DNA from: Chloroflexota bacterium
Lineage (GTDB): Bacteria; Chloroflexota; Anaerolineae; Anaerolineales; UBA4823
Reading direction: 5' to 3'
NCBI GenBank assembly: GCA_029557965.1
Contig: JAKQIM010000056.1
Span: 1-64,000, forward strand
DNA length: 64,000 nucleotides
The notes beneath the pieces were generated by a model. The model did no database searches and was not told the origin of the DNA. It saw only the letters and a program-made list of their open reading frames with translations. The position numbers were made by a program, and so were the translations under genes. This document shows, in pieces, positions 1 through 64,000 of the stretch (positions are counted from its first letter, which is position 1; every line of letters starts with the position of its first letter).

Positions 1-462
1 ACCCTGGGCTCTCTGACCTCAGCGCTCAACATGGAGTATCTGGACACGCTGCTGGCTGAAGCAAATAACACCCCCGTTGAAATGGAGAATACCTGGGTCA
101 TGCTCAAACAAAGCCGCATCCGGCATTGGCTAGAGGCAGTGGGTTACAAGACAGTTGCCTTCGATACCACTTACGATTGGAGTCGTTTATCGGATGCGGC
201 CATTTATTTACGATTGGGCAGTGACGCAGAGATCTTGCAGGGCTTAACCCCGTTCGAAACCATGTTGATCAAAAGCACGGCCGGGCTGATCCTGGCTGAC
301 TCGCAAAGCCGATTACTGAGCAGCCAGTTTGAACAAATCAACTTCCCATACAGCTACTTCATGAGCAGCCAACGCTTCATTTTGTCCTTATTGGAAGATG
401 TCAGCATTGGCCCCGATCACCAAGTCATCCCCGAAACATCACCGGCCTGCCTGGGCCGGTGA
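1..462 (+). CDS. C-terminal part of a sulfatase/alkaline phosphatase-like protein, 5' end outside window, apparently truncated
   Basis: The frame is open from base 1, so the gene starts to the left of the window; the first ATG at 31 is probably internal. The 153 visible residues (for example HWLEAVGYKTVAF and LTPFETMLIKSTAG) resemble the segment that precedes the catalytic part of membrane-anchored sulfatase-like proteins of Chloroflexota. This is a recollection of the family, not a search result. In such proteins a metal-binding phosphatase domain normally follows, but here the frame stops 20-30 residues later, directly before the convergent ABC-F gene. The stop codon lies inside a GC-rich hairpin. 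The gene may therefore be a truncated remnant. Function is not established. Confidence 0.5.
   Translation, partial: TLGSLTSALNMEYLDTLLAEANNTPVEMENTWVMLKQSRIRHWLEAVGYKTVAFDTTYDWSRLSDAAIYLRLGSDAEILQGLTPFETMLIKSTAGLILADSQSRLLSSQFEQINFPYSYFMSSQRFILSLLEDVSIGPDHQVIPETSPACLGR
440..461. terminator. Hairpin at the end of the sulfatase-like frame
   Basis: CACCGGCC (440-447) pairs perfectly with GGCCGGTG (454-461) across a 6-nt loop and contains the stop codon of the upstream gene. There is no clear T-run on either side, so it is at best a weak bidirectional terminator between two convergent genes. Confidence 0.35.
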
Positions 463-484
463 AGCAGCAAAACACGGCCAGCGT

Positions 485-2494
485 TTATTCCGGAGCTGAC
501 ATCTCCTGAAGTTCCCCCCATTCCTCCATTAACTGATCCAGTTCCTTCTGCACGCGCATATATTCGCTGCCCAACTTTTGTACCTTGACCGGGTCGGCAG
601 GTGGGTTTTCGAGCTTGCGGGCCAGAACCGCCTGCTCATCTTCCAGGCCGGCGATCAATCCTTCCACCTCTTTCAAACGCTTGCGGCGGCGTTTCTCATC
701 CAGGCTGAGCCCCGTTTTCTGCAGGGTCACCTTGCTCTTGGATTGAGATTCGGCCAGCCGGGCAGATTCACGCGCCGCCTCTTGTTCAGCCTTATATTGG
801 CTGTAGCTGCCATTGAAGACCCGTAAAGCACCCTGGGGCTCGTCAATCTCCCAAACCTGGGTTGCCAGCGCATCGATCAGGTAGCGATCATGCGATACCA
901 GCAGAATGGTGCCTGCAAAATCAGCCAGCACCTCTTGCAGCACCTCTTGAGAGGGGATATCCAAATGGTTGGTAGGCTCATCCAAGAGCAGAAGGTTAGC
1001 ACCGGTCAGGGCCAGCTTGGCCAAAGCCAGGCGCCCGCGTTCGCCGCCCGAAAGCACGCTGACCGGCTTGAAAACATCATCGCCGGTGAACAAGAAACGT
1101 GCCAGGTAGCGGCGGATATCAGAGAGCAGCATTTGCGGCGCCACGGCATCGATCTCTTGGGCCAGGGTACGCTCAGGGAGCAGGTCTTCGTGCGCCTGGG
1201 CAAAATAACCCACGTTCAAGCTGGCCCCCAGCATTACCTCCCCATCCAGGGGGGGAATCTTTTCAAGGATGGTCTTCAGAAAAGTGGTTTTACCAGCCCC
1301 GTTGGGGCCGATCAAGGCGGCACATTCCAGCCGCCTGAGCTCAATATCTGGGGCCGTGAACAGCAAATTGCCCGGGTAGCCCACCTTCAGGTCGTAGGTG
1401 CGCAGCACCAGCTCGCCGCTGCGCAGGTCGGCCCTCAGATTCAGGTGCAGGTGCGGCGGGCGGCTGGAGGGCAGGGAGAGGGCGCGCACGCGGCGTTCGG
1501 CTTCCTCCACCCCCATCAAACTGGTGGTGGTATCCACCTCTTCGCTCAGTTCTCCCCAGGCCTTGCTCGTCACCGCCTCGATGCCCACCTGCTCGATTGC
1601 CTGCAAGCGGCGCGTCAGGCGGCGCAAACGGCCGCGGGCCTGGGTCACATTTTGGCCCGAAATGTTGCGCTTGATATATTCCATTTCTTTCAGCAGGCGT
1701 TCCTTCTCAGCATCGAAGATCTCCTGCCTGTGATCCCAGCGCTCTTGGCGGGTTTGCACATAAGCCGTGTAGGTGCCGTGATAGACCTCAAAGCCGGCGC
1801 GCGTCATCTCCCAAATGGTATTGACCACGCGATCCAAGAAATACCGGTCATGAGAGACGATCAGTGTGGCCCCCTTCCATTGACTGAGATGTCCTTCCAG
1901 CCATTCCACGGCCTCAATATCCAGGTGGTTGGTGGGCTCATCCAAGATCAACAAATCTGGCTCAGAAAGCAGCAGACGCGCCAGCAAAGCACGTGTACGC
2001 TGTCCGCCTGAAAGATGCGGCAGGGGATAATGGAATTCATCTGTCTTGAAGCCCAGCCCACCCAACACCTGCTGGATGCGGCTGACATAGGTGTACCCGC
2101 CGGCGTGGTCAAATTCGGCCTGCAGCTTGCCATAACGGGCCAAGACCGTCTCGGCCTGGGCAGGGTCAGCCATGTCTGCCTCTAGCTGGGCCAGCTCGGC
2201 CTCTTGCTCACGCAGTTTAGCAAAGGGCTTCAGGCACTCTTCCCACAGGGTATGGGTGGCATCAAACCCGGCCTCTTGAGGCAGGTAACCGATCTGCAAA
2301 CTGCGCGCCCGGGTGACCGTGCCGGCAGAGGCTTCTTCGTAACCTGCCAAGATGCGCAGCAGGGTGGTCTTACCGATTCCATTCGGCCCCACAATGGCCA
2401 CGCGCGCCCGGTGGGGGATGCTCAACGAAATCTTTGAGAAAATATCTACCTGCCCAAACGATTTAGACAGGCCAACAGCAGTGATCAGCGACAT
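485..2494 (-). CDS. ABC-F family ATPase (ribosome-associated type, Uup/EttA-like)
   Basis: A 669-residue soluble protein with two ABC ATPase domains and no membrane segment, as in ABC-F proteins that act on the ribosome. Domain 1 has Walker A GPNGIGKTT (about residue 36), signature LSGGQ and LILDEPTNHLD. Domain 2 has GPNGAGKTT, LSGGE and LLLDEPTNHLD. A charged linker joins the two halves, and the last 80 residues form a predicted coiled coil rich in Lys/Glu, as in Uup-like members. I start at the ATG at 2494 because AGGAAAG lies 7 nt upstream; an in-frame TTG at 2560 would add 22 residues with no family similarity. It is divergent from the LCP gene. Whether it is a translation factor or an antibiotic-protection protein cannot be decided from sequence alone. 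Confidence 0.93.
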   Translation of the reverse strand: MSLITAVGLSKSFGQVDIFSKISLSIPHRARVAIVGPNGIGKTTLLRILAGYEEASAGTVTRARSLQIGYLPQEAGFDATHTLWEECLKPFAKLREQEAELAQLEADMADPAQAETVLARYGKLQAEFDHAGGYTYVSRIQQVLGGLGFKTDEFHYPLPHLSGGQRTRALLARLLLSEPDLLILDEPTNHLDIEAVEWLEGHLSQWKGATLIVSHDRYFLDRVVNTIWEMTRAGFEVYHGTYTAYVQTRQERWDHRQEIFDAEKERLLKEMEYIKRNISGQNVTQARGRLRRLTRRLQAIEQVGIEAVTSKAWGELSEEVDTTTSLMGVEEAERRVRALSLPSSRPPHLHLNLRADLRSGELVLRTYDLKVGYPGNLLFTAPDIELRRLECAALIGPNGAGKTTFLKTILEKIPPLDGEVMLGASLNVGYFAQAHEDLLPERTLAQEIDAVAPQMLLSDIRRYLARFLFTGDDVFKPVSVLSGGERGRLALAKLALTGANLLLLDEPTNHLDIPSQEVLQEVLADFAGTILLVSHDRYLIDALATQVWEIDEPQGALRVFNGSYSQYKAEQEAARESARLAESQSKSKVTLQKTGLSLDEKRRRKRLKEVEGLIAGLEDEQAVLARKLENPPADPVKVQKLGSEYMRVQKELDQLMEEWGELQEMSAPE

Positions 2495-2612
2495 ACCTTG
2501 GCTTTCCTGGAACCAATCAATCTCTTCTAGCGTCTTTCTTTGCAGGCTCAAAACTTGCAACCATAACCAGATACCTATTTTACCCTACCCTGCTCAATCT
2601 ACGCCTCCATGT

Positions 2613-2618
2613 TATAAT
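2613..2618 (+). promoter_or_regulatory. -10 box TATAAT of the first LCP gene, near-leaderless
   Basis: A perfect TATAAT ends 9 nt before the ATG at 2628, so the predicted transcript would have a leader of only 0-3 nt. The -35 (tgctca, 2591-2596) is weak. No Shine-Dalgarno sequence precedes the ATG. Confidence 0.5.
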
Positions 2619-2627
2619 CACGCATCA

Positions 2628-4064
2628 ATGAACGAGAATAAACCTACCAACCCTGATACTGTACGACCGCGCCGCCGCAGAAATTCCATGCCCCCGGTGG
2701 CGTTGGGGCTGTTAATTGCATTCATTATTACGGCCCTGATCACCGGTTACCTCACCTACCTGGCAGTGCGCGAGGCGATTGCCGCGCGCAACCCACTGCC
2801 CACCCAACCTGCCCTTACATTGGTGGATGGCACGCCCAGCACCGCCTCGGCAGATGTCAATCTCAATGTTCCGCTTCAAGCAGCCAGCGGGCCAACCCCA
2901 GAGCCCTGGGATGGCGCCAGCCGCGTGACCGTGCTGATGATGGGCCTGGACTACCGTGATTGGGAAGAGGAAGGCCCCTCCCGCACAGATACCATGATCC
3001 TCTTCACCATGGATCCGGTGGCCCGCACAGCAGGCATCCTCTCCATCCCGCGTGACCTGTGGGTCAGCATTCCTGGCTTCGACTACGGCAAGATCAACAC
3101 CGCCTATTACCTGGGCGAGCTGTATGAGGTTCCAGGAGGCGGGCCAGCCCTGGCGCTCCAGACCGTAGAAGACCTGTTGGGCGTGCCGATCAACTACTAT
3201 GCCCAGGTGGACTTTACGGCTTTCGAGAGCTTCATCGACGAGATTGGGGGCGTTGAGATCGAAATAGCCGAAGAGATGAGCGTGGACCCCATTGGCCCCG
3301 ATAACACCGTGTATCTCAATCCTGGCCTGCAGGTGCTCGACGGTCCCACGGCCCTGGCTTATGCCCGCAACCGCGATACCATTGGCGGCGACTTTGACCG
3401 TGCCCAACGCCAGCAGCAGGTGATCCTGGCTATTCGCAGCAAGATCCTGAACCTGGATATGCTGACCACTTTGATCAGCAAGGCCCCGGTTTTATACAAC
3501 AGCCTTTCGGCGGGCATCAACACCAACCTCAGCCTGCAAGAGATCATCCAACTGGCCTGGCTGGCCCAACAGATCCCAGCCGAAAACATTTCCCGCGGCG
3601 CCATCGGCCCAGATCACGTAACCATCACCATGTCGCCAGATGGTCTTGACATCTTGATGCCCGACCCCGACCTGGTGAGGGCCCTGCGCGATGAGATTTT
3701 TACATCCACGGGTGCGGTCAGCCCGGCGGCTACTGTTGTGGTCGGCGACCCGGCCAAGCTGCGGGCAGACGAGGCAGCTACCGTTTCGGTGCTAAATGCC
3801 ACCACCACGCCCGGCCTGGCAGCATCCACCGCCAATTACCTGGGTGAGCAAGGCATCAACGTCACCATCACCGGCAACGCATCCGAAGTTTCTGCCTCCA
3901 CCATCATAATCGACTACAGCGGCAAACCGTACACCGTTCAATATCTCGTAGAGATGATGAACATTCAATCCAGCAGCATCTTTAATCGCTATGACCCCAA
4001 CAGCGAAGTGGATATTGCCATTTTGCTCGGCGATGATTGGGCTGCTGAGAACCCGATGCCATGA
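2628..4064 (+). CDS. LytR-CpsA-Psr (LCP) family protein with LytR_C domain, copy 1
   Basis: A 478-residue membrane-anchored protein. After an Arg-rich N-terminus, one transmembrane helix (about 26-48) puts the rest outside. The LCP core (about 100-270) shows the family hallmarks RTDTMIL, IPRDLWVSIP and YARNRDTIGGDFDRAQRQQ, whose Arg/Asp residues bind the polyprenyl-pyrophosphate substrate in known members. A LytR_C domain follows (about 385-470: SVLNATTTPGLA to VDIAILLGDDW). LCP enzymes transfer lipid-linked glycopolymers to peptidoglycan or other acceptors. The ATG at 2628 is chosen because it precedes the TM segment and has a TATAAT just upstream; the longer open frame from 2352 overlaps the divergent gene. 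It overlaps the next LCP gene by 4 nt (ATGA). Confidence 0.93.
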   Translation: MNENKPTNPDTVRPRRRRNSMPPVALGLLIAFIITALITGYLTYLAVREAIAARNPLPTQPALTLVDGTPSTASADVNLNVPLQAASGPTPEPWDGASRVTVLMMGLDYRDWEEEGPSRTDTMILFTMDPVARTAGILSIPRDLWVSIPGFDYGKINTAYYLGELYEVPGGGPALALQTVEDLLGVPINYYAQVDFTAFESFIDEIGGVEIEIAEEMSVDPIGPDNTVYLNPGLQVLDGPTALAYARNRDTIGGDFDRAQRQQQVILAIRSKILNLDMLTTLISKAPVLYNSLSAGINTNLSLQEIIQLAWLAQQIPAENISRGAIGPDHVTITMSPDGLDILMPDPDLVRALRDEIFTSTGAVSPAATVVVGDPAKLRADEAATVSVLNATTTPGLAASTANYLGEQGINVTITGNASEVSASTIIIDYSGKPYTVQYLVEMMNIQSSSIFNRYDPNSEVDIAILLGDDWAAENPMP

Positions 4065-5470
4065 GTAAAACCGATATGCGTAAGACACCTCCCCTGCTTA
4101 AAGCAGGCCTCTTGATCCTGTTCCTGGCCGGCGCGGCTTTCTTAGCCTATTTCGCCTATGCCAAATCCCATGACTTTTGGGTATCCTACGATGTCACCGA
4201 CCTGCCCGGGTTGGCCATCGAATACAAACCCACACCCACAGCCAACCTTGAAGGCACCCCTGCCCCCACCGCTGAGCCCACCAAAGCCATCAGCAGCGGG
4301 CCCGAAGCCCTGCCCTGGGATGGCGCCAGCCGGGTGACCGTGCTGCTCATGGGCCTTGATTATCGTGATTGGGAATCGGGCGATGGCCCACCCCGCACCG
4401 ATACGATGATCCTGCTGACCATTGAACCGCTGACGATGAACGCCGGTATGTTGAACATCCCGCGCGACCTGTGGGTCAATATCCCAGATTTCGATTACGG
4501 CCGCATCAACACCGCCTACATGCTGGGAGAAGCTTACCAGGTGCCCGGCGGCGGCCCTGCCCTGGCAATGGCTACCGTTGAAGCCCTGCTGGGTGTGCCG
4601 ATCGACTACTATGCTCAGATCGATTTTTCGGCCTTTGAAGATTTTGTAGACGAACTGGGTGGCATCTCAGTTGACGTTCCGGCTGAGATGAGCGTTGACC
4701 CCATTGGCAACAATAACACGGTCATCTTGCAGCCCGGCCGCCAGGTGATGGACGGCGCAGTGGCCCTGGCTTATGCCCGCGCCCGCCATACCGAAGGCGG
4801 CGATTTCGACCGCGCTGCCCGCACCCGCCAGGTCATCCTGGCCATCCGCGAGCGCATCTTGGGCCGCGGCCTGCCCGATGTGCTCGGGCGCGCCCCTGCC
4901 ATCTACGAAAAGCTGGCAGCCGGCATCCATACGAATATGTCGTTCGAAGATGCCATCCGCCTGGGCCTGCTGGCCCTTGAAGTGCCCGAGGACGAGATCC
5001 GCCAGGGTACCATTGCCCCACCCAACCAGGTGCTGCTGGCCAAGTCTCCCGATGGCACGCAAGATATCCTCAAACCCATCCCCGACCAGATCCGCCTGCT
5101 GCGCGATTACATTTTCGCATCTTCCGATATGGCCAGTCCCTCCAGCCAGGGCCTGGATCTGCAGACCCTGATGCAGACTGAAGCCGCCCGCATCCAGGTG
5201 CTGAACGGGACTTACGTGGAAGGCCTGGCAGCCAGCACCCAATCGTACCTTCAATCCCAGGGCGCCAACGTAACCAGCACGGGCACCGGCGAATATACCA
5301 CCTATACCCGCATCGTCGATTACACCGGCAACCCTTATGCCATGCAGTACCTGGTGGAACTGATGGGCATCACGCCGTACAATATCCGCGTCCAGTATGA
5401 CCCAAGCAGCGATGTGGACGTGGCAGTGGTGCTGGGTGAAGATTGGGCGGCCAACAACCCCATGCCGTAG
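4061..5470 (+). CDS. LytR-CpsA-Psr (LCP) family protein with LytR_C domain, copy 2
   Basis: A 469-residue paralogue of the preceding gene and translationally coupled to it through an ATGA overlap at 4061-4064. It has one N-terminal TM helix (about 12-30), a Pro/Thr-rich spacer (PTPTANLEGTPAPTAEPT), the LCP core (PPRTDTMILL, NIPRDLWVNIP, YARARHTEGGDFDRAARTRQ) and a C-terminal LytR_C domain (RIQVLNGTYVEGLA onwards). Both copies share the entry block PWDGASRVTVLLMGLDYRDW and end in almost the same residues (DWAANNPMP here, DWAAENPMP in copy 1), so they arose by tandem duplication. The likely role is attaching a cell-surface glycan; the two copies may differ in polymer or acceptor. Confidence 0.93.
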   Translation: MSKTDMRKTPPLLKAGLLILFLAGAAFLAYFAYAKSHDFWVSYDVTDLPGLAIEYKPTPTANLEGTPAPTAEPTKAISSGPEALPWDGASRVTVLLMGLDYRDWESGDGPPRTDTMILLTIEPLTMNAGMLNIPRDLWVNIPDFDYGRINTAYMLGEAYQVPGGGPALAMATVEALLGVPIDYYAQIDFSAFEDFVDELGGISVDVPAEMSVDPIGNNNTVILQPGRQVMDGAVALAYARARHTEGGDFDRAARTRQVILAIRERILGRGLPDVLGRAPAIYEKLAAGIHTNMSFEDAIRLGLLALEVPEDEIRQGTIAPPNQVLLAKSPDGTQDILKPIPDQIRLLRDYIFASSDMASPSSQGLDLQTLMQTEAARIQVLNGTYVEGLAASTQSYLQSQGANVTSTGTGEYTTYTRIVDYTGNPYAMQYLVELMGITPYNIRVQYDPSSDVDVAVVLGEDWAANNPMP

Positions 5471-5515
5471 CGGCGATCTCCGTCGCTGCTGCTGTAATCA
5501 TCACGCAACGCGAAT

Positions 5516-7774
5516 GTGGAAGTACTAACCGGCTCTGTCGAGCACATCACTTACTATAACCCCGAAAACGGTTACAGTGTGGTGCGCCTGCAGCCAGACC
5601 AGCGCCGCCTGCCCAACCTGGGGCGCGATGGCCTGGCAACCATCACCGGCAACCTGCCCGAGCTGGCCCCTGGCGAATACCTGCGCCTGCAAGGGAACTG
5701 GACCAACCACCCCAAGCACGGCATGCAGTTCCAGGTTGAGTTGTGCGAACAAACCCTGCCCGCCACCACGGCGGGCATTCGCCGTTATTTGGGCTCTGGG
5801 TTGATCCGCGGCATTGGCCCGCGCCTGGCTGAACGCATTGTAGCCCATTTTGGGGCCAAAACGCTGGAAGCGATTGAAGAACACCCCGAGTTGCTGCGCG
5901 AAGTGCCAGATATTGGCCCCAAGCGCTCGCTTCTGATCGCCCAGGCCTGGGAAGAGCAAAAACAGGTTAAAGAGATCATGCTCTTCTTACACAGCCACGG
6001 CATCAGCACCAACCTGGCGGTCAAGATCTATAAACATTACGGCGACCAGGCCCTGCAAGTGGTGCGCAGCGATCCTTACCGTCTGGCACGCGATATCTAC
6101 GGCATTGGCTTTAAAACAGCCGACCGCATCGCCCAATCCCTGGGCCTGCCCGCAGACCATCCCAGCCGTATCGAGGCCGGGGTGGTCTATGTGCTCAACG
6201 AGATGAGCAACGAGGGGCACGTGTATGCCCCACAGCCAGAGCTTGCTGGAAGGGCAGCCGAGCTGTTGAAAGCCCCTCCCGAGTTGATTCAACCCGCCCT
6301 GCAGCGCCTGGCAGAAGCCGACCGCATTCGCACCGACCAACTGCCCGGCTCACCGCTGCCGCCCATCACTGCTGCCGCCCGCGAAAGCTCGCCCGCTTAC
6401 CCACAGACACCTGCCATTTACCTGACGCCTTTCTTCTTATCAGAGACCAGCCTGGCCCAACGCCTGGCAGCCTTGGCCGCCCACATCCCATCCAGGCTGA
6501 GCGACATGCCGCCTGCCTTTACACCCCTGCATGGGCAGCTTTCTGAAGAACAGCAAGCTGCCATCCGCAGTGCGCTCTCACACCCGGTAAGCGTGCTGAC
6601 CGGCGGGCCTGGCACCGGCAAGACGACAGCCATCCAGGCCCTCATCGCCGCGCTAGAGGCCGCCCACAAACGCTACGCCCTGGCCTCACCCACCGGCCGC
6701 GCCGCCAAGCGGCTGGCCGAGGCCACAGGCCGCCCCGCATCCACCATCCACCGCTTGCTGGGGGTCAGCCCGGCAGAGGGCTTCAAACACAATACAGAGA
6801 ACCCCCTGCCAATTGACCTGCTGGTGGTAGACGAGGCCTCGATGCTCGACCTGATGCTGGCGCATCATCTGCTCAAGGCCATTCCTCCCGGCGCGCACCT
6901 GCTGCTGGTGGGTGACGTGGACCAACTACCCTCGGTGGGTGCAGGCGATGTGCTGCGAGATGTGATAGCCAGCGGTGTGGCCCCGGTTACCCGGCTGAGC
7001 GCCATCTTTCGCCAGGCGGCAGGCTCGCACATCATTACCAACGCCCACCGCATCAACCAGGGCCAATTGCCTGATTTTCCCAGCACGGTCGAAAACCCTG
7101 CCAATGGCCAGATGGCAGATTTCTTCCTCTTCTCGGCTGAGAGCGCCGAGCAAGCAGCAGATTGGGTTGAACAAGTTGTCTGCCAGCGCATCCCGGCCCG
7201 CTTTGGGCTGCACCCGCGCGACCAGGTGCAGGTGCTTTCGCCCATGTACCGTGGGCCGGCCGGTGTCAGCGCGTTGAATGCACGCCTGCAAGCCGTGCTT
7301 AACCCGCCTGCTGCGGCCACAGGCAGCCATCCCACCCCCGAAAAAAGCCTCTTCGGCCAGACTTTCCGCCCTGGTGATAAGGTGATGCAACTTCAGAACA
7401 ATTATGACAAAGAAGTCTTCAATGGAGATATTGGCCTGGTGGCAGGGCTTGACCTGGTGGAACACACCCTGACCATCGATTTTGACAAACGCCTGGTGGT
7501 GTACGATTGGAACGAGGCCGACCAGATCTCACTGGCATATGCCGTTTCGGTACACAAGGCGCAAGGCTCTGAGTTCCCGGCAGTGGTCATCCCCCTGGTG
7601 ACGGCACACTACATGATGCTACAGCGCAACCTGCTCTATACCGCCATCACGCGCGCCAAGAAGCTGTGCGTGCTGGTGGGCAGCCGGAAAGCCATTGCGA
7701 TGGCAGTCAAGAATAATGATATCACCCAGCGTTACACGGCCCTGGACTGGCGGTTGAGGGAACATTATCGCTGA
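5516..7774 (+). CDS. recD2: ATP-dependent RecD2-type DNA helicase
   Basis: A 752-residue SF1B helicase. The N-terminus has the OB-like domain of RecD2 (GSVEHITYYNPENGYSVVRL), followed by helix-hairpin-helix segments (about 95-220: GIGPRLAERI, VPDIGPKRS, YGIGFKTADRI). The motor domain has Walker A GGPGTGKTT (about 362), Walker B VVDEASMLD, motif III GDVDQLPSVGAGDVL, and the C-terminal YAVSVHKAQGSEFPAV and LYTAITRAKKL motifs. RecD2 proteins are 5'-3' helicases in genome maintenance that occur without RecBC. The start is GTG, 45 nt after the LCP gene; no strong ribosome binding site is visible. It is convergent with xylB, with a strong terminator between them. Confidence 0.95.
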   Translation: MEVLTGSVEHITYYNPENGYSVVRLQPDQRRLPNLGRDGLATITGNLPELAPGEYLRLQGNWTNHPKHGMQFQVELCEQTLPATTAGIRRYLGSGLIRGIGPRLAERIVAHFGAKTLEAIEEHPELLREVPDIGPKRSLLIAQAWEEQKQVKEIMLFLHSHGISTNLAVKIYKHYGDQALQVVRSDPYRLARDIYGIGFKTADRIAQSLGLPADHPSRIEAGVVYVLNEMSNEGHVYAPQPELAGRAAELLKAPPELIQPALQRLAEADRIRTDQLPGSPLPPITAAARESSPAYPQTPAIYLTPFFLSETSLAQRLAALAAHIPSRLSDMPPAFTPLHGQLSEEQQAAIRSALSHPVSVLTGGPGTGKTTAIQALIAALEAAHKRYALASPTGRAAKRLAEATGRPASTIHRLLGVSPAEGFKHNTENPLPIDLLVVDEASMLDLMLAHHLLKAIPPGAHLLLVGDVDQLPSVGAGDVLRDVIASGVAPVTRLSAIFRQAAGSHIITNAHRINQGQLPDFPSTVENPANGQMADFFLFSAESAEQAADWVEQVVCQRIPARFGLHPRDQVQVLSPMYRGPAGVSALNARLQAVLNPPAAATGSHPTPEKSLFGQTFRPGDKVMQLQNNYDKEVFNGDIGLVAGLDLVEHTLTIDFDKRLVVYDWNEADQISLAYAVSVHKAQGSEFPAVVIPLVTAHYMMLQRNLLYTAITRAKKLCVLVGSRKAIAMAVKNNDITQRYTALDWRLREHYR

Positions 7775-7785
7775 TACAGCGGTTA

Positions 7786-7832
7786 TTTGGGGATTGTTTT
7801 GGGCGGCATAGCTGCCCAAAACAATCCCCAAA
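7786..7832. terminator. Strong bidirectional terminator between recD2 and xylB
   Basis: A perfect 19-bp inverted repeat: left arm 7786-7804 (TTTGGGGATTGTTTTGGGC), loop 7805-7813, right arm 7814-7832. The T-rich and A-rich arms give U-tracts on both strands, fitting termination of the convergent recD2 and xylose operon transcripts. Confidence 0.85.
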
Positions 7833-7842
7833 CCCCTTAAGG

Positions 7843-9330
7843 CTACATCTTAGCAAAGCTGGGTTTAAGCGCCGGATACAGATCGCGGTACAGCGGGTAC
7901 ACCTGGCGGTAGCGAGCCACACCGGCTTCAGTCGGCTGGGTGCTGCCAGTCACCTGCAGGGTGGCATCGCAGGCCGCAGTTACACTGGGCCATGCGCCCA
8001 CGCCTACCCCAGCCAGCAGGGCAGCCCCAAAAGCAGCCCCCTCGGTAGAATTGACCGTCACCAACTCGCTGTCAAAGATATCTGCCAGGATCTGCCGCCA
8101 GAGGGCTGAACGTGCCCCCCCGCCCGATACCCGCACCTGGTGGATGTGGGCCAGGCCGGCGGCTTTCATCAACTCGAAGGAATCCTTCAACCCAAAGGCC
8201 ACACCTTCCAACACCGATCGGGTGACATGCGCCATGTTGTGGCGCACCGTGAGGCCCACGAAGGCGCCGCGCGCCAGGGGGTCTGGATGGGGCGTGCGCT
8301 CGCCCGTCAGGTAAGGCAAGAAGAAAAGGCCATCACAGCCAGGGTCAACCTGGGCCGCAGGGGCTAACAGATCATCATAAGACCGGCCTGGGGCGAACGT
8401 ATCGCGGTACCAACGCAAAGAGCCCGCCGCCGAAAGCATAACGCCCATCAGGTGCCATTGGTCGGGCACAGCGTGGCAAAAGGCATGCAAGCGCCCTTCG
8501 GGCTCGATGAAGGCCCCACCCGTGGTGGCAAAGACGACCCCACTGGTCCCCAGGGTGAGAGCAACAATGCCTTCACGAATGGCCCCCACACCCACTGCCT
8601 GGGCTGCCTGGTCGCCGCCGCCAGCAACCACAGGAATGCCGGCCCTCAAGCCGGTGGCCTGGGCCGCTACAGGGGTCAGGCGTCCGGTAATTTGCGGGCC
8701 TTCGAAGAGCGGAGGCATCCATGAGCGGGGAATCTCAAGAGCGGCCAAAACCTCATCCGACCAATCCCGATGGCGCAGGTCCATCAACACGGTGCCAGCG
8801 CCATCGGCCTTATCCATAGCAAACTCACCCGTCAGCTTGTAACGAACAAAATCCTTAGGCAGCAGCACGTGTGCCGCCTGTGCATACACTTCGGGCTCAT
8901 TTTCTTTGACCCACAAGATCTTCGGCGCGGTGAAGCCGGTGAGTGCAACGTTGCCGGTGATCTGGATGAAACGCGAGCGCCCCACCCGGCGGTGGATCTC
9001 ATCACATTGAGCCTGGGTGCGCTGGTCATTCCACAAGATGGCGGGGCGCAAAACCACTCCGGCCGCGTCTAAGAGCACCAGGCCGTGCATTTGCCCGGTC
9101 AGACCAATGCCCGCAACCTGGATGGCATTGATCCCGGCTTGTTTTAACACTGCGCCAATGGACTGCTGGGCCCCTACCCACCACAGGTCAGGGTGTTGTT
9201 CACTCCACAAGGGGTGGGGGGTCTCAAAGGGATATTCGCTCGCGGCCACCGCCACCACCGCCCCCGCCGAGTCAATCAGCAGGGCTTTGGTGGCAGTAGT
9301 TGAGACGTCAATACCGATGAAATAGTCCAT
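7843..9330 (-). CDS. xylB: Xylulokinase
   Basis: A 495-residue FGGY-family sugar kinase that phosphorylates D-xylulose to xylulose 5-phosphate. The N-terminus has the phosphate-binding motif GIDVSTTATKALL, then LWSEQHPDLWW, GLTGQMHGLVLLD (substrate-binding MHG) and ILWNDQRTQ, typical of XylB. The C-terminal half has the catalytic region GGGDQAAQAVGVG, the LGTSGVVF segment and the adenine-binding VSGGGARSALWRQILAD. It is the last gene of the minus-strand xyloside operon, 14 nt after xylA. The ribosome binding site is weak (GGTAAG next to the ATG), suggesting coupled translation from xylA. Confidence 0.96.
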   Translation of the reverse strand: MDYFIGIDVSTTATKALLIDSAGAVVAVAASEYPFETPHPLWSEQHPDLWWVGAQQSIGAVLKQAGINAIQVAGIGLTGQMHGLVLLDAAGVVLRPAILWNDQRTQAQCDEIHRRVGRSRFIQITGNVALTGFTAPKILWVKENEPEVYAQAAHVLLPKDFVRYKLTGEFAMDKADGAGTVLMDLRHRDWSDEVLAALEIPRSWMPPLFEGPQITGRLTPVAAQATGLRAGIPVVAGGGDQAAQAVGVGAIREGIVALTLGTSGVVFATTGGAFIEPEGRLHAFCHAVPDQWHLMGVMLSAAGSLRWYRDTFAPGRSYDDLLAPAAQVDPGCDGLFFLPYLTGERTPHPDPLARGAFVGLTVRHNMAHVTRSVLEGVAFGLKDSFELMKAAGLAHIHQVRVSGGGARSALWRQILADIFDSELVTVNSTEGAAFGAALLAGVGVGAWPSVTAACDATLQVTGSTQPTEAGVARYRQVYPLYRDLYPALKPSFAKM

Positions 9331-9344
9331 CTTACCAACCTGTA

Positions 9345-10511
9345 TCAGCGGGCGCCGAGAAGCAGGTCAATGGTCAATTGATCGAGGCGTTCGTAGCGCA
9401 GCCCCCTGGCACTGATGGCCTGGCGATCAAAGGCCTGCTCTTTGAGGGCAGCCGCCTTTTGGGGCGTGTACTTGCCGGCAAAGGGCGCCATGCTGCCATC
9501 ATCCGCGTTGATCTCAGCCAACAAAGCCTGGATTTCGGCATCCTGGTTGAACTGGGCAGCCTTCTCCTTGAGGATCAGGTAGGTGCGCATGCAGCCGCGG
9601 GCGAAATCTTTGACGCCCTCGTAATCTTCAGTGCGGTAGGCATGGGCATCAAAATGGCGCGAACCATCATAATGGACATCTTCCAGGAACTTTACCAGGT
9701 AGAAAGCGGCTTTAATGTCGCGGGAGCCGAACCTCAAGTCCTGGTCATAGCGGCCAGGATACTGGTCGTTCAGATCGATGTGGAAGAGCTTGCCGGATTC
9801 CCAGGCCTGGGCCACACCGTGCATAAAGTTGATCCCAGCCATGTGCTCGTGGGCAACTTCGGGGTTGACACCGACCATTTCGGGATGGGCCAGGGTGCTG
9901 ATAAAGGCCAGCATATGACCGGTGGTGGGGTTATAGATGTCGCCACGCGGCTCATTGGGCTTGGCTTCGAGGGCCAGTTTCAGGTCATAGCCCTGGTCTA
10001 ACACATATTCACAGAGAAAATCCATGGCCTCGCGGTTGCGCCGGATAGCCAGGGCGGCGTTCTTAGATGAATCAGTCTCAGTTCCTTCACGCCCGCCCCA
10101 GAACACGTAGATCTTAGCGCCGAACTCGACACCCAGGTCGATGGAGCGCATGGTCTTCTGCAAAGCATAGCTGCGCACCTTGGGGTCATTCGAAGTAAAG
10201 GCGCCATCTTTGAAGATTGGATCGCCGAACAGGTTGGTGGTGGCCATCGGCACGACCAGTCCCATATCTGCCAGGGCCTTGCGGAAATCCTTCTTGATGG
10301 CGGCTGCTTCAGCCGGCGTGGCATCGATCGGGATCAGATCGTTATCATGGAAATTGACCCCATAAGCGCCTACCTCGCCCAGCAGGTAAACCAGCTCAGC
10401 GGGAGATTTTGGGCTGCGAACGGGGCCGCCGAAGGGGTCACGGCCAGTACTGCCAACGGTCCATAGACCGAAAGTGAACTTGTGTTCAGGTTTGGGGGTA
10501 AAGTCAGACAT
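9345..10511 (-). CDS. xylA: Xylose isomerase, class I (actinobacterial type)
   Basis: A 388-residue TIM-barrel enzyme that interconverts D-xylose and D-xylulose. All active-site blocks of the short class I enzymes are visible: the catalytic His in FHDNDLIP, the metal and substrate ligands in [25 protein letters not shown] and HIDLNDQ with YDQDLRFG, and the final [14 protein letters not shown]. The length fits the 385-395-residue group rather than the longer E. coli type. Three ATGs follow each other at 10517, 10514 and 10511; I prefer the third because AAGGAGA then sits 6 nt away. It lies between the GH3 glycosidase and xylB in the same operon. Confidence 0.96.
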
Positions 10512-10535
10512 CATCATTCTCCTTGATAGTGATAA

Positions 10536-12845
10536 TCAATCCAATTGGACGGGGCAAACAAAGACCCGCTCATTGAGCGGCAGTACGGCAGCGCGGGCAA
10601 TATCAAACTCTCCCGTCAACCGGATGTCGTCGCTCGAGCTGCCGAGCATGACCATGATCCGGCCTGGCTCAAGCACAAGCTGTTGATCAGCATTAATAAA
10701 CGCCAGTTGGTTGACAGGCAAATGGAAGGTGACCTTTTTCGAGTCGCCCGGAGCAAGCCGGATGCGGGCATAACCTTTCAGTTCTTTCATCGGCCTGGGC
10801 AGGCTGCCATATTCATCCCGGACGTAAAGCTGAACGACCTCATCGCCAGCAAGCTTACCAGTATTCTTAACCTGGAGTGAAATATCCACCGTTCCGCCCG
10901 GGCGCGCCTGGGGGGCGCTGATCGACAGGTGGCTGTATTCAAAACTGGTGTAGCTGAGCCCATGCCCAAAGGGAAAGAGCGGGGTCGTCTTCTCAGAGAC
11001 GTAATCGCCATACCAGTGTGATTTCATGCCAGAGGGCTTGTGGCTGTAGTAAATGGGCACCTGACCCACATGGCGCGGGAAGCTGAGCGGCAGCTTGCCA
11101 GCAGGGTTGTTTTCGCCAAAGAGAGTCTTGGCGATCGCCGTGCCGCCCTCTTCGCCTGGTAGCCAGGCTTCAAGGATAGCATTGGCACTTTGGGCCAATT
11201 CAGGAATGGCGTAGGGACGGCCATTGACCAGCACCACCACCACCGGCTTGCCTGTTGCCAGGACGGCCTGGGCCAATTGGTTCTGTACGCCCGGCAGGCG
11301 CAGGTCGACGCTGTCGCGCGTCTCGCCAGTGGTGCAGCCAGGGGTCAAGCCAGAGCGATCTCCCAAGAAGAGCACCACCGCATCAGACAACTTGGCAATC
11401 TGAACCGCGTCATTCACTTGGGCCGTATCAGAATCCAGGTATTGACAGCCCTGTGCAAACAAGACCTTGGTATTTTTTGAAACAAGCTTGCGGATGCCTG
11501 CCAGGGGGGTTACAATCTGGATCGATCCTTTTCCAGAACCCTTGAAGGCTGAGGCTGAATCGGCCTGAGCCTGGTGCTGCAGCAGCTCTACCGTGGCTGC
11601 ATAAGAATAATCGCCCAACAAGCTGCGGCCGTCATCCGCCAGGGGGCCAATGACAGCCAGAGTGTCGATATTCTTTCGCAGGGGCAGTAAACCATCATTC
11701 TTGAGCAAAACCATGCTTTGGCAAGCCACTTCACATGCCAGGTCTCGCTGTTGCGGGGTCTCAAAGACATCCAACACACGGCCATCATCAACATAAGGGT
11801 TCTCAAACAAACCCAGCTCAAACTTCTTTTGAAGATGACGGCGCACGGCTGTGTCAATCGTTTCAATATCCAAGCTGCCATCGGCAAGCGCGTCTTTGAG
11901 TGCGTCTCCGTAGCACACCACGGTCGGCAGTTCCACATCGATTCCGGCCTTCAGGGCCAGGCTTCCGGCGGTAGCTATGTTTTCAGCCACGCGGTGGAAG
12001 TTGTGCAGCATGATGATGGCATCGTAATCTGAGACCACCAGGCCGGTAAAACCAAGCTGGTTGCGCAGTAGATCCGTCAAAATTGGGCGCGAGGCGGCAA
12101 CCACCTCGCCATCCAGCTCAGGATAAGAGTTCATGATCGTGGCCAGGCCGGCATCGCGGATGGCAGCCTGGAAAGGAGGCAGCAGCACCTCATACAACTC
12201 GCGCTGGCCCAGGTGAATGGGACCGCAGTTCAAACCACCCTGTGAAAGGCTGTGCCCGATGAAATGCTTTCCGGTGGCCATCACCCCTTGGGCCAGGTCA
12301 TCGCCCTGCATACCCCGGATGTAGGCAGCGCCAAAATGGCTGACCAGGGTGGAGTCTTCACCAAAGGTCTCTTCGGTGCGTCCCCAGCGCGGGTCGCGCG
12401 CCACATCCAGCACAGGCGCGAGGGTCTGGCGTGCGCCAACCGCCAGCAACTGTTGGCGAATGGCCTGGGCCATCTTCTCTGCCAGTTCAGGTTGGAAAGT
12501 GCCGGCCAAACCGATCATCTGGGGGAAAGCCGTGCCGCCTAAAAACATCGCGCCTGAGCAGCTTTCCTCATGCAAAATGGCCGGAATGCCTAAGCGGGTT
12601 TGTTCAACCAGGAATTTTTGGATCTGGTTACCAACTTTGGCAACCATCACCGGGCCCCATTCAGATCCCCCCCCCACGCGGGTGACCTGCCCAATGCCAT
12701 GACCCAACCTGGCCTGCATTTTCGCCAGATCCAGCTCGCCGGCAGTTTGCAGCTCATAGATCCAGTATGAGCCGATCTGGGCCAGCTTTTCATCCAAACT
12801 CATTTGTGAGAGCAGCGCGTTCAGGCGCTTATCGATGGATTTCAT
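10536..12845 (-). CDS. Glycoside hydrolase family 3, probable beta-xylosidase/beta-glucosidase
   Basis: A 769-residue GH3 enzyme. The N-terminal (alpha/beta)8 domain shows DPRWGRTEETFGED, KHFIGHSLSQGG and LVVSDYDAI, whose first Asp is the expected nucleophile. The second domain holds VLFLGDRSGL and AWLPGEEGGTAIAKTLFG, and a C-terminal fibronectin III-like domain runs from about 660 (ARPGGTVDISLQVKNTGKLAGDEVVQLYVRD). There is no signal peptide, so it probably acts in the cytoplasm on imported oligosaccharides. Position between ABC permeases and xylose isomerase/xylulokinase suggests beta-xylosidase rather than glucosidase; that is inference from context. The start is 5 nt after the permease stop, with a weak ribosome binding site. 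Confidence 0.93.
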   Translation of the reverse strand: MKSIDKRLNALLSQMSLDEKLAQIGSYWIYELQTAGELDLAKMQARLGHGIGQVTRVGGGSEWGPVMVAKVGNQIQKFLVEQTRLGIPAILHEESCSGAMFLGGTAFPQMIGLAGTFQPELAEKMAQAIRQQLLAVGARQTLAPVLDVARDPRWGRTEETFGEDSTLVSHFGAAYIRGMQGDDLAQGVMATGKHFIGHSLSQGGLNCGPIHLGQRELYEVLLPPFQAAIRDAGLATIMNSYPELDGEVVAASRPILTDLLRNQLGFTGLVVSDYDAIIMLHNFHRVAENIATAGSLALKAGIDVELPTVVCYGDALKDALADGSLDIETIDTAVRRHLQKKFELGLFENPYVDDGRVLDVFETPQQRDLACEVACQSMVLLKNDGLLPLRKNIDTLAVIGPLADDGRSLLGDYSYAATVELLQHQAQADSASAFKGSGKGSIQIVTPLAGIRKLVSKNTKVLFAQGCQYLDSDTAQVNDAVQIAKLSDAVVLFLGDRSGLTPGCTTGETRDSVDLRLPGVQNQLAQAVLATGKPVVVVLVNGRPYAIPELAQSANAILEAWLPGEEGGTAIAKTLFGENNPAGKLPLSFPRHVGQVPIYYSHKPSGMKSHWYGDYVSEKTTPLFPFGHGLSYTSFEYSHLSISAPQARPGGTVDISLQVKNTGKLAGDEVVQLYVRDEYGSLPRPMKELKGYARIRLAPGDSKKVTFHLPVNQLAFINADQQLVLEPGRIMVMLGSSSDDIRLTGEFDIARAAVLPLNERVFVCPVQLD

Positions 12846-12850
12846 AAAGG

Positions 12851-13696
12851 TTATTCTTTCAGAGCGCCCATAGCAATACCGCTCACGATGTAGCGCGAGA
12901 AGATTGCATAGATGATGATAATGGGGACAACCGTGACCGCCAGGCCCAGGTAAATGGCACCGTACTCGGTGCGGTATACATCGCCGCGCAAGGTCTGCAC
13001 CAACATGGGCAGGGTATATTTATCGCGCGTGGTGATCAGGATGAAGGCGTTGAAGAAGTTGTTCCAGGCGGCGACGAAAGCAAAGATGCCCGTGGTCATC
13101 AGGCCGGGAACAGCCAGGGGCAGGATGATGCGGTGAAAAGTGGCGAACTCGCTGGCGCCGTCAATGCGTGCAGCATCAACCAAATCCTGCACCACCACTG
13201 CTTCAAGGTACTGCTTGGCAAAGAAGACGGCACCGGCATTGGCAATCAGTGGCAGGATCAGAGAAGCGTAACTATCGGTGAGCCCTATCTTAGACATGTA
13301 CTGATAGAAACCAATGATCGAAAACTGCAAGGGGATCAGAACCAGGGCAACGATCAGGTTGTAGAACAGCTTCTTGCCCTTGAATTTGTAGACCACCAGG
13401 CCGTAAGCGGTTAAGAAGGAAAAGTAAACGGTCACCAGGGTGGAACAAAAGGCCACAAACAGGCTGTTCATAAAGCCTCTGCCCAGATCCAAGCCTCTGC
13501 CAAGCAGGGTGCCGTAATTATCAAGGGTGTGGGTGCTGGGGAGAAAACTAAGCCCCTGCTGGATCTCCAGCGTAGAGCGAGAGGCATTCACCACCACCAA
13601 CCAGATCGGGACAATGGTGACGATGAGCAGGATGACCAGCACCGTGTAAACGAATACGCGCAGCAAATTGGTTGTAAATCGGTAATCTTTAAACAT
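12851..13696 (-). CDS. Sugar ABC transporter permease, MalG-like (CUT1)
   Basis: A 281-residue inner-membrane permease with about six transmembrane helices, beginning with LLRVFVYTVLVILLIVTIVPIWLVVV. The cytoplasmic loop that contacts the ATPase is visible as VDAARIDGASEFATFHRIILPLAVPGL (EAA motif with conserved DGA). I start at 13696 because AGGAG lies 7 nt upstream; the frame extends 23 residues further without family similarity. It pairs with the MalF-like gene immediately upstream. No ABC ATPase is encoded in this operon, so a shared MsmK/UgpC-type ATPase encoded elsewhere is expected. Confidence 0.94.
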   Translation of the reverse strand: MFKDYRFTTNLLRVFVYTVLVILLIVTIVPIWLVVVNASRSTLEIQQGLSFLPSTHTLDNYGTLLGRGLDLGRGFMNSLFVAFCSTLVTVYFSFLTAYGLVVYKFKGKKLFYNLIVALVLIPLQFSIIGFYQYMSKIGLTDSYASLILPLIANAGAVFFAKQYLEAVVVQDLVDAARIDGASEFATFHRIILPLAVPGLMTTGIFAFVAAWNNFFNAFILITTRDKYTLPMLVQTLRGDVYRTEYGAIYLGLAVTVVPIIIIYAIFSRYIVSGIAMGALKE

Positions 13697-13715
13697 GTTT
13701 TTTCTCCTGCGCCAC

Positions 13716-14618
13716 TTATTTGTCTTTGTCTTTGTCGCGTAAGAAGTACATGATGGCCATGGCACAAACGCTGGTCATGAGGAAAACCATCACGCCAACC
13801 GCAGATGCCGCCCCGATGTGACCTTTGCTACTGGCAAATTTCGTATACATCAAGATCGTGTTGGTCAAGATCGATTGGCTGGGTGAGCCGCGGCCATCGG
13901 TCAACAGGTAAGGGATATCAAACATCTGCATCCCACCCACAAGGGAGGTGACGAAGATATAGACCAAAATGGGTTTTAACAACGGCAGGGTAATGCGGGT
14001 GAACATTTGCATTGAGGTAGCCCCATCTACCATGGCCGCCTCATACAAATGAACCGGGATGGACGTCATACCGGCCATCAAGATAATGGTAGTCTGTCCA
14101 AACCACATCCACCATTGGATGAAAATGACCAGGGCGCGCGCGACGGGGATCTTCTGCAAGAAATGCACGGCCTCAGGCAATAAGTCGAAGCGAACCATAA
14201 CCTGGTTGACAGGCCCATAGTACGAGAACAGGCTGAAGAACAAAGCTGCCACAGCCGCGGGCATCAACAAGTTGGGCAAGAAGAACATTGCGCGCCATAA
14301 CCCTACGCCTTTCAACCTCAGCCTGGCATTGGTAAACCACATCGAAAGCAGCATGGCAATGCCAATCTGCGGGATGAAGTTCAAAATCCACAAGAGCCAG
14401 GTATTGCCTACTGCGGTCATGAAGACGTCGTCTGCAAACAGGCGCGTAAAGTTCTGGAAATCATTCCAGTTTCCTTCCCTGGTCATGAGGGTCATATCGG
14501 TGAAACTAAGGGCCAGGGTGTTCACGACCGGGTATAGGCCAAAGATCAAGAAACCAATCACAAATGGGGCAATGAAAAGGTACCCATGGTTGATCTTTTT
14601 AAGGGCAGTTAGGTTCAT
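13716..14618 (-). CDS. Sugar ABC transporter permease, MalF-like (CUT1)
   Basis: A 300-residue permease with six predicted membrane helices, starting with YLFIAPFVIGFLIFGLYPVVNTLALSF. The EAA loop is YEAAMVDGATSMQMFTRITLPLLKP. A clean AGGAGGAA lies just before the ATG. It follows the binding protein gene after a 75-nt gap that contains a 13-bp stem hairpin, the usual place for an element that lowers permease expression relative to the binding protein. It forms the membrane channel together with the MalG-like protein. Confidence 0.94.
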   Translation of the reverse strand: MNLTALKKINHGYLFIAPFVIGFLIFGLYPVVNTLALSFTDMTLMTREGNWNDFQNFTRLFADDVFMTAVGNTWLLWILNFIPQIGIAMLLSMWFTNARLRLKGVGLWRAMFFLPNLLMPAAVAALFFSLFSYYGPVNQVMVRFDLLPEAVHFLQKIPVARALVIFIQWWMWFGQTTIILMAGMTSIPVHLYEAAMVDGATSMQMFTRITLPLLKPILVYIFVTSLVGGMQMFDIPYLLTDGRGSPSQSILTNTILMYTKFASSKGHIGAASAVGVMVFLMTSVCAMAIMYFLRDKDKDK

Positions 14619-14639
14619 TGTTCCTCCTACTCAGTTAGA

Positions 14640-14672
14640 ATGTGGGTCAGGGGGTTTGGCCCTGACCCACAT
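14640..14672 (-). other. Intercistronic hairpin between binding-protein and permease genes
   Basis: ATGTGGGTCAGGG (14640-14652) pairs perfectly with CCCTGACCCACAT (14660-14672) over a 7-nt loop. In the direction of transcription it lies 20 nt after the binding-protein stop and is not followed by a T-run, so it looks like an RNA-stabilising or partial-termination element rather than a full terminator. Confidence 0.7.
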
Positions 14673-14692
14673 CTTCAAACTACGGTTGATGG

Positions 14693-16129
14693 TTATTTGA
14701 TGACCAGATCTGGGAATTCGGTGCGCAGGGCATCTTTCCAGATCGACCACAGGTCATCCATGCTGATTTCGCCATTCAAGTACTGGTTGATGGGGTCGTT
14801 CAGAGCGCGCTGGATGGCGTCATCAGAACCGGTCATCAACTTGGCATTGACCGAGGGGGCGGCTTCAGCAAAGCCAGCGTAGGAGTTCTGGCCGGCCAGG
14901 AAGGCGCTGAGTTCGGAGTTGTCGAAGGAAGCAACGATCTTGTTGACCACCACCTTGCTGGAGACAAAGTCACCAGCGGCCTGGGCCTGGTCGGGGGCAA
15001 CATTGGGGTCGATCGCGGCCAGGTATGCATTGGTGTAAACACCGGTGGCCCAGTTGGTCAGGTTCTGCTCGTCGAGGGTGGCGAAGCGGATGAATTCCTT
15101 GGCTAGCTCAAGATTCGGGCTTTCGGCCATCGCGCCGAGCCAGGTGCCGCCCCACTGGTAAGGCAGCGGGCCAGTCACTACGCCCCAGTCACCGCCGGTG
15201 TCATGAGCGCCGTCAGCAGACTTGGAGTTGGGGGCCAACACGTAGGGCAGACCCCAGGTGGGCAGGAAGTAGCAGAAGACCTGCTTGGCATTGCCATCGG
15301 CGTCCACCAGGCTGTCATTCATGCCAGCGAACCAACCTTCTTGCCACTGCTGGGCCTGAGCTTCGTAACCGTTATCGCGGAAGAGCTTGGCAATGTTGAT
15401 GTATTCTTCGACCATCGGGTCAACAACCAGGGCGCCATCCACAACCCAGGGCTGAGCACGATTGGCGAAGAAGGGGTTCTGGAAGTCACCACTAGAGGCC
15501 ACCATGTAGGTGTCGCCGCCGGACTTCTCTTTGATCGTGGCAGCCATTTCAATGAAACCATCGAGGTCAGACATCATGGCCTGGATCTCGGCGGGATCAT
15601 CGGTGCCAAAGTATTCGGTGGCCAGGCTGCGGCGGTAGAACACGGCGCCGGGGGTAGCCTGGTAGGCGAAGGCTTTGGTGACGCCATTGTCAGTGCCCAC
15701 GTCGATAACGAACTGGTAGGTCTGAGCAGCCTGGGCGGCGGGAAGCAGGTCGGCCAGGTCAGCCAGGAAATCAGCTTCAACGTATTCTTTGACGAAGGCG
15801 GCTTCGAGGGCGATGACATCGGGGGTGTCAGCGGTGCCAATGACGGCCTTGAGCTTGGTCTGGTATTCACCGTTGGTCATGGGGATCATGGTGTAGACGA
15901 CATCGACCTCAGGGTGAATAGCTTCGAAAGCAATCGCCATGGTGTTGATTTCATTGGTGAACGACCACACATTGAGAATGGTTTTCTCGGTGGACGCGGC
16001 CGGGGCCTGGGTGGCTTCGGCGGGGGCAGCCGTGGCGGCGGGGGCAGCCGTGGTGGCAGGGGTGCAGCCAGCCAAGAGCATGCTCGCAATGATCAACAGG
16101 CTAACGATGGAAAACAGTGACTTACGCAT
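14693..16129 (-). CDS. Sugar ABC transporter substrate-binding lipoprotein
   Basis: A 478-residue extracytoplasmic binding protein of the CUT1 type. The signal peptide ends in the lipobox LLAGC (Cys22), so the mature protein is a lipoprotein. An Ala/Thr/Pro-rich tether (about 23-48) precedes the bilobal domain, which begins ILNVWSFTNEINTMAIAFEAIHPEVDV. AGGAGAG lies about 7 nt before the ATG. It is the first structural gene after the LacI regulator and should capture the xyloside or xylo-oligosaccharide and hand it to the two permeases; the exact ligand cannot be read from sequence. Confidence 0.94.
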   Translation of the reverse strand: MRKSLFSIVSLLIIASMLLAGCTPATTAAPAATAAPAEATQAPAASTEKTILNVWSFTNEINTMAIAFEAIHPEVDVVYTMIPMTNGEYQTKLKAVIGTADTPDVIALEAAFVKEYVEADFLADLADLLPAAQAAQTYQFVIDVGTDNGVTKAFAYQATPGAVFYRRSLATEYFGTDDPAEIQAMMSDLDGFIEMAATIKEKSGGDTYMVASSGDFQNPFFANRAQPWVVDGALVVDPMVEEYINIAKLFRDNGYEAQAQQWQEGWFAGMNDSLVDADGNAKQVFCYFLPTWGLPYVLAPNSKSADGAHDTGGDWGVVTGPLPYQWGGTWLGAMAESPNLELAKEFIRFATLDEQNLTNWATGVYTNAYLAAIDPNVAPDQAQAAGDFVSSKVVVNKIVASFDNSELSAFLAGQNSYAGFAEAAPSVNAKLMTGSDDAIQRALNDPINQYLNGEISMDDLWSIWKDALRTEFPDLVIK

Positions 16130-16173
16130 TTTTTCTCTCCTTCAAATAGTTTTGTAATCAGTTATACTTTTGC

Positions 16174-16195
16174 TTGTGGAGAATTCTCTCCACAA
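16174..16195 (-). promoter_or_regulatory. Inverted repeat in the leader of the binding-protein gene
   Basis: TTGTGGAGA (16174-16182) and TCTCCACAA (16187-16195) form a perfect 9-bp inverted repeat with a 4-nt centre, 45 nt before the binding-protein ATG. It could be an operator or a leader hairpin. The flanking 195-bp gap (16130-16324) also holds a looser palindrome, TGAAAT at 16286-16291 with ATTTCA at 16300-16305. Confidence 0.45.
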
Positions 16196-16222
16196 CTACT
16201 GGCAGGTCTTCTCGACGTCTAA

Positions 16223-16273
16223 TCAGGGCTTTAGAGAGAACCTGCTTTTGTTTAGATTTGCGTTATCTGCCAT
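16223..16273 (-). CDS. Possible 16-residue leader peptide upstream of the binding-protein gene
   Basis: A short frame reading MADNANLNKSRFSLKP follows an unusually strong Shine-Dalgarno sequence, AAGGAGGTGA, although the spacing to this ATG is shorter than ideal (about 3-4 nt). It ends 27 nt before the 9-bp inverted repeat. The arrangement recalls leader-peptide attenuation, but the peptide has no telling run of codons, and the ribosome binding site could be a remnant of another gene. Confidence 0.25.
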   Translation of the reverse strand: MADNANLNKSRFSLKP

Positions 16274-16324
16274 TCACCTCCTTCTTGAAATCGCGAAATA
16301 TTTCATGCTTCAAACGAAACAGAC

Positions 16325-17362
16325 TTAAAAACTTTGCAGGTACATAGCATTTCGCACAAGAGCGCGACAAGAACTGCGCACAACTAACTGGGTTGGCATT
16401 CTATATATCTGCTCTACTAACGGCTCATCATTGATGAGTTTAATCAACATGTGGATCGCCTGGTAACCCATTTCATCGAGGAACTGATCGATGGTCGTGA
16501 GCCCAAGGTGCTTGGCCTCTGAGATATTGTCGAACCCGATCACAGATAGATCTTCCGGAACCATCATGCCGGATTCTTCGGCCGCCTGCAGCACACCCAT
16601 GGCGCTTTGGTCATTGGCAGCGAAGATGGCGGTGGGAGGATTCTTCAAGGCCAGTAGTTTCAACCCACCCGTATGCCCCGATTTTGTCGAAAAATCGCCT
16701 GTCACAACCAGGTCATCTTCAACCGGGATGCCAGCAGACTGGAGGGCATCTTGGTACCCTTTCAGGCGGCTTTGGGCGCTGCCAATCTCGGGCCGGCCCT
16801 GGATAAAACCAATCCGGCGATGCCCCAAGCCAAGCAGATAATTCATGGCTTCAATAGCGCCCTCATAGTTTGTGGCCTGGATTGCCGGGTAACCGGGGGT
16901 CACATCATGAGGATCTACCGCTACAATCGGTACAACCGAGGAAAATTCAGAAGCCGAGGTGGCAACAACCACCATCCCATCTACCAGCGAACTACTCAAG
17001 AGGGAAACATATTCTTGCTCACGGGTCATCACACCCACTTTATGGATACCACCCGTGGTGTAAAGCAGCAGATCAAAGGACGATTCAGCAATGGCGCGTT
17101 CAATACCGCGCATAATTTCAATAGAATAAGGGAAGCCAACATCAGGGAGCACCAGCCCAATCAGGTTCTTTCGGCGGCTGCGCATACTGCGGGCTGCCAG
17201 GCTGGAGGTGTATCCCAGGCGAGTGATGGTCTCAACGATCCGGTCTTGCGTTTCAGGGGCTACATCTACTTTGCGATTCAAGACTCGCGACACAGTCGAA
17301 ACAGAAACTCCTGCTTCTCTGGCTACATCTTGAATGGTTGCCGCACGCCGTTTCGCTCGCAT
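16325..17362 (-). CDS. LacI-family transcriptional regulator of the xyloside operon
   Basis: A 345-residue repressor. The N-terminal helix-turn-helix and hinge helix read ATIQDVAREAGVSVSTVSRVL and RLGYTSSLAARSMRS; the periplasmic-binding-protein-like sensor domain follows (LIGLVLPDVGFPYSIEIMRGIE; AIFAANDQSAMGVLQAAEE; IGFDNISEAKHLGLTTI). The ATG at 17362 fits the start of the DNA-binding domain; an in-frame GTG at 17365 is also possible, with AAGGTG upstream. A near-consensus promoter and a palindrome overlapping its start site indicate autoregulation. It is the first gene of the minus-strand xyloside cluster, which it most likely controls in response to a sugar ligand. Confidence 0.93.
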   Translation of the reverse strand: MRAKRRAATIQDVAREAGVSVSTVSRVLNRKVDVAPETQDRIVETITRLGYTSSLAARSMRSRRKNLIGLVLPDVGFPYSIEIMRGIERAIAESSFDLLLYTTGGIHKVGVMTREQEYVSLLSSSLVDGMVVVATSASEFSSVVPIVAVDPHDVTPGYPAIQATNYEGAIEAMNYLLGLGHRRIGFIQGRPEIGSAQSRLKGYQDALQSAGIPVEDDLVVTGDFSTKSGHTGGLKLLALKNPPTAIFAANDQSAMGVLQAAEESGMMVPEDLSVIGFDNISEAKHLGLTTIDQFLDEMGYQAIHMLIKLINDEPLVEQIYRMPTQLVVRSSCRALVRNAMYLQSF

Positions 17363-17386
17363 CACTGATCTGTGCACCTTGCTGAA

Positions 17387-17422
17387 TACGTTGCCGGTAT
17401 CATTTCCGGTATCGTTACCGGT
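17387..17422 (-). repeat. Three contiguous 12-bp direct repeats at the LacI promoter
   Basis: On the plus strand the units are TACGTTGCCGGT (17387-17398), ATCATTTCCGGT (17399-17410) and ATCGTTACCGGT (17411-17422). They begin right at the predicted transcription start of the LacI gene and include the left part of the 30-bp palindrome, so they probably are operator half-sites. Confidence 0.7.
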
Positions 17423-17428
17423 AATGAT
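17399..17428. promoter_or_regulatory. Putative LacI-type operator, imperfect 30-bp palindrome
   Basis: The 30 bp are self-complementary at 26 positions, with core GGTATCGTTACC and a central CG at 17413-17414, the hallmark of LacI-family operators. It abuts the -10 box (17429-17434) and covers the expected start of transcription, an ideal position for autorepression. Confidence 0.7.
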
Positions 17429-17457
17429 ATTATGGCACAAATCTCGGCGCGTGTCAA
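17429..17457 (-). promoter_or_regulatory. Promoter of the LacI regulator / xyloside operon
   Basis: On the minus strand: TTGACA (17457-17452), a 17-bp spacer and CATAAT (17434-17429). This is a near-consensus sigma-70-type promoter. The predicted start lies within the operator palindrome, leaving a leader of about 60 nt before the regulator gene. Confidence 0.8.
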
Positions 17458-17485
17458 TATATAATTTTCGACTTTTTCGAAATGA

Positions 17486-18379
17486 CTATGGCTGAGCAAA
17501 CACCAACAGCCAACTGCCCCAATAGCGGTCCCCGCCATCCGACTCGCACTCCGCCGCCACCAGGTCGGGCACGGGTTGGCCGCCATCTGCAAGGCTAAGG
17601 GTATAAGTAATTCCGGGCGTCAACACCAGGTCTGCGTACCCCAGGCCTAGCTCGGGCTTGAGGCCTGTAAAGAAACGGTCTTCACCTGCCCCCTGCTCAC
17701 CATTCCAGGCCACGATCACCTCAACACCGGGCACAGGCTGACCGGCAGCATCGTAAGCTTCCACCTGGATCAACGGCTGGCCCAGGTTGGGGTTGCACAC
17801 CAGGGTTTGGTCTTGCAAGACAAAGGGGGCACCCGGGGTGGGGCTGGCAGTGCGGGTGGGCAAAGGGGTGTTGGTAGGCAGGGGCGTGCGCCGGGTGGGC
17901 GCAGGCGTGGCAGAGGCCACGGAGAGCGTACTGGTGGCCGTGGCCAGAGGCGCTTCAACAGATGGCGTCTCCACAGGCGTTTCGGCAGGTACATCAGTGG
18001 CAGGCAGCGGGGCCTCCGGTAAGGTGGGAATGGGTGCAGGGCCCTGGCCTAAAGCCACCGCCAACAATCCCAGGGCACGGGTCTCAGCCTCCGGACGCCC
18101 TTCTGCCAGGGCCTGCTGAGCCTGGATTGCCACCGTGCGTGCCACTTCAGGGTCATTCAATTGATCCAAACGCGCCTGGGCGCGCGGCAGATCACCGGTT
18201 GCCATGTAAGCAGCCGCCACCAAGGCCCGGTACTGGGCCTTGTAATCCTCGCGCAGCATATCTGGCACAGTATCCACGTACTTCACCGGGGCCAGCACCC
18301 AGGCATACACCAATCCAAGGGCCACACCCAAAACCAGGCCGGTTAACAAATACCAGGGACCACGCTGATCTCGATTCAT
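17486..18379 (-). CDS. Single-pass membrane protein with Pro/Thr linker and C-terminal beta-sandwich-like domain, unknown function
   Basis: A 297-residue protein of unknown function. One TM helix (about 10-30, YLLTGLVLGVALGLVYAWVLAPV) is followed by a helical region shared with the upstream neighbour (KYVDTVPDMLREDYKAQYRALVAAAYMATGDLPRAQARL), which resembles TPR-like helical pairs. Then come a long Pro/Thr/Ala-rich linker (about 115-200; PLPTNTPLPTRTASPTPG) and a C-terminal Ig/CNA-B-like beta domain (QVEAYDAAGQPVPGVEVIVAW). The bulk should be extracytoplasmic. The start at 18379 overlaps the upstream stop by 4 nt (ATGA), so the two are coupled. Confidence 0.75.
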   Translation of the reverse strand: MNRDQRGPWYLLTGLVLGVALGLVYAWVLAPVKYVDTVPDMLREDYKAQYRALVAAAYMATGDLPRAQARLDQLNDPEVARTVAIQAQQALAEGRPEAETRALGLLAVALGQGPAPIPTLPEAPLPATDVPAETPVETPSVEAPLATATSTLSVASATPAPTRRTPLPTNTPLPTRTASPTPGAPFVLQDQTLVCNPNLGQPLIQVEAYDAAGQPVPGVEVIVAWNGEQGAGEDRFFTGLKPELGLGYADLVLTPGITYTLSLADGGQPVPDLVAAECESDGGDRYWGSWLLVFAQP

Positions 18380-18732
18380 GGGATTGGGGCCTCCCAGCTC
18401 GGATTCCAACTCTGGATATCTTCAGCCAACTTCTGCATCAGCACCAGGTCGGCCGGCGAATAACCGTTCTTAAGGGCAAATGCCACAGCCTGGGCCACGA
18501 TCTGGGTAGGCTCCAGGTCGCCCAAGATGCCCAGGCGGCGCGCAGCCCATCCCAGGTCATCTTCGGCCTGGTATGCCTCGGCCACCATCAGGACAAAATC
18601 GGCCTTGTAATCCTCGCGCAGCGAATCGGGGGTAGTATCCACATATTCCACCGGACTGACCACCCAGCCATACAACATCCCGGCTGCTATTCCCAGCGCA
18701 ATTGCAATCAAGAATTTTAGCCAACGCGCCAT
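18376..18732 (-). CDS. Small single-pass membrane protein, paralogous to the next gene, unknown function
   Basis: 118 residues: a TM helix (about 5-26, LKFLIAIALGIAAGMLYGWVV) and a helical domain beginning SPVEYVDTTPDSLREDYKADFVLMVAEAYQAEDDLGWAARRL. The first 75 residues match the architecture and motif of the downstream 297-residue protein (P-V-x-Y-V-D-T-x-P-D-x-L-R-E-D-Y-K-A), so the pair arose by duplication, with the longer member gaining a linker and a beta domain. Upstream on the minus strand are TAGAAT (18762-18757) and a GGAGC ribosome binding site. I do not recognise a named family. Confidence 0.75.
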   Translation of the reverse strand: MARWLKFLIAIALGIAAGMLYGWVVSPVEYVDTTPDSLREDYKADFVLMVAEAYQAEDDLGWAARRLGILGDLEPTQIVAQAVAFALKNGYSPADLVLMQKLAEDIQSWNPSWEAPIP

Positions 18733-18771
18733 AATTGCTCCATTTCCAGGTGAAATTCTACCATTCTTCTA

Positions 18772-18800
18772 TTGCTTCTGAATCAAAAATCCTGTACAAT
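18772..18800 (+). promoter_or_regulatory. Probable promoter of spoVS
   Basis: TTGCTT (18772-18777), a 17-bp spacer and TACAAT (18795-18800), giving a leader of about 70 nt that carries AAAGGAGG before the spoVS ATG. Confidence 0.5.
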
Positions 18801-18878
18801 CTTTTTAGGAGCATAGCCATCCCTGCACGGCCGTGATCCTGGCCAGCACTATTCAACAGACCAAAGGAGGGTCGCCAC

Positions 18879-19139
18879 ATGGATATTATCAAGGTTTCAG
18901 GCACCTCTCGCACCTCCGCCGTGGCTGGCGCCATTGCCGGGGTCGTACGGGAACACAAACATGCCGAAGTGCAGGCGATTGGAGCAAGCGCCATCAACCA
19001 GGCCGTCAAAGCGCTGGCGCTTGCCAGGGGTTACCTAACGAATGATGGCATTGACATCATCTGCGCACCCGAATTTGTAGATGTGCAGATTGACGACAAA
19101 GTGCGCACTGCCATCAAATTCACCGTAGAGCCGCGTTAA
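18879..19139 (+). CDS. spoVS: Stage V sporulation protein S (SpoVS/Alba-like) homologue
   Basis: 86 residues, the usual family length, reading MDIIKVSGTSRTSAVAGAIAG at the start and ending DDKVRTAIKFTVEPR. SpoVS is a small nucleic-acid-binding Alba-like protein; in Bacillus it affects septation and spore coat assembly, but it is also widespread in non-sporulating bacteria including Thermus and Chloroflexota. AAAGGAGG lies 8 nt before the ATG. It is monocistronic with its own promoter. No other sporulation gene is in the window, so a general nucleoid or RNA-binding role is more likely here. Confidence 0.93.
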   Translation: MDIIKVSGTSRTSAVAGAIAGVVREHKHAEVQAIGASAINQAVKALALARGYLTNDGIDIICAPEFVDVQIDDKVRTAIKFTVEPR

Positions 19140-19150
19140 GCAGAGGTCTC

Positions 19151-20410
19151 TCACCGCCCACCTGTAACCACATCTTTTAACTGATCGTACGACCACATCC
19201 ACGCTAGGCGATTGATGAAACTGGCTAACGTGGGGCTTTGTGCGCGCAGCGCGCGTACTGCCGCGCTGACCGGGTCTTCACCTGCCGCGCCGCCTGGCTG
19301 ATCGGCATAGGCGCCGTGAAACGCAAAGTAAGCCTGGTTCAGCTTGCGGATTTGGTAGCCGTTCTCCCACATATAGAGACGGCGTTCTTCCATGTACGCT
19401 TCTGCTTCTTCGATCTTGCCCTCAGCCAGCATGGTCTCTACGTTCAGGCGTGTCTCATACATTGCAGCCCGAAAGCTGAAGACAGGTTTGGCTGGCTCAG
19501 GAGTCGTTTCTTGAGTGGTTTCTGAGGCTGGTTCGGCTGGGGCCGGGGCATATTCTGGGTAAAAGCGCGCCATAACTGCCTGCCCAATCTCTTTGCCGGC
19601 AATTTCGGCTGTGGTTTCATTAATAATACGCATCTCTGGATTCGCCAGATACATCATCCCAAGCGGGTGCACGGTAAGATAGTTGTGCACCCATTCGTGG
19701 GCCACCACTTCCATCAGCCAGTTAATGTCGGTTGTTTGCATCACCATCGTTGGGTAAAGCCCAATCCCCCCGATCCCCACCACCAGCGACGAAACATTCA
19801 AAGCCTCATCCACCTGCTCTTCCAAGGCCACAACCTGGTCGGTAGGCATATCGGGAGAGAGTGAAATATTATGATCTTGGCGGATGGCATCGCGCGGCGA
19901 GATGATCAAAGCATCTGGCGGAGGCGTGGTGTGATAGAGCAAAGGCGGTACGGGCTGCCCACCCAGGGTGAGATCCATATCGGCCAAAACCGCGCTAATC
20001 TGAGACTGGACGATGGCTTCAACCACCGGTTGGACAAGATTGCGGCGGGTCTTCATGAATTCCAACTGCATGCGCAACTTCCGCGTGGCACCCTCGGCAT
20101 CTGCAACGCCTGGATCTGCATACACCTCGTCGATCTTCCGTTCCGTATCCCAGATATGCCACACCAGGTACAGATAATCGATCACCTGCTCCTTGTATTC
20201 AGCAGACGGCAGGTAGCGTACAGTTCCCAGCGCGCCCTGTCCCAGTTTGACACCCAGCGCCTCCAAGGTCCAGGCCACGTAGTCAAACTCAATCGCCCGG
20301 GTGAAACGCCGTGCTTGTTCTACTTTATCTCCTGGCGGCAGTGTGCTGGCCCCCAGCACCAACACGCACACCAGACACCCGATGATCACCTGTAGTATTC
20401 GCTTAACCAT
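19151..20410 (-). CDS. Secreted or membrane-anchored HExxH protein, putative metalloprotease, unknown family
   Basis: A 419-residue protein with a hydrophobic N-terminal segment (ILQVIIGCLVCVLVLGAST) that could be a signal anchor or signal peptide. The middle contains MEVVAHEWVHNYLTVHPLG, a zincin HExxH motif, and 25-30 residues later NETTAEIAGKEIG, where a Glu could be the third zinc ligand (gluzincin pattern). The C-terminal part is helical, ending in AAVRALRAQSPTLASFINRLAWMWSYDQLKDV. I start at 20410 because an exact TTGACA-17-TATCAT promoter places the start 7 nt after the -10; ATGs at 20419 and 20446 overlap that promoter. Activity and substrate are unknown. Confidence 0.75.
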   Translation of the reverse strand: MVKRILQVIIGCLVCVLVLGASTLPPGDKVEQARRFTRAIEFDYVAWTLEALGVKLGQGALGTVRYLPSAEYKEQVIDYLYLVWHIWDTERKIDEVYADPGVADAEGATRKLRMQLEFMKTRRNLVQPVVEAIVQSQISAVLADMDLTLGGQPVPPLLYHTTPPPDALIISPRDAIRQDHNISLSPDMPTDQVVALEEQVDEALNVSSLVVGIGGIGLYPTMVMQTTDINWLMEVVAHEWVHNYLTVHPLGMMYLANPEMRIINETTAEIAGKEIGQAVMARFYPEYAPAPAEPASETTQETTPEPAKPVFSFRAAMYETRLNVETMLAEGKIEEAEAYMEERRLYMWENGYQIRKLNQAYFAFHGAYADQPGGAAGEDPVSAAVRALRAQSPTLASFINRLAWMWSYDQLKDVVTGGR

Positions 20411-20417
20411 GTGCGCC

Positions 20418-20446
20418 ATGATACTCTTAGTTGCGCAAGCTGTCAA
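20418..20446 (-). promoter_or_regulatory. Leaderless promoter of the HExxH protein gene
   Basis: On the minus strand: TTGACA (20446-20441), a 17-bp spacer, TATCAT (20423-20418), then 7 nt to the ATG at 20410. No ribosome binding site fits between, so the mRNA is predicted to start at or next to the start codon. Confidence 0.75.
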
Positions 20447-20479
20447 ATTCCAGCCACCTGCAAGGCTGCCGATACCCCA

Positions 20480-20509
20480 TTCACAAAACCCATCACTTTA
20501 CGCTATAAT
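20480..20509 (+). promoter_or_regulatory. Leaderless promoter of the epimerase gene
   Basis: TTCACA (20480-20485), an 18-bp spacer, TATAAT (20504-20509), then 6 nt to the ATG at 20516. It is divergent from the equally arranged promoter at 20418-20446. Confidence 0.7.
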
Positions 20510-20515
20510 GCCCAT

Positions 20516-21469
20516 ATGAATTTTCTCATTACCGGTGCGGCCGGCTTTTTGGGCGCAGCCCTGGCAAACCGCCTGGCCTGGGAAGGTCACCAGGTGCGCG
20601 GGTTGGACGATCTCTCCACCGGAGGCCCAAACACCCTGCACCCCGAGGTGCTCTTCACGCGTGGCGATGTCAACGACCGTCCCAAGCTGTGGACCTTGCT
20701 GCAAGAGGTGGACTGCGTTTACCACCTGGCGGCGAGGGTGCTGGTGCCCGAGTCTGTCCTTTACCCACGCGAGTACAATGCCACCAACGTGGGCGGCACA
20801 GTCAGCCTGATGGAGGCCATGCACGACGTGGGTGTGCGCCGGGTTGTGCTGATTTCCTCTGGCGCAGTCTATGGCAACCAGGATACCCAGCCCCTGCATG
20901 AGGGCCTATCTCCGAACCCACGCTCGCCTTACGCGGTCTCGAAGCTGGCGGCCGAGTATTATGTGCGCACGATCGGCGACCTGTGGGGCATTGAGACGGT
21001 CAGCCTGCGCGTTTTCAACGCCTATGGCCCCGGCCAACACCTGCCCGCATCACACCCACCCGTCATCCCAAATATGCTGCGCCAGGCAGTGCGCGGCGGG
21101 ACCCTGGTGGTAAACGGGGCGGGCCTGCAAACGCGCGACTACATCTTTGTAGATGATGTGGTGGATGCCATGGTAGCCGCATCCACTGCCCCCAACCTGG
21201 ATAACCTGGTGATCAACGTGGGCAGCGGGATCGAGACCAGTGTGCGCGACCTGGCCAACCTGGTTTTAGAGCTGACGGGCAGCAAAGCTGAGCTGATGAT
21301 CAACCCCCGCACCGACCCGGGCGTGTCGCGCATGTGCGCCGACCTGACCCTGGCGCGCGAAAAGCTCAGTTACCAGCCGCGGTATTCGCTAGCTGAGGGG
21401 CTAAAGCTCACCCTGCAGCGTGACCTACGCTTCCACCGCGAGCCGCCCACCCAACCTGTGCAAGCCTGA
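20516..21469 (+). CDS. NAD-dependent epimerase/dehydratase (extended SDR)
   Basis: A 317-residue nucleotide-sugar SDR enzyme. The Rossmann glycine motif is TGAAGFLG near the N-terminus, the catalytic triad region shows ISSGAVYG and SPYAVSKLAAEYY (YxxxK), and the substrate-binding half has RVFNAYGPGQ and TRDYIFVDDVVDAM. This fits the UDP-glucose 4-epimerase-like group, but the sugar cannot be assigned. It stands apart from the large glycan locus at 49944-64000, which has its own epimerase. The ATG at 20516 is preferred over the longer frame because of the leaderless promoter and the family start MNFLITGAAGF. Confidence 0.92.
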   Translation: MNFLITGAAGFLGAALANRLAWEGHQVRGLDDLSTGGPNTLHPEVLFTRGDVNDRPKLWTLLQEVDCVYHLAARVLVPESVLYPREYNATNVGGTVSLMEAMHDVGVRRVVLISSGAVYGNQDTQPLHEGLSPNPRSPYAVSKLAAEYYVRTIGDLWGIETVSLRVFNAYGPGQHLPASHPPVIPNMLRQAVRGGTLVVNGAGLQTRDYIFVDDVVDAMVAASTAPNLDNLVINVGSGIETSVRDLANLVLELTGSKAELMINPRTDPGVSRMCADLTLAREKLSYQPRYSLAEGLKLTLQRDLRFHREPPTQPVQA

Positions 21470-21569
21470 GGCAATACCACACCCTGCCAAGCCGGGCATC
21501 ACCTAGGTAACTACGCCAGAACACCCCCGCCATGATGCCCATACTCATAAAACCCAAGGAACACCGACC

Positions 21570-22112
21570 ATGATGCAATCCAATCCCCCCGCCCCACAAC
21601 CCGATCTGATCGTCCAGCCAGCCATCGAGAAACCCAAATCCTTCTTTGACCGCCTGCGCAGCAGTATCATTGCCCTGGAAGCCATTGAACTGCCCTTGCT
21701 CATCGCGGGGCTGTACACACCCATTGGCTTGTGGTATTCCATCGATGTGGGCTCCAAAGCCCCCAGCGTCCGTGAAGGCATGTCCACTGTGGCCGGGGCC
21801 CTGATGTTTGGCTTTGCCGCGCTGGTTGCAGGGCTGTTTTTGTGGGGCGTGTACCTGCTCTACATCCGCATTGCCCGCTGGGGCGGTGCCAACCTGGACG
21901 TTGCCATGTGGATCATCGCATCGCTGGTTACCGCCACATTTACCTTCTGGTGCTGGTCGGTGTTGGATATCAACCGCCTGATCCTCAGCAAATTGTTCTA
22001 CCGTGGTGAGGCGCCGGTCGAATTTGCATGGAGTGCGACATCCAAGCGGCGGCGCAAGGAATGGGAATCCGCCCGCAAAGACGCAGCATACCTGGCAAAC
22101 CTGCCATCCTAA
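21570..22112 (+). CDS. Hypothetical membrane protein, about three TM segments
   Basis: 180 residues with a soluble N-terminal tail (about 1-30) followed by about three hydrophobic segments (near 36-55, 72-96 and 108-130) and a basic C-terminal tail (ATSKRRRKEWESARKDAAYL). No family recognised. AGGA lies about 8 nt before the ATG at 21570. The codon pattern resembles that of the neighbours, and it reads in the same direction as the epimerase 100 nt upstream, but no functional link is evident. Confidence 0.65.
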   Translation: MMQSNPPAPQPDLIVQPAIEKPKSFFDRLRSSIIALEAIELPLLIAGLYTPIGLWYSIDVGSKAPSVREGMSTVAGALMFGFAALVAGLFLWGVYLLYIRIARWGGANLDVAMWIIASLVTATFTFWCWSVLDINRLILSKLFYRGEAPVEFAWSATSKRRRKEWESARKDAAYLANLPS

Positions 22113-22208
22113 AAATCCTCTACCCCTGAGGAGAAACACAAACCGCATACAACCACATCAGGAAGCGCTGCTTTTCCAAACCGATCCTTGTTCAGTAAGG
22201 AGGATAAA

Positions 22209-23744
22209 ATGACCATTCAGAAATATGCACGTGTCATGACTTGTTTGGTAAGCGGGGGGATACTGGTTATGGGGTTATTTCTGTTCCTGGGCACTACAGC
22301 GCAGACCGCCCGTGCAGATCCAGGAGACATGTTTGCGCGCCCGGGCGCCAGCGGCACCTGTGCTCAAAGCAGCCCTTGCAGTCTGCAAGCAGCGCTCAGC
22401 ACAGCCAACGACGGCGACGCCATCTACCTGGCAGGGGGCACCTACACCAGCAGCGGCGGGGCGGTGATGACCATCACCCACAACATCGATATCTACGGTG
22501 GTTGGAACGGATCAGCCACCGGTGTGCCCGTATTAAATCCCAATCTCTATCCATCCACCATCGATGGGCAGGGAGCGCGGCGCGGCGTATTTGTGAACAG
22601 CGGCGCTACCGTCACCTTGCAGGGGCTGATCATCACCAACGGCTGGGACGATTACCAGGGTGCAGGGGTGTATGCCCAAGATGCCAGCCTCACACTGCGC
22701 CAAACAACCGTTTACAGCAATGCCATCGATATCTATGACACCCCTGATACATACGCCTACGGCAGCGGGCTGATGTTAGACGGCGGGACCCTGGTGGTAG
22801 AAGAGTCCACTTTTCGCAGCAATAGCGCCTGGGCCAGAAAATCTTCCTACGGGGGTGGGATAGCGGCGATGGGAGCTGTTACGGTTACGGTGGTTGACAC
22901 CCTGTTCGAGGATAATGATGCCTGGCACGCCAGCGGGCTATATTTCTTGGGCGAGGCTGGCGGCACACATTGGCCTCTGACGCTGCTTAACAACAATTTT
23001 GTAAACAATGGGCTGGCAAACAGCGGCACCCGCGCCTACGGAGGTTACGCGGGGGCCATCGAAGTAAGCCGGGCAGATGCACAAATTGACGGAAACATTT
23101 TTAAGCACAACAATGCTGGCAATGACTACGGTGGGATAGCCATCTATTCTTCCAGGCTTTCGATGGATGGCAACTGGATCTTAGAGAACCAAAGCCAACG
23201 CACCGTGGGCCTTTACCTGTATGCGGTCTCTCCCTTCAACCTGACCAATAATGTCATCGCCCAGAATCAGACCTTTTGGGCCCGGCAAAATGCTGCTTTA
23301 CGAATTGGAAACAGCCAGGGATGGCTTGCCCACAATACACTTGCTCAGAACAGCAGTGTATATGGCATGCTGCTCGAAGGCAGCACGGTAGAATTGGCGA
23401 ACACCATCCTGGTCAGTCACACGGTGGGCATTTCAGTCACAGCAGGCAGCACTGCCACGCTGGAGGCCACGCTGTGGGGCAGCGGTGACTGGGCCAATGA
23501 TCTGGATTGGGGTGGAGAGGGCGTGATCGAGACCACATCCAACCTGTGGGAAGAGCCGGGCTTTGTTGATCCCGGCAGCCGCAATTACCACATCAACAGC
23601 GCCTCAAAAGCCATTGATGCCGGGGTCAATGCAGACGTGATGGTCGATATCGATGGGCAAGCGCGCCCCGCCGGCTCGGGTTATGACATTGGTGCAGACG
23701 AATTTGTCATTCAGCGTCTGTTTTTGCCGCTGGTTAGGAAATAG
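22209..23744 (+). CDS. Secreted right-handed beta-helix protein with FLPLV C-terminal tail
   Basis: 511 residues. An N-terminal signal peptide (about 1-36, hydrophobic VSGGILVMGLFLFLGTTAQTARA) is followed by a parallel beta-helix region of the polymorphic-membrane-protein / pectate-lyase-like type (SLQAALSTANDGDAIYLAGGTY, then repeats such as LQGLIITNGWDDYQGAGVY, FEDNDAWHASGLYF and LTNNVIAQNQ). The end is typical of choice-of-anchor-Q proteins: AIDAGVNADV, GYDIGADEF. The last residues, RLFLPLVRK, match a short hydrophobic-basic tail I have seen on many secreted Chloroflexota proteins. Start by AAGGAGG 6 nt before the ATG at 22209. A surface adhesin or polysaccharide-binding role is likely; enzymatic activity is not evident. 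Confidence 0.85.
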   Translation: MTIQKYARVMTCLVSGGILVMGLFLFLGTTAQTARADPGDMFARPGASGTCAQSSPCSLQAALSTANDGDAIYLAGGTYTSSGGAVMTITHNIDIYGGWNGSATGVPVLNPNLYPSTIDGQGARRGVFVNSGATVTLQGLIITNGWDDYQGAGVYAQDASLTLRQTTVYSNAIDIYDTPDTYAYGSGLMLDGGTLVVEESTFRSNSAWARKSSYGGGIAAMGAVTVTVVDTLFEDNDAWHASGLYFLGEAGGTHWPLTLLNNNFVNNGLANSGTRAYGGYAGAIEVSRADAQIDGNIFKHNNAGNDYGGIAIYSSRLSMDGNWILENQSQRTVGLYLYAVSPFNLTNNVIAQNQTFWARQNAALRIGNSQGWLAHNTLAQNSSVYGMLLEGSTVELANTILVSHTVGISVTAGSTATLEATLWGSGDWANDLDWGGEGVIETTSNLWEEPGFVDPGSRNYHINSASKAIDAGVNADVMVDIDGQARPAGSGYDIGADEFVIQRLFLPLVRK

Positions 23745-23766
23745 CGACTGCGCCTTGCAGACACGA

Positions 23767-24108
23767 TCAGGGCGGGAAGAGCACTTCGCCGGCGAGCTTC
23801 GGGAACAGGCTGATCAACTGGTAGGGCACATCCACGCAGACTGCATAGGGCGAGAGCATCAGGGATGGAAGGTAGCTGGAGATGGGCGAACACCACGCCA
23901 CCCCCACCCGCAGGTAAGGCTGGGTCGTTGCACCCACGCACACGCTACCCGAAAGACCCAGAAAGCCTCCCTGCGCGGATAAGATCACCCAAGTGCTCCC
24001 GACCGCCAGGCAGCATACCCCGGCAAATACCAGGGAAGCGGTCAGCAGCAGGTTAAGCTGCTTTTTTGACCGCGCCTGGCGAGCGGCAGAGGCGTCTAAC
24101 GGAAGCAT
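23767..24108 (-). CDS. Small hypothetical membrane protein
   Basis: 113 residues with a basic start (RQARSKKQ) and one or two hydrophobic stretches (LLLTASLVFAGVCCLAVGSTWVIL, then a weaker one), with several Cys residues. No family recognised. It begins inside the end of the upstream metalloprotease-like gene (13-nt overlap, 24096-24108), which suggests translational coupling, but there is no independent ribosome binding site. It is convergent with the beta-helix gene. It could also be a chance frame, although its length and coupling favour a real gene. Confidence 0.45.
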   Translation of the reverse strand: MLPLDASAARQARSKKQLNLLLTASLVFAGVCCLAVGSTWVILSAQGGFLGLSGSVCVGATTQPYLRVGVAWCSPISSYLPSLMLSPYAVCVDVPYQLISLFPKLAGEVLFPP

Positions 24109-24896
24109 GCCAAAACCTCTGCATGGATTTCTTGCTGAAACCGCTGCGGGCTTTTGCCAAAGGCCGCAGCAAGCGCTTCTTCAAATGCTTTTCGCCCCCG
24201 GCGCTGCGATAAGAGCGCCCGCAGCAATTCGGGCTTGCTTTCATCAATATAACGGGTGAGCCAATAACCCCAGATATATTGAAGGATCAGGTCCTGCGGC
24301 TGATCAATCCTCAACCGCCGGGCCCTGTTGAGATCAGCGGGCTGAGGCACTGCCGCCAGGCGATCCAACGTGTCTGGACGCACAATATGCCGCCCAAGGT
24401 AATGCTCCATGGCAAGGGTTGCCAGGCCCTCGTTCAACCAGGTGGGAAGCTTAAGATGCGCGGCAAAAGCATGCACCAGCTCATGGCAAGTGACTGTTTC
24501 AGTTTTTTCTTGGGCATCTCGATTGGAGAGAAAAAACTGCTGCCCCAGGCCGCGATTAGCCTTTTCGATCAGGTGCGGCGGCTTGATTCCCACCACGCAG
24601 CGGCGCCCAAAACGCAAAGCCATACCGCCGGCATGGGGCCAGATGGCACGCCCCCGCCAGGCAAGCACAGGATAGGCGACGAAAAGATAGACCTTTGATA
24701 ACCAGGGAGCTGAATGAAAGAGGAAACGCCGCCAAGAGGTGAGGACATACACGCGGCAGTCCCTGGGTGCCGGTAAGCCATAGCGCTGCTGGATCAACTG
24801 GACGCTTTTTTCACAGGCTGCACCGATCAGCCGGGCAGAGTCTTGCTCTTGAGGCTCGTAGTACAGATCCAGACCTACAATCCGCAATTGCTTCAT
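24096..24896 (-). CDS. Peptidase MA-like (gluzincin-type) putative metalloprotease
   Basis: A 266-residue protein with the zinc motif ETVTCHELVHAFAAHL followed 10-15 residues later by PTWLNEGLATLAMEHYLG, where the Glu of NEGLA is the expected third ligand. This is the classic pattern of the peptidase MA-like family. The C-terminal helical part (ILQYIWGYWLTRYI; FGKSPQRFQQEIHAEV) also fits that family. A short hydrophobic stretch near residue 75 is the only candidate membrane segment, and no signal peptide is evident. It is divergent from comEC, with start codons only 22 bp apart; its -10 TATACT lies 7 nt before the ATG. Confidence 0.8.
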   Translation of the reverse strand: MKQLRIVGLDLYYEPQEQDSARLIGAACEKSVQLIQQRYGLPAPRDCRVYVLTSWRRFLFHSAPWLSKVYLFVAYPVLAWRGRAIWPHAGGMALRFGRRCVVGIKPPHLIEKANRGLGQQFFLSNRDAQEKTETVTCHELVHAFAAHLKLPTWLNEGLATLAMEHYLGRHIVRPDTLDRLAAVPQPADLNRARRLRIDQPQDLILQYIWGYWLTRYIDESKPELLRALLSQRRGRKAFEEALAAAFGKSPQRFQQEIHAEVLACFR

Positions 24897-24903
24897 ACCC
24901 TTT

Positions 24904-24911
24904 AGTATAAT
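24904..24911. promoter_or_regulatory. Overlapping divergent -10 boxes of comEC and the peptidase gene
   Basis: On the plus strand TATAAT (24906-24911) lies 7 nt before the comEC GTG. On the minus strand TATACT (24909-24904) lies 7 nt before the peptidase ATG. The two hexamers share 4 bp, so both genes would be read as leaderless mRNAs from one site that polymerase can occupy in only one direction. The -35 boxes are poor on both sides. Confidence 0.5.
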
Positions 24912-24918
24912 AGAAGCT

Positions 24919-27321
24919 GTGACACTGCGCTATCCCCTGCTGTATCTATCTGTGGCCTTTGTGGTCGGGATCTTGCTGGGTTCACAGGTGAGCCTGCCAA
25001 TCTTAGGATGGGTGGCGCTGGCTGCTGCTGTGCTCGGGGCGCGTATGCTGCAGCGCCGCATCAATCGGGCATCCAAAGAACACCGCCCGCCACCTCACCA
25101 AGACCGGTTGACTACGCGCATCAACACCTTCTTCCAACCCCTGCCCCTGGCAGTATTACTGGCAGCCGTTTGCCTGGGAGCGGCCCGCTTCCAGGCTGCT
25201 CAACCAGTCCACGAATCAGGATTTATCGGTTGGTATAACGACCTGGAAAGCAAGCTGATCGTAGAAGGTACGCTGATTGAGCCGCCGGATGAACGCGACC
25301 GCTACACCAACCTGCGCATCAAGGTAGACCGCCTGCGCTTAAGCTATGACCTCGAATTTGTGCCCGTACACGGGTTGCTGTTGGCACGCCTCCCTGTCGG
25401 CGCAAACTGGCGTTACGGCGACCGGGTGCGCCTGGAAGGTCACCTGCAAACCCCGCCCGAATATCTTGAGTTCTCCTATCGAGAATACCTGGCTCGCCAG
25501 GGTGTGTACAGCTACATGCGTGATGCACACGCCTTCGTCCTGGGCCACGACCAGGGCAGCCCCATCTTGACGGCAATTTACAACCTGCGCCAGCAAGCCC
25601 TTGAGCTGATCTACCGCCTCTATCCCGACCCCGAGGCATCCCTCATGGCAGGCATCCTGCTCGGCCTGCAAAACGGCATCCCGCAGGATGTCCAACAGGC
25701 CTTTCGGGATACCGGCACCAGCCACGTGATTGCCATCTCAGGCTTTAATATCACCATCATCGCCGGTTTTCTGGCGGTCTTGTTCAGCCGTCTGTTGGGT
25801 GAGCGCCGCGGGGCGGTTGTGGCTGCGCTGGGGATTGGCTTCTATACAGTGCTGGTGGGTGCCAGTGCGGCAGTGGTGCGGGCAGCCCTGCTGGGTATGC
25901 TGACCCTGCTTGGACGCCAGGTGGGCCGCCGGCAGGTGGGCTTGAACAGCCTGGCCTTTGTTGCGGCAGTCATGGCCTTCTTCAGCCCCAGCGTATTATG
26001 GGATGTTGGCTTCCAGCTTTCTTTTGCCGCCACCCTGGGCTTGATGCTGTATGCGGCTCCCCTATCTGAGGCATTCAAACATTTCGCCGGACGTTGGCTG
26101 CCATCCACTGCTGTAGAACGCCTGGCAGGGCCGGTGGGTGCTTACATACTCTTCACCCTGGCAGCCCAGGTCACCACCCTGCCAGTGATGGTCTATCACT
26201 TTGGCAGCCTATCGCTCACTGCGCTGATTGCCAACCCTATCATTCTTCCGGTCCAGCCGGCTGTGCTGATCTTGGGCGGGTTATCTACCCTGGCTGGGCT
26301 GGTCTTCCAGCCAGCCGGGCAGGTGCTGGCTTACCTGGCCTGGCCCTTTGTGGCTTTCACCATCCGGGTGGTGGAATGGCTGGCGGCTATGCCGGGCGGG
26401 GTGCTGGCGTTGGGCCAGGTGAGCCCGCCGCTGGTGATCGCTTTTTATACTGTGCTGCTGGGCCTGACCTTCATGCGCTCGCAAATGACCCAACTGTTGA
26501 CGCGCTTGCAGCCCACCGTGATCCTGACCGGCCTGGTGTTGGCGGCGGCCCTGGCCTGGCGGGCGGCCCTGGCTGCCCCTGACGGCCTGCTGCACGTCAC
26601 CATCCTGGATGTAGGCAGCGGAGAGGCCATCCTGGTGCAAACGCCAGAGGGCCGCAGCCTGCTGATCAACGGAGGGCCCAGCCCCAGCCAGCTTTCAGAT
26701 GCCCTCGGGCGCCGCCTGCCGCTCTCGAACCGCGGCCTGGATTGGTTGGTCATTGCCGCGCCGCACGAGGAAGACACGGCTGCTCTGCCGCCTTTGTTGG
26801 CGCGCTTTACCCCCGATCACATTTGGTGGGCAGGCGCTACCCATGCCGCTTATGCCTCTCGCCGGGTGTGGGAAACCGCCCACCTGGCAGAAATCCCCTT
26901 TAACGCCATGCAGCCAGGCCAGGCTCTGCGCCTGGGCGGCGGCGCCACACTGCGCGCCCTGGCAGTGGGCACGCGCGGCGCGGTGATGCTCTTAGAATGG
27001 GATCAGTTCCGTTTACTGCTGCCCTGCGGCCTGGATCGTGCCGCCCTGGAAGACCTGCATGCCGGGCAAGATATCGGCCCGGTCACTGCTTTGCTGCTGG
27101 CCGAATCGGGTTACGCCCCGCTCAACCCGCCAGGCTGGATTGAGGCCTTGAATCCGCAGTTGATCTTGCTCAGCGTCTCGATCAGCGATCCCCAGGGCCT
27201 GCCCAACCGCGAGACCATCGAGGCCGCCGCGCCCTTCCCCACCCTGCGCACCGACCTGAACGGCTGGATCGAGCTATCGACAGACGGGCGGCAGTTATGG
27301 GTACGTGCCGAGAACCCTTGA
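24919..27321 (+). CDS. comEC: ComEC/Rec2-family DNA uptake channel protein
   Basis: 800 residues with the ComEC layout: N-terminal membrane helices and an OB-like DUF4131 domain (VEGTLIEPPDERDRYTNLRIKV; YGDRVRLEGHL), the Competence membrane domain (about 250-540; DTGTSHVIAISGFNITIIAGFLAVL, FLSVGFQLSF-like DVGFQLSFAATLGLML) and a C-terminal metallo-beta-lactamase-like domain (from about 555, VTILDVGSGEAILVQTPEG). The metal motif in that domain is degenerate (APHEED where HxHxDH is expected, and INGG for IDGG). ComEC carries single-stranded DNA across the inner membrane in transformation. The start is GTG with a -10 just upstream. No other com genes are adjacent. Confidence 0.93.
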   Translation: MTLRYPLLYLSVAFVVGILLGSQVSLPILGWVALAAAVLGARMLQRRINRASKEHRPPPHQDRLTTRINTFFQPLPLAVLLAAVCLGAARFQAAQPVHESGFIGWYNDLESKLIVEGTLIEPPDERDRYTNLRIKVDRLRLSYDLEFVPVHGLLLARLPVGANWRYGDRVRLEGHLQTPPEYLEFSYREYLARQGVYSYMRDAHAFVLGHDQGSPILTAIYNLRQQALELIYRLYPDPEASLMAGILLGLQNGIPQDVQQAFRDTGTSHVIAISGFNITIIAGFLAVLFSRLLGERRGAVVAALGIGFYTVLVGASAAVVRAALLGMLTLLGRQVGRRQVGLNSLAFVAAVMAFFSPSVLWDVGFQLSFAATLGLMLYAAPLSEAFKHFAGRWLPSTAVERLAGPVGAYILFTLAAQVTTLPVMVYHFGSLSLTALIANPIILPVQPAVLILGGLSTLAGLVFQPAGQVLAYLAWPFVAFTIRVVEWLAAMPGGVLALGQVSPPLVIAFYTVLLGLTFMRSQMTQLLTRLQPTVILTGLVLAAALAWRAALAAPDGLLHVTILDVGSGEAILVQTPEGRSLLINGGPSPSQLSDALGRRLPLSNRGLDWLVIAAPHEEDTAALPPLLARFTPDHIWWAGATHAAYASRRVWETAHLAEIPFNAMQPGQALRLGGGATLRALAVGTRGAVMLLEWDQFRLLLPCGLDRAALEDLHAGQDIGPVTALLLAESGYAPLNPPGWIEALNPQLILLSVSISDPQGLPNRETIEAAAPFPTLRTDLNGWIELSTDGRQLWVRAENP

Positions 27322-27326
27322 TGGGT

Positions 27327-27366
27327 TTGGCGGCTCAAGCAGCTTTTTTCAATCGCAAGCCGCCAA
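27327..27366. terminator. Possible terminator between comEC and the nucleotidyltransferase gene
   Basis: TTGGCGGCT (27327-27335) can pair with AGCCGCCAA (27358-27366); the 22-nt loop contains a run of six T. The right arm overlaps the end of the convergent gene. Weak as a classical terminator. Confidence 0.35.
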
Positions 27367-28161
27367 GAATACATCCAGGCTGTCTAACAGCTTCTCCACC
27401 GCTTCGCCCACACCCCCATCCAGGTCGCCGGCTGCTTGCAGGGCAGCATTCACCTGATCTGCCATCCCTTCGGGCAAGCGCGGGCAGTTGGCCTGCGTCC
27501 AGGCCAAGAGGCGTTTCTCGCCAGGGTGCAAGAGCCAGTTAGCCGCAATGACCACGTCAAAATAGCTTGCCAGGAGTGCCGCCAGGCGGTGGTTCATGCT
27601 CACCAGGTCGCCGCGCTGCACAGCCTTCTGGATCTGGTGGGCATAAGCCGGGATGACACCGCGCAGCACAGCATGGTTGCGGTCGATGATGGCCCGCCGC
27701 AGAGCCTCAGGATAGGGCTGGCGGCTCTTTTGCTGTAAGGCCGCAAACCAGCCATGCCGGTCAAACAGCAGGCTGGCCTGGCGGATGGTGTGCCAAAAAC
27801 AGGTTGAATAGCCCAGGCTGGCCTGGTGCTGGGTCCATACCCGTTCAAGCTGCCCCTCGATCCAGGCTGGGTCCCAGAACATCACATCCACTTCGATGCC
27901 CGTCACCCCGTCAAACCACTCGTCGCCCAGGTCCCAAAAATTCAGATTCATATCCGCCCGCGGCGAACGCCGCTCAGATGCCAAAGCCTGCCGGGCGCTG
28001 AGGGGCGGTGGTTGGGCGGTGAACACGTACAGATCGATGTCCGATTTTGCATCGCCACTGCCGCCAGCCACCGATCCGCCCAATGCCACGGCTTGCACAT
28101 CAGAGAAACCAGCATACCATTGCGCCAGTTCTTGCGCCAACTCGAAGTGTTTTGCTGTCAT
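27349..28161 (-). CDS. Nucleotidyltransferase-domain protein
   Basis: 270 residues. The N-terminal half carries the pol-beta-like nucleotidyltransferase signature AVALGGSVAGGSGDAKSDIDLYVF (GGS...DxD) and a possible third carboxylate in GIEVDVMFWD. The helical C-terminal half resembles the substrate-binding part of DUF4037-type proteins (RRAIIDRNHAVLRGVIPAYAHQIQKAVQRGDLVSMNHRL). Such proteins include aminoglycoside-type adenylyltransferases and toxin-antitoxin relatives, but no specific substrate can be given. I start at 28161 because AAAGGA lies 7-8 nt upstream; the upstream 65 codons look non-coding. It is divergent from the aspartase/fumarase gene. Confidence 0.85.
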   Translation of the reverse strand: MTAKHFELAQELAQWYAGFSDVQAVALGGSVAGGSGDAKSDIDLYVFTAQPPPLSARQALASERRSPRADMNLNFWDLGDEWFDGVTGIEVDVMFWDPAWIEGQLERVWTQHQASLGYSTCFWHTIRQASLLFDRHGWFAALQQKSRQPYPEALRRAIIDRNHAVLRGVIPAYAHQIQKAVQRGDLVSMNHRLAALLASYFDVVIAANWLLHPGEKRLLAWTQANCPRLPEGMADQVNAALQAAGDLDGGVGEAVEKLLDSLDVFLAACD

Positions 28162-28333
28162 GCCAATTCCTTTCATTTTCTGCGCGGGAGCAATTAAAAC
28201 AGATAACCCGGCCCTTGTCACGAGGAAAGTTATACAACACGGCACCCCAGGCCTCGTTTTTTGGCAGCCCCCCATCCAAGAATCGGTTACAATAAAGAAA
28301 AGGTTCTGTTTACCAATCTGGCATGAGGTGCCT

Positions 28334-29779
28334 ATGATCGAGCAGCCCATCCGCATTGAACATGACTCACTCGGCGAAATATCCGTTCCGGCCGATGCGC
28401 TCTATGGAGCGCAAACCCAGCGGGCAGCCAATAATTTCCCCGTCTCTGGCATGCGCCCGTGGCGGGCATTCATCTGGTCCATGGGCATCATCAAGCGCGC
28501 TGCCGCCGAAGTGAACTACGACCTGGGGCTTTTGGATGCCGAACGCGCCGAGGTCATCATTGAGGCGGCGCAAGAGGTCACTGAGGGTCGGTGGGATGCC
28601 CACTTCATTGTAGATCCTTTCCAAGCAGGGGCCGGAACCAGCCACAATATGAATGTTAACGAGGTGATCGCCAACCGCGCATCCGAACTGCTGGGCGGGA
28701 ACCTGGGCACTTACCACGTGAGCCCCAACGACCATGTCAACATGTCGCAATCGACCAACGATACCATCCCCGCCGCCATCCGCCTGGGCTGTTTGTGGCG
28801 GCTGGATGAGCTGCTGGAAACGATCGGCGACCTTGTGGTGAGCCTGCGCGAGAAGGCCGAAGAATTTGACGATGTGATCAAATCGGGGCGCACCCACCTG
28901 CAAGATGCAGTCCCCGTGCGCCTGGGCCAGGAATTCAGCGCCTATGCCAGCGCCATCGAGCGCGATGGTATGCGCATCCGCCGCGCCGCCGAAGGGCTGC
29001 GCCGCCTGGGGATCGGCGGTACCGCCGTGGGCAGTGGGTTGAATGCCCATCCCGAATACCATGCCCGCATGGTACAGAGGCTGTCAGACCTGACCGGGTT
29101 TGAATTGTACGAGTCAGATAACCTATTCGAATCAATGCAATCCATGGCCGATGCTGCCGATTTCTCAGCCGCGCTGCGCGTCCTGGCCATCACCCTGACA
29201 CGCATTGCCAATGACTTCCGCCTGCTGTCTTCTAGCTGCCTGGCTGAGCTCGAACTGCCGCCGGTGCAGCCCGGCTCGAGCTCGATGCCCGGCAAGATCA
29301 ACCCGGTAATGGCCGAGATGCTGAACATGGCCATGTTCCATGTGCAGGGCTGCGACCTGACGGTCTCGCTGGCGGCCCAGGCCGGGCAGCTCGAACTGAA
29401 CGTGATGATGCCGGTCATTGCCCACAACTTGTTTGAGATGATGCAGGTGATGATCGGCGCCCTGCGCGCTTTTACCGAGAGATGCGTCTGCGGCCTGCAG
29501 GCCAACCGGGCCCAGGCCAAGGCCTGGCTGGCGAACAACCCCATCGTGGTCACGGCATTGATCCCGCTGATCGGCTATACGGCTGGGGCAGCCCTGGTGC
29601 AAGAAGCCCAGGCCCGCGCCCTGACCATTCGCCAGGTGGCGGTCGAAAAAGCTGCCGGCGGCGGGTTGAAGCACCTGTCTGGTGAAGGCAGCGTTACCCC
29701 AGCAGAGATTGAGGCCGCGCTCGACGACCTGCACCACCTGACCGAAGGCGGCAGGGCCGGTGCGATATCTGGTGATTGA
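28334..29779 (+). CDS. Aspartate ammonia-lyase / class II fumarase family enzyme
   Basis: A 481-residue member of the fumarase/aspartase superfamily, full length for the family. Conserved blocks are IEHDSLGEISVPADALYGAQTQRA, GAGTSHNMNVNEVIANRA, SPNDHVNMSQSTNDTIPAA, SGRTHLQDAVP and the signature loop GSSSMPGKINPVMAEM. The NPV ending of that loop, where fumarases usually have NPT, favours aspartase, which deaminates aspartate to fumarate; the assignment is not secure. The start at 28334 has GAGGTG just upstream; the longer frame from 27896 overlaps the divergent gene. An L-asparaginase encoded at 40013-41107 could feed it with aspartate. Confidence 0.9.
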   Translation: MIEQPIRIEHDSLGEISVPADALYGAQTQRAANNFPVSGMRPWRAFIWSMGIIKRAAAEVNYDLGLLDAERAEVIIEAAQEVTEGRWDAHFIVDPFQAGAGTSHNMNVNEVIANRASELLGGNLGTYHVSPNDHVNMSQSTNDTIPAAIRLGCLWRLDELLETIGDLVVSLREKAEEFDDVIKSGRTHLQDAVPVRLGQEFSAYASAIERDGMRIRRAAEGLRRLGIGGTAVGSGLNAHPEYHARMVQRLSDLTGFELYESDNLFESMQSMADAADFSAALRVLAITLTRIANDFRLLSSSCLAELELPPVQPGSSSMPGKINPVMAEMLNMAMFHVQGCDLTVSLAAQAGQLELNVMMPVIAHNLFEMMQVMIGALRAFTERCVCGLQANRAQAKAWLANNPIVVTALIPLIGYTAGAALVQEAQARALTIRQVAVEKAAGGGLKHLSGEGSVTPAEIEAALDDLHHLTEGGRAGAISGD

Positions 29780-29807
29780 ACATAATTAATGAAGGGAGTT
29801 TATTATA

Positions 29808-30923
29808 ATGAATGATCCTGCCATGCCCTTGAATCTAAACCTTGCCAGCCGCGAAGAACTGCTGGCCATCTCGGGCGTCAATTCTACCCTGGCTGACCGC
29901 ATTCTGGAGGCCCGCCCCTTTGCAAACCTGGAAGATCTCCAACAAGTCAAAGGCATTGGCCCACGTCTGTATGAACGAATTGCAGCATTTGTGACCGTTT
30001 CGCCAACAGAGATCCCTGCCGTGCTGACAGAAGCAGAAGAACCTGCGATGGCGCAGGCGGATGCGGTAGTTGACGAGATTGTCGTGCCGGGAGAGACGGC
30101 CGCGCCGGTCATCGAGCAGCCAGCCCCTGAGGCCGAGGCACACCTAGAGGCCCTGCCATCGATCTTTGAGCAGCCGGTTGCTGAGGTCGAGGCACTGCCG
30201 GAAGCCCTGCCTCCGGTCATTGAACAGCCGGCCCCGCACACCGAGCCGGATCCCGCCGGAACACGAACCGTCCCCACCCCGCCAGCCTCTGGAAACCGGC
30301 CTGCCCCGGCCTATGTGACCCGCGGGCAAGCCTTGTGGATGATGATCGGAAGCGCTGCACTCTCGTTCTTATTGGCCTTTGGCGGCGTCTTGCTCTTGCT
30401 GGGGCTGCTCAACGGCGGGCTGCGCTTCGCACGCCCGGCAGATATCGAACAGCTTGCCGGCCAGGTTGAAACGTTGAACACCAACGCCAGCGACTTGAAA
30501 ACCAGCCTGGACACACTCGGCACCACCCTGGGCACACTGACCAGCGAGGTAGATACACTCAGCACCGAGGTCGAAACCCTGGATACCCGCCTGGAAGCCC
30601 TGGACGGGCCCGAAGGCCAGGTGACGCAGTTGGGCGAGGCAGTGACGGATGTAGAAACCGGCATGGAAACCTGGGAGTTGAAACTGGATGCCTTCAGCCT
30701 GACGGTAGATGACCTGGCAGGTCAGGTGGAGAGCTTAAGTACCCAAGCCGAGACGCTCTCGCTGCAAGTGGATGCCCTCCTCACGCGCACTGGCCGCTTC
30801 CAGGCATTTCTAGATGGCCTGACCAGCTTGTTGGGCACCCTGATGATCCCCGAAGACGCACCCATAAACACCAGCACGCCCGAACCGCTCCCGCCCAATT
30901 CGCTGCCATACCCAACCCCTTAA
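29808..30923 (+). CDS. HhH-domain / transmembrane / coiled-coil protein of unknown function
   Basis: 371 residues in an unusual order: a ComEA-type helix-hairpin-helix pair (about 8-62, LNLNLASREELLAISGVNSTLADRI and LQQVKGIGPRLYERI), an acidic Pro/Ala/Glu-rich region with repeated EQP units (about 75-150), a TM helix (about 180-205, MMIGSAALSFLLAFGGVLLLLGLL), a long coiled coil (about 215-335, many VETLxT and VDTLSTEVETL heptads) and a Thr/Pro-rich tail. The HhH would face the cytoplasm, where it could bind DNA, with the coiled coil outside. GAAGGGAG precedes the ATG. I know of no named family with this layout. Confidence 0.75.
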   Translation: MNDPAMPLNLNLASREELLAISGVNSTLADRILEARPFANLEDLQQVKGIGPRLYERIAAFVTVSPTEIPAVLTEAEEPAMAQADAVVDEIVVPGETAAPVIEQPAPEAEAHLEALPSIFEQPVAEVEALPEALPPVIEQPAPHTEPDPAGTRTVPTPPASGNRPAPAYVTRGQALWMMIGSAALSFLLAFGGVLLLLGLLNGGLRFARPADIEQLAGQVETLNTNASDLKTSLDTLGTTLGTLTSEVDTLSTEVETLDTRLEALDGPEGQVTQLGEAVTDVETGMETWELKLDAFSLTVDDLAGQVESLSTQAETLSLQVDALLTRTGRFQAFLDGLTSLLGTLMIPEDAPINTSTPEPLPPNSLPYPTP

Positions 30924-30929
30924 CTATTA

Positions 30930-30970
30930 TGGGGGGTGTTTGTGCGGTTGTATCGCTCAAACACCCCCCA
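30930..30970. terminator. Bidirectional terminator between convergent genes
   Basis: TGGGGGGTGTTTG (30930-30942) pairs perfectly with CAAACACCCCCCA (30958-30970) over a 15-nt loop, followed on the plus strand by AGCTTTTC. It starts 6 nt after the HhH gene and lies 30 nt beyond the end of the eRF1-like gene. Confidence 0.75.
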
Positions 30971-31000
30971 AGCTTTTCATCAAACGCCCAGAGCGCGAAC

Positions 31001-32101
31001 TCAATACCTTAGCACGGCGCCGATCTGGTCAAAGCCTGCAACCTGGGGCTCGTATTGGAGCACCTCAACATCACCCCCTGATTCCAGCACCTTGCGCACC
31101 GCCAGCTCAACCGCATCCACCACGCGCTCAAACCCTGCCCCACAGTACGGACAAGTTGGCGCTGAGTTAGCGGTCATAAACCCACAGCCCTGGCAGCGGT
31201 AGCCGGGGGCGCGGTAACCATCCTGGAAGACCAGCATCTGCACCCGGTTATCGTGCACTGCCGCCAGAGTCTGATCCAGGCCCACCACACCACCCCGGCC
31301 TTTGGCAGAAGTGGTCACCACCTTCTCAACAACCTCGGTCTCCTCACGCATTTCTGCTTGCTGGCCAACCTGCAAAGCGCGCGCCAGCACTTCATCCTTA
31401 TTGGCCATCATACTCATGGGGAAGGTGCCCACGACCAGGCTCTGCCAATTTTTGGGCAGCAGCCCGCGCAGCAGGGCCACGTTATCATCAGTACCACCAA
31501 TCAAAAGCCGGCGCACATTATGCTCAGCAAAGAAATGGACGGCCATTTCAGCCACATCCTTCATATTGCGCTCCACCAGCCCATCGGCGTTGGCATGTTG
31601 TTCTGAGCTCCCGCCGCGGCGGCCCGGCACAGCCGATGCACCGCCGCTTTTGGTATGGCGCACCGCTTCGCCCAGGTGGCCTTCTTGCTCGATCAATTCG
31701 CCGAGATGGAACAAGAAGACGCGCGCCCCTTGCTTATCGACCAGCACTACCCCATACCCACCGTAAAAATCCCACACATTTGCCAGCGGCTTGACATGCG
31801 GCTGCGTGTCGATGCGCACCCGGCTGCGCACCGGCACAGCCAGCGGGTAAGCCTTGAAGAAACCATCGGCCGCACAAGAGAAAATGGCCACGCTGCGGCC
31901 AGACCACTCAAACTCACGCTGGACATATTGCTCTACAGCCTCAACATCCTCTGGCAGATCAATGTCCTTCAACATACTGCGCAGGTGAAGCCTGTACACA
32001 TCTGCATTCCCCTGAGAAGGGTCGGTGTTCAAGTAGACGCTCAAGACGCGAGTCTTCGACTTGTACTCGAGCAGCTCGTGCAAGTTCGTGTCGGTCAACA
32101 T
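31001..32101 (-). CDS. Bacterial eRF1/Vms1-like protein with zinc ribbon
   Basis: 366 residues. The N-terminus (RVLSVYLNTDPSQGNADVYRLHLRSML) and the central fold match bacterial proteins related to eukaryotic release factor eRF1 and the peptidyl-tRNA hydrolase Vms1 (baeRF families), some of which rescue stalled ribosomes. Where eRF1 has the catalytic GGQ loop, this protein reads GRRGGSSEQHANADGLVERN (about 160-179), so the GG is followed by SSEQ. A zinc ribbon, YRCQGCG and CPYCG, sits near residue 310-325, followed by a helical tail. AAGGAGA lies 5 nt before the ATG. It follows the DnaJ/CbpA gene by 13 nt, so a protein quality-control operon is likely. Confidence 0.8.
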   Translation of the reverse strand: MLTDTNLHELLEYKSKTRVLSVYLNTDPSQGNADVYRLHLRSMLKDIDLPEDVEAVEQYVQREFEWSGRSVAIFSCAADGFFKAYPLAVPVRSRVRIDTQPHVKPLANVWDFYGGYGVVLVDKQGARVFLFHLGELIEQEGHLGEAVRHTKSGGASAVPGRRGGSSEQHANADGLVERNMKDVAEMAVHFFAEHNVRRLLIGGTDDNVALLRGLLPKNWQSLVVGTFPMSMMANKDEVLARALQVGQQAEMREETEVVEKVVTTSAKGRGGVVGLDQTLAAVHDNRVQMLVFQDGYRAPGYRCQGCGFMTANSAPTCPYCGAGFERVVDAVELAVRKVLESGGDVEVLQYEPQVAGFDQIGAVLRY

Positions 32102-32114
32102 CCTATTCTCCTTT

Positions 32115-33047
32115 CTATGATTGGGAACGAGCTAATTCCTCAAAAAGTTCCCGCTGATGCGCAGTCAGGTTGCGCGGCAGTTTTACCTTCACGCGCACCA
32201 ACAGGTCACCATGGGTGGCTGGGTCTTTCAGATTGGGCATGCCGCGCCCAGCCAGGCGAATGGATTGCCCCGGCTGGGTTCCAGCCGGGATCTTCAATAC
32301 CACATTGCCGGTCATTGTCGGAACAGTCACTTCTCCCCCCAAGACTGCCGCATAAAGATTAACATTGATCTCCGTGGTCAAATCACTGCCCTTGCGTGCA
32401 AAGCGAGGATCATCTGCCACCTGAATGACCAGGTACAGATCATTCCGCTGGCCGGTGCCAGGGGTGATAATGGCATCTGCCACCCGCACCTTGGTACCGC
32501 TGCGCGCCCCGGGCGGAATTTTGACCTCAATCCGCCGTCCATCCACGTCCAGCATACGGGCTGTACCGTGGAAGGCTTCTGCCAGGCTGATGGCAACCTC
32601 GTGGCGCACGGGCATAGCCCCGGGCCGGGGCCGGCGCATGCCACTGCCGCGTTCGAATGCATCTGCGCCCGCCATCCCGCCAAAGATACGCCGGAAGAAT
32701 TCTGAGAAACCACCCCCCAAGATATCATCCAGGTTACCCATGTCCACGCCCACGTTCCCACCTGGCGTAGTGTTGGACCATTCTTCCCAGTTAAAACCGC
32801 CTGGCGCCCCACGCTGCTGCCAACGGTTGTATGATTCGCCCAGTTGGTCATAGCGCGAACGCTTTTCCGGATCGCTCAATACCTGGTAAGCCTCATTGAT
32901 CTCTTTAAACTTCTCTTCTGCTTTGGTATTGCCAGGGTTGCGGTCTGGATGGTATTCCAATGCCAGCTTACGATAAGCGCGCTTGATCTCATCATCATTG
33001 GCCTTGCGTTCTACACCAAGGGTCTTATAATAATCTTTGTATTCCAT
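32115..33047 (-). CDS. cbpA: DnaJ-family co-chaperone, CbpA-like
   Basis: A 310-residue J-domain protein. The J domain (1-70) starts [12 protein letters not shown] and has the HPD tripeptide in [13 protein letters not shown], required to stimulate DnaK. A Gly/Phe-rich region follows (GGAPGGFNW to IFGGMAG, about 80-125), then the DnaJ C-terminal substrate-binding domains ([52 protein letters not shown]). The Cys-rich zinc domain of true DnaJ is absent, so it is CbpA-like. I start at 33047 rather than 33056 because [11 protein letters not shown] is the canonical start and a TTGACT-18-TACAAT promoter ends 7 nt before it. It is probably co-transcribed with the eRF1-like gene. Confidence 0.95.
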
Positions 33048-33054
33048 ATCAATC

Positions 33055-33084
33055 ATTGTATGCTCTTTATAGGCCTAAAGTCAA
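33055..33084 (-). promoter_or_regulatory. Leaderless promoter of the cbpA operon
   Basis: On the minus strand: TTGACT (33084-33079), an 18-bp spacer, TACAAT (33060-33055), then 7 nt to the ATG at 33047. No ribosome binding site is present. Confidence 0.7.
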
Positions 33085-33168
33085 GCACTGTAGGAGCATT
33101 CTTACAAAACTCTAACTCAATTTCCAGAAATTCCCGCCAGTTATCTCCCTTTTTTGTTACAACCATGC

Positions 33169-33174
33169 TATTAT
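33169..33174 (+). promoter_or_regulatory. -10 box of the pseudo-receiver/kinase gene, leaderless layout
   Basis: TATTAT (33169-33174) is followed by 7 nt and the ATG at 33182, with no ribosome binding site between. No good -35 at 16-18 bp is seen. Confidence 0.5.
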
Positions 33175-33181
33175 TAGAGAT

Positions 33182-34840
33182 ATGAACACACCGAAAGAGC
33201 GCATCCTTCTCGTTGAATATGACCCCGAAGTAAGTGACCTGATCAGCCGGCAAACCCTGCAACCGATGGGGTACCGGGTTGAGGTTGTCAGCGGCGCCAC
33301 GCAAGCGATCCAAGAAGCCGTCCGCTTTGCACCCGACGTGATCATTGCCAACCTGAGCCTGCCGGGCTTAAGCGGCAAGGACCTGTTGGTGGCCCTATCT
33401 TCGCAGGGGCTAGAAGTGCCGGTCATTGTGCTGGCACCCAAAGGGATGGAAGGTGATGTGATCCAGGCCTTCCGCCTTGGTGCAGCAGATTTCTTGGGCT
33501 GGCCTGTGCGAGAAGCCGAAGTGGTGAGCGCCGTTGAACGCATTCTCAAGCAAGTGCGCGCCCGGCGTGAACGAGAAATGCTGGCGCGGCAGTTGAACCA
33601 GACCAACCAGGAATTGCAGCGGCGCGTGCGCGAACTGACCACCATCTTTGCGATTGGCAAAGCGGTGATCTCGGCCACTGACCAGCAGGCCCTGTTCGAC
33701 AAGATTGTCGAAGGCGCCACATTCATCACAGAAGCCGATGCCGGCTGGCTGCTGGTGCGCGATGAACGCGGCAAGTCCTTCATCTTGCGCGCCTGCCGCA
33801 ACGTGCCCAACGATATGTTTGCCAAGTTAAACCAGGTCTTCGACGATGGTCTGAGTTCCTTGGTAGCGCTCTCTGGCGAGGCGCTGTCGATCCATGGCGA
33901 CCCGCTTAAGCGCTTCAAGGTTGTTCGTATTGGCCAATCGGCCCTGGTCGTGCCGGTTAAGGTAAAGAAAGAAGTGGTGGGGCTTTTGGTGGTAACCCGC
34001 AAAGAGGCTCATCCCTTTAGCAACAGCCAGCAGGCCCTATTAGAGGCGGTTGCTGATTATGCCTCGATTTCTCTGGTGAACGCCCGCCTGTTCAAAGCCC
34101 TGGAAGAACGTGTTAACACCCTTCAACAATCTGCCGATAACGCCCAGGTTGGCGAACGCATCAAGGACGAAGTGCTGCAGCAGATCCGGGAGGAGTTAAG
34201 CGCCCCCCTGCTGGTGATCAAAGGCAATGCTGACATGCTGCTCGGCAAAGAGATGGGCAAGCTGAACACTGAGCAAACCAATGCCGTGAATGTGATCCAA
34301 GAAAAGCTCAAAACCATCCTCGACATCGTGGCCGCGTTAACAGCCATGGATGCATCTGACTCGAGCAAAGAACGCTCGACGATCAATCTCACCGAGCTGA
34401 CCCGCCAGGCTATCAACCGTTTCCAACCCATTGCCCGCCAGAATTCGGCTGCCATCACAGCAGAGCTGCCATCAAAACCGATCATGGCCCTGGCCGACCC
34501 GGGGCAAATTTCGAAGGTCTTCGATGGTTTGCTCTCGAATGCGGTCAAATTCAGCATGCCGGGTGCCAGGATCAAGATAAACCTGGAACGCAGCGCCGAT
34601 AACATGGCACACGTATCTGTGCAAGACACAGGGGTTGGCATGGATCCGCAGCACCTGCCCCATATCTTTGATGAGGGGTACCGCATCAAGGGCGCATCTG
34701 GTGGACGCTATGGAGGCGTTGGCATCAGCCTATCATTGGTAAAAGAGATCGTCACCTCACACCGCGGAAAGGTATGGGCTGAAAGCCAGCCAGACCAGGG
34801 TTCAACTTTTCATTTTTCCCTTCCATCAGCCGGCGCCTAG
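33182..34840 (+). CDS. Receiver-GAF-histidine kinase-like protein lacking both phosphoacceptors
   Basis: A 552-residue cytoplasmic protein: a receiver-like domain (1-125), a helix (125-150), a GAF domain (about 150-305), a HisKA-like helical pair (about 325-400) and a HATPase_c domain (about 430-550; LLSNAVKFS, DTGVGMD, YGGVGISLSLVKEI). The receiver has Asn57 where the phosphorylated Asp should be (IIANLSLPG), Ala85 for the conserved Thr and Trp107 for the conserved Lys. In the HisKA helix the sequence QIREELSAPL puts Glu337 where the H of SHELRTPL belongs. The ATP-binding domain looks intact. It is therefore probably a non-phosphorylated partner or allosteric subunit. It is in an operon with the kinase 15 nt downstream. 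Confidence 0.88.
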   Translation: MNTPKERILLVEYDPEVSDLISRQTLQPMGYRVEVVSGATQAIQEAVRFAPDVIIANLSLPGLSGKDLLVALSSQGLEVPVIVLAPKGMEGDVIQAFRLGAADFLGWPVREAEVVSAVERILKQVRARREREMLARQLNQTNQELQRRVRELTTIFAIGKAVISATDQQALFDKIVEGATFITEADAGWLLVRDERGKSFILRACRNVPNDMFAKLNQVFDDGLSSLVALSGEALSIHGDPLKRFKVVRIGQSALVVPVKVKKEVVGLLVVTRKEAHPFSNSQQALLEAVADYASISLVNARLFKALEERVNTLQQSADNAQVGERIKDEVLQQIREELSAPLLVIKGNADMLLGKEMGKLNTEQTNAVNVIQEKLKTILDIVAALTAMDASDSSKERSTINLTELTRQAINRFQPIARQNSAAITAELPSKPIMALADPGQISKVFDGLLSNAVKFSMPGARIKINLERSADNMAHVSVQDTGVGMDPQHLPHIFDEGYRIKGASGGRYGGVGISLSLVKEIVTSHRGKVWAESQPDQGSTFHFSLPSAGA

Positions 34841-34855
34841 CACATCTTGAACACA

Positions 34856-36790
34856 ATGAGCAATCCATCCCCCACGACCATCCTCCTGGCCTTAGCAGAT
34901 ACTGACCTTGGCACGCTGTTAGAAAAGTCTACACTGAGGCCTGCCGGTTTAGAGGTCACCCTGGTGGCTGAACGCCAGGCCGCCGAGCTGCTTGTCCGCG
35001 CCAGCTTGCCAGATGTGATCCTGGTGGGTGATAAGCTCAAAGACTGTGATGGGTTTGAGTTTGCCGAGAATTTATTAAAACTCCATCCCCAACTGCCGAT
35101 CATCTTACTGTCCAGCCAGGCTTCTGAAGAAATGGCGACCAAAGCCTTACGCGCTGGCCTGACTGATTTTCTTGTGGCGCCGGTCCGGCCTCACGAGATC
35201 TTGACCACGATTGAGCGTGCCTTCCAGCGTCGAAAACACCTGGAGGAATGGATCCAAATAGAAGCCCGGCGCAGCACTAAAGCACAACGCCGGCAGATCG
35301 AGAATCTGGAGGCCTTGCAGCGCGTGGGGCGCAGCGTTACCGCATCGCTGGACCTGGACAGCGTGTTAACCACGGTGGTAGATGCGGCGGTTGACCTGAC
35401 CGGCGCCGAGGAAGGCAGCCTGCTGTTATTGGACGAGGCAACCGGTGAATTGTATATGCGCGCCGGGCGCAACTTCCAAGATGAATTTGTGCGCACCTTC
35501 CGCCTGCCAATCCGTGACAGCCTGGCCGGGCAAGTGCTGCGCACGGGGCAGCCGCTCACATTTTTTGACGAGAAAAACCCTCAAAAGATCAAAACTGCTT
35601 ACCTCGTCCACACCCTGATCTATGTACCCCTGCAAGTGCATAAACGTGTTATCGGTGTGCTGGGCGTAGATAACCGCCAAGGGGGGCATCCTTTTGCTGA
35701 GGATCATCTTGCTATCGTCAATGCCCTGGCCGATTATGCCGCGGTTGCCATCGAGAATGCCCGCATCTACACGCACACCGAATCAGAACGCAACCAATTC
35801 GAAACTATCCTGACGGGCGTGGAAGATGGGGTGCTTGTGGTGGCCCAAGATGGGCGCCTGGTGTTGGTTAACCAAACGGTGCGATCGGCCTTCGATCTAG
35901 GCGAGGGGAACTTGGTCGGCAAATCGGTGCGCCAGATTTTCCACCACCCCGATATCCTGGAGATTTTTGACGAAAACCGTGTTCACCCCAGCCACAGCGA
36001 GGTCAACCTGGATGATGGGCGGGTCTTCAACGCCCAATGCACGCCCATCCCCAACATTGGGCTGGCAATCACCATGCAAGACATCACCCACCTGAAAGAG
36101 CTGGATCGGATCAAGTCTGATTTTGTCAGCACGGTTTCACACGATCTGCGCTCTCCATTGACCGCCATCTTGGGCTATGTGGAACTGATCGAGCGCGCCG
36201 GGCCGGTCACCGATCAACAGCGCGAGTTCATTCACCGGGTACAATTCAGCGTTAATAACATTACCAGCCTGATCAACGACCTGTTGGACTTGGGGCGGAT
36301 TGAAGCCGGCTTTGATACCCGGAAGGAAATTGTTTCTCTCTCTTCAGTGATCCAATATGCCGTTGAAGGGATGCGCACCCGCAACACAGAAAAGGATCAA
36401 GAAGTGATCCTGGATTTGCCGCCCAACCTGCCCACTGTCTTGGGTAACCCCGTCCGCCTGCGCCAGGTGATCGGAAACCTGATCAGCAACGCGACAAAAT
36501 TTACCCCCAACCACGGCAAAATCTACTTAAAAGTGCACGCCGAAGGGGAGCAGGTCATCATCCAGGTGGTCGATAATGGGCCGGGCATTCCCCCTGCCGA
36601 CCAACCTTATATCTTCGACCGCTTCTACCGGGGCAGCAATGTGCCTTATGATGCGCCCGGGTCTGGATTGGGACTGGCAATTGTCAAATCTATTGTCGAG
36701 AACCACCAGGGTCGCATCTGGCTCAATTCAACCCTCGGGCAGGGAAGCACCTTCACGGTGGTCTTACCCATTGCAGATCAAAGCATGTAA
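34856..36790 (+). CDS. Hybrid sensor histidine kinase: degenerate receiver-GAF-PAS-HisKA-HATPase
   Basis: 644 residues without membrane segments. Order: receiver-like domain (1-125), GAF (about 150-305), PAS (about 313-410), HisKA with His429 in STVSHDLRSPL, and HATPase_c (N box ISNATKFTP, DNGPGIP, GSGLGLAIVKSI). The kinase core looks active. The receiver is altered: the expected Asp position is Gly58 with Asp59 next to it (ILVGDKLKDCDGF), and the conserved Lys is Ala108. I use the ATG at 34856; an in-frame TTG at 34847 would add three residues. It follows the kinase-like gene by 15 nt, and the two proteins may form a hetero-oligomer. A terminator lies just downstream. Confidence 0.9.
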   Translation: MSNPSPTTILLALADTDLGTLLEKSTLRPAGLEVTLVAERQAAELLVRASLPDVILVGDKLKDCDGFEFAENLLKLHPQLPIILLSSQASEEMATKALRAGLTDFLVAPVRPHEILTTIERAFQRRKHLEEWIQIEARRSTKAQRRQIENLEALQRVGRSVTASLDLDSVLTTVVDAAVDLTGAEEGSLLLLDEATGELYMRAGRNFQDEFVRTFRLPIRDSLAGQVLRTGQPLTFFDEKNPQKIKTAYLVHTLIYVPLQVHKRVIGVLGVDNRQGGHPFAEDHLAIVNALADYAAVAIENARIYTHTESERNQFETILTGVEDGVLVVAQDGRLVLVNQTVRSAFDLGEGNLVGKSVRQIFHHPDILEIFDENRVHPSHSEVNLDDGRVFNAQCTPIPNIGLAITMQDITHLKELDRIKSDFVSTVSHDLRSPLTAILGYVELIERAGPVTDQQREFIHRVQFSVNNITSLINDLLDLGRIEAGFDTRKEIVSLSSVIQYAVEGMRTRNTEKDQEVILDLPPNLPTVLGNPVRLRQVIGNLISNATKFTPNHGKIYLKVHAEGEQVIIQVVDNGPGIPPADQPYIFDRFYRGSNVPYDAPGSGLGLAIVKSIVENHQGRIWLNSTLGQGSTFTVVLPIADQSM

Positions 36791-36798
36791 AAAGCAGA

Positions 36799-36819
36799 GC
36801 CTGTCTCTCAGGCGTTTTT
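36799..36819. terminator. Bidirectional intrinsic terminator
   Basis: GCCTG (36799-36803), a 5-nt loop, CAGGC (36809-36813), then GTTTTT on the plus strand. On the minus strand the same stem is followed by TCTGCTTTTT. It separates the convergent kinase operon and the PH-like gene. Confidence 0.7.
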
Positions 36820-37441
36820 ATCGCTTGGGTTTCTGATACATCCCATACCCAACCGAAGGAGAACGCGTGCCGCGAGACATGCGGTAATTATCGTTAAAAG
36901 AATCCAACTCGGTGGATAAAGCCATCCAATCTTTTACGACCAGCACAAAGCCGGTGCCCTTGGGGGCCAGCATCGGGCGCGGCAAGAGCATGCGCAGCAA
37001 TCCAAGGCTGACCGGGTATCCATTCAAATCCAGCAACACAGCGCTCCTTCCATAGAAAGGGTCCAACAAATCGCGCACGAATGCACCGACCTCGCGCGGG
37101 GGAAAGATATCTTGCAGTTCAGCACTGTGCACACTGCGGATACGCCGGTAAGAGATCTTGATTTGAAGCAGCGGGGTCACCAGGCGCACATGATCGACAA
37201 AAGGCTGGACATAACTGCGCCCTCGCACAACAAAGGTCAGGAAAGCAAAAGCCAGGATGACAGCCGCCCCTACAAAAAGCAAGGTGTCATACAGGGGATC
37301 AATCGACGGCACCAGTATGGCCAATCCCACCCACAGGCCGGCCAGCAGCAGTCCAATCCCCAGCATGCTTCGCCACAACCGATCCCATGAGTTTCGCAAC
37401 AATAAGAGCTGGTGACGCTGTCCGGGTTTCTGTTTCGCCAT
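36818..37441 (-). CDS. Hypothetical membrane protein with PH-like C-terminal domain
   Basis: 207 residues. After a basic N-terminus come two TM helices forming a hairpin (about 25-45 and 50-72; MLGIGLLLAGLWVGLAILV and TLLFVGAAVILAFAFLTFVV), then a cytoplasmic domain (about 75-185) that resembles bacterial PH domains (YVQPFVDHVRLVTPLLQIKISYRRIRSVHSAEL). No enzymatic motif. GGAG lies 6 nt before the ATG. It follows the kinase at 37476-39317 by 34 nt on the same strand, so it may be co-transcribed with the asparaginase-nth-kinase genes. Function unknown. Confidence 0.7.
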   Translation of the reverse strand: MAKQKPGQRHQLLLLRNSWDRLWRSMLGIGLLLAGLWVGLAILVPSIDPLYDTLLFVGAAVILAFAFLTFVVRGRSYVQPFVDHVRLVTPLLQIKISYRRIRSVHSAELQDIFPPREVGAFVRDLLDPFYGRSAVLLDLNGYPVSLGLLRMLLPRPMLAPKGTGFVLVVKDWMALSTELDSFNDNYRMSRGTRSPSVGYGMYQKPKR

Positions 37442-37475
37442 AACTATCTCCAGATGCGGCGGACGGCCGCATCAA

Positions 37476-39317
37476 CTAACTTTGCTCTTCATCAACTGCC
37501 AGGGCGTAGGTTGGCAGGGTGAACCAGAAAGTACTTCCCTGCCCCACAGCACTGATGGCACCGATCTCGCCGCCCATCAGCGCTACCAGGCGCTTTGCCA
37601 CATTCAGGCCCAACCCCCACCCCTGCTGCTCACGCACCTCAGGACTCTCAGAGCGGAAGAACTGGCCGAAAAGGCCGGCCTGATCCTCTTCGCTGATCCC
37701 GATGCCCGTGTCTTTGACTTCCACGCGCACCATATCCCCTTCAGTACGGGCACCCACCCAAACCTTGCCTGCATTGGGAGTGTATTTGTTTGCATTGCTG
37801 ATCAGGTTTGTCAGAACCTGCGCCAAGCGGTTGGGGTCGGCAAAGACTTTTGGCAGATCACCGGCAGCTTCTATATCTAAGGTCTGCTGTTTATCCTGGA
37901 AACGCGGGGTAAGCGTAGCCGCAATCTCTTGGATCTGATCGGCAAGATTCAAGAAGGTGGAATTCAACTTCAAGCGCCCGGTCTCAAGATGCGAGATGTC
38001 TGAAAGGTCAGAAACCAGCGCCGACATACGCTCTACATTATTGCGGATGACACCCAAAAAGTTTTTCTGCATGTCGTTGATCGGGCCAACAGCGCCCTGG
38101 CGCAGCAGATCGGTATAGCCCTTGATCGACGTCATGGGAATGCGCAGTTCATGGGTCACCACAGAGACAAACTTCGATTTGGCCTTATTGGCCTCTTGGA
38201 CGGCTTCATACAGGCGAGCATTCTCCATAGCAGCAGCGGCCCGGCTGGACAAGCGCGGCAGGAATTGCCGCGCCGCATCCCCAAACGGCTCATGCCGTTC
38301 TACCACCAGGGCACAGGCCGGCTGCCCGGCGCACTGCACCGGCACCACCAGGCGCGCCGGAATGCCGTCGGTAGGATCCAACCCCACGGCACTGCCAGCG
38401 GTCAATGCTTGCCGGACTGCCCGAGACAAGGCATCATCCAGGCCCCCATCTGCAGGCTGTGAAGGCTTGTTCATCAAGGCCAGGCTGCCATCCTCTTGCT
38501 GGTGGATGAGGAGACAGCGGCTGGCGCCCGTCTCAGCCAGGGCCCATTTTTCGGTCAGGGCGGTCACGGCATCCATATCTAAGTGTGAGCTCAGCTCGTG
38601 GTCAACTTTGCTCAACGTTTCTAACTCTGCCACGCGCTCTGCCAGGGCTTTATCGGTACGGGTATAAAGGCGTGCATTTTCAATGGCAATCGCAGATTGG
38701 GTGGCAAAAGCATTCAACAAATTCAGGTCGGCAGGGGTAAAGATGCCGCTCTGAGCACGGTTATCGACGTAAATCACACCAATCACTTCACCGCGCGCCC
38801 GCAGCGGTGCACAAAGGATTGAGCGCAGCGAGAAGAACACGATCGAGTCCTGGCCGGCAAAGCGCGGGTCTTTCTGCGCATCGGTGGACACAACCCCTTC
38901 TCCGTTTTTCACCACCGTCTGGATTACCGTCCGGCTGAATTCCACTTCTTTGGGAGTGAGGGTCTCCTGTTCATAATTACGCGCCGCGCGCAGGTCCAAT
39001 TCTCCTGTATCGGGATTCAAGAGCATTAAGAACCCGCGCTCGGCCCCGGTCAACCCGATCACTGCGTCCATAACCTGGTTCAACACCTCGTCCAGGTCCA
39101 ACGAGGTGCCCAAGACTTGTGAAACACGGTACAGAGCTTCTAGTCGCCCGCCAGGGCGGGTAGCAAACAGTTGATCGATCATGTCTTCAGTCGTCTGCAT
39201 GGCCTTGGCCAGGGCGGCACGCGCCTCTTCTGCCAGGGGCTGGGCGTTCACGATCTTCAATGCTTCTCGCACACTTTCCAATCGATCGAGCTGGGTAACT
39301 TCACGCTTCTTTGTCAT
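37476..39317 (-). CDS. Sensor histidine kinase with two GAF domains
   Basis: 613 residues, no TM helix. A helical N-terminus (1-55) leads to GAF 1 (about 60-220, EALYRVSQVLGTSLDLDEVLNQVMDAV to FATQSAIAIENARLY), GAF 2 (about 235-370, more diverged) and a kinase core with the phosphoacceptor in VSVVTHELRIPMTSIKGYTDLL, N box LTNLISNANKYTP, DTGIGIS and WGLGLNVAKRLV. The start overlaps the stop of nth by 4 nt (ATGA), with GAGGTG upstream inside nth. No response regulator is adjacent, so its output partner is unknown. Confidence 0.92.
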   Translation of the reverse strand: MTKKREVTQLDRLESVREALKIVNAQPLAEEARAALAKAMQTTEDMIDQLFATRPGGRLEALYRVSQVLGTSLDLDEVLNQVMDAVIGLTGAERGFLMLLNPDTGELDLRAARNYEQETLTPKEVEFSRTVIQTVVKNGEGVVSTDAQKDPRFAGQDSIVFFSLRSILCAPLRARGEVIGVIYVDNRAQSGIFTPADLNLLNAFATQSAIAIENARLYTRTDKALAERVAELETLSKVDHELSSHLDMDAVTALTEKWALAETGASRCLLIHQQEDGSLALMNKPSQPADGGLDDALSRAVRQALTAGSAVGLDPTDGIPARLVVPVQCAGQPACALVVERHEPFGDAARQFLPRLSSRAAAAMENARLYEAVQEANKAKSKFVSVVTHELRIPMTSIKGYTDLLRQGAVGPINDMQKNFLGVIRNNVERMSALVSDLSDISHLETGRLKLNSTFLNLADQIQEIAATLTPRFQDKQQTLDIEAAGDLPKVFADPNRLAQVLTNLISNANKYTPNAGKVWVGARTEGDMVRVEVKDTGIGISEEDQAGLFGQFFRSESPEVREQQGWGLGLNVAKRLVALMGGEIGAISAVGQGSTFWFTLPTYALAVDEEQS

Positions 39318-39991
39318 TGGCGCACCTCTTTATATGATGTTTGATAAAAGTCACAGATCGCTTGCAGTGGGCAGAGCAGGCAGTTCGGCCGGCGAGCATG
39401 GCAGGTCTCCCGCCCCAGGCGGATAATATTCAAATGCGCGGCGTAGTAGGTTTCTGGCGGCAGCAGTGCCTCCAGGTGGGTATGGGCCTGTTCTACGTTC
39501 ATCTTTTCAGGGCGCAAGCCCAAGCGGCCGCTCACCCGGTAAACATGGGTATCCACCGGGAAAGCCGGCTTCCCCAATGAAAACAGCAAGACAATGGCGG
39601 CAGTCTTAGGGCCAACACCTTTGAAACGCATCAGCCATTGGCGACCTTCTTCAACATCCAGGTCTGCCAAGAAATTTAAATCCAGGGCACCCCGTTCGGC
39701 ACTGATCGAACGCAGCAACTGCTGAATGCGGGGGCCTTTTTGATTGGCTAACCCAGCCGGACGGATGGCTGCGACAACCTCGGCTTCTTCGGCATCACGC
39801 ACCTGTTCCCATGAGACAAATCGCTTGCGCAGGGCATGAAAGGCCCGGTCGCGATTGGTATCGTTGGTGTTTTGGGATAGAACGGTTGAAACCAGCTCAT
39901 CAATGGCAGGCAGTGGATCACGCCAGGTTGGCTGGCCATACGCATCGATGAGTTTTTGATGCACAATGAGAGCGCGTTCTGCCAGTTCCAT
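39314..39991 (-). CDS. nth: Endonuclease III-like DNA glycosylase/AP lyase
   Basis: 225 residues. The helix-hairpin-helix and catalytic segment MRFKGVGPKTAAIVLLFSLGKPAFPVDTHVYRVSGRLGL holds the Lys and Asp expected for a bifunctional glycosylase. The C-terminal cluster CHARRPNCLLCPLQAIC fits the C-x6-C-x2-C-x5-C pattern that binds a 4Fe-4S cluster. It removes oxidised pyrimidines in base-excision repair. AAGGATC-type ribosome binding sites precede the ATG. It lies between the L-asparaginase gene (21 nt upstream) and the two-GAF kinase gene (4-nt overlap), an odd but clearly co-transcribed arrangement. Confidence 0.93.
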   Translation of the reverse strand: MELAERALIVHQKLIDAYGQPTWRDPLPAIDELVSTVLSQNTNDTNRDRAFHALRKRFVSWEQVRDAEEAEVVAAIRPAGLANQKGPRIQQLLRSISAERGALDLNFLADLDVEEGRQWLMRFKGVGPKTAAIVLLFSLGKPAFPVDTHVYRVSGRLGLRPEKMNVEQAHTHLEALLPPETYYAAHLNIIRLGRETCHARRPNCLLCPLQAICDFYQTSYKEVRQ

Positions 39992-40012
39992 GATCCTTCC
40001 TGATCCTTCAAA

Positions 40013-41107
40013 CTAGGACGGGCGTACCAATGTAAAGCTCGGTTGGGCGGTACCGACCAATATTTTTCGCAGGTTCTTGACCGGGAAATCAGGGCCATAT
40101 TCTGCCAGCCTGGCTGAAGCAGCGGCATCTTCCAGCCCTAGCTGGCGCAAAATCTCCAGCGCCACTGCCGGGCGCACGCGGCCATGTGGGTCTTCGACCG
40201 GGCGGGTGTGGCTCTTCAGATCACCATCTGAGATCTTGAAAGCCACCCCAAAAGCCGGAGAATTAGGCCCCAGGGCACCGGGCATAATACCCAACACCTG
40301 AAAACCCTCCGCCCCGGTCTTACAAACCACCCAGTTGGGAAAAGCCTGCATCAGGTGGGTATCAAAGCTTTCGGGGCCGCCCACCATATTAGGGTGCGCC
40401 ATCATCGCCGTTGTAAGGGTCTGGCAGGCTTCAGCGCGCCGGGCAGGCAAGTTGGCCGGGTCGCACAGGCGGGCTAACGCCAGGGCTGCATTGCAGAGCG
40501 GCACCGCAAAATTGGGCGCCGAACACCCATCCACGCCAAGCTCAACCTGTTCCGGCTCCAGGTTAAACATTTCACAGACTGTCTGAAGGATATGCTTCTG
40601 AACAGGGTGCTCCAGGTCCAGATATGCTGGGGCTGCCGGACCTGCCGGGTCCAGCAAGCGCGCATAGGCCAGCATGCCGGCGTGTTTACCTGAGCAGTTG
40701 TTGCGGATTTGAGATACCGTTTCGCCGCGAGCCTGCATGGCCTCGACGGTCGGCTTGTGCGAAAGCGGATGCACCCCACACATCAGGTCATCCTCGCGCG
40801 CCCCCGACTTCGCCAGGATCGAGCGCACGGTCTCTACATGCTCATCTGTACCAGAGTGCGAGGCGCACATCACGGCAATTTCTTTCAAAGTCAGGTGATA
40901 AGCCTGGTGCCCACCCGCTTCGATGAATGGCAGCGCTTGCAAAGGCTTGGAAGATGACCGCATATAGGTCACAACACTGGGGTCACCGTACCAGGCCACC
41001 AGCTCACCAGCGGCATTCATCACCGCGATCGCACCGTAATGGATCGATTCAACAACATGACCCCGGTTGAACTGGTAGATTGGCTGGTATTGGGTGGTGG
41101 CCTGCAT
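40013..41107 (-). CDS. L-asparaginase II family protein (Rhizobium etli AnsA-like)
   Basis: 364 residues of the asparaginase_II family, unrelated to the E. coli enzymes. Conserved family blocks are present: IYQFNRGHVVESIHYGAIAVMN, RSSSKPLQALP, VMCASHSGTDEHVETV, QIRNNCSGKHAGMLAYARLL, ELGVDGCSAPNFAVPL and GGPESFDTHLMQAFPNWVVCKTGAEG. The reaction is deamidation of asparagine to aspartate and ammonia; no signal peptide, so cytoplasmic. It begins 8 nt after the beta-lactamase-fold gene and ends 21 nt before nth. The product could be used by the aspartase-like enzyme at 28334-29779. Confidence 0.92.
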   Translation of the reverse strand: MQATTQYQPIYQFNRGHVVESIHYGAIAVMNAAGELVAWYGDPSVVTYMRSSSKPLQALPFIEAGGHQAYHLTLKEIAVMCASHSGTDEHVETVRSILAKSGAREDDLMCGVHPLSHKPTVEAMQARGETVSQIRNNCSGKHAGMLAYARLLDPAGPAAPAYLDLEHPVQKHILQTVCEMFNLEPEQVELGVDGCSAPNFAVPLCNAALALARLCDPANLPARRAEACQTLTTAMMAHPNMVGGPESFDTHLMQAFPNWVVCKTGAEGFQVLGIMPGALGPNSPAFGVAFKISDGDLKSHTRPVEDPHGRVRPAVALEILRQLGLEDAAASARLAEYGPDFPVKNLRKILVGTAQPSFTLVRPS

Positions 41108-41115
41108 GAAAGAAA

Positions 41116-41970
41116 TTACTCCGAATTCGCTTCTGATGGGCGGTAGCGCCGGGCATAATATTGGTAGAGCCCGTGGCGGTAGCGTTGAACGTATTGTTCT
41201 TTTTGCTCTTCAGAGAAATCCCAATCTGAGAGCAGGCTGGGGATCAGGCTTTCCACTTCTTCGGGGGCGCTGTTGCGCTTGGCCATCCGTTCTAAGCCTT
41301 TGAGCACATTCTTCAGGTGATGCTGCTGGTTGCGCACAGCATCCATCGAAACAACCCCCCCGCGCCCGCTTATGACCGTATAATCCTGGTAGGCATTGAT
41401 AAGCAGATCCAGCGTTTCTACCCAAGAGGGAATATCGGCACTGGTCAAGAAGGGGGGCTGGTTGGCCAAAACAACATCGCCGACAAAGACAACCCGCTCG
41501 TCGGGGATGATGACCCAGGTACTGCCCGGTGCAGGCCCCGGATGGTGTTCACAGGCAACTTCAACTTCTCCCCAATGCCAGGCAATGCGCTGGGTAAAGG
41601 TAATATCAGGGATAGCCCAACGCGTCCCGACCACATCATCGTAAGTCTCCCACTCTGAGCCGCTATCAGCATTTTGCCCTTTAAAAACAGATGGCCGGCC
41701 GCGGAAAACCTGGGCGGTTTTTTGGTGTGCCACGATGGTGCATTCCATCGAGCGAGCCCCTAAGGTGCGGTCTGGATGGGCATCCAGGTTGATCAGCACC
41801 CGGTTGGATTTGCTGCCCAGGTTCAACAACAGGTTCAACCAGGTACGCACATCCTCGGCGCGCAGGGGGGCATCCACCAAGATGGTGCCCAAGGGCAGTA
41901 CAACCGCCCCTACGGTCACACCTGGGAAAGCGTTTTCATAATAGACATAACGGTTAATTTGCTGCATCAT
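41116..41970 (-). CDS. Metallo-beta-lactamase-fold protein with altered metal motif
   Basis: 284 residues. The layout is that of metallo-beta-lactamase-fold hydrolases: TVGAVVLPLGTILVDAPL, then RVLINLDAHPDRTLGARSM where HxHxDH is expected, a possible ligand block ACEHHPGPAPGSTWVIIPDERVVFVGDVVLANQPPF (HHPG and GD), and VISGRGGV near the end. Only some of the usual His/Asp ligands are kept (DAHPD in place of HxHxDH), so catalysis is uncertain. The C-terminal 75 residues are helical and charged. Two ATGs are adjacent (41970, 41967); GGAAG fits the second better. It begins the MBL-asparaginase-nth-kinase run. Confidence 0.8.
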   Translation of the reverse strand: MMQQINRYVYYENAFPGVTVGAVVLPLGTILVDAPLRAEDVRTWLNLLLNLGSKSNRVLINLDAHPDRTLGARSMECTIVAHQKTAQVFRGRPSVFKGQNADSGSEWETYDDVVGTRWAIPDITFTQRIAWHWGEVEVACEHHPGPAPGSTWVIIPDERVVFVGDVVLANQPPFLTSADIPSWVETLDLLINAYQDYTVISGRGGVVSMDAVRNQQHHLKNVLKGLERMAKRNSAPEEVESLIPSLLSDWDFSEEQKEQYVQRYRHGLYQYYARRYRPSEANSE

Positions 41971-41988
41971 TCTTCCATTCTCAAAATA

Positions 41989-42006
41989 CTGCCCGCAAGC
42001 GGGCAG
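41989..42006 (-). terminator. Terminator after the GAF-GAF-PAS kinase gene
   Basis: CTGCCCGC (41989-41996) and GCGGGCAG (41999-42006) form an 8-bp stem. In the minus direction it begins 2 nt after the kinase stop and is followed by TATTTT, so it likely ends that transcript before the MBL gene. Confidence 0.6.
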
Positions 42007-42008
42007 GT

Positions 42009-44123
42009 CTATTCTGCCGCCACAGGCAGGGTGAAAATAAAGCGGGCACCAGACCCGGGTTCACTTTCTACCCAGATGCGCCCACCATGCCCCTGGATAG
42101 CCAACCGGCAGTATGCCAGGCCCAGGCCTAAGCCTTTTGGGCCTTCACGAACATTTAAGCGGCTGAACTTATCAAAAATCCGTTCGTGTTCAGATGCCGG
42201 TATCCCCGGGCCATTATCCTGAATCCAGACATACACCTTTTCTTCTTGCTGGTAAATGCCTACCCGGATCTGGCTCCCTGAGGGGGTGTATTTGGTGGCG
42301 TTTTCCAACAAGTTCGTGATCACACGGCGGATCATCTCTGAATCCACAAAAACCTGTCCAACACTGGGCGCAATATTCAGATCGATGGCTTGATCTTTGT
42401 TGATGGCAATCGGCAGCACCGCATCCACAGCTTCGCGGATCAAATCGCTGATGCTGGTAAACTGGCGGTTGCCAATCTGCTGACCAGCTTCCAGGCGGCT
42501 CATATCTAACAACGACTCGGTGAGACGCTGGATGCGCTCTGTGGAGCGTTGTGCAATCTCAAGCAGCGACTTGAGGGCAGGCTCATCGTCAACCGGCAGC
42601 ATTGTGTGCAGCGTATCCAGGCTCGAAACGACATTCCCCAGAGGAGAACGCAGATCATGGTAGATCATCGAGATCAGGTCGTCGCGCAGCGTATCCAAGT
42701 TCTTGCGCTCGGTAATATCTCTCAGCATCCATTGGATGCGCGGCGATTCTTCTGCCCGCACCAGGCGCACATACACCTCGATCGGCAGTTCATGCCCGCT
42801 GCGGGTGCGCAGGCGCGACTCATAATTTATCGTAGCGCCAGAGATCAGGTTTTCAAAGTTGTCGCCAACCAGTTCCAGGGCCACCGTATGCAACTGCGAG
42901 ATACGCATCCCTCGCAGCGTATCCTGGTTGTAATCGGTGGTCAGCACCGCCTTACGGTTGGCCTCTAAAATTTCACCCTGCCAGTTTGTCAGCAAGATGG
43001 GGTCAATACTATCTTCAAACAGATCGCGGTAGCTCTTGTGCGCCACCTGTAGCTGTTCGAAAAGCTGGGCATGCCGGATGGCTGTGCCCGCCAGGCTGCC
43101 GATACCGGTCAGCACCAGCAGGGCATCTGGATCAAATAAGCCGCTTTTTGGATTGACCGCCTCTAAGACGCCAATCACTTCGCCACGGTATTGGATGGGA
43201 GCACAGGCAATGCTCTTGGTCTGGAAACCCGTACGGCGGTCTGTTTCAGGATCAAAGCGCATATCCGCGCTCACATCCTGGATCACAATACCTCTGCCCT
43301 CTTGGAACACCCAGCCCGCCACCCCTTGCCCAACCTGCAAGCGAGACTTCATTACATACTGCCCGGCCCAACCGGTGGCGGCCCGAAAGACCAGGGAATT
43401 GTCTTTGGTATCCAGCAAGGCCAGCGAGGCAGCCTGCACATTCAAGGTTTGGGTGATCTGCCGCATGATGCCCGATAAGACATCTTCCAGGTTCAGGCTG
43501 ACAGAAATACCGGCGGCGCTCTCGGCCAACCAGGTCATTACACGCGCCTGGCGCTGGCTGTCGGCATACAGGCGGGCATTCAAAACCGCAATGCCGGCCT
43601 GGTCGGCAATCGCCTGGACCAATGCCATGTGTTCAGATGTGAAGAAGCCCGGTTGGGTATGAACCAGGGTGATCACGCCCACCAGCAAATCGCGCGCCAT
43701 CAAGGGAGCCGCCGCCGCCGACTTGGGGCCGAAACGCTCTTCTTCCTCGTACTGGCGTGACATCCAACGCTCGTCCTGGCTGGTATCTGGCACCAAAACA
43801 GCAGTACGGTTGCGCACTACCCAGCCCGCCAACCCCGAATCCAGAGTGGCTCTCAGACGCTGCGTGGTGTGGTTATGTACTTTTTCGCCAACAACAATGG
43901 CCGACTCGACCGGTTTGCCGTTATCATCCAGCACAATCAGGCTGCCGCTGCTCGCGCCAACAGATTGCAATGAGAGGAACAGCACTCGTTGCAAAACGGT
44001 ACGCAAATCCAGCGCTGAGCTCAGCTCACGGCTAATATGATAAAGCAACTCAAGAGACGAGCGCACTGCGACGTCGCCTTCGGGCTGCAATGTTAGAGGG
44101 GATTCTTTGATCTCATCTACCAT
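42009..44123 (-). CDS. Sensor histidine kinase, GAF-GAF-PAS
   Basis: 704 residues without TM helices. GAF 1 (about 25-190, ELLYHISRELSSALDLRTVLQRVL to QAGIAVLNARLYADS), GAF 2 (about 200-350, ESAAGISVSLNLEDVLSGIM), PAS (about 360-480; FEDSIDPILLTNWQGEILEANRKAV, with PAC segment IQWMLRDITERKNLDTL), HisKA with the phosphoacceptor in LISMIYHDLRSPLGNVV, and HATPase_c (N box LTNLLENATKYTP, DNGPGIP, GLGLGLAYCRLAI). All catalytic motifs look intact. It lies 73 nt downstream of holB and has its own promoter overlapping the end of holB. No cognate response regulator is encoded nearby. Confidence 0.93.
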   Translation of the reverse strand: MVDEIKESPLTLQPEGDVAVRSSLELLYHISRELSSALDLRTVLQRVLFLSLQSVGASSGSLIVLDDNGKPVESAIVVGEKVHNHTTQRLRATLDSGLAGWVVRNRTAVLVPDTSQDERWMSRQYEEEERFGPKSAAAAPLMARDLLVGVITLVHTQPGFFTSEHMALVQAIADQAGIAVLNARLYADSQRQARVMTWLAESAAGISVSLNLEDVLSGIMRQITQTLNVQAASLALLDTKDNSLVFRAATGWAGQYVMKSRLQVGQGVAGWVFQEGRGIVIQDVSADMRFDPETDRRTGFQTKSIACAPIQYRGEVIGVLEAVNPKSGLFDPDALLVLTGIGSLAGTAIRHAQLFEQLQVAHKSYRDLFEDSIDPILLTNWQGEILEANRKAVLTTDYNQDTLRGMRISQLHTVALELVGDNFENLISGATINYESRLRTRSGHELPIEVYVRLVRAEESPRIQWMLRDITERKNLDTLRDDLISMIYHDLRSPLGNVVSSLDTLHTMLPVDDEPALKSLLEIAQRSTERIQRLTESLLDMSRLEAGQQIGNRQFTSISDLIREAVDAVLPIAINKDQAIDLNIAPSVGQVFVDSEMIRRVITNLLENATKYTPSGSQIRVGIYQQEEKVYVWIQDNGPGIPASEHERIFDKFSRLNVREGPKGLGLGLAYCRLAIQGHGGRIWVESEPGSGARFIFTLPVAAE

Positions 44124-44179
44124 CCCGGCTGCCTTATCGTCAATTCCGGGTCGAGAGGATACCGATTACGTTGTGCTTG

Positions 44180-44208
44180 AGTATAGCACATTAAAGTTAG
44201 GCAGACAA
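44180..44208 (-). promoter_or_regulatory. Probable promoter of the GAF-GAF-PAS kinase gene
   Basis: On the minus strand: TTGTCT (44208-44203, in the end of holB), a 17-bp spacer and an extended -10 TGCTATACT (hexamer 44185-44180). The leader would be about 50 nt. Confidence 0.55.
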
Positions 44209-45201
44209 TGAAACCTGGATTTGCGGCAGGTCTAGCAGCAGCCCCTCAAGGGCCAGGCGAGCATTGACGTTGCGATCCAGGCGGTTCAAGGTGTTATCTA
44301 CCGCGGCCGTCACTTGCCGGGCTGCAGCAAGTTCCAGGTGTGCGGCAACCTGGCGGATCGCTTCGGCATAATCGACATTGGTGGGCGTCACCTGCGAACC
44401 ACCTGCACAAAGCATCACATCGCGCCAGAGTGAAAGCCAGGTCAGCAGAGCGCCGCGCAAAGCGTCCTTCTGTTCGTACATCGTGCGGGCGTACCCCAGG
44501 CGCTCGACCCGGTTTGCCGGCAGCAGGGCGAACAAATCTCTTAGCCAGAGCTGGCGCTGTTCCATTAAATCAGGCGTATCGTTGAGTCGCAGGGCATAAC
44601 CGGGGCGACCATCAGAGATACAGGCCAAAACGTGCGCCTGGTCAGCCGGCAGGCCCCACTGGGTCTGCAAGCCCTGGCTGACCTGCTCTTGGGTCAGCGG
44701 GCGCAAACGCAGCACCTCACAACGTGAGAGGATCGTCGGCAGCACACCCTCGGGGCTGGTGGCGGTCAACATTAATACCACTTGCGGGGCGGGCTCTTCC
44801 AAAGTTTTGAGCAGGGCATTCGCCGCACTGATGTGAGCCTCTTCAAAGCGCAGCAGCAAGGCCACCCGAAAACGCGCTTCATATGGCGAGAGGGCCAGGG
44901 CATGCTGAAGCTCACGCACCTGGTCAACCTTCAACGTGCCACCCTCTTGCTCGGCCCGCACCACAGCCAGGTCAGGGTGCTGCATGGCCTGCAGGTGCAC
45001 GCAAGATGAACAAGTCCCACACGGATCACCAGGAGCAGGCGGGGCCTGGCAGTTCAAGGCTTGCGCCAGGCGTAAGGCCAGGGTGCGGCGGCCAACTCCC
45101 TGGGGGCCGGTGAACAGGTAAGCATGGCGCGCCCGCCCCTGTGCCACGTGCTGGCGCAGGAGGTCAACCGCCCATTCATGACCCAACATACCCCAATTCA
45201 T
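44197..45201 (-). CDS. holB: DNA polymerase III subunit delta' (clamp loader)
   Basis: A 334-residue AAA+ clamp-loader protein. N-terminal GMLGHEWAVDLLRQHVAQGRARHAYLFTGPQGVGRRTLALRLAQAL (Walker A-like GPQGVGRRT), a zinc-binding Cys set (CQAPPAPGDPCGTCSSC), the sensor region LLLRFEEAHISAANALLKTLEEPAPQVVLMLTATSPEGVLPTILSRCEVLRL with the SRC motif, and a diverged C-terminal helical domain. It helps load the sliding clamp at the replication fork. The ATG at 45201 is 6 nt after a TAGAAT, with TTGTCA 17 bp further. It is divergent from pcrA. Confidence 0.93.
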   Translation of the reverse strand: MNWGMLGHEWAVDLLRQHVAQGRARHAYLFTGPQGVGRRTLALRLAQALNCQAPPAPGDPCGTCSSCVHLQAMQHPDLAVVRAEQEGGTLKVDQVRELQHALALSPYEARFRVALLLRFEEAHISAANALLKTLEEPAPQVVLMLTATSPEGVLPTILSRCEVLRLRPLTQEQVSQGLQTQWGLPADQAHVLACISDGRPGYALRLNDTPDLMEQRQLWLRDLFALLPANRVERLGYARTMYEQKDALRGALLTWLSLWRDVMLCAGGSQVTPTNVDYAEAIRQVAAHLELAAARQVTAAVDNTLNRLDRNVNARLALEGLLLDLPQIQVSLSA

Positions 45202-45207
45202 AGCGTC

Positions 45208-45236
45208 ATTCTAACAAAGAGCAGGCGGATTGACAA
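45208..45236 (-). promoter_or_regulatory. Leaderless promoter of holB
   Basis: On the minus strand: TTGTCA (45236-45231), a 17-bp spacer, TAGAAT (45213-45208), then 6 nt to the ATG at 45201. There is no room for a ribosome binding site. Confidence 0.75.
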
Positions 45237-45267
45237 CCGACAAAAGGCGCATTTTTGTCCTCAGCCG

Positions 45268-45296
45268 TTGACATGCCCATGTTGTGACGGTAGAAT
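45268..45296 (+). promoter_or_regulatory. Leaderless promoter of pcrA
   Basis: Consensus TTGACA (45268-45273), a 17-bp spacer, TAGAAT (45291-45296), then 7 nt to the GTG at 45304. It is back-to-back with the holB promoter; the two -35 boxes are 31 bp apart. Confidence 0.8.
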
Positions 45297-45303
45297 GAGG
45301 CCC

Positions 45304-47514
45304 GTGAATTTTCTTGATGGACTTAACCCCCAACAACAACGGGCCGTCACAGCGGGCCTTGGACCAGTGCTGGTCTTGGCTGGGCCGGGCTCAGGTAAAA
45401 CGCGGGTCTTGACCCAGCGGGTGGCCTATTTGATCGGTGCCATGGGCGTGCGGCCTTACCAGATCTTGGCTGTTACTTTCACCAACAAGGCGGCCCGCGA
45501 GATGGAAGGACGCGTGATCGGCCTGCTGGGAGAGAGCGCCCGCGGCGTCACCCTGGGCACCTTTCATGCCATTTGTGCCCGTATCTTGCGCCGAGAGGCA
45601 GAACACCTGCCGCTCGACTCCAATTTTGTCATCTTCGACGATGACGACCAGCACAGCCTGGTCAGGCGTGCCATCAGCGAGCTTAACCTGGACGAAAAGA
45701 TCTACCGGCCCCAGGCCATCCACGGATCCATCTCCAATGCCAAAAACGAGCTGCTCCTGCCAGATGAATATCCCGTTCAGACTTACCGGGATGAGGTTGT
45801 CAAGCGCGTGTATGTGCGCTACCAGCAAATGCTGTTGGCCAATAATGCCGTAGATTTTGACGATCTTTTGTTATATACGGCTAAGCTGCTTGAAGAAAAC
45901 CAGGTGGTGCGCGAAAAATACGCCCGCCGTTATGAGCATGTGCTGGTGGATGAATTCCAGGATACCAACCAGGCTCAATACAGCCTGCTCAAACACCTGG
46001 CTTCTTTCCATAATAATATATTTGCGGTCGGCGATGCCGACCAATCCATCTACCGCTGGCGCGGCGCCGATTACCGCAATGTGCTGCGCTTCGAGCAAGA
46101 TTACCCTGCCACCCAGGTGGTGCTGTTGGAACAGAACTACCGCTCCACCCAGCGCATCCTGGATATCGCCATGGCTGTGATCGACCGCAACCCGCACCGC
46201 AAGCGCAAACATCTCTTTACCGATCGTGGCGAGGGGGTCAAAACTTTTCTCCACCAGGCATACGATGACCGCGCCGAAGCTGCATTCGTGGTGGATACCA
46301 TTGCCACCCTTATAGGTCGCAAACAAGCTCAGCCAGGTGACTTCGCCGCCATGTACCGCACCAATGCCCAGTCCCGCCTGCTGGAAGAGGCCTTTTTGCA
46401 TGCCGGCCTGCCCTATAAGCTGGTTGGCGCACAGCGGTTCTACGGACGGCGCGAGGTGAAGGATGTGCTGGCTTACCTGCGCCTGGTGCACAACCCCAAC
46501 GATGAATTCAGCCTGGGGCGGACCATCAACACGCCCGCGCGCGGCATTGGCGACAAGACCCTGCAAGTGCTGCGCACCCAGGCACAGAAACTCAACCTGA
46601 GCCCCGGTGGACTGCTGCTGCGCTTGCCGCGCGAGGCAGAGACACACCGAGAGGCCTTTACGGCACGCGCCCTATCGGCCCTGGTAGGCTTCGGCGATAA
46701 GCTGTCCAGTTGGAGCGCCCAGGCTGGCGAGCTTTCTCCCCTGCACCTGCTAGACCGCATCCTGTCGGACACGGATTATCACAGCTATATCGATGACGGC
46801 ACTGAAGAGGGGCACGATCGCTGGGAAAACGTGATGGAACTGCGCCGCCTGGCTGCCGAATACCAGGAGCGCAGCTTGAATGAATTTTTAGAAGATGTGG
46901 CCCTGGTCTCTGACCAGGATACCCTGGAAGCCAGCGCCAATGTGCCAACCCTGCTGACCTTGCACGCCGCCAAGGGGTTGGAATTTCCCATTGTCTTCAT
47001 CATCGGCTTGAACGATGGCACTTTGCCGCATTCGCGTTCCTTTGAAGACCCCGAGGCAATGCAAGAAGAGCGCCGCCTGCTCTATGTGGGCATCACGCGC
47101 GCCAAAGACCGCCTCTACCTGGTGAACGCCCAAAACCGCAGCACCTACGGGTACGGAGAGCCAGCCGACCCATCGCGCTTCTTAGACGATATCCCGGCAG
47201 AGTTGATCGAAGAAAGCAGCCCAGACCGGCCTGCCTATCGCTCTCAACCTGCTTCTTCCAACCGCACCTGGTCTGGCAGCAGCGGCGCCACGCGCTGGCA
47301 ATCTTCCAGCCAACCCAGGCCTCAAGACTCTGCCCCTATCATCAAGCAGCAGTTTCCGCCGGGCTCGCACGTAGAACATTCGACCTGGGGCCCTGGCATG
47401 GTGTTGAACAGCCGCTTGATGGATAATGATGAGATTGTAGATATATTCTTCGAGAGTGTAGGCTTGAAGCGGGTAGCCGCATCATTGGCAAAACTGAAGA
47501 TTCGTGAAAAATAA
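45304..47514 (+). CDS. pcrA: UvrD/PcrA-family DNA helicase
   Basis: A 736-residue SF1A helicase of full length for PcrA/UvrD. Motifs in order: LNPQQQRAVTAGLGPVLVLAGPGSGKTRVLTQRVAYLI (Q motif and Walker A), TFTNKAAREMEGRV, VDEFQDTNQAQY (Walker B), GDADQSIYRWRGADYRN, LEQNYRS, TLHAAKGLEFPIVFIIGL and RRLLYVGITRAKDRLYL. The C-terminus carries the RNA-polymerase-binding tudor-like domain (HVEHSTWGPGMVL to VASLAKLKI) after a Ser/Pro-rich linker. It acts in nucleotide-excision repair and replication restart. I start at the GTG at 45304, 7 nt after the -10; the frame upstream to 45124 overlaps the promoter and the divergent holB gene. Confidence 0.96.
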   Translation: MNFLDGLNPQQQRAVTAGLGPVLVLAGPGSGKTRVLTQRVAYLIGAMGVRPYQILAVTFTNKAAREMEGRVIGLLGESARGVTLGTFHAICARILRREAEHLPLDSNFVIFDDDDQHSLVRRAISELNLDEKIYRPQAIHGSISNAKNELLLPDEYPVQTYRDEVVKRVYVRYQQMLLANNAVDFDDLLLYTAKLLEENQVVREKYARRYEHVLVDEFQDTNQAQYSLLKHLASFHNNIFAVGDADQSIYRWRGADYRNVLRFEQDYPATQVVLLEQNYRSTQRILDIAMAVIDRNPHRKRKHLFTDRGEGVKTFLHQAYDDRAEAAFVVDTIATLIGRKQAQPGDFAAMYRTNAQSRLLEEAFLHAGLPYKLVGAQRFYGRREVKDVLAYLRLVHNPNDEFSLGRTINTPARGIGDKTLQVLRTQAQKLNLSPGGLLLRLPREAETHREAFTARALSALVGFGDKLSSWSAQAGELSPLHLLDRILSDTDYHSYIDDGTEEGHDRWENVMELRRLAAEYQERSLNEFLEDVALVSDQDTLEASANVPTLLTLHAAKGLEFPIVFIIGLNDGTLPHSRSFEDPEAMQEERRLLYVGITRAKDRLYLVNAQNRSTYGYGEPADPSRFLDDIPAELIEESSPDRPAYRSQPASSNRTWSGSSGATRWQSSSQPRPQDSAPIIKQQFPPGSHVEHSTWGPGMVLNSRLMDNDEIVDIFFESVGLKRVAASLAKLKIREK

Positions 47515-47541
47515 CGCGTATACGATTCGCATTTTCCGCTG

Positions 47542-47547
47542 TATAAT
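47542..47547 (+). promoter_or_regulatory. -10 box of the tsaE operon, leaderless layout
   Basis: TATAAT (47542-47547) is followed by 6 nt and the tsaE ATG at 47554. No ribosome binding site and no clear -35. Confidence 0.6.
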
Positions 47548-47553
47548 CCCCTC

Positions 47554-48048
47554 ATGCCAATCCTAGATGCCCACTCCCTTGAGATCATCAGCCGCAGCGC
47601 CGAACAAACCCGGCGCGTGGGCATGCGCCTGGGCTCATTACTGCAAGCCGGAGACCTGGTTGGGCTGGTGGGAGATCTGGGCAGTGGAAAAACCACCCTG
47701 GTGCAGGGGATAGCGGCGGGCTGGGGCTCTTTGGATGCGGTCACCAGCCCGACTTTTGTGCTGGTAAACGTATACCGCCGTCCAAACGGCGATCAGCTCT
47801 ATCACATGGACGCTTACCGCTTGAGCGGCGCGGCCGAAGCGATTGACCTGGACCTGGATACCTTGTTAGCGCAAGGCCCGCTGTTGGTCGAGTGGGCGGA
47901 GCGCGCCCAGGCTGCGCTGCCCCCACAAGGGTTGTGGACCAACCTGACCTATGTCAGCGACGAGCAGCGCGATATGGTTTTCACAGCCCACGGCTTGTAT
48001 TACGAAAACTTGCTGGGTAAATTCCGCAAGCTGGTGTACGGAGGATAA
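47554..48048 (+). CDS. tsaE: tRNA threonylcarbamoyladenosine biosynthesis ATPase TsaE
   Basis: 164 residues. The P-loop is in GDLVGLVGDLGSGKTTLVQGIAAGWG, followed by the family segment VTSPTFVLVNVY and the DAYRL block (YHMDAYRLSGAAEAIDLDLDTLL). TsaE is the ATPase that drives the TsaB-TsaD complex making t6A37 in ANN-decoding tRNAs. It runs directly into tsaB (stop TAA at 48046-48048, ATG at 48049). tsaD is not in this window. The 6-nt distance from TATAAT suggests a leaderless message. Confidence 0.94.
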   Translation: MPILDAHSLEIISRSAEQTRRVGMRLGSLLQAGDLVGLVGDLGSGKTTLVQGIAAGWGSLDAVTSPTFVLVNVYRRPNGDQLYHMDAYRLSGAAEAIDLDLDTLLAQGPLLVEWAERAQAALPPQGLWTNLTYVSDEQRDMVFTAHGLYYENLLGKFRKLVYGG

Positions 48049-48744
48049 ATGCTGCTGGCGGTGGACACCTCAACCCGCACCATCGGGCTGGCTTTATATG
48101 ACGGCGTGCAGGTGATTTGCGAAAATACCTGGGCCAGCCGCGATTACCACACAGTAGAGCTGGCCCCGGCCCTGGCTGATGCCCTGGCACGCGCCCGGGT
48201 TCAAATGTCTGATCTAAAGATCCTGGCGGTGGCTCTGGGCCCCGGTTCGTTTACCGGGTTGCGCATCGGGCTGGCCCTGGTCAAGGGGATTGCCCTGGCG
48301 CGCCACCTGCCGGTGATCGGCATCCCCACGCTTGACGCCCTGGCTGCTTCGCAGCCTGTTCGCCAGATGCCCCTGATCGCCATCTTGAATGCAGGGCGAG
48401 GCCGCCTGGCAGTAGGCAGGTACCAGGCAGGCGAAGATAATTGGCAGCCCAGCACGCCGGCAGAAGTGCTGGATATCGAACGCCTGTCGCGTCAAATCAA
48501 CCAACCCACCCTGGTTTGCGGCGAGTTGACGGAAGAAGAACGCCGCATCCTGGCGCGCAAACACAAGAATGTGGTGCTGGCCTCTCCGGCTCACACCCTG
48601 CGCCGTCCGGCCTTCTTGGCAGAGCTGGCCTGGCAGCAGTGGCAAGGCCTTTCAGCGGCCTCACAAGCTTCCTTAAGCCAGGCATCCGAAATTGCGGCCC
48701 TTTCTCCCCTGTATTTGCATGTAGGGGACCCAATCCCCGGGTAA
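48049..48744 (+). CDS. tsaB: tRNA threonylcarbamoyladenosine biosynthesis protein TsaB
   Basis: A 231-residue ASKHA-fold protein starting MLLAVDTSTRTIGLALYDG, with the family hallmark VALGPGSFTGLRIGLALVKGIALA (about 62-86). TsaB is an inactive paralogue of TsaD that scaffolds the t6A-forming complex. GGAGG lies 4-5 nt before the ATG, at the very end of tsaE, so the two are coupled. rimI follows after 1 nt. Confidence 0.94.
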   Translation: MLLAVDTSTRTIGLALYDGVQVICENTWASRDYHTVELAPALADALARARVQMSDLKILAVALGPGSFTGLRIGLALVKGIALARHLPVIGIPTLDALAASQPVRQMPLIAILNAGRGRLAVGRYQAGEDNWQPSTPAEVLDIERLSRQINQPTLVCGELTEEERRILARKHKNVVLASPAHTLRRPAFLAELAWQQWQGLSAASQASLSQASEIAALSPLYLHVGDPIPG

Positions 48745-48745
48745 T

Positions 48746-49279
48746 ATGGCTGCTCTAACACGACCTGCCTATTCCAGCCTGGGTGTCTTATACCGGCCGA
48801 TGAGGCTGGAGGATATCGATGCGGTGCATGCCATTGATCAGCAGTCGTTCAGCTTGCCGTGGCCGCGCCGCTCTTACTTGTTTGAGGTAACCGAGAATCC
48901 GTCTGCCCGGCCGTGGGTGGCCGAATTGGAACCCCCTGCACCCCCAGCCATTGTGGGCATGGTGGTTACCTGGCTGATCATGGATGAAGCCCATATCGCC
49001 ACCATTGCTGTCCACCCAGAGTATCGCGGCCGTGGCATTGGCCGTCGGCTGCTGGCGGCGGTTTTATTCGATTGTTACGTAGATGGCGCTCGCAGTGCTA
49101 CCCTTGAAGTGCGCGTCAGCAACCAGGTGGCGCAGCAGATGTACACCCGGTTTGGCTTTGAAGAGGTGGGCCGGCGGGCGCATTATTACCATGATAACAA
49201 TGAAGATGCCGTCATCATGACACGCAGCGGCATGGACGAGCAGTATAAGGCGTGGCTAGATAAGGAGCGACACACTTAG
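48746..49279 (+). CDS. rimI: Ribosomal protein S18 alanine N-acetyltransferase-like (GNAT)
   Basis: A 177-residue GNAT acetyltransferase. The acetyl-CoA binding motif is IATIAVHPEYRGRGIGRRLLAAVL (Q/RxxGxG/A), and the C-terminal block NQVAQQMYTRFGFEEVGRRAHYYHDNNEDAVIMTR matches RimI. The N-terminus YRPMRLEDIDAVHAIDQQSFSLPWPRRSY is the usual RimI substrate-side segment. rimI next to tsaB is a common bacterial arrangement. Its target is most likely ribosomal S18, though other N-termini are possible. It begins 1 nt after tsaB without a clear ribosome binding site, so translation is probably coupled. Confidence 0.9.
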   Translation: MAALTRPAYSSLGVLYRPMRLEDIDAVHAIDQQSFSLPWPRRSYLFEVTENPSARPWVAELEPPAPPAIVGMVVTWLIMDEAHIATIAVHPEYRGRGIGRRLLAAVLFDCYVDGARSATLEVRVSNQVAQQMYTRFGFEEVGRRAHYYHDNNEDAVIMTRSGMDEQYKAWLDKERHT

Positions 49280-49281
49280 AC

Positions 49282-49923
49282 ATGGTGAATCTCAGCGCGG
49301 CCGAAGAAACCCTACAGCATGTGGCCCAAGAAGTATCCAATTGCCAACGCTGTCAATTGCATTACTCCCGAAAAAACGCGGTGCCAGGTGAAGGCCCTGC
49401 AAACGCCTGCATCATGTTCATTGGCGAAGGGCCAGGATTTCACGAAAACGAGCAGGGCCGGCCCTTTGTAGGCGCCGCCGGCAGATACCTGGATGAGTTG
49501 TTGGAAAAGATTGGCATGCAACGCTCAGAAGTCTTTATCGGCAATGTGATCAAGTGCCGCCCGCCGAGCAACCGTGACCCCTTGCCCGAAGAGTTGGCTG
49601 CTTGCGGCGATTATCTTGAGCGCCAGATCCAGGCCATCAACCCGCAGGTAATCGTGACCCTGGGACGCTTCTCAATGGCCCGCTTCCTGCAAAACGTCAA
49701 GATCAGTGAAGTGCACGGGCAGTCTTTCCAGGTCAGGGGCCGCCTGGTGCTTCCCATGTTCCACCCAGCGGCTGCCTTGCACCAGCCATCCTTAAAACCA
49801 CAACTTGAGCGCGACTTTGCCTCTTTGCCAGACTTGATAACCTTGAAGGACAAAGCCACGCCGGTTGAATCTCAAAACGATACTCAACCCAAGGCAGAGC
49901 CGAAACAGTTGAGCTTATTCTAA
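49282..49923 (+). CDS. Family 4-type uracil-DNA glycosylase (4Fe-4S)
   Basis: 213 residues. The active-site motif is FIGEGPGFHENEQGRPFVGAAGRYLDELLEKIG and the second motif MFHPAAAL. Four Cys residues fit the 4Fe-4S ligands of family 4/5 enzymes: NCQRCQL (C-x2-C) near residue 20, then IKCRPP and LAACGDY around 95-112. It removes uracil from deaminated DNA. It begins 2 nt after rimI and is followed after 20 nt by the nucleotide-sugar dehydrogenase, so DNA repair, tRNA modification and glycan genes share one transcriptional run. The Asp/Glu after PG (HENEQ) differs slightly from the usual EDxxG. Confidence 0.92.
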   Translation: MVNLSAAEETLQHVAQEVSNCQRCQLHYSRKNAVPGEGPANACIMFIGEGPGFHENEQGRPFVGAAGRYLDELLEKIGMQRSEVFIGNVIKCRPPSNRDPLPEELAACGDYLERQIQAINPQVIVTLGRFSMARFLQNVKISEVHGQSFQVRGRLVLPMFHPAAALHQPSLKPQLERDFASLPDLITLKDKATPVESQNDTQPKAEPKQLSLF

Positions 49924-49943
49924 ACGAACAGAAGGGTAAACAT

Positions 49944-51266
49944 ATGTCACCCACAATCAAGGAAATTCTCATTACCAAATTGCAGGACCGCACCGCCAAG
50001 GTCGGTATCATTGGCCTGGGCTACGTGGGGCTGCCGCTGGCTGTCGCTTTTGGAGAGGCCGGCTTCCATGTAATTGGCGTTGATCTCGATGAGCGCAAGG
50101 TAAACTCGCTCAACCAGGGTACCAGCTATATCCAAGACGTACCCAGCGAACAGGTCAGTCGCCTGGTCAAGGCTGGGAAATTGGTTGCATCCACCGATTT
50201 CTCCCGCCTGGAAGAAACCGATGCGGTCAGCATCTGCGTGCCCACGCCGCTGCGCAAAGAAGGCGATCCCGACCTGTCTTTCATCCTGGCGGCGACTGAA
50301 AAACTGGCCAAGTACATGCACCCCGGAATGGTGGTGGTGCTCGAATCAACCACCTACCCAGGCAACACGCGCGAGGTGCTGCTGCCCAAGCTGGGTGTGG
50401 AACTGGGGCTGACGGCGGGCGAGGATTTCTTCCTGGCCTTTTCGCCAGAACGCGTGGACCCGGGCCGCGAGGACTGGACCACCTACAACACGCCCAAGGT
50501 GATCGGCGGGATCACCGCCAACTGTTCTGAAGTATCTGCTACCTGGTACGGGCAGGCACTGAAGACCATTGTGCCAGTCTCATCGACCGAGGCGGCCGAA
50601 ATGGCCAAGCTGCTCGAGAACACCTTCCGCATGGTCAACATTGGCATGGTCAACGAGATGGCCCTGATGTGCAAACGCCTGGGCGTAGACGTGTGGGAAG
50701 TGATCGACGCCGCCGCCAGCAAGCCTTTTGGCTTCATGAAGTTCACCCCCGGCCCAGGGCTGGGCGGGCACTGCATTCCAATCGACCCACTTTACTTATC
50801 CTGGAAGCTGCACGCCCTCAAGTACACAGCCCGCTTTATTGAACTGGCCTCAGAGATCAACAGCAACATGCCGCGCCACGTGATCAGCCTGGTGATGGAC
50901 GGCATGAACTCGCAGGGCAAGGCGCTCAAGGACAATCGTGTGTTGGTGCTGGGTGCTGCCTATAAGCCAGATATCGATGACCTGCGCGAATCCCCGGCCC
51001 TGGATGTAATTACCTTGCTAAAAGAGAAGGGCGCCCTTGTGCTGTACCACGATCCATATATTGCCCAACTGCACCACGATGGTTGGGATATGATCAGCGT
51101 ACCCGACCTGATGGCAGCCGTGCGCGCCGTAGACTGCGTGGTGATCATCACCAACCACAGCACCTACGATTATCCAGCCATCCTGGATGCCGCCAAGCTG
51201 GTGGTGGATACTCGCAACGCCCTGGGCAAATTGGGCAAGGATAATCCGAAGGTTTTCAGGCTTTAA
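49944..51266 (+). CDS. UDP-sugar 6-dehydrogenase, WbpA/WecC-like
   Basis: A 440-residue nucleotide-sugar dehydrogenase. N-terminal NAD domain KVGIIGLGYVGLPLAVAFGEAGFHVIGVD, then VPTPLRKEGDPDLSFILAA, LESTTYPGNTREVL, FSPERVDPG, and the catalytic Cys in GPGLGGHCIPIDPLYLSWK; the C-terminal domain has LVLGAAYKPDIDDLRESPA. The GHCIPIDPLYLSWK form is typical of UDP-N-acetylglucosamine 6-dehydrogenases such as WbpA, which make a uronic acid for surface glycans. AAGGG precedes the ATG. It heads the polysaccharide part of the cluster, with the epimerase 9 nt downstream. Confidence 0.93.
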   Translation: MSPTIKEILITKLQDRTAKVGIIGLGYVGLPLAVAFGEAGFHVIGVDLDERKVNSLNQGTSYIQDVPSEQVSRLVKAGKLVASTDFSRLEETDAVSICVPTPLRKEGDPDLSFILAATEKLAKYMHPGMVVVLESTTYPGNTREVLLPKLGVELGLTAGEDFFLAFSPERVDPGREDWTTYNTPKVIGGITANCSEVSATWYGQALKTIVPVSSTEAAEMAKLLENTFRMVNIGMVNEMALMCKRLGVDVWEVIDAAASKPFGFMKFTPGPGLGGHCIPIDPLYLSWKLHALKYTARFIELASEINSNMPRHVISLVMDGMNSQGKALKDNRVLVLGAAYKPDIDDLRESPALDVITLLKEKGALVLYHDPYIAQLHHDGWDMISVPDLMAAVRAVDCVVIITNHSTYDYPAILDAAKLVVDTRNALGKLGKDNPKVFRL

Positions 51267-51275
51267 AGAAAAGAT

Positions 51276-52262
51276 ATGGCTAATTACCTGGTCACCGGAA
51301 CTGCCGGTTTCATTGCATCGCGCGTTTGCGAGCTGCTGTTGGCAAACGGGCACAATGTGGTTGGGGTGGATAACATGAACGACGCCTACGACCCACGCAT
51401 GAAAGAATACCGCCTGAAAAAGCTGTTGGCTCTGCCGGCAGGGCCAGGCGGGGCTGCTTTCACCTTCCAACACCTGGATATCAGCGACCGCGCTGCGATT
51501 GAAACGCTCAAAGCCAACCGGTTTGACGCGGTCATCAACCTGGCTGCACGAGCGGGCGTTCGGCAGTCGCTTGAAGACCCCTGGGTCTACGTAGATACCA
51601 ATGTGACCGGCACGCTGAATCTGCTGGAGATGTGCCGCAGCCAGGGTATCTCCAAGTTCATCCTGGCATCCACTTCCAGCATCTATGGCAAAGATGCCCC
51701 CCTGCCCACCCCTGAAGATGCCGACAGCAACCAGCCCTTGCAGGCTTATGCTGCTAGCAAAAAAGGCGCGGAAGCCTTATGCCATGTCTACCATTACCTA
51801 TACGGCCTGGACGTGACCATTTTCCGCTTCTTCACTGTTTACGGCCCCGCCCCCCGTCCAGATATGGTCATGTTCCGTTTTGCCCAATGGATCAGCGAGG
51901 GCCGGCCCGTCAAACTGAATGGGGATGGCGAACAGACGCGCGGCTTCACCTACCTGGATGATATCGCCCGCGGCGTTATCTTGGGGCTCAAGCCGCTCGG
52001 TTATGAGATCATCAACCTGGGCGGGCACGAAACCATCAGCATCAACCAGCTTCTGCACCTGTTTGAGACTTATATTGGCCGCCAAGCGATCATTGAACGC
52101 CAGCCAATCCACCCGGCGGATATGCTCGCCAACTGGGCAGATACGCAGAAGGCCGGGCGGCTGCTGGGCTGGGAGCCTACCGTATCCCTGCAAGAAGGTG
52201 TCAAACGCCTGGTCGATTGGTACCAGGCCGAACGAGACTGGGCCAGCCAGATCAAGCTTTAA
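51276..52262 (+). CDS. UDP-glucuronate 4-epimerase-like SDR
   Basis: A 328-residue extended SDR. NAD motif TGTAGFIASRVCELLLANGHNVVGVDNMNDAYDP, INLAARAGVRQSLEDP, catalytic Ser region STSSIYG and QAYAASKKGAEALCHVYHYLYG (YxxxK), then RFFTVYGPAPRPDMVMFRFAQWI, the substrate block shared with UDP-glucuronate epimerases. Acting after the dehydrogenase it would convert the UDP-uronic acid to its C4 epimer. It overlaps the flippase gene by 1 nt (TAATG at 52260-52264). Confidence 0.92.
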   Translation: MANYLVTGTAGFIASRVCELLLANGHNVVGVDNMNDAYDPRMKEYRLKKLLALPAGPGGAAFTFQHLDISDRAAIETLKANRFDAVINLAARAGVRQSLEDPWVYVDTNVTGTLNLLEMCRSQGISKFILASTSSIYGKDAPLPTPEDADSNQPLQAYAASKKGAEALCHVYHYLYGLDVTIFRFFTVYGPAPRPDMVMFRFAQWISEGRPVKLNGDGEQTRGFTYLDDIARGVILGLKPLGYEIINLGGHETISINQLLHLFETYIGRQAIIERQPIHPADMLANWADTQKAGRLLGWEPTVSLQEGVKRLVDWYQAERDWASQIKL

Positions 52263-53632
52263 TGGCAGAGAAACCTCGCATCACCGACACACTACGTGCC
52301 TGGTGGCAGGATAAACTCCTGCGCGGCATCGTCAAGAACAGCAGCTATATCTTCGGCAGCAATGCAATTGCCGTGGCGCTCAGCATGCTGCAAGGCATCC
52401 TGGCAGCACGCCTGTTGGGGGCAGAGGCTCTCAGCCCGCTGGTTGCGGTGATCATGCCGTATGCGTCAAATGTCAACCGCCTGCTCTCCTTCCGCATGAG
52501 CGAGCTGGTGGTGCGCTACCTGGGCCAGGCCCTGGCTGATGAGCGCAAAGACCGGGCCGCGGCCATGGTCAAGGGGGCGGCCCTGGTCGAATCCATCACA
52601 GTCATCCTGGCGTATGGTGTACTTGTGCTGTCTGCACCTCTGGCAGCACGTTACCTGGCTAAAGACGAGGCCTTCACGCCGCTCTTCTTGATCTATGGCC
52701 TGTACCTGCTGACCCATTTTGGATACGAGACCGCTACTGGGGTCTTGCAATCTTTCAAACTCTTTAACCAGGTGGCGCTGGTCAACCTGGGGCAAAGCAT
52801 CATCACCACCGTGCTGATCCTGGCTGCCTGGATCGCCAAATGGGACCTGGGAGCGGTGCTGTTAGCTTATCTGTTGGGTAAGGCCTTTGCGGGGCTGGTG
52901 ATCGTCACCCTGGCCTTCCGCCAGCTCAACGCCAGCCTGGGACGCGGCTGGTGGCGCACTTCTTTGCGCACCGTTCCTGATTGGCGCGCCATCCTGCGCT
53001 TTGCCATCAGCACCAACCTGCAGGGCACGGTCAACCTGGCTGTGCGCGACAGCGAAACCCTGCTCATCTCACTGCTGCGTTCGCCAATTGAAGGGCTGTA
53101 CTACAGTTATGCCATGAAGCTCATCAATATGGTGATGCTGCCCATCGAGCCCTTCATTGCGCCCACCTATGCTGAGATCGCCCAGACCACGGCTCGCCGT
53201 GATTGGGTGCTGACCCGCCGCCTGCTCAAACGCGTCAGCGCCATCGCCGCCGCCTGGACCCTGCCCGTATCGCTCGGGCTGGTGGTCTTCGGCGCCTGGT
53301 TGATTCCCTTCATGTACGGGCCCGATTTCAGCCCGGCCTATCCGGCGCTGGTGCTGTTATTGGTGGGCTACGGTTTTGCCAATATCTTGCATTGGAACCG
53401 CCCCCTGCTCTTGGCCCTGGGGATGCCCGTCTTTCCACTCAAAGTATCGGCTGTGGTGGGCTCCTTCAAGACCCTGCTCACCTTCTGGCTGCTGCCCGCC
53501 CTGGGATATGTTGCCGAGGCCGCCATCATGTCGGCGTATTTTGTCGCCTCCATTGGCGTGATCATCTGGAAAGGGCTGAGCAAGATGCGAAGCCAAGAGA
53601 TTGCCGCCACCAATGGCAATAGTGAAGCATGA
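52262..53632 (+). CDS. Polysaccharide flippase (Wzx/MATE-like)
   Basis: 456 residues with about 12-14 TM helices and the start KNSSYIFGSNAIAVALSMLQGILAARLLG that is typical of polysaccharide biosynthesis proteins (RfbX/Wzx). It would flip a lipid-linked oligosaccharide across the inner membrane. The ATG at 52262 shares its A with the upstream TAA, and the gene ends in an ATGA overlap with the glycosyltransferase gene. A longer frame from 52217 runs into the epimerase gene and is not used. Confidence 0.9.
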   Translation: MAEKPRITDTLRAWWQDKLLRGIVKNSSYIFGSNAIAVALSMLQGILAARLLGAEALSPLVAVIMPYASNVNRLLSFRMSELVVRYLGQALADERKDRAAAMVKGAALVESITVILAYGVLVLSAPLAARYLAKDEAFTPLFLIYGLYLLTHFGYETATGVLQSFKLFNQVALVNLGQSIITTVLILAAWIAKWDLGAVLLAYLLGKAFAGLVIVTLAFRQLNASLGRGWWRTSLRTVPDWRAILRFAISTNLQGTVNLAVRDSETLLISLLRSPIEGLYYSYAMKLINMVMLPIEPFIAPTYAEIAQTTARRDWVLTRRLLKRVSAIAAAWTLPVSLGLVVFGAWLIPFMYGPDFSPAYPALVLLLVGYGFANILHWNRPLLLALGMPVFPLKVSAVVGSFKTLLTFWLLPALGYVAEAAIMSAYFVASIGVIIWKGLSKMRSQEIAATNGNSEA

Positions 53633-54756
53633 AAATCACTTGCATTGCTGCATCTGAAATCCCCTCTGCAACCGCCAACAGCATCCAGGTAATGAAAGCC
53701 TGCCAGGCGTTGGCCCAGCTTGGGCATGAGGTGCACCTGCTGGTGCCGCGCAGGGCGGGCAGCCAACCACCAACCCCAGAGGCGCTGAAAACCCATTATG
53801 GGCTGGCAGATCTCTTCCCGATCGAATGGATGCCTGCCCACCCACGCTGGAAACGCTATGATTTTTGCTGGCGAGCAGTCCGGCGGGCCAAGGCCTTGGG
53901 AGCCGGCCTGGTTTATGTATGGCCTTTACAAGCCGCTGACCTGGCCCTCCTGGCAGGATTGGGTGTGATCCTGGAGATGCACGGCCCACCCGAAGGCGGG
54001 CTAGGGCCCTGGCTCTTCCGCATCTTTCTCGGCCTGCCCGGGCGCAAGCGCATCCTGCCGATCACCCAGGCGCTGAAGCAGTTATTGGCTGCCCGTTATT
54101 CGCTATCCCATGTGGAGACTGTGATCTCTCCCAATGCCATTGACCTTGAGCGCTACGCCTCCCTACCCCCGCCGTCCGAGGCCCGAAGCGAACTCGGCCT
54201 GCCTGAACAGTTCACCGTGGGGTACACCGGGCATCTCTACCCAGGCCGGGGGATGAATATGCTGGTAGCGCTGGCACAGCGCTTCTCTCACCTGCACTTT
54301 TTGTGGGTGGGCGGCAACCCCAATGATGTGAACCACTGGAAGGAGCGCCTGGCTTCTGAGAAACTGAACAACGTCACCCTGACCGGATTTATTGAGAACC
54401 ACCGGCTGCCCATTTACCAGGCGGCGGCAGACGTGCTGCTGATGCCATATGAACGCACCATTGCCGGCAGCAGCGGGGGCAATTCAGCCTTGTATGCCAG
54501 CCCAATGAAGATGTTTGACTACATGGCTTGCCGTCGCGCCATCATCTCCAGTGACCTGCCCGTGATCGGTGAAGTGTTGAACGAGACCAATGCCGTGCTG
54601 TGCCCGCCCGAAGATCCCGAAGCATGGGCCGCCGCTCTGCAAGCGCTGTATCAAGACCAACCCCGCCGCCTGCATCTGGCCCAGCAAGCCCTGCAAGACG
54701 TGAAACGCTTTACATGGCAAGCACGTGCTGCCCGTGCCATCGAAGGCTGGCAATGA
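53629..54756 (+). CDS. Glycosyltransferase family 4
   Basis: A 375-residue GT-B glycosyltransferase. The N-terminal domain starts MKITCIAASEIPSATANSIQVMKACQALAQLGHEVHLLVPR; the C-terminal domain has FTVGYTGHLYPGRGMNMLVALAQ, HFLWVGGNPNDV, VTLTGFIENHRLPIYQAAADVLLMPY and SPMKMFDYMACRRAIISSDLPVIGEVL with the conserved Glu/donor-binding region. It should add a sugar to the growing lipid-linked glycan on the cytoplasmic side; donor and acceptor are unknown. ATGA overlaps occur on both sides, so the flippase-GT4-membrane GT unit is tightly coupled. Confidence 0.92.
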   Translation: MKITCIAASEIPSATANSIQVMKACQALAQLGHEVHLLVPRRAGSQPPTPEALKTHYGLADLFPIEWMPAHPRWKRYDFCWRAVRRAKALGAGLVYVWPLQAADLALLAGLGVILEMHGPPEGGLGPWLFRIFLGLPGRKRILPITQALKQLLAARYSLSHVETVISPNAIDLERYASLPPPSEARSELGLPEQFTVGYTGHLYPGRGMNMLVALAQRFSHLHFLWVGGNPNDVNHWKERLASEKLNNVTLTGFIENHRLPIYQAAADVLLMPYERTIAGSSGGNSALYASPMKMFDYMACRRAIISSDLPVIGEVLNETNAVLCPPEDPEAWAAALQALYQDQPRRLHLAQQALQDVKRFTWQARAARAIEGWQ

Positions 54757-56177
54757 ATCAAGAGAAACGCCCCCTTCGCATTTGGCTTGGCATCACCCTT
54801 GCCGCGGCTATCCTGGTGCGCATTGCCCTGCTGGTGGGTTATGCACCCGTGCCTTACGGCGATTCTGCCTCTTACCGCCGCTTATCACGCTCGGTGCTGA
54901 ATCACTTTGAGCGCTACGACGGCACACGCACGCCAGGCTATCCAGTCTTCCTGGCGATCGTCGGCTCAGATGAGCGTGTGTGGTTGGTGCAAATGGTTAT
55001 GGGCCTGGCCATCACCCTGCTGTTCTTCTACATCGCCTGGCGGCTGAGCGGCAAAGCATGGCTGGCAGGGTTGGCAGGGTTGGCGCACAGCCTGAGCCTG
55101 GGCCAGCTTTTCTTCGAAGCCAACCTGCTCACCGAAACCCTGACCACATTCCTGATCATCCTGGCCCTGGCAGGGGTGCTTCTCTTGCAGAAGGGGTCGC
55201 CTGCCAAACCCCCCTCTCCCCTGTTGGCTTTGACCATTGGACTTTTCAGCGCTTTAGCCCTCATCACGCGCCCCCTATTCATTTACTTGCCCTTCATCGC
55301 TCTTTTCTTTATCCTCCTGGCAGGTCTCAAACCTGGGACGATCAAGCCGCTTGACCCAAAGCGCTGGCTCTTCAACTTACTGGTTTTTCTTGTGCCGGTG
55401 GCGCTGATCCTCGGCGGCTGGGTCACTTTCATCCACAGCCGGTTTGGGGATTGGGGGCTGACCACCATGACCGGGTACCACCTGGTACAGCATACCGGCG
55501 GCTTTTTTGAATATGCCCCTGATGAGTATGCCGTCATTCGAGACACATACTTGCGCTATCGGGATGCTCACATTGCGCAATTCGGCACGCAAACCAACAC
55601 CATCTGGGATGCCATCCCTGAGTTGAGTAAGGTTTCTGGCCTCAATTTCTACGATCTCTCGCGCACCCTGGCCCACATCTCAACCGGACTGATCTTGGAA
55701 CACCCAGAACTATATCTACGCAATGTACTTAAGGGTTGGTGGTACTTCTGGTTTGCACCCGTCTACTGGTCGCCAGAGGCCTTGCGCATCCCGGCCCTGG
55801 CTGCACCGATCCAATGGCTGGTCAACGTCCAGCGCATCCTTGCTGCCGGGTTCAACCTGTTTTTCGTGATCACATCTTTGCTGTGGATGTTCCAGGAAGC
55901 GAAGCAATTTTTCATAAAACGGCGCACCCCGGCTGGCACCGCCCTCGCCAACCGTGGAGAAGCTGCTCAACCCACCTTTGCACCCTTTTTATGGTATCTG
56001 GCTGCCAGCATCTGGATTGCATCCATCCTGCAATCGATGCTCGATCACGGTGATAACCCCCGCTTTTTGGTTCCGTTGCAATCCACCGTGATCTTATGGG
56101 GGCTGTGGTACTTGGGCCAGGCCGCTCCGCATTGGATTCAAAACATCAAAGAGCGCCGGCTTTTCCAAAAAAGATGA
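54753..56177 (+). CDS. GT-C family membrane glycosyltransferase-like protein (PMT/GT39-like)
   Basis: 474 residues with about ten TM helices. The first periplasmic loop VPYGDSASYRRLSRSVLNHFERYDGTRTPGYPVFLAIVG carries the acidic residue and the RTPGYP motif typical of GT-C enzymes that use polyprenyl-phosphate sugars. The C-terminus is predicted to end in the cytoplasm with a basic tail. It would modify the glycan or proteins outside the membrane. The start at 54753 overlaps the GT4 stop (ATGA); the longer frame from 54600 lies inside the GT4 gene. Confidence 0.85.
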   Translation: MNQEKRPLRIWLGITLAAAILVRIALLVGYAPVPYGDSASYRRLSRSVLNHFERYDGTRTPGYPVFLAIVGSDERVWLVQMVMGLAITLLFFYIAWRLSGKAWLAGLAGLAHSLSLGQLFFEANLLTETLTTFLIILALAGVLLLQKGSPAKPPSPLLALTIGLFSALALITRPLFIYLPFIALFFILLAGLKPGTIKPLDPKRWLFNLLVFLVPVALILGGWVTFIHSRFGDWGLTTMTGYHLVQHTGGFFEYAPDEYAVIRDTYLRYRDAHIAQFGTQTNTIWDAIPELSKVSGLNFYDLSRTLAHISTGLILEHPELYLRNVLKGWWYFWFAPVYWSPEALRIPALAAPIQWLVNVQRILAAGFNLFFVITSLLWMFQEAKQFFIKRRTPAGTALANRGEAAQPTFAPFLWYLAASIWIASILQSMLDHGDNPRFLVPLQSTVILWGLWYLGQAAPHWIQNIKERRLFQKR

Positions 56178-56204
56178 GAAGTAATCATCACGCAGAGAGC
56201 GTAC

Positions 56205-59780
<3,576 letters not shown>

Positions 59781-59830
59781 ACATTTGCTATAAGCACGTT
59801 CTGTGGTAAGCTTTGAACGTGGAGGAAAAG

Positions 59831-60442
59831 ATGAGCACCCAATTACCTTCCTTACCTTCTCAATCTTCTTTTGATGAAAAACTGCGCCGCGGCTTTAAAA
59901 ATTATCTAAATCCCTTCATGCTGCTTTTGTGGCGGCTGGGACTGGGCTCCTGGGTCAATTGGTGGCCCCAGGTGGGCGGGCGCATCATGGTATTGACCCA
60001 CACCGGGCGCAAATCTGGGCAGCGGCGGCGCACACCAGTGAACTACACCATCATTGAGGGCGATATCTACTGCACAGCCGGTTTTGGCAAACTGGCAGAT
60101 TGGTACCGCAATATGCTTAGGAACCCCAATGTTGAGGTCTGGCTGCCTGATGGATGGTGGGCGGGGGACGCCATTGACGTATCTGACGACCCGAACCGTA
60201 TGGCCATTCTGCGCCAGGTGCTTTTTGCCAGCGGTTTTGCAGCTTATGCCGCCGGCCTGGATCCGGTCAAGATGAGCGACGAAGCCCTGGACGCGGCCAC
60301 CAAGGAATACCGCCTGGTGCGCATCCGCCGCCGCATCGCCTGCACCGGCACCAATGGGCCGGGTGATTTATCCTGGGTATGGCCGTTGGCCACTTTCATC
60401 CTGCTGCCCCTGGCACTCTTCCGCCGCGGACGTCGCCGCTAA
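59831..60442 (+). CDS. Nitroreductase-family deazaflavin (F420)-dependent oxidoreductase-like protein
   Basis: 203 residues. The family motif LTHTGRKSGQRRRTPVNYTIIEGDIYCTAGFGKLADWYRNMLRNPNVEVWLPDG identifies the DDN/DUF385 split-barrel family, whose members bind coenzyme F420 or related deazaflavins. A hydrophobic C-terminal segment (LSWVWPLATFILLPLALF) followed by RRGRRR is an extra, and would anchor it to the membrane. GGAGG lies 5 nt before the ATG at 59831; the TTG at 59813 is not needed. It is a non-glycan gene sitting between membrane glycan genes. Substrate unknown. Confidence 0.88.
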   Translation: MSTQLPSLPSQSSFDEKLRRGFKNYLNPFMLLLWRLGLGSWVNWWPQVGGRIMVLTHTGRKSGQRRRTPVNYTIIEGDIYCTAGFGKLADWYRNMLRNPNVEVWLPDGWWAGDAIDVSDDPNRMAILRQVLFASGFAAYAAGLDPVKMSDEALDAATKEYRLVRIRRRIACTGTNGPGDLSWVWPLATFILLPLALFRRGRRR

Positions 60443-60465
60443 CCCATTCCTGTTTACGCTGCTTA

Positions 60466-62256
60466 ATGAAACATTCTCTCAGCCTACTCTTTTTGCTCTG
60501 GCTGTTCCTCTTCCCCTGGTTGGTGATGGGGCCTGCCGGAACATACTTATCCAGCCTGCCCGAAGACCTGGTTTTCCCGCTGCGCGTGGCGCTTTTTGTG
60601 TTGCTGGTGGGGGGTGCAGCCTGGATCCTGCGCCGCACCAAGGCCACCCTGGGCTGGAGGCAGGCCCTGCTGTTGGCGGCCCTGGCCCAAGGCGTGGTGT
60701 ACAAGCTGGCAGCTTTCTTGCCGGATCTCTCCACATTCCCCTTTTCGCTGGGTTGGTCTGAAGTCAGCCGATATTATTATGGGTCGCTGTACCTTTCAGA
60801 CCGGCTGTACGGCCTGCACGTTCCGCCCTCAGTGCTGCATCCCAGCCGTTATTTGATGCAAGCCGTCCCCTTCCTCATTCCACATTCGCCGCTGTGGCTG
60901 CACCGCTTGTGGCAGGTGCTGCTCTGGCTGGTGACCAGCGGCCTGGCAGGCTGGCTGTTGGCAAAGCGGCTGGGCCTGGTAACGACTGAAGTTCTTACTA
61001 CAGTGGGCAAATTAGGCATTGCGGTCGCCACAGCAGTCGTTGCCGCATGGGCGGCGCTGTTCTTGTTCCAGGGTCCGGTCTATTATCACCTCTTGGTGAT
61101 GGTAATCCTGGTCTTGTGGGCTTATGACGGGCAGAAACCCTGGCGCACCCTGCTGATGGTGCTGTTGGCCTCTCTGTGGGCAGGCATCAGCCGAATCAAC
61201 TGGCTGCCCGTTCCAGGGCTGTTGGCGGCTGCCCTGTACCTGCTCGAGCGGCCTCTGACCCGCCCCGCATGGCGATACTTGCTGCCCCCCGCCGGTTGGA
61301 CTTTGCTAGGCAGCGCCGCGGCCTATGCTTCGCAAACAGCTTACAAGCTGTGGTCGGGCAACCCGCCAGAGCAGTTTGGCTCCAGCTTCAGTTCTGATCT
61401 GCTCTGGTATCGCCTGCGCCCCAACCCCACCTATCCCCTGGGCATCTTGCCCAGCGCCATCCTGGTCTCGCTGCCGCTGGTACTGCTCATCTGCCTGCAC
61501 CTGGCGCAGAATTGGCGCCGTTATCACTTCCTGCGCCTGCTCGGCCTGGCGGCTATTCTCTTTGTATTGTTTGCCGGCGGGGTAGTGGTCAGCGTCAAGA
61601 TTGGCGGCGGTAGCAACCTGCACAACCTGGATGCCTACTTGGCCCTGCTCCTGGTCATTGGGGCCTTCATCACCCTGGAACGCATGCTTCCAGATGCCTC
61701 CCCTGCCGGGTCCGCCGCACAAAGCAACCACAGCCGCGCTCCAGGCGGCATTCTCCACGCGCTCACAGTCATATTACAGGCCGCGGCCCTGCTTGTCCCA
61801 ATCCTCTTTGCCATCGCATCTGGCGGTCCCCTGCCTCACCACAATCTGCCTGTGGCCCAGGCAGAACTGCAAACGCTGCGCCAGGTGGTGGAGGGCGCCG
61901 TTCAGCAAGGCGGCGAAGTGCTGTTCATCAACCAGCGCCACCTGCTGGCTTTGGACCAGGTAGATGCGCCCCTGGTGGCTGATTATGAGTTGGTTTTCTT
62001 GATGGAAATGGCCATGGCCTCTAACACCCCTTATCTCAGCGCCTTCCACGCAGACCTGCTGAACCAGCGGTACGCTGTCATCGTGGCTGAGCCAATGAAC
62101 ACCCAATACCAGGGCCCGGCGCACAGCTTTGGCGAGGAGAATGATGCCTGGGTGCGTCACGTTTCAGAGCCGCTGCTGTGCGATTACGAGCCTCTGGTAG
62201 AACTGGAAACGGCGGGCGTGGTGCTCTACGTGCCGCGCGCTGAACCCTGCCGCTAA
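60466..62256 (+). CDS. Large polytopic membrane protein, possible GT-C-like glycosyltransferase
   Basis: 596 residues with about 12 TM helices and short loops. The N-terminus (MKHSLSLLFLLWLFLFPWLVMG) is a signal anchor. A tyrosine-rich extracytoplasmic loop (LGWSEVSRYYYGSLYLSDRLYGLHVPPSVLHPSRYLMQ, about 85-125) and a large soluble C-terminal part (from about 470; QTLRQVVEGAVQQGGEVLFINQRHLLAL) are notable. No catalytic motif is certain. The ATG at 60466 starts the first helix directly; the longer frame from 60379 overlaps the F420 gene. The neighbours suggest a role in surface glycan assembly. Confidence 0.75.
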   Translation: MKHSLSLLFLLWLFLFPWLVMGPAGTYLSSLPEDLVFPLRVALFVLLVGGAAWILRRTKATLGWRQALLLAALAQGVVYKLAAFLPDLSTFPFSLGWSEVSRYYYGSLYLSDRLYGLHVPPSVLHPSRYLMQAVPFLIPHSPLWLHRLWQVLLWLVTSGLAGWLLAKRLGLVTTEVLTTVGKLGIAVATAVVAAWAALFLFQGPVYYHLLVMVILVLWAYDGQKPWRTLLMVLLASLWAGISRINWLPVPGLLAAALYLLERPLTRPAWRYLLPPAGWTLLGSAAAYASQTAYKLWSGNPPEQFGSSFSSDLLWYRLRPNPTYPLGILPSAILVSLPLVLLICLHLAQNWRRYHFLRLLGLAAILFVLFAGGVVVSVKIGGGSNLHNLDAYLALLLVIGAFITLERMLPDASPAGSAAQSNHSRAPGGILHALTVILQAAALLVPILFAIASGGPLPHHNLPVAQAELQTLRQVVEGAVQQGGEVLFINQRHLLALDQVDAPLVADYELVFLMEMAMASNTPYLSAFHADLLNQRYAVIVAEPMNTQYQGPAHSFGEENDAWVRHVSEPLLCDYEPLVELETAGVVLYVPRAEPCR

Positions 62257-62273
62257 GCAAAGCGTAAGCCCCT

Positions 62274-64000
62274 ATGTACTGGATCCGCACCGATAACCCG
62301 CTTGATCTATTCTTGTACCTGCTGCTGACCGCTTCTTGGGCGGTAGGCGGCTGTTTGCTGGCTGGTAACGCCTTTCACCTGCGGCGCGCCGAGCGCCTGG
62401 TCACGGGCCTATCTGCCGGCCTGCTGCTGTTCATCACCCTGAGCAACCTGCTGGCAAACCTGCTGCCGCTCACCCCGGCCTATTGGCTGAGCGCAGTCGG
62501 CATCCTGCTCGCTGGTCTCCTTGCGGCCAGGGCGGCTTTGCCTGGGCAGGCAGCCTTACCCATTACCCTGACCGGCCTAAAAAATGCGCTGCGCCTGATC
62601 TTATCCATCATTCAATATCCACTGGCCATCGCAATTCTGACCGTTCTTTTCACCTTCATCCACCGCGGCCTGGCGCTCTTCGACGAATACCTGCACATTC
62701 CGCTCGTCTCCACCATGGCCGCCGGCGACATTCCCCCCCACTTATACGTTAACCCCGACCTGCGTTTTGCATACCATTATGGGATCCAGGTTTTTGCAGC
62801 CAGCCTGGTGCGGTTAGGAGGCTTGTTCCCCTGGAGCGCCTGGGATGCCAGCCGCGCCGCGGCGCTGGCCTTCACCCTGGTGCTGGGCTACCTGTGGGTG
62901 CGGCGCATGACCCATTCCCGCAAGGCCGGGTGGCTGGGCGGGCTTTTATTTGGCCTTGGCGGAGGCGCACGCTGGTTATTGGCCTTGCTGCCTGGGCCCT
63001 GGCTGGCATGGCTGAGCGAGGGCATTCAAATGCGCAATACCGGCCTGGATACCGGCTCTACGCTGGCGATTGCCTTATCTCGGCCCTGGGTCATTGATGG
63101 CAGTGGACCCATCTCTTTCCCCTTCGCTTTCCACAATGGCATCTTCGTGCCGGTGACCTTTACCCTGGGCAGCACCGGCGCTTTACCCTATATGACCATC
63201 CTGACGCTGCTTTTGCTCTTGCCGCCCCAGCGCCGCTTCACGCCGCTGGGCCTGGCAGCCTGGACTCTGATCTTCGCCAACCTGGCCCTCAGCGCCGAAC
63301 ATCTCTTCGCCATGCTGTGGCTTGGCATTGCCCTGGCGGCTGTGCTGGCTGTGGGCAAAAGGGCAGCGAAAAGACCTTTCTTACCGGGGGGCAGTATCCT
63401 GCAGTGGGGTGTGGTGCTGGCTTCATCGGCACTGCTCAGCGCGCTGCAAGGTGGATTCATCACCGAAACCCTGCGCAGCTTGGGGGCCGCCTTGCTTGGA
63501 GGAAGTGCCGCCAACTCGAATGCTTATGGCTTCGCCCTGCGCTGGCCTCCTGGGCTCTATTCAGCCCACCTGGGGCAGCTCTCCATCCTGGATGTGCGCC
63601 AGCTTCTGGCATTGCTGGCTGAGCTGGGCCCGGTGCTGCTGTTGATCCCGGTGGTGATTGCCTGGCAGTGGCCCAGGCGCCGCCGCGCCGATTGGTTCAG
63701 CCTGGGACTGGGCTGGAGCGCACTGCTCAGCCTGCTCTTTGGCCTGCTGGTGGAATACGGCGTGGACCGCTCTACCACGCGCATGGCCGATACGGCCCTA
63801 TGGACCTGGCTGGTGCTGGGCTTTCCCATCCTCTGGCAAAAGGGTAAGCAGTTGAACCTGCCCGCCCGCCTGGGCCTGGACCTGGGCTGCATCGTTGCCC
63901 TGGCAGGCGGCGTGGTCATCCTGGCGTTCCAACTTCCCGCCCTGTGCTTTACACAATATACATATTACCTGACCGACCTGGACGCCGGCATCGCCCAAGA
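62274..64000 (+). CDS. Polytopic membrane protein, 3' end outside window
   Basis: Reading from the ATG at 62274, the frame stays open to the end of the window: at least 575 codons. It has many TM helices and an early extracytoplasmic loop with acidic residues (FIHRGLALFDEYLHIPLVSTMAAGDIPPHLYVNP), followed by RFAYHYGIQVFAASLVRLGG, a pattern of large GT-C-like or DUF2298-type membrane proteins in Chloroflexota. It starts 17 nt after the previous membrane gene, so it is in the same operon. No ribosome binding site is clear. Function unknown; a glycan-related role follows from context only. Confidence 0.8.
   Translation, partial: MYWIRTDNPLDLFLYLLLTASWAVGGCLLAGNAFHLRRAERLVTGLSAGLLLFITLSNLLANLLPLTPAYWLSAVGILLAGLLAARAALPGQAALPITLTGLKNALRLILSIIQYPLAIAILTVLFTFIHRGLALFDEYLHIPLVSTMAAGDIPPHLYVNPDLRFAYHYGIQVFAASLVRLGGLFPWSAWDASRAAALAFTLVLGYLWVRRMTHSRKAGWLGGLLFGLGGGARWLLALLPGPWLAWLSEGIQMRNTGLDTGSTLAIALSRPWVIDGSGPISFPFAFHNGIFVPVTFTLGSTGALPYMTILTLLLLLPPQRRFTPLGLAAWTLIFANLALSAEHLFAMLWLGIALAAVLAVGKRAAKRPFLPGGSILQWGVVLASSALLSALQGGFITETLRSLGAALLGGSAANSNAYGFALRWPPGLYSAHLGQLSILDVRQLLALLAELGPVLLLIPVVIAWQWPRRRRADWFSLGLGWSALLSLLFGLLVEYGVDRSTTRMADTALWTWLVLGFPILWQKGKQLNLPARLGLDLGCIVALAGGVVILAFQLPALCFTQYTYYLTDLDAGIAQ

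Follow-up and report, generated by a model that had tools for sequence, protein, structure and literature searches.

Why does a bacterium keep a kinase-like protein that has lost its phosphoacceptors right next to a second histidine kinase? The question arises from a window of 64,000 nucleotides of a Chloroflexota genome, which encodes protein A (33182..34840, + strand), a protein of 552 amino acids composed of a pseudo-receiver, a GAF domain, a pseudo-DHp hairpin and an ATPase-like domain. A previous sequence-only reading had assigned four unusual residues to this protein, N57, A85, W107 and E337, and all of them are real and in register within the open reading frame. The receiver (amino acids 8-118, 33203..33535, +; Pfam PF00072, 57 bits) carries E12, Y13, N57 (codon 33350-33352), A85 and W107. 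With the overlooked Y13, the metal-binding pair has lost its second acid, which brings the receiver catalytic residues lost in the window's protein A to four out of five (DD2, D, T and K). The domain matches the receivers of YycF and PrrA structurally (rmsd 1.1). With a receiver fold and key phosphotransfer residues gone, it is a pseudo-receiver (PsR), and through N57 it also falls within the PsR subset of aspartate-less receivers (ALRs). Judging from these residues, it is evidently unable to take phosphate in the usual way. A long signalling helix (amino acids 111-164, 33512..33673, +; AF2 model m29a6e9043f90, mean pLDDT 88.9) links the receiver to the GAF domain, a conserved putative sensor (amino acids 169-298, 33686..34075, +; Pfam PF01590, 45 bits).

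The pseudo-DHp hairpin (amino acids 328-386, 34163..34339, +) is recognizable mainly by its structural register, as HisKA scores 24.4 bits against the Pfam PF00512 cut-off of 26.9 while the receiver, GAF and HATPase domains all score above their cut-offs. In the structural alignment of the AF2 model with these transmitters, residue 328 pairs with residue 251 of HK853 and residue 541 of DivL. Provided that the helix is ungapped, E337 (codon 34190-34192), which replaces the phospho-His, would fall on H260 of HK853 and Y550 of DivL. A His or Asp at a shifted position is ruled out, since Asp is absent between positions 53 and 66 and the DHp-like helices contain no His; the protein has histidines only at positions 238, 277, 477, 491, 494, 527 and 544. 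The HATPase_c domain (amino acids 439-549, 34496..34828, +) keeps N453, K456, D482, G484, G486, G512 and G514. The claim that the N, G1 and G2 boxes are all kept thus holds for the N-box (N453 and K456) and for G1 (DTGVGM), but not for G2, which reads GVGISL with Ser516 in place of Gly. Homology to HisKA and HATPase without a phospho-His (E337, in a hairpin free of His) makes protein A a putative pseudo-histidine kinase. The initial view that it cannot function as a normal two-component protein is upheld, since both the phosphotransfer residues of the receiver and the His-box are gone.

The gene downstream encodes protein B (34856..36790, +; 644 amino acids), a kinase with a degenerate receiver followed by GAF, PAS, HisKA and HATPase domains. 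Its ATG at 34856 lies 15 nucleotides past the stop codon of A, with an alternative TTG start at 34847. The DHp domain (36113..36310, +; Pfam PF00512, 72.7 bits) is intact and contains FVSTVSHDLRSPL, with the His codon at 36140-36142. The description of B as an active kinase 15 nucleotides downstream was therefore correct for the spacing and plausible for the catalytic core, where SHDLRSPL and the N, G1 and G2 boxes are intact, but it missed that the receiver (34925..35212, +) lacks the phospho-Asp, replaced by Gly, and the Lys, with A-P in place of K-P. Because its own receiver is degenerate, B is not a normal receiver-kinase. Neither protein has a live receiver, and only B has a live transmitter. 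When the partner kinases were aligned, all kept the His and the N, G1 and G2 boxes except for one Asp-to-Asn change in G1. One row of this tally is wrong: for L081 it lists a third kinase, encoded between A and the actual B (9508-11373). The L081 locus (6001-11373) is early-branching and hosts three kinases in a row, namely A with an intact His-box, a kinase at 7602-9371, and B.

To understand whether the window is an isolated case, we relied on the orthologues of protein A. They occur in 25 of the 38 genomes of the window's family and in 13 of the 14 genomes from other families of the same order that are listed in a class-wide sample. Most of the protein A family belongs to a single Anaerolineales-like order of Chloroflexota, and a few members come from other parts of the class. 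Scanning named genomes returned 80 protein A loci, all from Chloroflexota and mostly from Anaerolineae, including four cultured species. Literature searches returned nothing on this Anaerolineae family. The closest receiver-GAF relatives outside the class are hybrids of approximately 800 amino acids. They have an AHELNNPL box, and in their receiver the acidic pair, Asp, Thr and Lys are all canonical, so that the receiver residues were most likely lost during the emergence of the protein A family.

We tallied residues in 78 aligned orthologues. The Thr position of the receiver is Ala, Ser or Gly in all 78, the Lys is kept in only four (41 have Trp there), and only three have an acidic residue at the second position of the metal-binding pair. 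The sequence-only reading had proposed to verify whether N57 and E337 are conserved, and they are not. The phospho-Asp column holds N in 47 orthologues and D in 26 and its state changes 17 times along the tree, so that N57 itself carries little weight and the family as a whole is better described as PsR than as ALR. Position 337 holds 15 different residues, with Tyr in two orthologues. We therefore rejected N57 and E337 as conserved, meaningful substitutions. Nor has the ATP-binding domain been maintained: most orthologues have it in degenerate form or lack it. Only seven of the 78 retain a SHELRTPL-type His-box together with an intact ATPase domain; 35 have an ATPase-like domain without a His-box, often with a broken N or G1 box; and in 36 the whole ATPase domain is gone while the hairpin is retained. 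These last proteins end at 381-399 amino acids, just after the hairpin, with one exception of 340 amino acids. In a model of one of them, the same helical hairpin is predicted to persist (281-355 and 363-385). At L149 (genome G048; 5157-6416 after reverse complement), a protein of 419 amino acids has a canonical receiver, a GAF domain, an AHELNQPL His-box and no ATPase domain, and would seem to be a receiver/DHp protein that can be phosphorylated but lacks a kinase. Since an intact His-box is missing in 71 of the 78 orthologues, the substitutions in the window's protein A are due neither to chance nor to sequencing error.

Given the seven orthologues with intact His-box and ATPase domain, the family most likely descends from a kinase. 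On the receiver-GAF tree, Dollo counting returned nine losses of the His-box (bootstrap 7-10) and six losses of the ATPase domain (bootstrap 5-8), numbers that depend on the alignment and on loss being irreversible. Four orthologues (L089, L093, L095 and L097) with a lone His337 in an abnormal His-box context and a broken G1 were counted as lacking the His-box; the number of losses would otherwise be higher. Such repeated, independent losses are what a functionless pseudogene in progress would display. This explanation is nevertheless very improbable, because identity in the receiver and GAF domain remains.59-.65 across the order, omega in these domains is mostly 0.01-0.3 among the pairs with usable dS (dS is saturated for many pairs), the open reading frame is intact in nearly all orthologues, and the truncations converge on the same narrow range of lengths.

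We then looked at the association between A and B. B follows A on the same strand in 69 of the 72 loci where 1.5 kb or more of sequence is available downstream, usually with a gap of -8 to approximately 135 nucleotides. Of the 38 genomes of the family, 24 have both genes (G007 being counted by adjacency), 12 have neither, one has only A and one has only B (Fisher test P-value 6e-8, uncorrected for relatedness). In the receiver-GAF trees A and B are each monophyletic, with L081 and L134 as the earliest branches in both. The possibility that the two are recent tandem duplicates was rejected, because they form separate clades and the transmitter tree, a quick tree with some long branches, groups B with other kinases rather than with A. 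The surroundings of the pair are also recurrent. Genes for a release factor-like protein of baeRF family 10 and a DnaJ/CbpA-like protein (31001-33056, - strand) diverge from the A/B pair in the window, and similar genes lie near 32 and 30 of the 80 orthologous loci, respectively, which indicates an old neighbourhood. Downstream of the pair, a protein of 207 amino acids with no Pfam match (36818-37441, - strand) has relatives near 16 of the 80 loci.

Two exceptions count against a joint action of A and B. Genome G001 has A without B, and in G005 A is cleanly missing between the same DnaJ gene and B. The latter locus (L163:2964-6139), with baeRF10, DnaJ and kinase B, is a natural knock-out of A. 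These two genomes, together with the generic nature of the sensory domains of A, would fit a free-standing GAF/pseudo-receiver protein that has another target and shares an operon with B for historical reasons. Given adjacency in nearly all loci and the reciprocal domain loss described below, we consider such independence unlikely.

Decay of the two proteins is complementary: A conserves the receiver and the GAF domain but not the kinase, while B conserves the kinase but not the receiver. Among the members without His, the mean pairwise identity in A is.59 in the receiver,.59 in the GAF domain,.22 in the DHp and.31 in the ATPase (CA) domain. The corresponding values in the partner B proteins are.30,.63,.75 and.52. 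The direction of constraint between A and B is identical in every genome pair compared, although these pairs are not phylogenetically independent. The same trend is detectable between the window and its nearest relative L056, where dN is.13 in the receiver and.76 in the DHp of A, compared with.55 and.05 in those of B. Whole domains were lost from B too: in the tree set its GAF domain disappeared on approximately four occasions, and in each case the neighbouring A is ATPase-less but retains its own GAF domain. G007, in the family set, has a further short B, but the adjoining A has an ATPase-like domain. In two early-branching loci (L134:7268-9187 and L135:1658-3577), B has a canonical receiver (DD, D, T and K) beside an ATPase-less A, which implies that there the loss of the kinase in A preceded any decay of the receiver in B.

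Adjacency, co-occurrence and complementary conservation bear out the proposed tie between A and the downstream kinase, and a functional link between the two is well supported. The explanation that we favor, and that is probably correct, is that A is a non-catalytic pseudo-receiver/GAF sensor or regulator that acts with the adjacent kinase B. The GAF domain of A would bind a ligand or otherwise sense a state; sensing could alternatively occur through the pseudo-receiver, as in ShkA with c-di-GMP (PMC7010744). Carried along the signalling helices of the receiver-GAF part and the hairpin that A has kept, the signal would reach B within a complex of the two proteins, and A may there raise or lower the autokinase or phosphatase activity of B allosterically. 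As the sequence-only reading had suggested, A and B may form a physical hetero-oligomer, with candidate contacts between the receiver of A and the DHp of B, between the two hairpins, or between the two GAF domains. Since the hairpin is the least conserved part of A, a specific DHp-DHp heterodimer is disfavored compared with a receiver or GAF contact.

A more specific form of the favored explanation is that the pseudo-receiver of A is a non-phosphorylatable mimic of a response regulator, which docks on the DHp of B to block or tune it and replaces the decayed receiver of B, with the GAF domain as a gate. The receiver of A is indeed the maintained one of the pair, B has lost its receiver while preserving the DHp that would offer the docking surface, and pseudo-receivers can regulate a kinase, as in ShkA (PMC7010744). 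However, receiver and GAF domain of A are equally conserved, so that constraint on the receiver alone is not diagnostic, and receiver docking as such is rather doubtful. Another possibility, which we advance tentatively, is that A and B together represent a signalling kinase that was split in two and degenerated reciprocally. A would give the sole maintained receiver, a non-phosphorylatable one, and a sensor, and B the sole maintained kinase core, with the pseudo-receiver of A replacing that of B in trans and the catalytic half of A repeatedly discarded within one order.

Finally, the ATP-binding boxes of the window's protein A are mostly intact, so that A may still bind some nucleotide or phosphorylate B in trans. 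N453, D482, G484 and G486, the persistence of the hairpin even in ATPase-less orthologues and the FasBC precedent (PMC12675982) would all be consistent with a heterodimer of A and B formed through the DHp, in which the ATPase of A, where present, phosphorylates the His of B. This arrangement is quite unlikely, because the pair was kept through approximately six losses of the ATPase domain, the domain is broken in several other members (for example L069, L089 and L095), and the hairpin sequence is barely conserved.

How does the pair of A and B compare with known systems? The His is missing in 0.9% of HisKA domains and the Asp in 2.0% of receivers (PMC12632262), and single cases of lost His or Asp are therefore not rare. 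In the literature searched we found no description of an adjacent kinase pair whose two members decay reciprocally, repeatedly and throughout a family. Across genomes, this locus presents one orthologous protein in natural grades (active, His-less and ATPase-less) beside a nearly invariant kinase, with cultured members in Longilinea, Bellilinea, Levilinea and Ornatilinea, which makes the role of a dead kinase for a live one directly testable. As in the pseudo- or aspartate-less receivers of ShkA, CmrT and others, the receiver of A has the fold but lacks residues of the acidic pair or the D, T or K (PMC12632262, PMC4395418, PMC7010744). Unlike in those proteins, it is N-terminal to a GAF domain in a dead kinase, often has Trp at the Lys position, and has a second kinase as partner, with a degenerate receiver of its own.

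Among the pseudokinases, the closest parallel is DivL, a pseudo-histidine kinase of Caulobacter that regulates CckA and responds to phosphorylated DivK bound at its own DHp (PMC4211667). DivL (4q20) is the second-best structural match to the window's transmitter (Z 22.9, 202 residues aligned, rmsd 4.7), shares the HisKA-HATPase fold without the phospho-His, and acts in the control of another kinase. The Tyr that DivL has at this site is not found in the window's protein A, which has Glu337, and A differs also in its receiver-GAF sensory domains. In group A Streptococcus, one of FasB and FasC is a proposed pseudokinase, and two-hybrid data support their heterodimer (PMC12675982). A and B similarly are two kinase-like genes in one operon, one of them predicted to be catalytically impaired. 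However, FasC keeps its phospho-His (H246) and has a dispensable kinase domain, while A, in the window and in 71 of the 78 orthologues, lacks an intact His-box, and has no phosphosite; FasB and FasC are moreover membrane proteins encoded with the regulator FasA. In Corynebacterium glutamicum, ChrS without its ATPase still modulates signalling via the paralogous HrrS (PMC9491836). That case derives from laboratory evolution, whereas the loss in A is natural, old and repeated. Overall, DivL, FasBC and ChrS show that kinases that are wholly or partly dead are able to direct live ones (PMC4211667, PMC12675982, PMC9491836).
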